DNA of 64,000 nucleotides from Syncephalis fuscata (lineage: Eukaryota; Zoopagomycota; Zoopagomycetes; Zoopagales; Piptocephalidaceae), in the NCBI GenBank assembly GCA_025786725.1, contig JAHLTZ010000010.1, forward strand, positions 434,001-498,000, read 5' to 3'. Under the pieces are notes generated by a model, which saw nothing but the letters and a program-made list of their open reading frames with translations, was not told the DNA's origin and ran no database searches. The translations under genes and the position numbers were made by a program. Every line of letters starts with the position of its first letter. Within the stretch, counting starts at the first letter, position 1. Shown here in pieces: positions 1-64,000 of the stretch.

Positions 1-93
1 CAATATTCCTTGTGGACATGGCTGTTTGCCACGTAGCACCGATCCATTCTTCCCGGATTTCCACAACTTTAGTATCATTTCACCAAAAAACAT
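1..93 (-). CDS. possible 5' end of a gene running off the left edge
   Basis: The minus strand is open from an ATG at 93 to the window edge (31 codons). The peptide is basic and includes KLWKSGKNGSVLRGKQPCPQ. Base composition here is less AT-rich than in the following 400 bp, which is why it is listed. No domain can be assigned from this length, and an unrelated chance ORF is possible. Confidence 0.2.
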   Translation of the reverse strand, partial: MFFGEMILKLWKSGKNGSVLRGKQPCPQGIL

Positions 94-598
94 CGGTTAA
101 AATATGACATTTTACTCAAATCAAAATTTCTTTATTACGTTTAAAACTGTAATAACTTTTTGTAGATAACTGTGGCAATTAGTTACTTGCTACCAGTCTT
201 GTTCAAAATCTTTGCTACCACTATATCGTTACCCTTCTTATCTGCATTGTTCTTTTACTTATTCTTTTTAATATAAGTATCGTTTTATTTTTGATATCAC
301 TTAGTAGATTTATATATAAATACATATTCTAGTTTTACTTTACTGTGTGATTTGGTAGTCAACGTCATAAGCAATGATGATAACGACGACGACGACGATA
401 ATAATAATTTTAATTGAATAGCAACCTCTCCATTTTATTTCTCTCTTTCTTTACTGTATACACTTTCTCCATTCACTTACTACTGACCACATAAAACGCA
501 GTCATCGCTAGTCCTTGTATTCAGAGAAATAATAGAATAGTTTGAATTCTACTCATTTATAGCTACATTACTGGTTTTCTTGTTTTATTCGTGCCACC
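94..598. other. intergenic, upstream region of RMD5
   Basis: AT-rich sequence without a convincing reading frame. It holds a short run of GAT/GAC-like trinucleotides near 375-410 and pyrimidine-rich stretches near 425-470, which would fit a promoter and 5' leader of the gene starting at 599. Confidence 0.5.
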
Positions 599-2273
599 AT
601 GGAAACTTTAAAGACAACAATCGATGAGTTTCAGTGCGTAAAGGACGCCGTGAACAACACGCGCGAACAAGAGTTGAAGTATATCGACGCCTTACTGGCC
701 GAGATTGCCGAGACAAAGCGTACCATTACGGAAGGTAGGTATATTGACAGGTTGCAAATACCTATAAGTGCATCTGTCTAGACAATTTATAGATTACCTG
801 GCGTAATTAACATAGAACCTACTAGATAGTAGTATGGCCAACAACGCCCTTTCCTCCTTGTTCCGATTAACGCAAGAAGCCAATACAAAGGTCAATGATA
901 GTCATAAGACGCAACAAAACGTATTGTCAAAATATGTCCGCGTATTAGACAAGGTATGTCTGCCCTGTGCTTCTTTTATTCGACTCGCTAGTTCACGTAT
1001 TAACACGCACTTACTATACGGTTTTAGAAATACAAATTGGAACTTGATTTAATTGCTGATACGGCCACACTCAATGGCAACGAACATGCTATATTAGAGG
1101 CTGTATGTCTACACTTTTTAATTCATGGCGAATTTGAACTGGCCAATAGTCTTATTGAGGTAAATAGAGCCTCAATAATATCAATACTTTATTTACTCAA
1201 TGATTTATTCAATGGCTTATTTACAGGAGTCTAATATCAATGTATTAACATCCACTCGAGACAATTATGCCCGTTTATTCAGTATTCTTGCACCATTACG
1301 CCAGAACGATTTAGTGCCAGCACTTAGGTAGGATAGCCATGGATAGTGTATTATTGTGCTAATCAATACTATGTATATTAGCTGGGCGGCTCAGCATCGT
1401 GGTCTAGTTTCAAAAGAACGAGAAAACAATTTGGAATTTGCCTTACATCGACTACGCTACTTGCAACTGTTGAAATCAGGCGATGTATATGCTGCACTAA
1501 CGTATGCACGAGATTATTTTGGTCTATTCTGTAAAAAACAGCTAAAAGGTAAGTAAATATGAATAGTGGTATACAGTTACCGTAATAGCTTACAACTATC
1601 CTTCACTATGCTAGATATACCTCGTCTAATGGGTGCTCTACTCTATGCCGGCCGTCTTGATGACTCGCCATATGCCGATATGATTAATGACGATGAATGG
1701 AAGACTGTGGAACAACTGTTTCGTGCTGAATATTGTACGGCCTTGAACTTGCCAAGTGAAAGTCCGCTCTATACAAGGTAATTGATACATAGTATTTACT
1801 CATTTTAATCGATATATTAATTACTCCTTATAATACATCAATCACGTTATTGTTATTGTTGTGTATATTATTAGTGTTGTTGTAGGTACAACGGCCATTC
1901 CAAGTATCATTAAAATGTCACAAGTAATGAAGACAAATCGTACAGAGTGGACACAACAAGATGAATTGCCAGTAAGCTAATTATGAAGGCCTTATTACAA
2001 CGTTATACTAATTTACCTCTTCCCCCTCTTCCCCTTCTTTGTGTTCAGGTAAGTATTCCCATACCAGACAGTGTTCGATTTCATTCTACCTTCGTGTGTC
2101 CTGTCTCTAAGGACTACGGCACTATTGAGAATCCACCGATGAGAATGCCATGTGGACATGTTATCGGCTATGAGTCATTGATGAAATTAAGTAATCATGA
2201 TCAGACACGATTCAAATGTCCTTATTGTCCATCAGAATCAGGAGCCTCTCAAGCCATGCGTATTTATTTTTAA
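599..2273 (+). CDS. RMD5: Rmd5/Gid2-type subunit of the GID/CTLH E3 ubiquitin ligase
   Basis: RING-like subunit of the GID (CTLH) ubiquitin ligase, which in yeast marks gluconeogenic enzymes for degradation. At least seven short introns are visible. The N-terminal exon starts METLKTTIDEFQ at an ATG in a GCCACCATGG context. The middle exons carry the helical CTLH region (for example GDVYAALTYARDYFGLF). The last exon ends with the degenerate RING typical of RMND5 proteins: CPVSKD...NPPMRMPCGHVIG, then KCPYCPSE. Like other RMND5 proteins it lacks a full set of zinc ligands. The first intron reads in frame if the donor is the GT at 739 and the acceptor lies just before 834. Its 3' end faces PUF6 (convergent, about 80 bp apart). 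Family assignment is firm; exact intron ends are inferred. Confidence 0.88.
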
Positions 2274-2350
2274 TGGTGTTTATAATAAAAAAAACTATAA
2301 TTGGGAATAATAGGCATGCCCGCTATAGGCACAGAAACACATATACAGTG

Positions 2351-4941
2351 TTACTCCAACTTGGTTAGCAAGTGTTTCAAACCAGTATTTGGCGAATTAT
2401 CTTTAGCGGCAGCAGTGGCAGCAGCAGCCAGCTTTTTGCGCACTACCTTTAGTTCTTGGCTTACTTTCGCTTCTATTGTTGGGTGTTCCAATAGAGAAAG
2501 TACCAGGAAACTGCTACTGCTGCAAATGGCATGTGCGTATAATTCACCTTGAATCGCATCGTATAATTGTTTTGTAAATCCAATTTCATCTACATATCAT
2601 TTCATTAGTAATAGTTACATGATTGTTAATACTATCCATTACCTTGTTTATCGGCTCGGATAATGGTCGTAAATGCACGTAGTGCCAATGGATGGCGTAG
2701 TACATGTTCTTTTACTTCACTATTCGTCTCTTCATCATCATTACTAGCCATTTCTTGACTGGCTAGATCAACGAGTGCGGTAATTGCTTTTTGTTTATCA
2801 CCTAGATTGTAATTTACTCGTTATTAATCATGTTCATAATGAATACATGATAGCAATTGTAATACCTTTTGCGTGGATGATTGTTTCGTAAACAACCTGA
2901 CTTCCGTAGGCTATATTAATGAGTTCTGGCTGTTGAGCAATTAACGCTAATAAATCTTCAGATATGGCTTCTAAAAACTCTTGAGCACGCACGGTAGCAT
3001 CTTTCTTTGATGTCTTGGAGCGAATCTCATCGCCCGATGCCAATAGTCCCAATGTTTCTTGTGAATGGTACCGAGGACTGCGGCCTACCAATAGATAGAG
3101 AAGCACTCGATGTCCGTACTTATCCTTGACTAATTCAGATAAGTTTTCACTAATTGTCTATAAGTATCGGTATTTAGTACAGTTATAGTCGATGGCTATA
3201 TAATAGCAAATAATATTTACTTACCGAAACGATTAACTTGCGGACAAGTACGTATCGTCAATAACGTCGAATAAGCGTAGTAAGACCCAGTGACCGTATT
3301 CCTCTTGGCAGATCTTGATCACATAAGGCTTAAATGCTCGCACAACTACTTTACGGTCTTTGGGTGAACTATGGGCTAGTATAAGCATTGCTGCCTGTGC
3401 ACCATCTTTGGTATGCACTATCTCAGCAATTTGTTCTTTAACCAATCCAATCATGTTCTATGGTCATTTATCGAATATTAATACAGGTGATTATACACAT
3501 ATAGATATCATTCATCAATTACTTACCGCAATATCATTGTCGTCGCCAAATGTAAGATATTCTAATAATAAACGATGTACAATGCTATTATTAATGGTGC
3601 CTTTTGTTAAAGCACGGTTTAAGGCTTCGGCCATATTCTTAAGAATAGATTCACGCTTCTCTGGCTGTTCCTCGATAATTTCCTTTAATGTTCGTGGTTT
3701 GCTAGCAGCCTATAAACATATTAGCCTATCGTCTAATAATCGTACTTCATTCTCATCTTACCTTAAATAATCTATATTCTGGTCCGTAGAATTCAACAAT
3801 CATTGCAGAACGCTGTTGTGCTGAAGAGTGTTGGGCAAATATCTCTTCCAATACAGTGGCTGCTTCCTATAACAATTCAGTTAGTCATAAATTAAAACTA
3901 TATGAAGTAACTTGCTTTACGGAATAGAAGGTGTCCTAGATGACCTTGGAATTCTTTAACAATCACATCTCGCATACGAGGACTGTATACATACAAATTA
4001 TTTAAATTAACTACTATCTATGATTACTGTCAAAAAAACTTACCAGAAATTGAAAATCTTAATAATCAAAAAATGACCATATTTACTTTTACATAAAGCT
4101 AGGTAGTTACGCTTTAAGCCTTGAGCAATCTGCTGACGCTGTTCAGCCGAGCCTCGCTTTAAGCAGGATTGAATAAGACGTGACATATCATGTTTAAAAA
4201 TAAACTATACATTGATCCATTATATTAACATTCAGTTAAATAGCTATAGCTATAGCTATAGCTATATATATATATATAACTTACCTCAGCAAATTCACCA
4301 TTAATGATGGCTAAAATCTTGCCAACAAGTTCAATCTGTTCGCTTTTGGATACACCTTGTGGACGTAGCTTTTCCCAATGCTTCTTTAACTCCCAAATAC
4401 GATCCTGATTTGGCTTTGATGCACGGCGTTCACGTAGCAGTTCACGCTTCTGGCTTGATGTAAGTCGACTGCCTACACACAGTTAATAAATATTAGTATT
4501 TTTGTACATTTATTGAAGCAATGGATATATATATATATGCCACTACTTACTTTCGCCCTTTTCATTCTTAGCACGTTTTGCGTCGGCTGGTGTTGCGGCT
4601 GCATCAACGTCGCTTTCCAATCCATTGTCTTCCTCGCCTTCCGATCGATCCACATCCATTTCGTAGTCAACACTATCCGAGTAGGCGTCGGAATTGTTGT
4701 CCGAATCTTGCATCTCAACATCTTCATCGTGACTAACGGCAGTCACTGGCTCGCGGCGCTTAGTCGTCTTATCGCTAGCCTTTGTCTTGCTCTTTGCTAC
4801 GGCCGACGACGGTGTCTTATTTAGCTTGCCATGTGGTTTTTTTGTTGGTCGGTCAACCGCTTTAGTTGATGATTTGGTTGATTGCATAGCTTTGTCTTTT
4901 CCTGAATGCTTACGCTTTTGCTGCTCATTAGGTACTGCCAT
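2351..4941 (-). CDS. PUF6: Puf6/PUM3-type pumilio-repeat nucleolar protein
   Basis: Pumilio-fold RNA-binding protein of the Puf6/PUM3 (penguin) family, which acts in 60S ribosome biogenesis and, in yeast, ASH1 mRNA repression. The first exon encodes a long Lys/Ser/Asp-rich nucleolar-type tail from MAVPNEQQKRKHSGK through an acidic stretch. Following exons carry the conserved ELLRERRASKPNQ...IWELKKHWEKLR segment and degenerate Puf repeats, for example KYGHFLIIK, DGAQAAMLILAHSSPKDRK and EEYGHWVLLRLFDV. The C-terminus (LKHLLTKLE) ends at the stop 2351-2353. About ten introns of 40-70 nt interrupt it. One near 4240-4280 carries a TAGCTA and then a TA simple repeat. The start at 4941 is chosen because the upstream in-frame ATG adds residues unlike the family. 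High confidence in family. Confidence 0.88.
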
Positions 4942-5125
4942 GACAAACGTGCTAACTGACAGGGTATCCTTGTAGTGTATAAAGAATAGATTACGAAGAG
5001 GATTGTCGTGGCGGAGCAACAAGAAAACGAGTAAAAATATTTTGGTGCTTTTTTTTTTTTTTCAGTTAATTTTATTGCTGTCACTATAAACGCACACACA
5101 CCAAATCACACATTGTTGTATGTTC

Positions 5126-5817
5126 TTAGTTACTTTCGTCACTTTCTGTATCAGCGACGACGTCAGTAGCCGTTGAAGAATGAACAACAGCATTAGCAGC
5201 TTGCATCATAGACTCAAAGCGTCTCTGGTACTCTTCGTCCTCATCTGTGGGTTCGGTAACATTCGTTGCATCGTATGTATCTGGATGGCGAGTTCGCAGA
5301 TACTCAGATACTTGTAATTTATCAAGATCCTCGGCAGCAGCCTCCGCAGCCTAGATTTTATAAGTATAGAAATAATAAAGAAGCTTTTTATGCCCTTAAT
5401 ATATATAACTTACTGTTTTACCTTCATCGTTACGTAGTGCAGGATTGGCACCGCCAGCCAATAATGCTTCTACGCATTGAATTGTTTCGCAGGCAAATAA
5501 TGGCGTGTCGCCATCGGCATCGGTGCAGTTTGCATCAGCGCCGTGATCTAATAGTAATTTTACCATTTCGAGACGGTCGTAAGAGGCTGCAGCATGCCTA
5601 AATATCAATCAACTATAAATAAACTTGCTCAAACTGATATGCTAGATAGAACCTACAGTGCTGTATAGCCATTATCATCAGCTACATTTACATTGATACC
5701 ATCATTTAACAATGTCTATAATTATATAAGCGCACTTCAATGCATGTAGACGTTGAATGGTCGCACCTGAACACGTTCACTGTCACCTTCACCGGCTGCA
5801 ATCCAAATGTTACTCAT
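5126..5817 (-). CDS. small ankyrin-repeat protein (YCR051W-like)
   Basis: Short protein of about three ankyrin repeats, split over at least four exons. It starts MSNIWIAAGEGDSERVQ, a typical first ankyrin helix. It continues with a second repeat (HAAASYDRLEMVKLLLDHGA) and a third (DGDTPLFACETIQCVEALLA), and ends in an acidic Ser/Asp-rich tail (DTESDESN). Overall size and architecture resemble the uncharacterised yeast protein YCR051W and its relatives. Ankyrin repeats bind protein partners; no partner can be inferred from the neighbours. It lies about 180 bp upstream of, and on the same strand as, PUF6. Confidence 0.8.
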
Positions 5818-6285
5818 TGTTTATTATAAGGGAGAAAAAACAGAAAAGCCCCAATCTGCTAATTGCCTATATCATGATATGGCCATATTGTTCCTTTGTC
5901 AGTATACGTAAAATAAAAGAGCGAATTTACAAATTTACCTGTTAAATGAGCAATAAAAAGTAATGTGTGATGAAGAAAAATTGCGATGATAATGTATCTA
6001 TAATTACTGGTTTGTTAAATGAATGTGTAGTTTAAATGTGTGAATAATCAATATAGTCATTTGACCACCAAACAAACATCAACTACGATCATTTGTTTTT
6101 TAATATCATTCACCACCATCACCATTTCTGATAGAACAAATGTTAGCTTAAATGTACAAATATTATTAAATGTAGTCATTTAACACCAAAATTATTAAAT
6201 GGTTTAGTAAATTGCTAATAAAAGGCATAAAGAATAAATGGAATATAAAATGATTTGTATTAAATGCTTGCAGCTACAGCTTTAT
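5818..6285. other. intergenic
   Basis: AT-rich, no credible frame. Contains a CACCACCATCACCATT stretch near 6110 and short repeated ATTAAATG/TAGTCATTT words near 6050-6200. No gene seen. Confidence 0.5.
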
Positions 6286-8160
6286 TTATAGCATATATGC
6301 TTTGTATGCTCCATTATATAAGCCGACTCGACTAACAACAACACTTGATGCATAATAGTCGAAATACTCGAAATATATATTGCGATTTGAGAATAGCAAA
6401 TGTCCATCTCCTGTTTGTTCTCTAGCAGGACGTGCTGATGGTATGCAAATACTGCCAGTGTGCATATCAATAAGGTGGTTTTTTACAGATTTTTTGTTGA
6501 ATACCGCGCACAAAGATCCAAGCAAAGGAATAAACTTCGAATGGCTTGGACAAGCAATTGAACGCAATATATTTCCGTTTCAAGCATCCAATATATTATA
6601 TTTTCTAGCATCTCGAACGACGATCAGTTTCTTGCTGTATAGCGGTGTAACGGTATTGTTGTGGATAACTCGAGTCCATAATATGTGTCCTTGTTCAGAA
6701 CTATCAATTGGCAATAGTTGATTATAATTTCCAGCGTCGAATGAATGTTGCAGCGAGCCATCGCGTGATGGTCTTTTTAATGCAAATAAAGAGAGTGAGG
6801 CATTAGACGTTCCATTGTGGATTTTGTGTTCTTCATCAGTTAAGTCATATAGAATAACTAAGCTCATTCTATTCGTATACATCACAGATTTGGTAATGGC
6901 GTTTGGACAGTATGGGAGGTAGAACTGGCCCGATGATATTGGTCCACATTTAGATTGGACCGTTTGGAAATCAAATAATTTCCATTTGATACTTATTAAT
7001 TGGTCGTCGCTGCCAACAGTTTTCAAATCTTGTACAGCAGTGGACGTAGAAGCGTCGCTAGCTTCCATAAATTTACATGCTATTGAAAACTTTAACGATT
7101 GGCATTGGTTACGGCAAGCAAACTGAATCGAACCGGATGAAAGAAAATTAGACGATGAAACTTCTATCCATTGACTTTCGTTACAATTATACAAATACAA
7201 TTGGCAATGCGGTGCTATTTTTATATTGCGTTTGCGAAAAAGTAACCAGTCGCTACAAGTATCGATTAATTCTGGCCAAAATGCTGTGCATTCTCCTTCT
7301 TGAATACCGCCAGTACGATAGATAATGTTGGAGGTGAGCTATTATCAATAGGCCATACTATAATAGCAGTTCGTGTGCCAAATTTTAGCTTTTCAAAAAA
7401 TGCAAAGGTCGCTAATGCAGCAGCTTCTACAGACTCATTTTCTGTGTCGCGCTGCACTTCTGCTTTAGGCCATTCCACTATTATTATTGGTGTTAATAAA
7501 TGTTTGCTACAATTATTAGTGTTGATCATTAGTACTTACCTACTGGATCACCGATATATATTGGTTTTGCATCTCCACATACCATCAATGAAATGCTGGC
7601 CACAACAAATCGACTTGTTCCATGAATAGAATCCACGCAAGGCGTGCTATCATGTAATGCTAAAGTGCTAATCAATTCTTCTCCGATTATTGCCTCGCTA
7701 TCATGTTCACGTTCTTCTCCACGAACAACATGATAAATTGCCATATTTTTGGTGTTCTGTTATCATATACTAATGTGTTCCATGGGTTTGTGCTGACTAT
7801 TCCTAGTTCCGCACGCTCATCAACTGGCAATTGGTAGCTTCGCTCATTGAATCGGCTAGCCATCAATTCGTAGCTGGTCTGTTTGCGACGTTGAAACGCA
7901 CAGTACCATTTGACGGTATCAAAGCCAGGAATTAACAAGCAATCATTAACAGACGATGTAGCCTCATCATCGCTATTATTAATTGTTGTTGTTTCAGACA
8001 ATAATGAACGTTTTTGTTTCTTTATGTTTATACTAAGCGTAAGCATGCTTACGTTTGCTGTAGTATCCATGCACCAGGCAAACCAAGAGAGTCATTCTTG
8101 TTTACGTTTATTGTCTAAAAAGTGCTTGGAGATATCATTGTTCCAATTATAAGATTGATC
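6286..8160 (-). pseudogene. decayed beta-propeller-like gene (possible F-box relative)
   Basis: Coding-like minus-strand sequence from about 8160 to 6286 with breaks. The frame shifts at the AAAAA run near 7747 (VYDNRTPK then MAIYHVVRG). A second shift lies near 7330, where NSSPPTL and LTSNIIYRTGG are in different frames. A TGA at about 6580-6582 interrupts one frame that stays open on both sides (VVRDARKYNILDA, stop, NGNILRSIACPSHSKF). An intron near 7510-7530 has proper borders (GTAAGT). The C-terminal part has propeller-blade character: GHILWTRVI, then LIVVRDARKYNILDA, then DMHTGSICIP. Sequence upstream of 8070 (NWNNDISKHFLDNKRK) looks like the end of an F-box but meets a stop. Either a pseudogene, or a gene damaged by assembly indels. 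Function not assigned. Confidence 0.5.
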
Positions 8161-9144
8161 AGTTATTATTTGATAAATGAATTGACAACTTTTTGGCAAA
8201 CGGTTCAACTTTTACTATTTATAAAATTGCACAAATATAATAAAGCAGTAACGTCTTTCATATACGCTCATTATTAGTGCTCAAAAACATGATTAACTAG
8301 AAATAGTTTTGTTAGGAATATTACACAACAAATGGAATAAGTAGTTGGAAAAAAACAAAACTGCACAGCTGCAATATAATTCATTCTATTCATAATAAAA
8401 TGATTACATAATTACGTATATCTATTGAAATATAATAAATATTAATATTATTTATTGTAATTAAATATATGCTAAAACTACGTATAAACACGATAAATTG
8501 CCAAAAAAAAAAAAGGTTAAGCAAGATTTTTAATTATTTAACAAATGGTTTATTATCACAAAATTAGCTAATTAACTAATTCTCTAATTAACAATAAAGT
8601 TTATAAAGTTGCCACAGCAGCAACGAACATACATACTTTATTGTCATAGTAACGAATTTGTGAGTAAAATTTTTATTTTTTTCACTCAAATTAGTATTTA
8701 AAACGAGTGATTCATTACATCTATGTCGATTGTTTATTATATGAATACAATTACAATGTTTGCAAAAATACTTGCTAGTTTATTACTTATTTAACATGTA
8801 TGTTGGCAGAAAATTAATTTTTGTTTAATTCACGTAGCAAAATAACAGGAAATTACATTACAAGGTAGCATTTAAACAAAAAAATGCATGCAATTAAGGC
8901 ATCTGGCGTATAGATCTCATGTATTGGCACTAAATAGCATAAATAATTTAGCATTAATAATAATATTACTATAAACAAATAGCACTAATAAACATTTTAA
9001 AACACGCGAAAAAATTATTAGTAACGATTGTTATTATTATTCTAATAAAAAATATTCAATTACAAACAATTTTTTGTATATTTAGAACAATTTTCTAGAA
9101 ACAGTTTAGTACTATTTTTTATGCCAAAATGTGGAAATAGCCGG
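8161..9144. other. intergenic, very AT-rich
   Basis: No reading frame, tRNA or ordered repeat recognised. The left arm of the first inverted repeat begins at its right edge. Confidence 0.5.
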
Positions 9145-10001
9145 ATATTAATAGTGAGTCAGTATTGTGATTACATATAAGCTAACAGACAATGATGAAA
9201 TCAGAATATATTGAAATACACAAATACATACAAGTAATCTAACTAATAACAATATCATACAACCAAAACTTACAATATTCGTTTTGACAATGGTGTCAGC
9301 TGTTTATTTAGCTAATTTATTTATTCTATTATTGTTATCGCACTAATATCTAACTTGCTTTATTTCACATTAATAATAATAGGGTAATATCAGTATAATT
9401 TGTGCTTGAGCATCTAGGCTAAAGCCTTTAAAATCAGAGGTGTAACGCTAATCTATTTGTATTACTATTTACAACATAGTTGCATATATTTTAATAAATT
9501 CTATTTTGCGGCATTATTAGTATCTACATTAAATGGCCAAGTTTATATATATATATATATATAAACTATTATTAATTACTTGCGATACCTATTTATAAAT
9601 GATAACCAATTGCTATTCTAAATTGATTTTAATTACTAAAAGGTAATGAGTCGAATACAGAGTTATTAAGTTTATGATGGTTTTAAATACTTGTCTAAAC
9701 CAAATGCTTACAGCATGTCAGATTCATTAGACAAGCAAATAATTGATTTTACGCTAATACTGATAACTAATCTTAACAATAAATTTTCTAAAAACGTACT
9801 AGGCCATTTGATTGTATCAACACTAACAATGACTGTATTTTAAAACATAATCGCCTAACCTGCCATGATACTACAAAACAAATCAGTAAACTAAAAACTT
9901 TGGACTGTAATTAAACGAGTTTTATTATTGTTTAGCACTTTTAATGCTAATTTAATTCTGGCGCTGTTCACTATTTTATTTAGTTGTAAGTCGTTGCTTG
10001 T

Positions 10002-10487
10002 TTAGCACTTTGGAAAGCTCTTTGGTAATTTATCGTTACGGCCAAAGTCTTGTGTCCAGTAGGTCTGACCGCCATTGCCTAAAGCCATACCGCTGCCGAA
10101 ATGCGTGGCATCGCTTACTAGATTCTTGAGATGAAGAGGCGAGGCAATCCAGCTGTTCATGACTTGCTCTATAGATGTCTGTCCGCTTGCGACGTTCTCG
10201 CTTACACTGTTCCATCCGCCGCCACTGGCAGAGCAGCGCTGCATTAAACCAGGCTCACCAGCAAACGAATGGCTCATCTGATTATTACGGGCCTGAAGTA
10301 CACTATGGTCCTGTGCAGCTTTGTTCAGGCCGGTATCAATTGCAAGTGGTGGAAGCTTTTTTTCAGCGCGGAATTTGTTGACCAGGCAAATCATTTTTGT
10401 TGGATCGAAGCTAACTGGGCCAGCGCTTACTTCAATCGCGCTGGCGGCGAATGCGGTAATCATAATAAGAGTAGTGAGGAATTGCAT
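10002..10487 (-). CDS. secreted CAP/PR-1 family protein, copy 1
   Basis: 161-residue intronless protein. Residues 1-22 (MQFLTTLIMITAFAASAIEV, ending near SAG) form a signal peptide. The rest is one compact CAP (SCP/TAPS, PR-1-like) domain: CLVNKFRAEKKLPPLAID (first helix), HSVLQARNNQMSHSF (histidine of the cavity), GWNSVSENVASG (glutamate-containing strand), MNSWIASPLHLKNLVS (second histidine) and YWTQDFG (CAP signature 2-like). CAP proteins are extracellular and bind sterols or other lipids, or act in host interaction. The translation is identical to copy 2 at 14429-14914, its mirror partner in the palindrome. Confidence 0.9.
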   Translation of the reverse strand: MQFLTTLIMITAFAASAIEVSAGPVSFDPTKMICLVNKFRAEKKLPPLAIDTGLNKAAQDHSVLQARNNQMSHSFAGEPGLMQRCSASGGGWNSVSENVASGQTSIEQVMNSWIASPLHLKNLVSDATHFGSGMALGNGGQTYWTQDFGRNDKLPKSFPKC

Positions 10488-11544
10488 GATGATAATGTTC
10501 GTAAGCTTAAAAGTCGTGCGTAACAGCTAGTGCGTTTAGTCAATTTAGCAGCCTAGTTGTAATCAATGGCGTAAAGGTGCTGGCGTAAAGTCGTTGCAGA
10601 AGCTGTTGCTTTGTTGAGATGCTGAACCAACTATTAACCAAATAAATCGCCATGTATTTATATCCAATTTTTAGTAACAGCTACTATGTGTTCCATGATT
10701 GTAACCATGATCAAGAGTGTTTTCACTGTTTAGGTCCCGGGTGGCGTAATAAACAACATCTCCAAGCACCCGTGCTAAAACATGGCTGCCCTTGATGATT
10801 CTGACATCAACGTTTCAAGCAACCAGCCAGTCATCCCATTTTTACCAAATCGTACTTTTTGCACATTGTATTGCACAATGTGCTAATCATGTTTGTAGCC
10901 TATTTTATGTTTATTCTTGCAACTAGTGATTTTTGTCAAAAAATATGATAGCACGCCATTTAATGTGCTATATTACAAAGTCAACTTTACTAATTATAAC
11001 ACACTGCATGTTTTATATTATTACACAATACAAGTTTGCATCTTTTTTATTGCATCAAAGTTGTGACCCAACCTCCGCAGTACTGGTTTGAAGCATCATG
11101 TCTTGTCATATTTACTAACTATAATATATTGGTTTCATTAAACTAGTGCTAAGGCCAAGACCCGTGAAAGCATTCCGGTTATACCAACACAGTATTGTCA
11201 TAGCTAGATGCTATGGATTTAAATACGGCTATCTTTATCATGTATATATTGGTTCAAGGCGTTGTAGTAGGCCAATAAACCAACAATTATATTAATAAAC
11301 TGGTATTGTTATAAATACCGGGTTTCACGTGCAATGTAAACACGATACAATTACTGATTGCAATAGATTCATTCGTTGCATTATGACAATTCTATATGTT
11401 GCATTAGAAAAGCGTGTTAATGTTTTGGTTTTCGTTTGCAATTCGTCTGCTGATAAAACCATATTGTATAATTTATCATATTGTAGACATAAACAATATC
11501 TAAACACAAGTAGTAAAAATAAATGGTGTTTATTAATACTTGCG

Positions 11545-11769
11545 CTAGAGAATTAACAAAAAGAGTTTGCTTGTTGTTACCGACAGTAATGCAGAAAAGG
11601 TGGCCTTGAATCTATCACCGATGGTGCCGCCATGGAATTCGACTAGTGTGCACTTGTCACAGAAGTATCTATACTTAATATTGCACTGCCAATGTTCTAA
11701 TCACACCTTGTGCTCATTACTGATATCAAACAGCTCTTGGCGGTTGGTGGCCAGATTGGTGTTATTCGA
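11545..11769 (-). pseudogene. coding remnant with in-frame stop, copy in left arm
   Basis: Mirror of 13141-13365. After an acceptor-like TATAG the frame reads SNNTNLATNRQELFDISNEH, then KV, then a TGA. It then continues open as LEHWQCNIKYRYFCDKC and EFHGGTIGDRFKATF to a TAG. The peptide looks protein-like (three cysteines, balanced composition) in otherwise non-coding AT-rich sequence. The stop is present in both copies, so it predates the duplication or conversion. Family unknown. Confidence 0.3.
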
Positions 11770-12388
11770 CTATAAACAAAAATATTAGTAGCGCATCCAG
11801 CTGTAGATTCCCAGTCCCAAACAATAGTCATAAATATTGTACAACAGCATTATTCGTTATTGCCATTGCATATGATCATTATAAAAATGTAATATTTGCT
11901 ATTTCTAGTAGCTGTGCTCGTCATAAAATTTTAATATTTCTATTTCCATTACCATGGCCAGCTTAAAATAGCAATTCTAGTGCAATTAGGCGGTAGAATC
12001 CAATGGAGTGTGAATTAAAAAGCAATAGTAAATTTGGCTAATAAAGTGCTGATAATACTATGTATAAAGTATGTAAAATGAAGCAAAATGCATGATATTT
12101 TGCACAAATATGTGCATAATATTCACACGCCTATTGTCAAATTATATCATAATTGTATTGCGTATCAATGCAATTATTGTGCTAATACGCTAATAGATGT
12201 GTAAAAATAGCAGTTTTTTGCCAATTATGGCTCGTATAAACAAAGTACAGCAAAATGATTGCCGGATTCGAGTTCACCGTGCTTAGTTATACAGATTGGT
12301 ATGATTTATAGAACAATGATTTTTGCATAAAATGTTAGTCAAAAATGTAATTTAGGTATAATTAGTTAACAAATATTTAACTTATATG

Positions 12389-12521
12389 TATATATGGCAT
12401 AAATATTTACATTATATTGGTATTTCTTCATACTAAATTGCTATCATGTTTGTTTTAGCGCTGCAAAATGCTTGGCTTTATTATAAACTAAACTAATTAT
12501 CAATATTACAATTTCTAAAAT
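12389..12521. other. spacer of inverted repeat 1
   Basis: About 133 bp of unpaired AT-rich sequence between the two arms. No gene or transposon end seen. Confidence 0.85.
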
Positions 12522-13140
12522 CATATAAGTTAAGTATTTGTTAACTAATTATACCTAAATTACATTTTTGACTAACATTTTATGCAAAAATCATTGTTCT
12601 ATAAATCATACCAATCTGTATAACTAAGCACGGTGAACTCGAATCCGGCAATCATTTTGCTGTACTTTGTTTATACGAGCCATAATTGGCAAAAAACTGC
12701 TATTTTTACACATCTATTAGCGTATTAGCACAATAATTGCATTGATACGCAATACAATTATGATATAATTTGACAATAGGCGTGTGAATATTATGCACAT
12801 ATTTGTGCAAAATATCATGCATTTTGCTTCATTTTACATACTTTATACATAGTATTATCAGCACTTTATTAGCCAAATTTACTATTGCTTTTTAATTCAC
12901 ACTCCATTGGATTCTACCGCCTAATTGCACTAGAATTGCTATTTTAAGCTGGCCATGGTAATGGAAATAGAAATATTAAAATTTTATGACGAGCACAGCT
13001 ACTAGAAATAGCAAATATTACATTTTTATAATGATCATATGCAATGGCAATAACGAATAATGCTGTTGTACAATATTTATGACTATTGTTTGGGACTGGG
13101 AATCTACAGCTGGATGCGCTACTAATATTTTTGTTTATAG

Positions 13141-13365
13141 TCGAATAACACCAATCTGGCCACCAACCGCCAAGAGCTGTTTGATATCAGTAATGAGCAC
13201 AAGGTGTGATTAGAACATTGGCAGTGCAATATTAAGTATAGATACTTCTGTGACAAGTGCACACTAGTCGAATTCCATGGCGGCACCATCGGTGATAGAT
13301 TCAAGGCCACCTTTTCTGCATTACTGTCGGTAACAACAAGCAAACTCTTTTTGTTAATTCTCTAG
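13141..13365 (+). pseudogene. coding remnant with in-frame stop, copy in right arm
   Basis: Same remnant as 11545-11769. The in-frame TGA is at 13207-13209 and the terminal TAG at 13363-13365. It lies about 1 kb upstream of, and on the same strand as, the CAP gene at 14429. Could be a dead exon of a second secreted cysteine-containing protein; unproven. Confidence 0.3.
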
Positions 13366-14428
13366 CGCAAGTATTAATAAACACCATTTATTTTTACTAC
13401 TTGTGTTTAGATATTGTTTATGTCTACAATATGATAAATTATACAATATGGTTTTATCAGCAGACGAATTGCAAACGAAAACCAAAACATTAACACGCTT
13501 TTCTAATGCAACATATAGAATTGTCATAATGCAACGAATGAATCTATTGCAATCAGTAATTGTATCGTGTTTACATTGCACGTGAAACCCGGTATTTATA
13601 ACAATACCAGTTTATTAATATAATTGTTGGTTTATTGGCCTACTACAACGCCTTGAACCAATATATACATGATAAAGATAGCCGTATTTAAATCCATAGC
13701 ATCTAGCTATGACAATACTGTGTTGGGTATAACCGGAATACTTTCACGGGTCTTGGCCTTAGCACTAGTTTAATGAAACCAATATATTATAGTTAGTAAA
13801 TATGACAAGACATGATGCTTCAAACCAGTACTGCGGAGGTTGGGTCACAACTTTGATGCAATAAAAAAGATGCAAACTTGTATTGTGTAATAATATAAAA
13901 CATGCAGTGTGTTATAATTAGTAAAGTTGACTTTGTAATATAGCACATTAAATGGCGTGCTATCATATTTTTTGACAAAAGATCACTAGTTGCAAGAATA
14001 AACATTAAAATAGGCTACAAACATGATTAGCACATTGTGACAATACAATGTGCAAAAAGTACGATTTTGGTAAAAATGGGATGACTGGCTGGTTGCTTGA
14101 AACGTTGATGTCAGAATCATCAAGGGCAGCCATGTTTTAGCACGGGTGCTTGGAGATGTTGTTTATTACGCCACCCGGGACCTAAACAGTGAAAACACTC
14201 TTGATCATGGTTACAATCATGGAACACATAGTAGCTGTTACTAAAAAATTGGATATAAATACATGGCGATTTATTTGGTTAATAGTTGGTTCAGCATCTC
14301 AACAAAGCAACAGCTTCTGCAACGACTTTACGCCAGCACCTTTACGCCATTGATTACAACTAGGCTGCTAAATTGACTAAACGCACTAGCTGTTACGCAC
14401 GACTTTTAAGCTTACGAACATTATCATC

Positions 14429-14914
14429 ATGCAATTCCTCACTACTCTTATTATGATTACCGCATTCGCCGCCAGCGCGATTGAAGTAAGCGCTGGCCCA
14501 GTTAGCTTCGATCCAACAAAAATGATTTGCCTGGTCAACAAATTCCGCGCTGAAAAAAAGCTTCCACCACTTGCAATTGATACCGGCCTGAACAAAGCTG
14601 CACAGGACCATAGTGTACTTCAGGCCCGTAATAATCAGATGAGCCATTCGTTTGCTGGTGAGCCTGGTTTAATGCAGCGCTGCTCTGCCAGTGGCGGCGG
14701 ATGGAACAGTGTAAGCGAGAACGTCGCAAGCGGACAGACATCTATAGAGCAAGTCATGAACAGCTGGATTGCCTCGCCTCTTCATCTCAAGAATCTAGTA
14801 AGCGATGCCACGCATTTCGGCAGCGGTATGGCTTTAGGCAATGGCGGTCAGACCTACTGGACACAAGACTTTGGCCGTAACGATAAATTACCAAAGAGCT
14901 TTCCAAAGTGCTAA
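14429..14914 (+). CDS. secreted CAP/PR-1 family protein, copy 2
   Basis: Exact amino-acid duplicate of the gene at 10002-10487, on the opposite arm of the palindrome and transcribed outward (divergent pair, both 3' ends pointing away from the centre). It has a 22-residue signal peptide and one CAP domain with the motifs listed for copy 1. Upstream sequence is duplicated as well, so both copies should have the same promoter and regulation. Confidence 0.9.
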   Translation: MQFLTTLIMITAFAASAIEVSAGPVSFDPTKMICLVNKFRAEKKLPPLAIDTGLNKAAQDHSVLQARNNQMSHSFAGEPGLMQRCSASGGGWNSVSENVASGQTSIEQVMNSWIASPLHLKNLVSDATHFGSGMALGNGGQTYWTQDFGRNDKLPKSFPKC

Positions 14915-15771
14915 ACAAGCAACGACTTACAACTAAATAAAATAGTGAACAGCGCCAGAATTAAATTAGCATTAAAAGTGCTAAACAATAATAAAACTCG
15001 TTTAATTACAGTCCAAAGTTTTTAGTTTACTGATTTGTTTTGTAGTATCATGGCAGGTTAGGCGATTATGTTTTAAAATACAGTCATTGTTAGTGTTGAT
15101 ACAATCAAATGGCCTAGTACGTTTTTAGAAAATTTATTGTTAAGATTAGTTATCAGTATTAGCGTAAAATCAATTATTTGCTTGTCTAATGAATCTGACA
15201 TGCTGTAAGCATTTGGTTTAGACAAGTATTTAAAACCATCATAAACTTAATAACTCTGTATTCGACTCATTACCTTTTAGTAATTAAAATCAATTTAGAA
15301 TAGCAATTGGTTATCATTTATAAATAGGTATCGCAAGTAATTAATAATAGTTTATATATATATATATATATAAACTTGGCCATTTAATGTAGATACTAAT
15401 AATGCCGCAAAATAGAATTTATTAAAATATATGCAACTATGTTGTAAATAGTAATACAAATAGATTAGCGTTACACCTCTGATTTTAAAGGCTTTAGCCT
15501 AGATGCTCAAGCACAAATTATACTGATATTACCCTATTATTATTAATGTGAAATAAAGCAAGTTAGATATTAGTGCGATAACAATAATAGAATAAATAAA
15601 TTAGCTAAATAAACAGCTGACACCATTGTCAAAACGAATATTGTAAGTTTTGGTTGTATGATATTGTTATTAGTTAGATTACTTGTATGTATTTGTGTAT
15701 TTCAATATATTCTGATTTCATCATTGTCTGTTAGCTTATATGTAATCACAATACTGACTCACTATTAATAT

Positions 15772-16088
15772 TTAATGCAAAAAGTGAAATCTGAACTATA
15801 AAGCCTTAATAATCAATATAAGAATCATGTTTATTGAATAACAAATAGTAATAATAGTAATTTTATTTTAACAAATTGTGTTTTATCAATTTATTTTCAA
15901 TTACACATTGTCTTTTAAATTGAGTAATATATATCATTATGATTGTGGTTTATTAGCATCAGCTTTAATAATTCGAAGCAATATTTGCCACTAAATGTTA
16001 CAGAATTATTATTATATTAAGCGGAAATTGGTTGGCATTTTTAAAATGTAATAAATATATTAATGAATTTTAGTATGCAATACTTTTT
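15772..16088. other. junction between the two inverted repeats
   Basis: Only 317 bp of single-copy AT-rich DNA separates the right arm of inverted repeat 1 from the left arm of inverted repeat 2. No gene, tRNA or transposon end recognised. Confidence 0.6.
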
Positions 16089-19000
16089 TATTACATTTAA
16101 TACTCAGAATACTGTGTTGCATATTTTTGTAATTAATGAAATAATTATTAATGGATATATCGATCACTACTATATTTGGTTGTTTCACTGGTCTGTGTTC
16201 ATGCGACAATAATAATGGACAAGAAAATAAACTCATAAATACAGTGATAATAATGTATTTGTATTTTGTTGCAATGTCATTGTCATATTCCAATAGTGTC
16301 CAATATCGTTTATTTAATAAATATGCAGATCTCTGGCTGCACTGAATGGACTCATTTAGTTTGTACAATCTCTAAGGAAAATGGCAAAGTTTTGTATTAC
16401 TTGGCTCGTATATATTCATTCAGTCCAAAGTCGGTGTAACCAACAAATACGTAATGGCATGCGTTTGATGACGCGTACATTCCTAGTATATACAATATCA
16501 TATTTGTACTATTTAACTGGTATTTAGTTGATTTTGCTATCACACTTCTAGTATTGCTTTTATTTCTGCTTCTATAACAACAGGTAAGTACGCTGGATTT
16601 ATGTTACTTGTAAACTAACTGTTGTGTACCAAAAATATTGCAGCGTAATTATTGCACAAACAACATGTAAGTAGTACTGTTTTATTGAGTTCCAATTTAT
16701 TTATTGATGTTACGGCTGCAGGTTTATATTTGAGGCGTTCCCGATAGCGGGTGTAGTGCTATCGGTATTTATTTTGGCAATAGGCCGTCTAAACATATGT
16801 AAATACGACAGCACCACATACCATCGTATTCCTAGCAAACCGCTGCAAGATGACTGCACATTGAGCGACGACGACGATGATGATAATGACCAACACGAGC
16901 CATCTGAAGAAGAAGAGCGGAAACTGATGTTTTTTGAAACACGCAACAACACAAGCAATACAAACAAAGACCGACTTGATTATGCTGCAGCCATCAGACA
17001 TTTGGTCAAACGCAATAACATCGATGCAAACATCACCAAAATGGTCGGTAGCATGATTGCATTGTCCGCCTCGCTCTGGGGTGTGCTGTGGCAGCTTTCA
17101 CGCCGATCACACAACCATCGGATGGCGCTTTACTTTCCGGCTAGCAATACAATTGTATGGGTAAGTAGTACGTCGATTTACGGTTGAAAGCCGCTCATGT
17201 TTGCCAGCTATACATTACCGTGCTGTCAGTCATGAATCTAAGACGTGACAAATCGGCAAGAATCAAGTGTGGGACGCACCAGACATTGCTGATTGCTATT
17301 GCTTATTGCAGTGGATGCGCCGATATGATTGCACGATACACGTATGGCGTGCTTGAATTCTACATTCGCGAGACTCAGTTTGCACTCGCAATATTTGTTG
17401 GAGCGCAGATTGCAGCCATTGGCTATTTGTGACACGCGGGTCGTCGGAGGTAACAGTCAGTGGGCGAGTAAAAACACTCGAAATGAGCGCATCACTGTAT
17501 GAATGGATGTCGTTTAGTTGGATGTCGCCGATTATGGCCAATGGAGCCAAGAAAACGTTAAGCAATAATGATTTGTGGGAGTTGCCACAAAAGGACCAAG
17601 CGACAGTTATTACAAAGAAATACGATTTGTATAGGTTGGTGGCGTGCATTTGCTGTATTTAAAGCTAATTGTATATCAATAATAGGCCAGATATGTCATT
17701 TGGATCATACAAGTTATTTATGACATGCAAGAAGCAAATAGCAATACAGCTAACATATGGTTTATTATGGAGCATTACTATGTTTGCAACACCAGCATTT
17801 TTCTACTTTTTATTGGATGATCTTAACAATGCACATAAGCATGAGTCGCATGCCTGGCTATATTTGACTGGACTAATTGCTAGTATGATTGTATCAAGCA
17901 TATGTAATCAACTGGGCAATATGACTGGATTACATACAGCAATCCAATTCAAAACAATTATTTCAAATGAGATTTTTAAAATGTGTCTTAAGCGACGTAT
18001 ACCAATTGCGAAAAACACTAATTCAACTACATCTGACACTGAAAAATCTACCGGAGCACCAAGTAAATTGACAAAAAAGGATTTGAAGCCATCCACAGAG
18101 TGGGATAGTGGTGCGGTAGCAAGTTTGCTAAATGCTGATGTAGTTATCCTTGGAGAAGTAATGTCATTATTACACTTTTTCTTTGGATGCATTGTTCAAG
18201 TCATAATTGCATTTTCATTGCTTTGGTATATAACAGGCGCTGCCTCTTTGTTTGGATTATTTGCTTTGATTATTGTATGTATATTTATAAGTAGGAATGC
18301 CGCAAAAAGTCCTAAGTGTGTTATGGATTACCGAGAAACATGTGGAAAGCGATTATCAGCTATAAGTGAAGTAAGTATGTTATTATTAAGGTTGCCACTG
18401 TTGTTAATTTGTTTTAGATGCTACAATCACTGCGTATTATTAAACTATTTGCTTGGGAGCAACAATTTTGTGCACGTGTAGATGAAGCGCGAGAAAAAGA
18501 ACTAAGCGCAATTTGGAAATATTTTATTAATGTTACCACACATGCAGTAGCAAGTGTTGTTAGCCCAATCATTGTTACTGTTGCTACATTGGGTACATAT
18601 ACAATGTTGTTTAAAAATACGCTTACTTCAACAACTGCCTTTACATCTATTGTTTTACTTGAATCTTTAAAAACATCTATGAACCAGTGGTCTGCCGCAA
18701 TTTATTATTATTTCCAATATCGTGTTATTATACAACGTATCACGTCATTTTTATTACAGCCAGTTCTACCATCGGATGCTTTAAACAATTTTACAAATAA
18801 CAATCATCCAGAACGTATTGGTTTCGTCAATGCCGAATTCCATTGGAATCTAGCTGATAATAATGATAGCTCGTCTAGTAGCAGTAACGACTCATCAGCA
18901 TCCTACTTTAGTCTTACTGGACTAAATGTTGAATTTATTGTCGGTGAGCTCAACATAATTGCCGGTCCAACAGGCTGCGGCAAATCGTCGTTGCTCTTAG

Positions 19001-21888
19001 CCTTACTTGGCGGTAAGTGAACTAACACATTATATATTGGTATACTAACCATTTACAGAAATGCCACATGTACACGGCAAAGCATTCCTTCCAACTACTA
19101 AACGCCATACAAATACACTGGGTGTATCATGCAGCGACATTGGATATGTGGCACAGCAACCATGGCTACAAAATCTGACAATTCGTGAAAACATTTTATT
19201 TGGCCAGCCGTATGATGAGCAACGGTATCACCAGGTTCTGTATGCGTGTGCATTGGAGCGTGATCTCGAAATACTTGATGCCGGCGATCGCACACAAATT
19301 GGCGAAAAAGGCATTACACTTTCAGGTGGCCAAAAGCAGCGACTTGCCTTGGCGCGTGCTGTTATGGCCCATACCAACATCTTTTGTTGGATGACTGTCT
19401 TTCGGCAGTTGATTCGCACACCGCACGACACATCGTGCAAAATTGCTTGTCTGGTCCGTTAACAGCAGGACGTACTCGAATACTTGTCACCCATCATGTG
19501 GATTTGTGTGCATCTATTGCCCAATATGCTGTTTGATGAATAATGGACAGGTCGTTGCCACTGGTATGCCATCAGTTGCTTTAGCTTCGCTGTTAATGAC
19601 AAGCGAGAGTGATTCTGACCGGGATGAAGTCAATGACTCTTCTAATGCCAAGCCAAAGCATGATGCGCAAAACGACACACTATTCGGCTCTGATGAAGAA
19701 ACAGCAGCTATACGCACAGACGGTGTTTTAATAGAAGACGAATCTTATAATAGTGGTGCCATTGATGGCAATGTATATAAAACATATATCAAGGCGGCAG
19801 GCTATCAGTTCTGGATTTTAACAATCGCAGCTTACTTGATATTACAGCTATTAATTATCGGTCAAGCATACTGGCTAGTCATTTGGACACGCAACTCGGC
19901 CCCAGAAACAAATGGCAAATATGTTCGCACTTATTTGTGGATCACACTAGTAATATTGTTATTTGCTGCAGTGCCAACTTTAAGTTTATTTGCAACTGGG
20001 CTTCGCAGCTCTCGTAAAATATTCAGAACCATGTTACATACTGTAGCATATGCATCAATTCGTTTTTTGGATAAAACACCAGTGGGACGATTGATTAATC
20101 GTTTTAGTGGCGATATAAATGATTTGACCAGACTATATCACTTGCACTTCAACATGTATTTGCTTATACAAGCCAAATAATATTCCAACTATTAATTGTG
20201 TGCTTTGCAGTACCAAAGTTTATTATTGCAAGTATTTTAGTTTGTAAGTTATAATTATGTACATTAATGTAATATTGATAACTAATCATGCTATTTAGTC
20301 GTTGCATATTTTATGCTAGTGAGCTATTATGTTAAAGCCAATCGCAATTTCAAACGACTTGAAGCTGTCAATAAATCTCCGCTGCTATCACTATGTGCAG
20401 ATACAACCAGGTAAGCCAAGTGTGATTACTATTATAAATTTGTATTAACATTATACAGTGGTATCGCCACAATTCGTGCATTTGGTATGCAGAAATTGTT
20501 TTTTGATGAGAATCTGTATTATATCAACGTAATGCAACGACCAGCATATCTACAAGCTGGAGCCAGCCAGTGGATCACTTGTCGTATTCAAGCCATTTCA
20601 GTACTATTTACGCTTCTTGCAACATCAACATTTATTTGGAATCGAGACTATATAAGTGCCAACATTGCAGGATTTGCACTTAGTTATGCACTCGGATTTT
20701 TGAACTCTGCAGCAGTAAGTATACATTTATTAGTAGTAGTAGTTAACACTGTTGTTTGATAGGTCATGGTCCAGCGGTATACTAAAGTCGACGTTGCTAT
20801 GAATAGTGTCGAGCGCATTTGTGAATACTTGAAACTCGAACAGGAACCACCAGCTATTATTGAACACAATCGCCCACCTAGCAATGTATGTTATTAATCC
20901 AACTACTCGCAATATAATACTAACAAATATTCAGTGGCCTGAACATGGCAGAATTGACGTACAAAACATTTCAATTCGCTATGCCATTGACCAAAGCCCA
21001 GTTATACGGGACCTATCGTTTTCGGTCAATCCCGGTGAGCGTATCGGCATTGTAGGCCGAACAGGTAATTAGCATGCCGGTCAGTGCATACCAATTGTTA
21101 ATAGCAACTGCATATTAGGTGCTGGCAAATCAACACTATCGGTAGCATTCTTCCGATTTGTGGAAGCCTATGCTGGTCAAATTCTTATTGATGACGTCGA
21201 CATTAGTAACATTGGATTAAAGGATTTACGATCACGCTTGACAATCATTCCACAAGACCCGGTGCTATTCAGCGGCACAATCCGCAGTAATTTGGATCCA
21301 TTTACAATGCATGATGACGCGGCACTATGGAATGCATTGCGCCGTACGCATCTAATCGACGAAGACATTAATGCCGAGAAACCTGTTGGTCTAGAACATT
21401 TGGATGCGCCAGTGGCTGAAAATGGATCGAATTTCAGTCATGGTCAGCGTCAGTTGTTGTCAATGGCACGTGCATTGCTGCGCAATAGTCGGGTAAGCAA
21501 CATGCTATTAAGCAGCAATTTATTATACATCAGCTAAACATACGCACAGGTTATTATTATGGACGAAGCCACGGCATCGGTCGATTTTGAAACAGATGCT
21601 AAAATACAACAGACAATCCGTCAAGAATTTACCAACTCTACACTGTTGTGTATTGCGCATCGACTTCGCACCATTATCGACTATGACCGTGTAATGGTAC
21701 TTGGTATGTAGTTACTGTAAACAGCAGCAATAATGTTTATTATACTAATTAAATAATAGATACCGGACGTCTAGTGGAATTTGACAAGCCAAGTGTGCTT
21801 ATCAATCGACCGGACAGTCTATTCCGTAATTTGTGTGAACGTTCTGGTGAATTGGATATACTGCTAACTATGAGCCAGAGCAATACAT
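16089..21888. repeat. inverted repeat 2, left arm
   Basis: Matches 29168-34967 in inverted orientation (paired coordinates sum to about 51052-51056). The arm covers the whole ABC transporter gene plus about 0.6 kb of upstream DNA and stops 17 bp before the transporter stop codon. It is nearly identical throughout, except for a strongly diverged island at about 17925-18765. Confidence 0.95.
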
Positions 21889-21905
21889 TTGCCTTAATAA
21901 ACTAA
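16665..21905 (+). CDS. ABCC/MRP-type ABC transporter, copy 1, frameshifted
   Basis: Full-length ABCC-type exporter (about 1,500 residues, some twelve introns): N-terminal membrane segments ([18 protein letters not shown]), TMD1, NBD1, TMD2, NBD2. NBD1 has Walker [10 protein letters not shown] and signature [17 protein letters not shown]2 has [23 protein letters not shown] and [12 protein letters not shown]. Family members export glutathione or other conjugates across vacuolar or plasma membranes. Compared with copy 2, four single bases are missing: near 17422, 19364 (just before the NBD1 Walker B), 19532 and 20125. As written the protein is broken; assembly error is possible because the copies damage different sites. 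An apparent shift near 17640 is explained by a 45-51 nt intron ending at AATAATAG. The start is uncertain; the ATG used is split AT|G by the intron 16667-16721. Confidence 0.8.
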
Positions 21906-21964
21906 GACTTGTTCTTTTTTGTTTCTAAGCTGCCTTTATTCCAATAACAACATATTTTTACAAT

Positions 21965-22677
21965 ATGCATTTTGCTTTTCGTCTTTTTATTTACTTTTCT
22001 GTATTCGCTGCACTAGTGCTTACACTTCGGCATTTAACTAGCTCATCTAAAGAATCTTTACCTTATGAAAGAACTCCGCATTCTAAAGCTGACCGGGCTG
22101 TATACAATGCATATAGCACAAATAAAGGTTCGGTACCAAATATGCGTATCGAGAAGTCTGACGGGCATTCTGTGTTTGATATGATGCCTATGCAAGAGTT
22201 AACGACTGAGAAAGAAGTAGATTTCCTCATTCAGTTACATCCTGTACTGGTAAGTGACAGCTTGCTAATGTTAATATGAGCGCTAAGGGCAGCTACTATA
22301 GTTGTTCAGCAAAACCTTTTGTCCGTAAGTATAATTAGGACCTGACCATAATTTATTATTAAGCAGCATCCAGTTATTCGACGCGTGCCAAAAATGTACT
22401 TAACCGTTACAAGTCCATGTCACCCAGATATCACGTAATCGAAGTGGATTTACGACGTAAGTAATAGTGTATAACTTTATTTATTAGATAAATTCAATTA
22501 TATTTTACAGCGGACGCTGCAGATATTAAGGCATATCTTACCAAAAAGACAGGCCGCTCCACATTCCCCAATGTATTCATTGACCGTAGATCAGTGGGAG
22601 GAGGCGATGAATTAGCCGCTATGGATGTAGAAGGGAAACTGGAGAGATTGCTACGTCAACTTGAGCTTATTCAATAA
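21965..22677 (+). CDS. membrane-anchored glutaredoxin, CPYS active site (Grx6/7-like)
   Basis: Begins MHFAFRLFIYFSVFAALVLT, a hydrophobic signal anchor at residues 4-22. A low-complexity stem follows, then a glutaredoxin domain over four exons. Splicing the 22250-22300 intron and the next one (ending CATCCAG) gives LFSKTFCP joined to YSTRAKNVLNRY, so the active site is CPYS, a monothiol-style site as in yeast Grx6/7-type secretory-pathway enzymes. Later motifs: YHVIEVDL, GRSTFPNVFIDRRSVGGGDEL (cis-proline TFPNVFI and GG) and a closing helix LERLLRQLELIQ. Predicted role: glutathione-dependent thiol-redox or Fe-S work in the ER/Golgi lumen. First gene of the single-copy spacer, 60 bp downstream of transporter copy 1. 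Confidence 0.8.
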
Positions 22678-22982
22678 ATACGAACAATTATTACGTAGCA
22701 GTAATGTAATAGAGTTGTTAAATTTAATATGCTAATGGAAAATGGTTGTATGAAGCGTATGAATAGCATTAAAGTATTATATCAAACATAGTGCTTATTT
22801 ATTATTAATACTTTAAAGCATTAGTACTGTGTTCTATTTATATTTTATTCGGCTAGTATGCTAATTTATAACTACACTACATAGCCAAATGGTACATCAT
22901 TTAGTATTTAGTAATAAAGCAACAACATAGTTTTTAAAGATAGACATATCAACAACGCTTTATTGAACAATAGTAATTGCAC

Positions 22983-25289
22983 TTATTCTTCATCATCTTC
23001 ATCGCGAGAACCAAGAATATCGCCACTTTTCAATGGAATGGCTACACGATCGTCGTCTTCATCGTCGGTACGTGGTCCGAGATCTAGCTCACCCATTTGG
23101 TAGGCGAGTGGGTCATCCGTACCACGTACTCGTGGACTACCGGGCACCGATACTGGCTTGGGTACTTTGCGCAACTCCTCGACCGCAACTGCCTCCTCTT
23201 GATCATCATGGAAGCTGTCGGGATAGGCGCGGCGAAGGGCCAGTTGGCGCGCTTTAACATACTCCAGCCCCATACGTTTCCAGTCAAGTAAATCGGAAAG
23301 TCGCTCTGTACGATTACGTTGGTTAATACGCTGACGACGGGTCTTTTGACAAAAATCAAACATTTGACCCGCTAGCTGGTCCATGGATTCGTGAGCTGAC
23401 TTCAAACGACGATCGACAATGTAGATGCCATAATCTTGTGGATTTTCAATATTATCTTCCATGAAACATCCAAAACCAGATAAATTTGTCGTAACTGAAG
23501 GCACACCCATGACGGTGCATTCAGCTGGTGTATAGCCCCTAATAAATTGTGTTAGTTAGAGCTGTCATAGATATATTGTACATTAGTGGTCCATACCATG
23601 GTTCATAATAACTTGGAAAGACGCCTAAATGGCAGCCACGTACAAATTCTTCATAGTCAAGACTGAGAACTGGATTGTTTGCATTAAGGAACTCGGGATG
23701 GAATACAACTTTAACTCGATCCGATGAATGGTTGAATAGATGAAGATTGCGTAGTTGATTCAATACTGGATCTTTACCGTCATCGGTCATATTATGCGTC
23801 ACAATAGCTGGTAGCGTATTACGCTTGAGTGCAAAAATACGGCGTTTGAGCAGCACCTTTTCTTCTTCACTTAGCAAATCGGTACCTGATGGCTCTATAC
23901 CACGAGCAGCCTGTTCAAAGAGTCGCTTGCCAATCTTTTCTTGAATTTCAGCCACAGTATCCTGTAGTTGTTTAATTACGGCGTGGCCTTTTAGCGTTTC
24001 TACAGTAAAGGAATGTGTAGGCGCTGGTGTAATAATATACGCTACAACTGTTACTTTGGACTTGGTTTCCTTCAATCGATGGTTTAATCCTATTCAAATA
24101 GTTTGATTAATAAAAGCTGCTATATCTTGTATCCTCGCGCTACTTACTTGCCAACGATTCAAGATACATATCAATACCCTTGTTACTATACTCATAACGA
24201 CCAGCTGTGAAGAAATAAAGTGTGTTATCTAAATCAAAATCGTAATGTCTATTGGGTTACGTTAGTAATTTATCGCTATATTCAACTAATCAGTTAAATA
24301 ATTACCCGTAGAAATGGCCTCGAACAAAATCGTTGATTTTCTCCTTGGCAATAGCGTGTAGATTTTGGAATTCGTGCACAGCACTGAATTTCACCACATT
24401 CAAGCCATTTGGCAATACACCATCTGGCTTGCGTTTAAGCAGGTGTTCGGCCTCATAGGCCGTAATATGACTGACTGTAGTGAATACATCAGCACAGTGT
24501 GAAGCAGCTCGCTCCAGACAGTAACGGTGGTAAATGCCTCGTTTACCAGCCTCGTGATCTACATCAAAATTACGTAGATTATTGTAGAAATCAACGCTGC
24601 CAGCACACAAATAACGACCAAGCAATGTAGCATGTGTCGTGAATATCGTACAGACATCGAGCTGGCGCTTTCGAGCCAACACTAGGCCGACACCAGCTAG
24701 CCATTCGTGGAAATGGGCAATAATAGCAGTATCTTTCTCACGTTTTATTACCTAAATAAATAATAGGTTATATTAATTAATTATTATCTATCTATTTATT
24801 TAACTTACCTCTTCAATAAACCAAACAACCATATAACCAAGTAAAATGGCATCATTTGTTTCTCGGTCATCAGCCGGTGCAGGAATGCCAGCAATGCTCC
24901 ACAAATCTGCTTTCCATTCATTTAAGCGATTGGCTACACTGCCAATATCAAAAAGAAGTACTCGCGGTGCACCTTCAATGAGCCATCGTCCATAAAGAGT
25001 ACGGACACCAGCTGCCTGCATTAAATCCAATGCTTCACGTATCGCCGGCGATGTAGGCGTAAGCTGTTCAACCTCAACCGGCGCTGTACGGTTATTAAGT
25101 GGTCCAATCATGGTATAGCGATCGCCAAACTCCTGTGAGGTGATGGGCGCCTTGGTACGCAATACCGTATAGATACCGCCCACTGCAGTGACGTCTAAGC
25201 AACATATATCCTACTACATCTTACTTACCCTTATTGGCCACCTCCCAGGCGATTTCAAATAACAATGGCTTGGAAACGTCACGAGGCAT
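22983..25289 (-). CDS. GSY1: glycogen synthase
   Basis: GT3-family glycogen synthase, the enzyme that adds UDP-glucose to growing glycogen in the cytosol. About six exons. The N-terminus is [20 protein letters not shown], then [12 protein letters not shown] (UDP-glucose-binding region), [32 protein letters not shown] and [11 protein letters not shown]. The catalytic E-x7-E motif YYEPWGYTPAE is assembled across the last intron. An Arg-rich helix [20 protein letters not shown] matches the glucose-6-phosphate-sensing region. The acidic C-terminus contains [13 protein letters not shown], a cluster of Ser-Pro and spaced serines like the GSK3/Pho85-type inhibitory phosphorylation sites of this family. 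Regulation by G6P and phosphorylation is therefore expected. Length about 690 residues, normal. Confidence 0.93.
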
Positions 25290-26668
25290 CTTGTCGTTGT
25301 TTTTTAACGTAATAAGGCACACGCGTAAAGAAGAAGATGCAATGAACTAAAGAAGAGAAACGCAGCTGTTGCAGTTAGCACAGGCAAGTCGAACTGAAAC
25401 CGTTGGTTTAACACTTACTTGACGCGACCTTCACGTAAATAGCCACACCGTAGTTTTCAACAACAACAACCGGAAAGCAAGAAGAATAAAGAGAAAAGCT
25501 TATCGGTCAACAGTCGTAATAAAGCTATTTGACAGCATAGGCGAGTACATCACTCAATGAGCGATAAGCACTGTGTTGTGTGTGGGGGATGCCAATGTTA
25601 CACGGTTCAGGTTGCCTCATTAGGCGAATAGAGGCGATAATGGTTATCAGTAGACGGATTTTGTTAAAAAATTTTCATATTCATTCGATAAACGACGAAA
25701 GAAAAGCGATATGTTTTATCGTTATCGATTAGATGATTATCTGTAGCGTTATCGGAAGATAGGTTTAGTAAAACACGGTCAAAGTCTATCAGGCAATACA
25801 AATGGCTAGCTGCTGATAGTCATAAAAGTCACAAGTCATTTCAGAATACTAACTCGCTAACAGATTAATAAGACTAATACTGTAACACTATAGTAATAAC
25901 ACTATAATACTATAATATTATTAATAATAAAAGTACATTTCCACTCAGTTTATATGCTTTGCGTATTTCAAAATACATGTTATTTTAATCATAATGACGA
26001 TATTGCAAATATGTTTGGCAACTTTGGGCTTAACTTACGTACGTATGATTATAATGACGTATGCCAGTAGCGTAAGTGATTTGCAGTGCTGAGCCAAACC
26101 AGCAATATTTATTTACCTTTAATTTCCATAACAAATGATAGACTGACATCATGATTTTGTCATAGTTCAATCAATAAACATGTCCAAATAACAAGTATTA
26201 TGTGTCATCTGATCCATGAGGATTTTATTAACCGTTAGATAACTTTTAATCACGTTAACATACGGCAATGCCAAGGTGTTGTTTAGTAGATACGTTCTAG
26301 TACATTTGCTTAATAATTACAATAAAATATGTTTCAAATACTATGATACAACCATTGCCTACAGATATTACAGTCTAGCTTTATTAGTAGCATTTGCCAC
26401 AAACTTATGCATATGTCTTTATCTGGTGGATGAGTAGCTTCATGCGCAAGCCATCGATAACGCTACTTCACATAGTAATCCAATAGACGGCGTCGAAGCT
26501 GAACAACCATCCGATGGTAACCAGCAGATAATTGTCACAGAAAGGTTTGGCCTATGGCTATCGTCATTTGGCCTCTTCTTCTCTTTCTCATCTTCTTAAA
26601 CAAGTGCTCGCAGTTGGTTAGGCGGCCGTGGTTGCTTGCCAATTAGTTTTGTTTTTAGTTTTTTCGTT
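25290..26668. other. divergent intergenic region between glycogen synthase and PPN1
   Basis: About 1.4 kb between two divergently transcribed metabolic genes; it should hold both promoters. AT-rich with some repeated TATCGATT/CGATAA-like words near 25680-25760. No reading frame or RNA gene recognised. Confidence 0.55.
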
Positions 26669-28635
26669 ATGTCTATTACCAAATCCGAAAAGCATTTGCT
26701 AGGTCAGTCACTTGCTGCTAGCGAGGTAAAGCAGCATACCAATGCACGCAAGCTATGGCTATTTCCCACTCTCGCGACCAGCTTGACCCTGGCCGCCGTT
26801 TTGACGTATACGGTTGTTGAAGACCAGGCGGCATTCAACTCGCCTCGTCATTTAAAAGCTTTAAACTATGGCTATGACGAGCCACCGACCCCGTTATATG
26901 GACGGTTTCTCCATTTAACAGATATGCATCCTGACCACCATTACAAGGAAGGCAATAAGGTTAAATATCAATGTCATCGGTCACAAAAAGAATCGCCTCC
27001 TACGATTACTAGTGAGGAGGAGCGCGTAGAAAGACGTGATAGTTGGTATGAGATTAATTTACAAGCCATGCCATCATCTACCGACACGCCGCCTTAACGG
27101 TATCTGCTCATGAAGCATCGCCACAGGATGAAGAGGACACAACGATGCCCAAGTCATTTCCACGACCACCTCGCTATAAAATGGGTGATGCTAAGCCACT
27201 AGGCATGCCACTTACCAAGTGTGATAGCCCGTGGTCATTAATCAATGGCACGGTGGATTGGCTACTAAAACATGTAGTTGGTCATCGAAAGGGCCATGAA
27301 GATCACGGTAAAGAACATTTAGGTGTCGACTTTATTATATGTACAGGTGATAATGCACGGTAAGCTTTCTACATAAGTACTGTATTATTTTTGATCTTTG
27401 AAACTATTTAATATTAGACACGACTCTGATACAAAGATACCTCGTTCATTGGATCACATTATGACGGCCAATTCTAAAGTGGCGACAATGCTTGATGAGC
27501 GTCTCTCTCATGTGCCAATAGTATTTACTATCGGTAATAATGATGTTTATCCACATAATGTGATGGAAAGAGGACCAAATTATATTTTACGTGGTTTATT
27601 AAATATCTGGAAAGCATTTATACCCGAAAATCAAGTGCATGTCTTTTTAGAAGGTAAGCAATTGGCTGTTGTATGTTTCATTTAACTTATGGTAAATATG
27701 TGTGTCAATTAGGTGGTTATTTTATTAAAGAAGTGGTGCCCGATCAAATGACGGTCATTTCTCTTAATACAATCTACTTCTTCCGATCCAATCCAGTAGT
27801 CGATGGCTGTATGTCAGATGAAGATCCGGGATCTATGCAATTATTATGGCTAGAACAGCGATTGGAAGAACTAGCTGATCGTAAAATGACCACTTATATT
27901 ATTGGCCATGTATCCCCATCTCCCCTTTTATATCATCCTCAATGTTTACGACGCTATTCACAAATTGTACGTCGATGGGGTGGATTTGCTAATCAAGATA
28001 CATCGTTGAATAAGACTCGCCATCATCGTCTTCGCGATCAAGATAAACCTGTTGTGGTGATAGGCCAGTTCTTTGGTCACTCTAACGTCGATCATTTCTA
28101 TTTCCTTGAAGAAGAGCCAGATTTTGGTCGAAAAGATAGCAAGATGGACAAAAACTGGTCATCGAAAGATTCGCTAATGATTACGGGAGCGGATTCGGAT
28201 GATTATCTGTCCAGACTATTTAGTCAGTACAAACGGGCGGGTAAAAAAGGCGCACTCGGTCCTGTAGTTCAAGTGGCACCCTCTATTATTCCTACGTATA
28301 ATCCATCGTTGCGGGTCATGACCTATGCTATGCCAAAGAATGAAAATGAGTATGCTGACTACTCGTTTGGTCAGCCCATTGATTATACACAGTACTATTT
28401 CGATTTATTGAATATCAACGGTCATCCAACACCCGATAGAAAGATGAAATCACGAATTCGTAACAATGACGATGGTGTACCTGTTACCTACGCAATTGAA
28501 TATGAAGCTCGCCAAACATATAATCTTTCTTCCCTTGTTCCATCCGAGCTTGCTCACTTGGCTGGCCGTATCTACGCGAATGATACACTTCGTCATGAGT
28601 ACATGCGTCGCTATTTCGTTAGCACTATTGAATGA
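26669..28635 (+). CDS. PPN1: vacuolar endopolyphosphatase (Ppn1-like)
   Basis: Type II membrane metallophosphatase that cuts long polyphosphate chains in the vacuole. Starts MSITKSEKHLLGQ at 26669. A membrane segment (WLFPTLATSLTLAAVLTYTV) is followed by the metallophosphatase motifs RFLHLTDMHPDHHY, ICTGDNARHDSD (split by an intron), TIGNNDVYPHN, IIGHVSPSP and IGQFFGHSNVDHFYF, each with expected metal ligands. A second intron precedes GGYFIKEVVPDQ. The frame changes between about 27060 and 27095 (QAMPSSTDTPP ends in TAA while the next frame reads ALTVSAHEASPQDEE), in a region poorly conserved in the family. An indel is more likely than an intron because no GT-AG pair tested there restored the frame. 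Third and last gene of the single-copy spacer. Confidence 0.85.
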
Positions 28636-29150
28636 TTGATGAAAGACAGCTATGATAATTGTGTGCGTTTGTGGATATCTTTAGTGTATATAAATACTGG
28701 TTGAATCTACTTTTTAGTTTTTATGATGATTCTATTGGATAAATAATATACTTTTACGCTTGTTATAATGTTACGTATTAATTTGATATTTTATTTATGA
28801 CACTGTTTCCTAATGCCACATTGATTGCATCACTATGCTAAATTTTGGCCAAAAAAAGTGTGCTAATGAACGTGTAATAATGAATTTAATTATATTGTTT
28901 ACATAAACTATATCATAATTAAAGAATCTCATTTTATATAAATAAAAGCGTAGTGCGCAGTGTAAAAGATAAAAACTTTTAGAGTTATAGCTTACTGTTA
29001 TATCTATAGCATAAATGGAACAATAAAACCAAAAGGCGCCGATTCAAGCACTCGATAGTTATATTGGATTAAGTAGCTGGCAACTGCCATATATTAAAAT
29101 GAAAAGTTGGTAGTAATTGTGATAAAAGTATGATATTATAGTCAGTATAC
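28636..29150. other. intergenic
   Basis: 3' region of PPN1 and of transporter copy 2 (tail to tail). AT-rich, nothing recognised. Confidence 0.5.
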
Positions 29151-32100
29151 TTAAATTATTGATACAGATGTATTGCTCTGGCTCATAGTTAGCAGTATAT
29201 CCAATTCACCAGAACGTTCACACAAATTACGGAATAGACTGTCTGGTCGATTGATAAGCACACTTGGCTTGTCAAATTCCACTAGACGTCCGGTATCTAT
29301 TATTTAATTAGTATAATAAACATTATTGCTGCTGTTTACAGTAACTACATACCAAGTACCATTACACGGTCATAGTCGATAATGGTGCGAAGTCGATGGC
29401 AATACACAACAGTGTAGAGTTGGTAAATTCTTGACGGATTGTCTGTTGTATTTTAGCATCTGTTTCAAAATCGACCGATGCCGTGGCTTCGTCCATAATA
29501 ATAACCTGTGCGTATGTTTAGCTGATGTATAATAAATTGCTGCTTAATAGCATGTTGCTTACCCGACTATTGCGCAGCAATGCACGTGCCATTGACAACA
29601 ACTGACGCTGACCATGACTGAAATTCGATCCATTTTCAGCCACTGGCGCATCCAAATGTTCTAGACCAACAGGTTTCTCGGCATTAATGTCTTCGTCGAT
29701 TAGATGCGTACGGCGCAATGCATTCCATAGTGCCGCGTCATCATGCATTGTAAATGGATCCAAATTACTGCGGATTGTGCCGCTGAATAGCACCGGGTCT
29801 TGTGGAATGATTGTCAAGCGTGATCGTAAATCCTTTAATCCAATGTTACTAATGTCGACGTCATCAATAAGAATTTGACCAGCATAGGCTTCCACAAATC
29901 GGAAGAATGCTACCGATAGTGTTGATTTGCCAGCACCTAATATGCAGTTGCTATTAACAATTGGTATGCACTGACCGGCATGCTAATTACCTGTTCGGCC
30001 TACAATGCCGATACGCTCACCGGGATTGACCGAAAACGATAGGTCCCGTATAACTGGGCTTTGGTCAATGGCATAGCGAATTGAAATGTTTTGTACGTCA
30101 ATTCTGCCATGTTCAGGCCACTGAATATTTGTTAGTATTATATTGCGAGTAGTTGGATTAATAACATACATTGCTAGGTGGGCGATTGTGTTCAATAATA
30201 GCTGGTGGTTCCTGTTCGAGTTTCAAGTATTCACAAATGCGCTCGACACTATTCATAGCAACGTCGACTTTAGTATACCGCTGGACCATGACCTATCAAA
30301 CAACAGTGTTAACTACTACTACTAATAAATGTATACTTACTGCTGCAGAGTTCAAAAATCCGAGTGCATAACTAAGTGCAAATCCTGCAATGTTGGCACT
30401 TATATAGTCTCGATTCCAAATAAATGTTGATGTTGCAAGAAGCGTAAATAGTACTGAAATGGCTTGAATACGACAAGTGATCCACTGGCTGGCTCCAGCT
30501 TGTAGATATGCTGGTCGTTGCATTACGTTGATATAATACAGATTCTCATCAAAAAACAATTTCTGCATACCAAATGCACGAATTGTGGCGATACCACTGT
30601 ATAATGTTAATACAAATTTATAATAGTAATCACACTTGGCTTACCTGGTTGTATCTGCACATAGTGATAGCAGCGGAGATTTATTGACAGCTTCAAGTCG
30701 TTTGAAATTGCGATTGGCTTTAACATAATAGCTCACTAGCATAAAATATGCAACGACTAAATAGCATGATTAGTTATCAATATTACATTAATGTACATAA
30801 TTATAACTTACAAACTAAAATACTTGCAATAATAAACTTTGGTACTGCAAAGCACACAATTAATAGTTGGAATATTATTTGGCTTGTATAAGCAAATACA
30901 TATTGAAGTCCAAACACTATAGTCTGGTCAATATCATTTATATCGCCACTAAAACGATTAATCAATCGTCCCACTGGTGTTTTATCCAAAAAACGAATTG
31001 ATGCATATGCTACAGTATGTAACATGGTTCTGAATATTTTACGAGAGCTGCGAAGCCCAGTTGCAAATAAACTTAAAGTTGGCACTGCAGCAAATAACAA
31101 TATTACTAGTGTGATCCACAAATAAGTGCGAACATATTTGCCATTTGTTTCTGGGGCCGAGTTGCGTGTCCAAATGACTAGCCAGTATGCTTGACCGATA
31201 ATTAATAGCTGTAATATCAAGTAAGCTGCGATTGTTAAAATCCAGAACTGATAGCCTGCCGCCTTGATATATGTTTTATATACATTGACATTAATAGCAC
31301 CACTATTATAAGATTCGTCTTCTACTAAAACACCGTCTGTGCGTATAGCTGCTGTTTCTTCATCAGAGCCGAATAGTGTGTCGTTTTGCGCATCATGCTT
31401 TGGCTTGGCATTAGAAGAGTCATTGACTTCATCCCGGTCAGAATCACTCTCGCTTGTCATTAACAGCGAAGCTAAAGCAACTGATGGCATACCAGTGGCA
31501 ACGACCTGTCCATTATTCATCAAAACAGCATATTGGGCAATAGATGCACACAAATCCACATGATGGGTGACAAGTATTCGAGTACGTCCTGCTGTTAACG
31601 GACCAGACAAGCAATTTTGCACGATGTGTCGTGCGGTGTGCGAATCAACTGCCGAAAGACAGTCATCCAACAAAAGATGTTGGTATGGGCCATACACAGC
31701 ACGCGCCAAGGCAAGTCGCTGCTTTTGGCCACCTGAAAGTGTAATGCCTTTTTCGCCAATTTGTGTGCGATCGCCGGCATCAAGTATTTCGAGATCACGC
31801 TCCAATGCACACGCATACAGAACCTGGTGATACCGTTGCTCATCATATGGCTGGCCAAATAAAATGTTTTCACGAATTGTCAGATTTTGTAGCCATGGTT
31901 GCTGTGCCACATATCCAATGTCGCTGCATGATACACCCAGTGTATTTGTATGGCGTTTAGTAGTTGGAAGGAATGCTTTGCCGTGTACATGTGGCATTTC
32001 TGTAAATGGTTAGTATACCAATATATAATGTGTTAGTTCACTTACCGCCAAGTAAGGCTAAGAGCAACGACGATTTGCCGCAGCCTGTTGGACCGGCAAT

Positions 32101-34387
32101 TATGTTGAGCTCACCGACAATAAATTCAACATTTAGCCAGTAAGACTAAAGTAGGATGCTGATGAGTCGTTACTGCTACTAGACGAGCTATCATTATTAT
32201 CAGCTAGATTCCAATGGAATTCGGCATTGACGAAACCAATACGTTCTGGATGATTGTTATTTGTAAAATTGTTTAAAGCATCCGATGGTAGAACTGGCTG
32301 TGATAAAAATGACGTGATGCGTTGTATAATAACGCGATATTGGAAATAATAATAAATACTACTAGGTAGCTGAACTATGGCTGTCCTAAGCGACTCAAGT
32401 ACGGCAATGGATGTAAAGGCAATAGTTGAAGTAAGCGTATGTTTAAAAAATATGGTGTAAACACCCAAAGTAGCTGCAGTAATCAGTACTGGGCTAATAG
32501 CACTTCCACTTGTGAAAATGGAATAATTACAAGAATCTTTCCAAATTGCGCTCAGTTCTTTCTCTCGTGCTTCATCTACACGTGCACAAACTTGTTGCTC
32601 CCAAGCAAGTAGTTTAATAATACGCAGTGATTGTAGCATCTAAATCGAATCAATATGCAATAAAAGCTAATTATGCAGCACCTACTTCATTAACGATAGA
32701 TAATCTTTTGTCGCTAGCGTTTCGATAATTTCTGATAGATTTGGAATTTAACGCAGAGACCATCCCTATAATACTATCGCAAATAATAAATGCAATCAGT
32801 CCAAATAAAGACGCAGCTCCAATAATACGCCAGAGTAATGAAAATCCAATTATAATTTGAATTATACTTCCAATATAAATATGCATTAGCGATATTACAT
32901 CACCAAGCACAGTGACATTAGAATTTAGTAAGTTTGCAACTGTGCCACCATTCCATTCTGGAGATTTGGCGCTTTTACTTGGTGTTGATTTATCTAAATT
33001 TGCTGCACGGTCTTCAGCATCAGATAAGCTCACATTTGCTGTAATTGGTATACGTCGCTTAAGACACATTTTAAAAATCTCATTTGAAATAATTGTTTTA
33101 AACTGAACTGCTGTATGTAATCCGGCCATATTGCCCAGTTGATTACATATGCTTGATACAATCATACTAGCGATTAGTCCAGTCAAATATAGCCAGGCAT
33201 GCGACTCATGCTTATGTGCATTGTTAAGATCATCCAATAAAAAGTAGAAAAATGCTGGTGTTGCAAACATAGTAATGCTCCATAATAAACCATATGTTAG
33301 CTGTATTGCTATTTGCTTCTTGCATGTCATAAATAACTTGTATGATCCAAATGACATATCTGGCCTATTATTGATATACAAGTTAGCTTTAAATACAGCA
33401 AATGCACGCCACCAACCTATACAAATCGTATTTCTTTGTAATAACTGTCGCTTGGTCCTTTTGTGGCAACTCCCACAAATCATTATTGCTTAACGTTTTC
33501 TTGGCTCCATTGGCCATAATCGGCGACATCCAACTAAACGACATCCATTCATACAGTGATGCGCTCATTTCGAGTGTTTTTACTCGCCCACTGACTGTTA
33601 CCTCCGACGACCCGCGTGTCACAAATAGTCCAATGGCTGCAATCTGCGCTCCAACAAATATTGCGAGTGCAAACTGAGTCTCGCGAATGTAGAATTCAAG
33701 CACGCCATACGTGTATCGTGCAATCATATCGGCGCATCCACTGCAATAAGCAATAGCAATCAGCAATGTCTGGTGCGTCCCACACTTGATTCTTGCCGAT
33801 TTGTCACGTCTTAGATTCATGACTGACAGCACGGTAATGTATAGCTGGCAAACATGAGCGGCTTTCAACCGTAAATCGACGTACTACTTACCCATACAAT
33901 TGTATTGCTAGCCGGAAAGTAAAGCGCCATCCGATGGTTGTGTGATCGGCGTGAAAGCTGCCACAGCACACCCCAGAGCGAGGCGGACAATGCAATCATG
34001 CTACCGACCATTTTGGTGATGTTTGCATCGATGTTATTGCGTTTGACCAAATGTCTGATGGCTGCAGCATAATCAAGTCGGTCTTTGTTTGTATTGCTTG
34101 TGTTGTTGCGTGTTTCAAAAAACATCAGTTTCCGCTCTTCTTCTTCAGATGGCTCGTGTTGGTCATTATCATCATCATCGTCGTCGCTCAATGTGCAGTC
34201 ATCTTGCAGCGGTTTGCTAGGAATACGGTGGTATGTGGTGCTGTCGTATTTACATATGTTTAGACGGCCTATTGCCAAAATAAATACCGATAGCACTACA
34301 CCCGCTATCGGGAACGCCTCAAATATAAACCTGCAGCCGTAACATCAATAAATAAATTGGAACTCAATAAAACAGTACTACTTACAT
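29151..34387 (-). CDS. ABCC/MRP-type ABC transporter, copy 2, two frameshifts
   Basis: Mirror copy of the transporter at 16665-21905, convergent with it. NBD1 is intact here, including Walker B ([14 protein letters not shown]), D-loop and H-loop region ([10 protein letters not shown]). Two single-base deletions relative to copy 1 interrupt it: near 32135, just upstream of NBD1 (SLTG then stop, where copy 1 continues), and near 29400 at the NBD2 H-loop (copy 1 reads [11 protein letters not shown]). TMD1 residues differ strongly from copy 1 over about 280 residues, including the intron between them. For example copy 2 has [15 protein letters not shown] where copy 1 has [15 protein letters not shown]. 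The two could therefore transport different substrates if functional. The stop is at 29151-29153. Confidence 0.8.
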
Positions 34388-34967
34388 GTTGTTTGTGCAA
34401 TAATTACGCTGCAATATTTTTGGTACACAACAGTTAGTGTTACAAGTAACATAAATCCAGCGTACTTACCTGTTGTTATAGAAGCAGAAATAAAAGCAAT
34501 ACTAGAAGTGTGATAGCAAAAATCAACTAAATACCAGTTAAATAGTACAAATATGATATTGTATATACTAGGAATGTACGCGTCATCAAACGCATGCCAT
34601 TACGTATTTGTTGGTTACACCGACTTTGGACTGAATGAATATATACGAGCCAAGTAATACAAAACTTTGCCATTTTCCTTAGAGATTGTACAAACTAAAT
34701 GAGTCCATTCAGTGCAGCCAGAGATCTGCATATTTATTAAATAAACGATATTGGACACTATTGGAATATGACAATGACATTGCAACAAAATACAAATACA
34801 TTATTATCACTGTATTTATGAGTTTATTTTCTTGTCCATTATTATTGTCGCATGAACACAGACCAGTGAAACAACCAAATATAGTAGTGATCGGTATATC
34901 CATTAATAATTATTTCATTAATTACAAAAATATGCAACACAGTATTCTGAGTATTAAATGTAATTAA
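29168..34967. repeat. inverted repeat 2, right arm
   Basis: Inverted copy of 16089-21888. The inner border falls inside the last codons of the transporter: the two copies end in different tails (SNTFALIN versus SNTSVSII). The spacer between the arms is about 7.3 kb and single copy. Confidence 0.95.
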
Positions 34968-35419
34968 ATAAATCACAAATATTATTATTAGAATGAATTT
35001 AAAAAAATAGCTGTATTTAATGTAACTGATTGTATTATAACACGTGGAAAAAGCTAGCTTTCTTGATAATATATATTTACATAATAAGGCTACGATGTAA
35101 TTAACTACCTAAGCGATGCATCCCATCATTAGGTCATTAAGTGTAAATAGTGCAAGATATTTTTGTATAATATTATTAATAAATTTTATATTTACGCTGA
35201 CTTATGTTAGAAATTAATACAATATATGTGCGCGAGTAGGATGCTAATACGTTTGCTGGATTGATTTTTATTAGCTATTAGATGCAAATCAAGTATAACC
35301 ATATACATAAAACTCAATTATATAACTAAAACAAAATAACGTTTTTATTACTACAAGTTTGTATAATTGAATATGCACGATCAAATACAGACTTGTTGGT
35401 AACATAATAACGCCATTAA
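34968..35419. other. intergenic between inverted repeat 2 and the microexon gene
   Basis: AT-rich 450 bp holding the 3' flank of the minus-strand gene that ends at 35420. No separate gene seen. Confidence 0.5.
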
Positions 35420-37932
35420 TTAAAATCTGAATAATTCGGAGTATTGGATAGAGCCTGGTATGTACATGGGCCGAACGGTGGTTGTCAAATGATCTTGATC
35501 TTTGTTGAATGCGTACCTACAATATATAGGAATAGCAATTTAATTATACCTCCAATGCTAATGTCTTGAAAATGCCGATTATTCTATGTTTGTAAATACA
35601 TACAGCACATTTATGTAATCAGTATATAAATTAACAACAGTATACAATGCCACTTACTAACTACTGACACAATTATTAAATTATATGGCATGTTTTTAGT
35701 GTATAGCTAATTAATATACAATTTCACTCACGATCTATTAAAAAGTATCGGGCATACAGTATATATCATACGTTTAAGCCATAGTTTGTTGCTATATAAT
35801 ACCACTTACATACTATTAACATAGATTATTAAACACAATATACATGGTATATAATTAGTACACAGTTTAGTGATATGCGATATTACCTACTAACTATTAG
35901 CACAGGTTATTTAAAGCACAGCGCATGGTATATTTTAATATAAGTTTAGTTGATATATAAAGTCACTTACTAACTATTAACAAATTATTAAACACATAAT
36001 ATATAGTGAGTGCTTAGTGTATAATTGCTTAATATATGATGTTATTTACCAACTATTAACAAGTGTTATTAAACGTAAAGTTTATGGCATATGTTTAATG
36101 CATAGATAACTAATATACAATGCCACTTACAACCTATCATCAGAACTTATTAAGCACACACATTGCATGGCATATGTTTAATGCATAGCTAATTAATATA
36201 CGATGCCACTTACGAACTATTAGTACAAATTATTAAAATACATGGCATATTTTAGTGCATAGCTGTTTAATATATGTTACCACTTACCAGCTATTAAAAC
36301 ATATTATTAAACACACAGAGTAAATGGTATATGTTTAATGAATAGCTGATTGATATGCAATAACACTTGCCATCTATTGCAAAAAAATTGGTAAACACGC
36401 ATTACATGGTATATGTTTAGTGCATATTCAATTGATATCTAATTTACTTACGAACTATTAGTATGAGTTATTAATTGCACAGTGCATGGTATCCGTTTAG
36501 TACATAGCTGATTTATATATAGTGTCACTTACTAACTATAAATATAAATTAGTAGACACAAAATATAAAATATACATTTAGTGCATAGCTGATTAATATA
36601 CAGTATCACTTACGAACTATTAACATAAGTCAGCAACCACACATTGCATGATATATGTTTAACGCATAGCGGATCTATATGTAATACCACTTACCAACTA
36701 TTAATAGAACTTATTAAACACATGGTACATATTATATGCTTAATGAATAGTATATTGATATGTAGCGTCACTTACTAGCTATTAACATAAATTATTAAAC
36801 ACATGATATAAAAATATGATTAGTGTGTAGCTGACTGATATGTAGTGTTACTTGCCAACTATTAGCAAAAATTAGTAAATATACAGTACATTAAATATAT
36901 TTGGTCTATGACTAATTGATATACAGTGTCACTTACGCTCTATTAGCACAGGTTATTAAACATGCAATACATTATATATGTTTAACGCATAGCTGATTGA
37001 TATGTAGTGTCGCTTACGAACTATTAACATAAAATATTAAATACATAATATATAGCATATGATTAGTGCGTAGTCGCTTAATATGCAACGCCACTTACTT
37101 CCTATTATTACACGTTATTAAATATGCAACATGCAGCATATGATCAATGCATAGCCGATTAATATGCAATAGTACTTACGATCTATTAACACGATTTATT
37201 AAACATGCAGTATATCGTATATGTTTAGTGAATTTCTAATTAATACACAATGCCACTTACTAACTATAGCATATGTAATTAATTATACAGTATACATTAT
37301 ATGTTTAGTGCATATTCAATTGATGTTTAGCGTCATTTACTTTCTATTAACATAGATTATTAAGCACATGACATATGATATATGATTAGTGCATGGCCAA
37401 TTGCTATACAGTGTTACTTACGAACTATTAGCATAAGTTAATAAATACATATTGCATATTATATGTTTGATGCATAGCTGATTAATATGCAATTCTACTT
37501 ACTACTATTGCACATGTTGTTGAGTGCACAGTTTATGGTATAAGTGTAAAGCATGGCTAATTTCTGTGTGCTTTTACTTACGTCCTATTAGCACGTGGTT
37601 AGTACGTAGCTGATTAATACATGATGTCGCTTACGTTCTATTGATTCAAGTTCAACATATTAGCACTGCTAATATAGTATTTAATTTGCTATTTTATGCT
37701 AAGCCTACCTAAATCTTCTGACTCAAATTTAACTAATTTAAATTAAACAATAATATTTATCGTATTTGCCATTTATATGGCAGCGTACAATAAGTAACTT
37801 GACAATGGTTTCTAATCACGACTTACTGTCTAATATATTATTAATTTGTTATAATGTTAACAAGAATATCAACTTATATACTTATTGTAATTACAACATA
37901 CCACGTCGGATTTGGGTTGGAATAGCATCCAT
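35420..37932 (-). CDS. gene of 31 exons, 26 of them a single codon; small membrane protein
   Basis: Minus-strand model. Exon 1 is 37902-37932 (ATG at 37930-37932 in ATAATGG; in-frame TAA upstream): MDAIPTQIRR plus G. Next, low coordinate with sense bases: 37827 ACA; 37709 AAGATTTAG; 37635 AAC; 37582 GAC; 37503 TA; 37422 TTC; 37341 AAA; 37261 TTA; 37180 ATC; 37099 GAA; 37018 TTC; 36937 AGC; 36856 TTG; 36776 CTA; 36695 TTG; 36614 TTC; 36533 TTA; 36452 TTC; 36371 ATG; 36288 CTG; 36214 TTC; 36131 GTT; 36050 TTG; 35971 TTA; 35891 TTA; 35810 TAT; 35732 ATC; 35658 TTA; 35550 CATTGGAG; last exon 35420-35516. Every intron begins GT (or GC at 36856 and 36371) and ends AG. The joined frame has no stop. 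The ~74-residue product has a charged start (residues 9-22, RRDKDLERLFKLIE), a Leu/Phe helix (24-40) and a polar tail (AFNKDQDHL ... IPGSIQYSELFRF). Least sure: the 8-nt exon, which implies a 33-nt last intron; its length mod 3 is what the tail frame needs. No known family recognised. Unproven without RNA data. Confidence 0.7.
35641..37634. repeat. array of about 25 related ~81-bp units, each one intron plus one codon
   Basis: On the plus strand the words CACTTAC-NNN-CTATTA recur every 71-84 bp, most often exactly 81 (78-nt intron plus 3-nt exon). Between them lie weaker shared words: TTATTAAACACA, then ATGGTATATGTTTAGTGCAT, then AGCTGATTAATATGCA. Units are 60-80% alike by eye, so the array is old rather than a fresh satellite. 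The three bases between the two conserved words vary freely while the flanking splice-type words do not. That is the reverse of ordinary tandem-repeat decay. Confidence 0.9.
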
Positions 37933-39670
37933 TATGGCCGTATTGACTTAAAGCTGCAATGGAGGTCTAGAAAACAACAATGGAAGGCTTCGTGTTGATG
38001 TTAGTTTGTTGAAAGAAGAAAATAGAATGAATAAGACTGTGGTTGGTACGAGTAAATAGCAAGGAGTACCTTTTATAAAAAAATAAAGCGTGATAATGGT
38101 GTTATTAATTAGCTGTGTGGATTGTGTGGGCTATTTAAATATATATTTATCCTAAAACATCAGCATTTTATACTGTATAGACTATAACATTGATTTACAA
38201 TGTAGTCAATACAACCCATTCACACAATGACTTCAAGTACGTTCGTGCCAATATATTGATGATTTGATGATATGCAGTAAAATATTTATTTCATCTGTAT
38301 AGCACTTACACAGATGGTGTGGCAATGTCAATGGTTTAATGTGTGTGGCGTAAATCTATCCATCAATTTCTACCATTCTTTTACACAATTTAATCGTATG
38401 ACACAAGCCGAGTCTATCGGTTTTGCAGGAGCAACGATAATGCATTTCTGTGCCTTTGGTGCTGCTTTATGTTGATAAATTCACCCCTTCAATGTCTGCA
38501 TGCTTTCTAAATAGTGTTTAACGCTGATACAACAGTAGCATCAACACATTGAATGCACTCCTTTAAAGATTTAGACTGTTGCGCATAAGCTGATTGGATT
38601 TTTTTAAATCATGGAAATCTACTAATTGTTTATCTACATCCACTCAATTTGAGATTGCGACTTGTTGTAAAAAACAAACAACTCCTTTTAACACAATATT
38701 ATTAATCATTAATTCATAGTTTATTTTTAACAATTTATTACTGAACTATGCATAACAACATTTTTATAATAAAATATTAGGCTTGAATGTGGATGTCATA
38801 AACTGTTTAACCATAGAGCCACATAAAGATATCAAATTTACATATCAATTTTTCTTAGTCATGTATAAGCGATATTAAGCGTACAGCAACAATGTATGTC
38901 ATATCAACCAGTGGCAGCTATGAAAAACTTATTATAAATGCATACATACTCACCAGTCTGAAGGAAAGGTAACATACCATCATAGTATCAAAGATCAAGA
39001 TTCTCCGTTGAATTTACCACGTTTAACATTTAATATTATTGTAATTGTATATAAAATACAACACAAATAGCATAATTTCAATAGGAATATACGCATGACT
39101 ATCTATCTTTTTAATAAAAAATAGATCGCTGAGACTAGTATTATTTTATTATCAACTAGTCAAATTTGATTACAATATAATAATATTTATTATTATGAGT
39201 ATACAATGAGCAATGGAGTGTATGAGTAGAGAGCACATGTGTACATAATAGCTATGATAATAAATCTATGATAATAATGATTCAATCATTAATATTTTCA
39301 CCACCCACTACCATGTTTAATAAAGCGAATATCTAGTGCAATTATGTGAATGTTATTGAATTTAGTCATTTAAGCATAGTTACACTAACGCATTTATAAA
39401 TTATTTATAAAAATAAATTGTATAATTATATTGAAGAAAGGTGAAATAAGACTAAACACCATCCATGTATTGATTGCAAACAAGCGACATATGCGTGGTA
39501 GATCACGTGATGTTGTTATTGATAATTAATTATTACCATATTTGGTAATGCTTATAAGACAAATTTACTATACACATCTTTATCCTAGATGATGATAATA
39601 ACGCTAAAATTTTCCTTATTCGCTTGCACACTATTGACCTCTAGTCTATTATCCAACTTTGTTTGTCAAT
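37933..39670. other. long gene-poor stretch
   Basis: AT-rich 1.7 kb between two divergent genes (microexon gene on minus, FOCAD-like on plus). Apart from the small cysteine-bearing frame at 38356-38467 I see no coding sequence or ordered repeat. Confidence 0.5.
38356..38467 (-). other. isolated cysteine-rich exon-like frame
   Basis: After an acceptor-like AAAG the minus strand reads SSTKGTEMHYRCSCKTDRLG, then LCHTIKLCKRMVEIDG, to a TAG at 38356-38358. It has four cysteines (C-x-C, x8, C, x6, C) and a protein-like composition, unlike its AT-rich surroundings. No start exon could be joined to it. Could be an exon relic of a small secreted protein or chance. Confidence 0.25.
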
Positions 39671-42600
39671 ATGGACCAAACTGACGCAGTATTGCAGCAT
39701 AACTGTATAGTGCGCATAGTACCGTGCAGTCTCAAGCCTTTCGTACGCTGCTAACTCAAATAAAACAACGGCAGCCGGCAGCAATTGAGCAATTGCGACA
39801 GCTATTATTGGACTTGAACGCGCCGTCTCTACCACGAATTGCCGCGTTTTATAGCATACCTCAACTTGTTCGTCTTAATATTATAACATGGCAGGATGCC
39901 CAAGAAATGCTGATACAAGCTGTAACTTTAACGGAACTTTCTCCAGGCGTATCATCTTCACCAACAACGGTAAATGATACGCAACATCAATTTGAACAAG
40001 CTTGTATTGTAGAGGTTCAGCTAGAGTTGGCCCGACTAGTATCACTTCAATCTGGCTCGTTCTCTCTGCCATATAAAACTCGACACCATCCTTTGATTAT
40101 GATGATGGACCGAATAGGAGCGACATTGACGGTTCATTTAATGTTACCGATTATAGAGGATACAATACAGACATTAATCCAGCCACAAGCTAACGACAAA
40201 AATTCTGCCAATTGTCCAACACCAGCAGAGACTGCCGATCGTTTTCTACACTGTGTGCGTGCTCCCCTTATATACGCTATAACAACAGCTGATACTACTA
40301 CGGATGCTGAAGGCATTGTAAGAATACAAACTTGTAGTATGCTAGTAAGACTAGCCCGTCATGTTTATCCATTAAAAACAGCACCGCTTTATACAACTCT
40401 AATTGATATGCTAATTGAAGGCTGGCGATCAGCATTAGCATCTTCACCAGGTCATCCAACAATTATAAGTATAGCTGAAATGATATTGGATGTAAACAAA
40501 TTAGCAATGAATTCATCCATGCCATTGTTGTTATCATCATCATCAGCAGGAGCAGCAGCACAATCATCAAAACTGCCATTGTATTTAAGTGTAGGTGGAT
40601 TAATTTGGGCTGCTTTATTAGACGGCTCCATGGCTCATCAGCCCATTTCTGCATGGATTCGATTGTTGTTAAAATTCTTTACGCATTATGAATTGGATAA
40701 TATAGACAACAATTATCGATATCTTTCTATTGTAGGCACTGCATTTTTATTGTCAACTACTATATTGCCGTCAGATATAGCATATTTACTTAATTTATGG
40801 CAAACTCTAACGGCTAAGACTGTTACATCACGACTAGCTTTGTTAGCAGCATATCCTTTACTGCAACTATCGATGGAAGCAACTACAGTAGAGCTACGCG
40901 CTGAAGCAAAGACTTTATTTGATAAACTTGTTTTTTATACACCTAGCGTGGATGAACCACTCGAAGAAGTAAGTTCCAAGTTTTTTTACTTAATATCATT
41001 AATTTTTGGGTGCTAGTGGCAATCACTTATCGGTGTAATGAAATGGACTGGACAATGGGCTGTACTTGTTCAATATACTCATCAATGGCTGTTTGATAAT
41101 AGCAAAGAAGCAACCAGTATTGATACAACGACACCAATGGGCCGCTTTTTCCATATATCTCAATTATTTGCATCATCTCACTCTCCATCGCTAAATCATT
41201 TTGTTTTTGTTCAGCCTGAGTTGGCACATTTGCCAATTTTATTTCATTTACTAAGAGCAAGCAATGATAAAGCACGTATTGCAATTTTATTGCAAACACT
41301 ACCCCATTTGGCCGTGGATGCTCACGGTACGGCGGTGGTAGTAAAAGTAGCCACAGGCTTATTAGCTTATAGAAAAAACGGCTCATTAGCAGCCATTGGT
41401 CTACGTATGCTATTTGCTACGTGGCGTATTAATCCACGCGTGTGGCGTATTGTCAGATCGACTTGTATCGAATGGGTTCAGCAACGCCAACAATCACCAT
41501 TGGATACTCACCAAACATCTATGGAATTGGCAGTGGTATTTTCCTTAAAGTAAGTTACAACTACAGTTGTAATAACACTTTTGTGATTTATAATATTTCA
41601 TTACTAGAGATGCAATTACACTACGTAGTAAAGAATGTGGAGAAGATGTGTTGTCATTGGTTGCATCATTACTACACTGCCGGCTAACACCAATATCTAT
41701 AGTAGCAATTATTGATATAATTTCTATTTGTGTTCAAACAAATATTGTAGATGTCCGTACTGGTAAGTTAGCATATTATAATATTTAAAATAAAGTACTA
41801 ATTTACTAACTAATAAATAGTATGGACTGTTCTCGTGCTTCCCATTGCCAATCTAGCCAAAAAGCAATATAATTCACGAATTTTATGTGCACTGTGTCGC
41901 TTTTTTAGTTTGGCTGGAAATATTAGAGAAGGCAAGATTAATTGTTATTATACCAATTTTGATGTTAATTATAAATATGTATTATAGACACTGAAGGCTA
42001 TGTTCAATTCAAACAAACAATATTGAAAGATTTTTTATACCCATTTGCTTTTCCTCACATACATCCTGATGGAATAACTGTGGATGACCAAGTGAAAGGA
42101 GCTGCACTCATGGCTTTATCGCACTTTACAATCGAGGATAAAAAGATGATTTTACCAGATTCATCACGCGAATTATTTGCAGATATTCTGGCTCACACTC
42201 ATCCAGCCCATGCTCGCTTCCTTTCATCATTGGTTGAAGAAGAGATAATAAGAATGCGTAGAGGATTAATGAAAGGCAATATGTTATCCAACTCGCTCTC
42301 TAATGGAGAAACTCGCTGGATAGATGCTGTAAAAACATCATTAACTGAGTGGCAACTGCAATGGTCTGCAGGAGACATGCCCACATCATTAGCATCAATA
42401 GGAGCAATAGCCACTTTGCATCGGCTGGAGACTACAAACGATACTACGTGCACTTCACAGCAAATTGGTGATTTAGCACGGGATGCCACATTCTCAGATA
42501 ATTTTATATGGCGTTTACTTGCACTGCCATCCTGGTCAATCTATTTTCAACGACTATTACAACAATCAAATCCCGGAAAGTTAGCCACTATTTGCTATAC

Positions 42601-45587
42601 AAGTATTACAAACCGTCTGGACTCTTGTCGTATACCGAAGGATATAGGCAATTTAATATTTGCACTTGGTGGTATGATAAATAATTACTCTAATTTACAT
42701 GATGTTTATTAATATTCTTATTTAGGATTGGGCTGCGCACTACATCGGTGTACATCACCTGCAGCACCATCGCTCATTTTAAGAAGTGTTCGTCTATTAA
42801 TGAGCGAAAAGAGAAAGCCACAACCTGCTTCAGGCGACTATGCCAACTTTGCCACTACCATTGTACTAGGCCAATTAGTATCATTGCTTGCATTAGACGA
42901 ACCACTTGTGAAGCAAGTAGCAATTCTATTACAACAAGGATTAGCCACCAGTAATACAAGGTATTTGAATAATATAACGCATTAATAGAATTTAATACAT
43001 AATTATTAGAGATGGAGGGGGCCATGAGGGATGGCAATTTGGTATTATGAATGGCATAGCACGTTTGTTGAAAAGTCTTTACGAAGCAGTCACACTATCC
43101 GATCAAAGTTGGGCTTTGCGAGAAGAATTACTAGATTTGCTGATAGCCTCATTGCATCCATCCTACCAGATTTCTGTTTTGGGCAGTCTGGGTGCAGGAC
43201 TGGGGCTGGGCGAATTAAGCCAAATTTTTAAATCCATTCAATCTGTTGTGTATCCAACGGCAGTTCAGTTAATCAATAATGAAATTGGCAATGAACAAAA
43301 ATCAAACAAAATGGCCGGTGCTGCTTGGGTGGTGGCCATGTCAACGACCAAATCTGATAGAGCAACACAATTGGAATTACTAAATAAATTACAATCAACC
43401 ATGCTATTAAATCAGGTAAGTAAAATAGTGTTTATACAATAAATACAATAATTAATTATACCACCATTAAGGAACACTGGACGGAAGGCTGGCCGGCCGT
43501 ACAAGTGGCCCATGCCTATTTATTACACCTACATCTGCAGACTAGTGGACAGCAATCGGCCATTCTTTCAGAATACCATGCTTATATTAATGGACAACTT
43601 GAAGTCATTGAATCATCCAACACACCATCGGCCTATCGACAAATGGCTGTAATGAATTTAGCAGTGGCTCTCGGTTTAAACTGGTCAGTATCAACAAAAG
43701 AAGGTATAGTGCCATTTTATTTTGTCGATGCTTCCACCGAAGCTATTCATCGCTTATGGAAGGCTTGTCTTCCCTCACCAACCATCAATATGCGTGATGT
43801 TAAAAGTAATCGTATGGTGGGCTTAATCATTGTACGCTGGGCTAATGAACTTCAAATGGGACAAGATGTATTCATGAAAGGTATTGGCGGCACTGGTACC
43901 GATAAGAGTAGTAATGAACCACGCGACTTAAGCCGACTGCCATCTACTAGTTATTTGCGTGTTTTGTTTGATATATTAGCAGAAATGGTTCAAGGTAAGT
44001 TTATTACACAGCATAACCATTACTATTTATATATTAATACATCTAATAATAGGTGGATCTGAAAACGAATTCAATATTAAATTACTTGTACAAACACTGT
44101 CCTATGTAACATGGCAATACCCTTCAGTCAATTGGTGGCCAGTTATGTCACGCTTAATAGAATGGCCCTACCAGCCAATACGTCTAGCCACTATTCGTCT
44201 AATCGGTCGGCATGCAATTTATTCGGCCTCATTGCTAAAGGTGCTACAAGTGGCCTTACTTCGATTTGCAACAGAGAAAGATTTAGTCATACGTGGCCAT
44301 TTACTAGGTGAAATGGGTGTTGGTCGTCTACTGACCTTGATCGGCCTTGATTTAGTTCAGCCTCCATCTATTGAGGATACAAGACGGCTAAAATTAAATA
44401 GACAACGAGGCTCAGGTGGAGAAGGCACAGATCAGGCAGCAACTATATCAGCCACTCAAATTCACACGGTACTTGGCGGAATAGAAGAAGTGTTGTTTGC
44501 TGCAAGATATGGATTAAATGATGATCGGCGAACTTACCTCGAAACACTAGCTCGTCATCTTAATAGGACAGAATCAATTAAATATTTATTGTCTACGGAT
44601 AAAGAACAAGCAACAGAGGAAACGGAGGCTGCCGAAGAAACGTGGTACCAAACAAGATTACGATTACGTCAACAACTCATCGATTTATCGAACGAGGAAA
44701 TATACCCTGCCGTTAAAGCCTCGTTGTATCACTTGGAAGAGCTACCAGCATCGGTGCGATTAGCAGCTGATGACAACTAGTTGAATCGAATTATATTCAA
44801 ATAATATGCGCACTAGTTAGTTTGAATCGATTATCGGCTACACGATATTTGGTATTAGTTATGCAAAAAGCACTTGATCAAAAAATATCACATAAGCAAT
44901 TTATCGATACAAGTCATAACGTATTACTGCCTGCGCTTTATGAGGAACAAAAACGAGCCAGATCAACTATGCAATTCACAGCTGAATGGCTTATACGCTG
45001 GCTTGACGTGCTCATTCTACGTGTAGAACAGCCCGATTGGCCTGAAACTGTCCAATGGTTTATACAATACTTATTGCCAGGCACTATTCAAATGGATATG
45101 CAGGAAGAAGAAAGTATTTCGATCAAACGTCAAAGCGGTATAAGGTCTATTAAATTAGAGGATAGCTTAAAATTACTCTATGCCAACGAAGACGGCGAAT
45201 CAACACTTCATTGGCCACAAGCTTTTTACGCCATTACCATTATAGGCGACTTTGTAGTTGAATTGCCACCAGCACTTTATGATTTTCAGTGCCAGGTAAG
45301 TAAAACTCTTATAAAGCTACAATAAGCAACTCGTTAACCCATGCTACACATAGCTGGTCAAGCGATTAATAGCAGTGCATGGATATTGTGTAACAAAGAT
45401 GCAGTCACACTGGCCAGCTCAAACTTCAACGCCTGCTTTCTCTTCTACGCTCTCAACCTCACCATTGTCCATTTTTACTTTCCCTCCGTCGTGCTCTATT
45501 CTCTGGCCATCGCTAATGGAACGTGTCTCGCCCATTTTAACCATTCAAGAAAGGCGTCACTTTAGGTTAAAGGACACCTGCCAATAA
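39671..45587 (+). CDS. focadhesin/RST1-like HEAT-repeat protein
   Basis: Very long helical-repeat protein (over 1,700 residues, about ten introns) matching the focadhesin (FOCAD)/plant RST1 family, which binds the SKI-exosome machinery in cytosolic RNA decay. Starts MDQTDA at 39671. A 41-nt intron (GTATTG to GTGCAG) joins it in frame to SQAFRTLLTQIKQRQP. Exons are HEAT-like throughout. The DUF3730-type region is seen around IVAIIDIISICVQTNIVDV, VWTVLVLPIANLAKKQ and VKGAALMALSHFTIEDKK. The C-terminal region contains VTWQYPSVNWWPVMSRL. A frame change at 44780 is explained by an intron with a GTTGAA donor (44779-44820) that yields DDNYLNRLSA. The last exon begins LVKRLIAVHGYCVTK and ends at 45587. 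Budding yeasts lack this family. Family call from pattern, not from a search. Confidence 0.7.
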
Positions 45588-45862
45588 TAAATTGACCGGA
45601 AACTTTGAAGGCACCCCTTATAGTAATGGCCAATGTAAAATAATTGGTACTCCGCCCAAGGTTGCCATGATAAATATGGATAAAGAGTTGCATTGTTGTT
45701 TAATAAATATAGACCAAACACAAGCATGTACACACGCCTCAACTCTTCACCTATTTCTGATGGTTTATTTATTCTAAACAGCCTGCCTACCCATTACTTG
45801 TGCCTTACTTTTTATTTTATTTTTTAGGCCGTAGATTGTGTTGTTAAATAGTTAAACTACTT

Positions 45863-58598: not shown

Positions 58599-60233
58599 AT
58601 GAATCACGTTAGCGAACGACTTACAGAACTGGACAATAACCCGCTTAGTTTTCGTCTTTCAAATCCCACCTTATACTATCTTCAACAACAACAACAGCAA
58701 CAACAGCCGTCTTTTGATAATAGTGTATCGAAATTTGGTATATCTGTTGAGTCTTTCAGTCACGCCACTAGTACTGATATTGGTTTTTCAGAGTCGATGA
58801 GCGATATGCTTTCAGCAGCTTCTTCTCCCGATTTAGTCCCACAAGGTGTACACAACCTTAATACAATCGATCCTACGCTACTTCAACTTAACGGAATGGA
58901 CAGGCTGAGCATGTCACCTCCGGTAAAATATGAAATGGTGTCACCTGAATTACACGCTATGGATTTCAATCGACAACATGCGGTGGCTGCTGCAATGGCC
59001 GCTGCCGCCGCCGCCAATGGAATTAGCTCGCCCTTGATGGGTCCAGCTTCCTTTGACGACGATCTAGCGTTGAATATGGGTGCATCGCCAACTTCAGCCA
59101 GTTTTCTATCAATGCAACAACAATTTGATCGAAGCATTGGCAGTGTGCCATTGGCGCACCAGAACAGCGGCAGTGTATTTGGCCACAATGACGGTGGTGG
59201 CACAAACGCGTCGAGCGGCGATGAGTTTTCTACTGATGGACGCGATACAAACTTTGGATTTTCTGGGTTGCCTAGCAGCAATGCCTCAGTCCCACCTATG
59301 GATGTTAAAACAGCCACGAACGGTGGCCGCTATCTTCGATATGCAGCCGGCTCTGTTGTTGGTGTGCCTATTGCCGGTGCACCAGCCGGTGCCAGTATTA
59401 TTGGCGGGCCAGGTGGTAATTTCCAAAGTATGTCCATGCCTGTTAATCTAGGTATGGGTACTGGTGCAGCCGGTATTAATGGTAATACCGACTGGTTTGG
59501 CTCACCTACTACAGCAGCAGCAGCAGCAGCCACCGCAGCAGTTTCTGGCTTGGATGTCGGCTCATTCCCTGGCATGCATACTGGAAATACGATGTCATTT
59601 GGCGCAGCTAATGGTGGCAGCGGACCAGCCAGCGGACCAGCAAGTGCTGGTGAACTTTCGTTGATCAATTCAATGTTTGATCCGGAAGATATTAAAAACG
59701 CACATAAACAAGCCCAATTAATGTACGAAAAGCGTCGCCGTCGCCGTGAAAGTCACAATGCGGTAGAACGACGCCGCCGCGACAATATTAATGAAAAGAT
59801 TCAAGAATTAGCCATTTTATTGCCGGATTGTAATGCAGATCCGAACAATAAGCCAAACAAAGGTGCTATTCTACGTAAATCTGTTGATTATATTCGCCGT
59901 GTCCAACAGGTGATGCATCAACAGAACCAACGCAACCAAGAACTCGAAGCACTAGTGGCTCAATTGCAGCGTGAACGTGGCATGTCACCTACCAATACTG
60001 GTGGATCTGTTGTGGCCGCTGCCACAAGTAATGGTATTGGTACAACCAATGCCATTCCTATTCCTAGCATGTCCACCTCCTCGTCTACTGTATCGGCAGC
60101 CATTCTAACCTCAATGGGAATGGCACCTATGGCCATGTCACTGACGATGGTAGCTCCAGGTACACCGCTTTCTACCTCCTCACCTAGTATTACTGCCGAT
60201 CCAGTATCGGTAACGGCATCTCGCTCCTCTTAA
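58599..60233 (+). CDS. bHLH (leucine-zipper type) transcription factor, 544 residues
   Basis: Nuclear E-box-binding regulator. Intronless. The N-terminal half is low-complexity with activation-domain character: a Q8 run at residues 29-36, poly-Ala near 130-140, and Gly/Ser/Ala-rich stretches. The basic region is RRRRRESHNAVERRRRDNIN (residues 377-396), with the His-Glu-Arg pattern (H-x3-E-R-x-R) that reads CACGTG-type sites. Helix 1 EKIQELAILLPD, a loop, and helix 2 KGAILRKSVDYIRRVQQVM follow, continuing into a zipper-like helix NQELEALVAQLQRERG. The layout is closest to USF/MITF/SREBP-like factors with an extended helix 2. The Ser/Thr/Pro/Met-rich tail has no clear domain. Target genes cannot be read from the window. 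Confidence 0.88.
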   Translation: MNHVSERLTELDNNPLSFRLSNPTLYYLQQQQQQQQPSFDNSVSKFGISVESFSHATSTDIGFSESMSDMLSAASSPDLVPQGVHNLNTIDPTLLQLNGMDRLSMSPPVKYEMVSPELHAMDFNRQHAVAAAMAAAAAANGISSPLMGPASFDDDLALNMGASPTSASFLSMQQQFDRSIGSVPLAHQNSGSVFGHNDGGGTNASSGDEFSTDGRDTNFGFSGLPSSNASVPPMDVKTATNGGRYLRYAAGSVVGVPIAGAPAGASIIGGPGGNFQSMSMPVNLGMGTGAAGINGNTDWFGSPTTAAAAAATAAVSGLDVGSFPGMHTGNTMSFGAANGGSGPASGPASAGELSLINSMFDPEDIKNAHKQAQLMYEKRRRRRESHNAVERRRRDNINEKIQELAILLPDCNADPNNKPNKGAILRKSVDYIRRVQQVMHQQNQRNQELEALVAQLQRERGMSPTNTGGSVVAAATSNGIGTTNAIPIPSMSTSSSTVSAAILTSMGMAPMAMSLTMVAPGTPLSTSSPSITADPVSVTASRSS

Positions 60234-61564
60234 ACATACATAGTGTGTCTACACTAGTGTGTATGTTTATGTGCTAACGTGTTGGATGATAGATATAAGC
60301 GATATGGTTATTTCCTTAGTTATGCTAGTAAGTTGGTTAAAGCTATAGCTATTTACAAGTATTGGATGCTCCCTTGGCCGACATCCAGTCATATAGTAGT
60401 TGTAGTTATAGCTTCAACCAACTTACTTTCCATCGCTTCTTTGATTCTTTTTACATAACGTCTGGCAATCTATTTGGTCTATCTTGTTTTCATTTGTCTG
60501 TACCTTTCACTTTTGTTGTCGTCATTGCCATCGCTACTATTACCATTATTATCTCCTTCGCTACCACCACCATCATATTATTTACCTTTATCGCCTCTAT
60601 TATTGCTATTACCATGCTTATTACTACTTACTACTATTATTTAGTTTACAGTTCGAATACGTGCCTTTCACTTTTCTTCAGTTATTGTGCTCTCTTATGT
60701 CGTTATTCTTAATGCTTATCCGTCACTTTCTATCTACGTCGAGCATGATATATTCATATGTTCACCTTTGATCATTCCCTTTAGTTCTATTGCAGTTTTT
60801 TGTGAAGCACACGCTATCTTTATTTTAACGAAGCTCTCTTCATTATATTTTACAAGTTTTAAACAATCATCATTTGATTTAGCTGCCTCTGGGTGATATG
60901 TATACTATATACAACATGCCTGAATACACATAATGTGGTGGCCATTAAAAAGTTGAATAAAGCCGTTATTTTTCGAAATATTAATCTATAACAATTAGTT
61001 ATACCGAGTATAACTATATTTATACACTCTATTTAATTAATACTATTTGTGTAACTGAACTGAACTAAAATTGCTATATTGATCATAGGACAAGTGGTGA
61101 ATAACATCAAATAATAAAATTACATGGTTTAATTATCAACCATATTTTATTTTTTGTTTTCTATTTTTATCTAATAAAGTATTGCGATAACACCAAAAAA
61201 ACAACAACTAGTTATTAGTATCATCCGTAACATCACATTATTATACAACAAAAACTGAGTTGTTTGCTAAAATATAAATGTTGCAAAACGAGATTGTTCT
61301 TAAATTTTTAAAAATTGCCTAAAGATTGTGTAATAAGTATTAACAATTAGTATGCACAACGACGCAAAATAGGACTTATTTATCACTGTACTGCATGTAA
61401 AATATGCGTGATAGCTATTTTAAAATCTAAATAAATGGTAGTTCTAAAATAATACACTAATCAGCAAAGTTGCGTCATTTAATCTAATAAACATTTACAA
61501 GATTGTAAACTACAGCATTTTATCATTACTATCGCACTAAATTATAATTCATTGGAATTAAAAA
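60234..61564. other. intergenic
   Basis: Pyrimidine-rich then AT-rich sequence after the bHLH gene. No supported gene; short frames near 60360-60900 have simple Ser/Tyr/Ile/Thr composition and look like chance. Confidence 0.5.
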
Positions 61565-62125
61565 TTACAGTTTTAGCTGAAGCTCAAACCAAGGATCAGG
61601 TCCATGGATAATATCAGATTGACCAAGTAAAGTGTAGCCGACTTTCTCGTATAGTGGGATTAGTTCTTTGTGTGCTATTAACGCTATTTTTTCGTAGCGA
61701 TTTTGGTTGCTATTAGACACAAGCGAGAATTTAGCATTTGCTTGTCGTAAACGATGTTCATATTCACGTAGCAAAGCAAGCGCAATTCCTTTTCGTCGAT
61801 GTGTGGGCGCCACGCATACTGAGTGTACACATACCGTCTTGCCCAGTGGATCGTGTTTGGTCATTGAATTTTCAGTTATGCTGGGAGCTGCCGCTAGTGT
61901 AGATGTTATAAAGCCTACAAGGGAGTCAGCCTTTACGGAATAGGCGCCGTCATCCGCAGTAGTTGTGTAAGCGCCGAGAAATAGCTCCGGCGCATGTGCT
62001 TGCCTATAAACTAACGTTTCTAATGAAGCTCCTTCAGAAAGTGGATATCCTTTACATTCCAAGTCGTACGCTTGAGCAACATCCGTTACCAGTCCAAATT
62101 CCAAGTTTTTTTCCATATTAATCAC
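61565..62125 (-). CDS. GNAT acetyltransferase, AANAT/Paa1-like
   Basis: 186-residue intronless GNAT enzyme of the arylalkylamine N-acetyltransferase group (yeast Paa1 acetylates polyamines and arylalkylamines; vertebrate AANAT makes N-acetylserotonin). Features in order: an N-terminal strand-helix with AQAYDLECKGYPLSEGASLE; FLGAYTTT; the core VCVHSVCVAPTHRRKGIALA, with the acetyl-CoA pyrophosphate-binding motif (R-R-K-G-I-A); ALIAHKELIPLYEKVGYTLL (motif B, catalytic-region Tyr); and a closing DPWFELQLKL. Start either MINMEK or the second Met three codons later. Cytosolic. No linkage to neighbours evident. Confidence 0.87.
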   Translation of the reverse strand: MINMEKNLEFGLVTDVAQAYDLECKGYPLSEGASLETLVYRQAHAPELFLGAYTTTADDGAYSVKADSLVGFITSTLAAAPSITENSMTKHDPLGKTVCVHSVCVAPTHRRKGIALALLREYEHRLRQANAKFSLVSNSNQNRYEKIALIAHKELIPLYEKVGYTLLGQSDIIHGPDPWFELQLKL

Positions 62126-62732
62126 TCAAGGTGTATTAGATATACAATTTTGGCAATTTGATAAAACATTAAATAGAAGTGTTGAGATTCCGTTTAGAAT
62201 TTACACGTTGAAGTAAGAAGAAAAGCTAGGTTGCCAGACAAAAGGATTGAACATTAGAAACGTGGTGTGAGATTGGGTAAAACAAAAATTTCTCCCAAAA
62301 CCTGGCTGTACTAAACAGTACCTTACCCATTGTGTGCCAGGAGACGGATGCACGTATTGCGCCACTCAAATACAGCATCCCATTAATGTTACAAACAGCG
62401 GAGTTGCTTGATACTGTATTCGGTATACATCTACTATATAAATACACATGGCTATGTTTGTAACTTTGCATCCGTGGATTTGTATCAGAATCGCGTTGTT
62501 CTTAATATAGATTCAATGGAAATAGAAATAAATTATCAGCCATGTTTTTGTAACTTAAATAGCCATGGTGTACTTGGTTGTTTTGTGCTCAATCATTTTG
62601 TCTTCAATCCACTGGATCTGTAAGCGCCGCTGCTTATTCCTTTTTTTCAAATTAGAAGCAATAGTAACAATAGTTACTTTGCAGATTTTAGACCCACTAT
62701 TTACTAGTGGAATTATTGCTATCGTCTTTAGC
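62126..62732. other. intergenic with a short uncertain minus-strand frame
   Basis: A minus-strand frame at 62310-62440 reads SSNSAVCNINGMLYLSGAIR, then ASVSWHTMG, before a GTAAGG donor-like site near 62325. It has some likeness to the start of a RidA-type fold, but nothing downstream supports a complete gene. Otherwise the 5' flanks of the divergent acetyltransferase and subtilisin genes. Confidence 0.3.
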
Positions 62733-64000
62733 ATGAAATTTTTACTTCATCAAACAGTATTTCTTGTTTTAGCCTTTCACGCTGGCGTGAATTGTGCACA
62801 AAATTCAATTAAAGCAGCACCGAAATCAACTACATCCACTGATCCAAGTGTAATACCCAATTCATACATATTTGAATTGGACAGCAAGACAACACCTGAA
62901 GCTATTAGAGCCGGTCAAGAAGCCTTTTTGAATTTACTTAAGCGAAAGAACATTGACTATAGTGTTACAGGACGACGAAAGATATTTCAAAATTTTATTG
63001 GACTTGATGTGGATGAGGAGTCGTTGAAAATTATTCGCAGTATGAACGTCGTAAAAAACGTTACGCCAGTCTATAAGATCGAGTCAGCCATTAATCTTCC
63101 CTTTATGAAAAAACAAGAACCTCTTTCCAATCCATATCTGGCTACCGATGCCCATAAGTTACATGAAAAAGGACTTAATGGTGCAGGAATTCGCGTGGCT
63201 GTTATCGATAGTGGTATTGATTTTACACATCCGAGTTTAGGCGGAGGTTTTGGACCAGGATACAAAGTCAGTTATGGACGTGATTATATAAAAGACAACT
63301 ATTCTGCGAAAACGGCAGCAAAGCTACCCAATTTACCCATGGATTGCACTAGCCACGGAACTCATGTGGCCGGAATTATCGCAGCAAAAGGCAAAGAGTT
63401 TACTGGCATTGCACCTAATGCAGAATTAGGTGCCTATCGCGTTTTTAATTGCAAAAACGAAGGAAATACGGTTTATACTATGGAAGCAATGGAAGACGCG
63501 TTCTCAGATGGATCAGATATTATTAGTCTTTCACTTTCTTTAAGTAGTATGAAATACGATGCATTGGCCACTACTGCTGTTAGCTTAATAGCTCATGGAG
63601 CAATTATTGTGGCGGCGGCAGGAAACTATGCTGCCCAGGGAATGTGGCATGTTGTTTCGCCTAGCATAGCACCAAATGTTATAGCGGTCGGCGCCGCGTA
63701 CACACCTGCCGATGAATCTAATTGGTTTACTCTTACTAAGTTGCCCGATTTCCGTATTACCTATAAGACAGCGTGCAACATCTTACCAAGAGAGCTTGGA
63801 TTTACAGAAATCGTGGCTACTGATCCTCAAACGCCATGTACACTGCCCGAAGCAGCCAAGCTTCGAAACAAGATTTTATTTTTTGATAACCATAATTGCG
63901 ATTTGCCGCAAATGGCCAGCAATGCTCGTATGGCTGGAGTAGCAGCTATTATGGTGCTTAAAACTCCATCTACACCTTCTGTATCCCAGCGCATTATTAA
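62733..64000 (+). CDS. secreted subtilisin-like serine protease (S8), 3' truncated by window
   Basis: Open without intron from ATG 62733 to the window edge (422 codons). Signal peptide MKFLLHQTVFLVLAFHAGVN (to about CA). An I9-type inhibitor propeptide follows (NSYIFELDSKTTPEAIRAGQ). The peptidase domain has the catalytic Asp in VAVIDSGIDFTHPSLGGGF, His in CTSHGTHVAGIIAAKG and the substrate-binding strand ISLSLSLSS. The oxyanion Asn is in IVVAAAGNYAAQG. A protease-associated-like insert follows (CNILPRELGF to ARMAGVAAIMVL), as in Vpr/minor extracellular subtilases. The catalytic Ser lies beyond 64000. Predicted secreted endoprotease. Confidence 0.92.
   Translation, partial: MKFLLHQTVFLVLAFHAGVNCAQNSIKAAPKSTTSTDPSVIPNSYIFELDSKTTPEAIRAGQEAFLNLLKRKNIDYSVTGRRKIFQNFIGLDVDEESLKIIRSMNVVKNVTPVYKIESAINLPFMKKQEPLSNPYLATDAHKLHEKGLNGAGIRVAVIDSGIDFTHPSLGGGFGPGYKVSYGRDYIKDNYSAKTAAKLPNLPMDCTSHGTHVAGIIAAKGKEFTGIAPNAELGAYRVFNCKNEGNTVYTMEAMEDAFSDGSDIISLSLSLSSMKYDALATTAVSLIAHGAIIVAAAGNYAAQGMWHVVSPSIAPNVIAVGAAYTPADESNWFTLTKLPDFRITYKTACNILPRELGFTEIVATDPQTPCTLPEAAKLRNKILFFDNHNCDLPQMASNARMAGVAAIMVLKTPSTPSVSQRII

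Follow-up and report, generated by a model that had tools for sequence, protein, structure and literature searches.

The array in the window

A 64-kb stretch of DNA from Syncephalis fuscata (Zoopagales), referred to here as the window, carries on its minus strand an array of 27 microexons (37829-35658), 26 of them 3 nt long and one 2 nt long, each bordered by AG on one side and by GT or GC on the other and spaced mostly 80-81 nt apart (Table 1). A regular minus-strand array of 27 exons of 2-3 nt had been described in the initial annotation of this DNA, and that description was confirmed. Acceptor scores were weak for three of the 27 microexons (ACA, TA, and one TTA, 37263-37261). The window has 15 sites of the strict signature AATAGNNNGTAAG, every one of them within the array; dinucleotide shuffles give an expectation of 0.14. 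Tandem Repeats Finder reports 35803-37489 as a repeat with a period of 81 nt, 20.9 copies and 68% matches.

Alignment with other loci of the family described below changed both ends of the gene. The exon 1 proposed initially (37932-37902) turned out to be merely the tail of the real exon 1 (37993-37902), which in the window has no start codon and contains an in-frame stop, and the last exon, first placed at 35516-35420, begins in the family at 35583 instead. Once the 2-nt exon is omitted, the window array is open in phase 1 up to the TAA of the last exon; with the 2-nt exon included, phase 0 is open. The latter is the stop-free frame claimed at the outset: it is indeed open in the window, but it is not the frame of the family, and the Leu/Phe transmembrane helix predicted from it appears to be an artefact of reading in phase 0, as the family would be read in phase 1 after a signal peptide. 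Because exon 1 lacks a start codon and contains an early in-frame stop, and because one microexon is only 2 nt long, the window copy is probably a partly decayed relic; a failed RT-PCR on this copy alone would therefore not refute the family.

Elsewhere in the window, two CAP-domain genes (10002-10487, minus strand, and 14429-14914, plus strand) lie in inverted orientation, and their 161-aa products read the same in the list of open reading frames. Among named proteins, those closest to one of the window's CAP proteins are from S. fuscata (81%). Two ABC-transporter-like genes (17669-20180, plus strand, and 30801-33868, minus strand), each split over several open frames by introns or decay, are likewise inverted and very similar by eye in the same list. 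These genes may be parts of one large inverted duplication.

Table 1. Features of the array locus in the window, with the genomic matches to the mature L050 peptide in the last row.
Feature	Position	Strand	Remark
TATA-like box TTTAAATAG	38131..38139	-	present in other family members too
Exon 1 relic (signal-peptide exon)	37902..37993	-	start codon lost, in-frame stop; exon 1 of the initial annotation is its tail
Microexon ACA	37827..37829	-	corresponds in position to exon 2 elsewhere in the family; weak acceptor score
Microexon AAC	37635..37637	-	
Microexon GAC	37582..37584	-	
2-nt microexon TA	37503..37504	-	frame shift if included; absent from the frame-blind model; weak acceptor
Microexon TTC	37422..37424	-	
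Microexon AAA	37341..37343	-	
Microexon TTA	37261..37263	-	weak acceptor score
Microexon ATC	37180..37182	-	
Microexon GAA	37099..37101	-	
Microexon TTC	37018..37020	-	
Microexon AGC	36937..36939	-	
Microexon TTG	36856..36858	-	GC donor
Microexon CTA	36776..36778	-	
Microexon TTG	36695..36697	-	
Microexon TTC	36614..36616	-	
Microexon TTA	36533..36535	-	
Microexon TTC	36452..36454	-	
Microexon ATG	36371..36373	-	GC donor
Microexon CTG	36288..36290	-	
Microexon TTC	36214..36216	-	
Microexon GTT	36131..36133	-	
Microexon TTG	36050..36052	-	
Microexon TTA	35971..35973	-	
Microexon TTA	35891..35893	-	
Microexon TAT	35810..35812	-	
Microexon ATC	35732..35734	-	
Microexon TTA	35658..35660	-	last of the array
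Last exon, first part, common to the family	35485..35583	-	two coding nucleotides, stop codon TAA (35581-35579) and conserved 3' UTR
AATAAA, poly(A)-signal-like	35344..35349	-	
Matches to the L050 peptide besides L050	C222:4234-4401, C289:777818-777952, C157:436214-436348, C24:718222-718356, C255:24548-24619		

A family of related loci in the S. fuscata genome

A DNA similarity search of the genome from which the window comes (29 Mb, 299 contigs) gave at least 92 matches, with the best 40 of 304 candidates scored. The sample read comprised 40 loci grouped from DNA matches and four further loci (L048-L051); of these four, L049 and L051 are arrays, and L048 and L050 have a coding part without introns, so that a match to the signal-peptide exon need not mean an array. 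Matches to that exon number at least 150 (the best 150 of 342 candidates scored), and the 15-nt signature WAAYAGNNNGTAAGT is found at 2,938 sites genome-wide, compared with 31 for the reversed pattern used as a control; these counts place the size of the family beyond the sample read. Judged by its sequence, the window array belongs to a large S. fuscata family.

Gene models were built from splice-site scores alone, and hence blind to frame, for 36 of the 40 loci; L032 was modelled apart, and L033, L035 and L043 lie outside the model set. Some model exons are clearly wrong (in L011, L020 and L021). In 22 of the 36 models, exon 1 is intact and the frame stays open from the ATG to the last exon or to a point at most 5 nt away from it; the 14 that fail this rule are decayed copies, modelling errors, or loci with no stop within the 60 nt read. 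Phase 1 was free of stops in 29 models, phase 0 in 26 and phase 2 in 5.

The members share a common anatomy. An upstream region with a TATA-like box is common to the members listed, and exon 1, with a length of 31 codons plus 1 nt, reads like MKLSIAVVCTLVVAFVASTAMVDAKPNRIRR followed by the single nucleotide. Of the 36 modelled loci, 30 have an intact exon 1 that ends in phase 1, with an N-terminal signal peptide as judged by eye, and in 21 exon 1 ends in Arg-Arg. Strictly bounded microexons across the 40 loci are exactly 3 nt long in 664 of 674 cases; in the largest locus, L012, such exons make up 82 of the 86 modelled, and the first 63 of them are uninterrupted. Introns between called microexons measure 62-91 nt (78, 79 or 80 nt in 532 of 777), and their length is thus not tied to multiples of three. 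The last exon opens with two bases and a TAA, which occupies nucleotides 3-5 in 30 of the 36 modelled loci and is followed, in the members listed, by conserved sequence and AATAAA. Donors and acceptors of the arrays were compared by eye with those of the ordinary introns of the gene at 39724-45325, which begin mostly with GTAAGT, but also with GCAAG or GTATT, end mostly with TAG and are about 50-60 nt long, and the two sets were alike.

Several further properties of the loci were observed. The 3' UTR (in the window, 35578-35344 on the minus strand) is by eye strikingly conserved among the members listed despite unrelated peptides, which suggests a regulatory role or recent exchange. One array intron of 414-416 nt in each of L038 and L042 contains an insertion of about 300 nt that is G+C-richer by eye, and L009, L020 and L032 have one unusually long array intron each. 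Very similar copies of arrays (L014/L015; L036/L039/L041; L010/L011) lie on the same or other contigs, some of them inverted.

Reading frame of the microexons

Exon 1 hands over one nucleotide, so that in phase 1 a codon takes its first base from the end of one microexon and its other two from the start of the microexon that follows. Phase-1 stops created only by the joining of neighbours occur at 5 of 668 junctions, compared with 21.0 ± 3.4 when exon order is shuffled. With a wider motif and 42 loci the corresponding values are 6 and 25.2 ± 3.8, with a minimum of 13 in 5000 shuffles, and 4 of 624 junctions carry such a stop when duplicate junctions are removed. All six stops are confined to the final five units of the arrays concerned (L012, L025, L036, L039, L040 and L041). 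In phase 2 there is little or no avoidance (61 stops in 668, with 67.8 ± 5.5 expected). Phase 0 yields no stop in 778 triplets, where 16 would be expected from independent columns, and 7 in 624 with the wider motif; microexons starting with TA or TG are rare in general, perhaps because AG followed by TA or TG resembles a donor.

It should be noted that the raw phase-1 stop rate proves nothing alone, because decoy codons of the same construct, taken at 34 intron offsets, gave between 0 and 257 stops of 624, and at 12 of the 34 offsets there were 4 or fewer; base composition at these sites is too constrained for raw rates to serve as a control. What matters is the comparison with shuffled exon order, which keeps the triplets and thereby controls for composition.

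Variability along the unit points to the same frame. Over 600 non-redundant units, the entropy is 1.97 bits at the first exon nucleotide, 1.63 at the second and 1.98 at the third, and each of 35 flanking positions has at most 1.59 bits, below the first and third exon nucleotides. Read in phase 1, the first and third nucleotides are codon positions 2 and 1, and the second is the third codon position. The frames are separated in sequence not only by stops but also by exon 1, the conserved TAA, the match to a paralogue described below, and these entropies. A reading of the conserved start of the last exon as coding sequence in phase 0 was considered as well and dropped, as its frame is lost in some members (L016, L017 and L018) while the TAA at nucleotides 3-5 persists in 30 of the 36 modelled loci.

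An intronless paralogue and the predicted peptides

The exon of the intronless locus L050 runs unbroken from the signal peptide through CKCRDDDGYCTSC. Across consecutive introns, the array of L049 read in phase 1 gives CKCQDEDGNCTSC, which is identical to the L050 segment at 10 of 13 residues. The score of this match is 69 in phase 1, compared with 12 in phase 0 and 22 in phase 2, and the maximum in 20,000 shuffles of microexon order was 53. The shuffle test used an exon list set by eye; the automatic model of L049, which omits a 33-nt exon and merges exons at weak donors, also yields the matched motif, in the reading frame of exon 1. In L048, too, reading continues straight past the Arg-Arg, the site of the first intron in array members. 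Six genomic sites match the mature L050 peptide, namely L050 itself (C278:53075-53242), a second and identical one, three that match at 69% and a short one at 71% (Table 1), and on this evidence the matches are a subfamily with ordinary exons.

Predicted phase-1 peptides vary widely among the loci, being Pro/Thr-rich in L024, Ser/Gly-rich in L018, Cys-rich in L022 and L023, and helical in L012 and L014; the product of L051, most of which comes from 39 microexons of 3 nt, is also Cys-rich. The first 63 microexons of L012 give VEQKLQSFATQLQQEIDSFRPSCSEDIQKLYDQADKLHDELLVKLNKFHEYIKQYGQLHQQDG, a putative amphipathic helix in phase 1. A test of helical moment was applied to L012 and L014. For L012 the mean moment was 0.401, compared with 0.216 ± 0.050 for shuffled exon order, a value reached in about 0.0005 of 2000 shuffles; the maximum moment was a weaker indicator (0.049 of order shuffles), as was the test on L014 (0.033 for the mean and 0.070 for the maximum).

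Searches for relatives of the products were largely negative. The mature L051 and L012 products had no tblastn match in the genome, in what is a weak test with no positive control, and Pfam returned nothing above its cut-off for five proteins, the best matches, all below cut-off, being apolipoprotein-like (L012) and big defensin (L049). In a protein database that includes S. fuscata proteins, the L012 product had no match and the L051 product matched only P0011, a distinct annotated S. fuscata protein; L012 and L051 therefore seem to be unannotated.

Divergence of introns and codons

The first, second and third exon nucleotides differ in 53%, 29% and 51%, respectively, of 589 unit pairs with a mean difference of 3.6% over their 80 flanking bases. 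Within loci, neighbouring triplets are shared by 13-14% of 295 pairs whose introns are 93-97% identical, and by 36% and 25% of 75 pairs whose introns are at least 97% identical, where chance gives 4% in each case. Many of the extreme pairs are supplied by L018 and L019 (60 and 77 pairs at 95% identity or above), and duplications of several units that carry their codons along are visible in L009 and L018. Codons thus diverge while introns stay alike. This may reflect exchange between introns together with codon-level selection, or diversifying selection, or the insertion of introns; the second nucleotide, too, changes much faster than the introns, which speaks against point mutation under simple positive selection as the sole cause.

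Discussion

Taken together, these data are best explained if the array belongs to a large family of genes for secreted peptides in which about one codon is carried by each 3-nt exon, in phase 1, a reading to which we assign a probability of about 0.92. A spliceosomal gene of single-codon exons had been proposed for the window locus alone, and the sequences analysed here give that proposal strong support far beyond it. According to this reading, an ordinary exon 1 would encode a signal peptide, often ending in Arg-Arg; 3-nt exons in succession, separated by introns of about 80 nt, would supply the rest of the peptide, with codons split in phase 1; and translation would stop at the TAA just inside the last exon, the remainder of which would serve as a conserved 3' UTR. 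Since an exon of 3 nt leaves no room for U1 at the donor together with the acceptor machinery, the spliceosome would probably remove the introns stepwise, with each join rebuilding a donor. The arrays may have grown by duplication of a unit of intron plus codon, and a protease may cut the products at the Arg-Arg. Syncephalis species parasitise other fungi, and the peptides may act on these hosts. A virus from S. fuscata is reported in a survey that drew in part on mined transcriptomes (PMC7482067), so RNA reads of this fungus are likely to exist; in such data, exons of 3 nt would escape ordinary aligners.

Two other accounts of the triplets were weighed. In one, intron-like units form a minisatellite that is spliced out as a single long intron or stays untranscribed, and the triplets are meaningless; a tandem repeat with a period of 81 nt, a broken exon 1 in the window copy and decoy offsets of which 12 in 34 are as poor in stops as the real phase-1 codons are all compatible with it, yet it gives no reason for the avoidance of cross-intron stops relative to shuffled order, for the 13-residue match to the intronless L050, for the fixed length of 3 nt or for an amphipathic helix that depends on exon order, and we regard it as very improbable. 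Slightly less probable still is the account given in the initial annotation, in which the triplets are exons read in phase 0 that encode Leu-rich membrane-spanning products. The lack of stops among the 778 triplets, the 26 open models and the open window frame with the 2-nt exon included speak for it; however, intact exon 1 ends in phase 1 and the TAA is conserved where phase 1 ends, each in 30 of the 36 modelled loci, the L049/L050 match appears only in phase 1 (69 versus 12), and the most variable nucleotides are the first and third rather than the first and second. Phase 0 and phase 2 were both rejected as the family frame; phase 2 shows little or no avoidance of stops, scores 22 in the L049/L050 comparison and is open in 5 of 36 models.

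A further question concerns origin only, namely whether introner-like mobile copies invaded an intronless gene or whether units of intron plus codon were duplicated. Invasion would fit the apparently intronless members L048 and L050 and the low sharing of neighbouring triplets (13-14% of 295 pairs) next to introns that are 93-97% identical; random insertion would nevertheless not space introns exactly 3 nt apart in one phase, the sharing next to introns of at least 97% identity (36% and 25%) is far above the chance level of 4%, and the duplications in L009 and L018 bring codons along. We consider such an invasion unlikely. A few introns of one neighbouring gene, compared by eye, are unlike the array introns. 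A tentative extension of the secreted-peptide reading, which we hold to be somewhat less than an even bet, is that the unit of intron plus codon acts as a cassette by which secreted peptides are built and diversified residue by residue, with units duplicated, the introns homogenised by exchange and codon positions 1 and 2 near saturation.

Secreted proteins built from very short exons have been described in other parasites. In the portions of the report drawn on here, the micro-exon genes (MEGs) of Schistosoma mansoni have a signal peptide and, after it, very short exons in a row, most of which preserve the frame, and they encode secreted, variable parasite proteins; 35 genes are described, with 10-20 such exons per gene, mostly of 15 nt and ranging over 3-81 nt in the abstract and 6-81 nt in the text, and introns of 0.1-5 kb (PMC10526429). 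The Syncephalis family likewise has a signal peptide and then a run of very short exons, but these are 3 nt long, number up to 82 in one model and are separated by introns of 62-91 nt, and there are at least 150 matches to the signal-peptide exon. The bicycle genes of aphids, as far as the sections used describe them, encode secreted salivary effectors of these insects and have about 17 exons on average, including many microexons, with internal exons beginning at codon position 2 (PMC9168663). The Syncephalis microexons are also many and also start at codon position 2; compared by description, they differ in forming runs of single codons, and in the parts of the two sources considered neither MEGs nor bicycle genes are described as such runs (PMC10526429, PMC9168663).

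Among fungi, a one-nucleotide exon in CYP621A of Fusarium (PMC12940212) and an isolated microexon in Xlr2 of Trichoderma virens (PMC11121469) indicate, as the Syncephalis arrays would, that fungal spliceosomes are able to use exons of one to a few nucleotides, but these are reported as single microexons within genes that are ordinary in other respects. For introner-like elements, and for intron gain through tandem duplication, the multiplication of near-identical introns in a genome and the creation of introns by duplication are reported (PMC4457414, PMC4974935); unlike these, the Syncephalis introns lie head to tail, one codon apart, within one gene family. Among the papers listed in a literature search, no title or abstract described anything like arrays of one-codon exons, and the Syncephalis titles listed (genome and intron; S. 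fuscata) included nothing on microexons.

To our knowledge, these would be the most finely divided protein-coding genes known. They challenge ideas on the smallest exon that a spliceosome can define, offer a natural system for testing stepwise splicing, and suggest that a whole family of secreted peptides can escape annotation. As each exon would hold a single codon, always in the same phase, any combination of exons could be skipped without loss of frame, and if the cassette reading is true, one gene could give many peptide variants against host fungi. Syncephalis would be a third parasite lineage, after the schistosomes with their MEGs and the aphids with their bicycle genes, in which secreted proteins are made from microexons.
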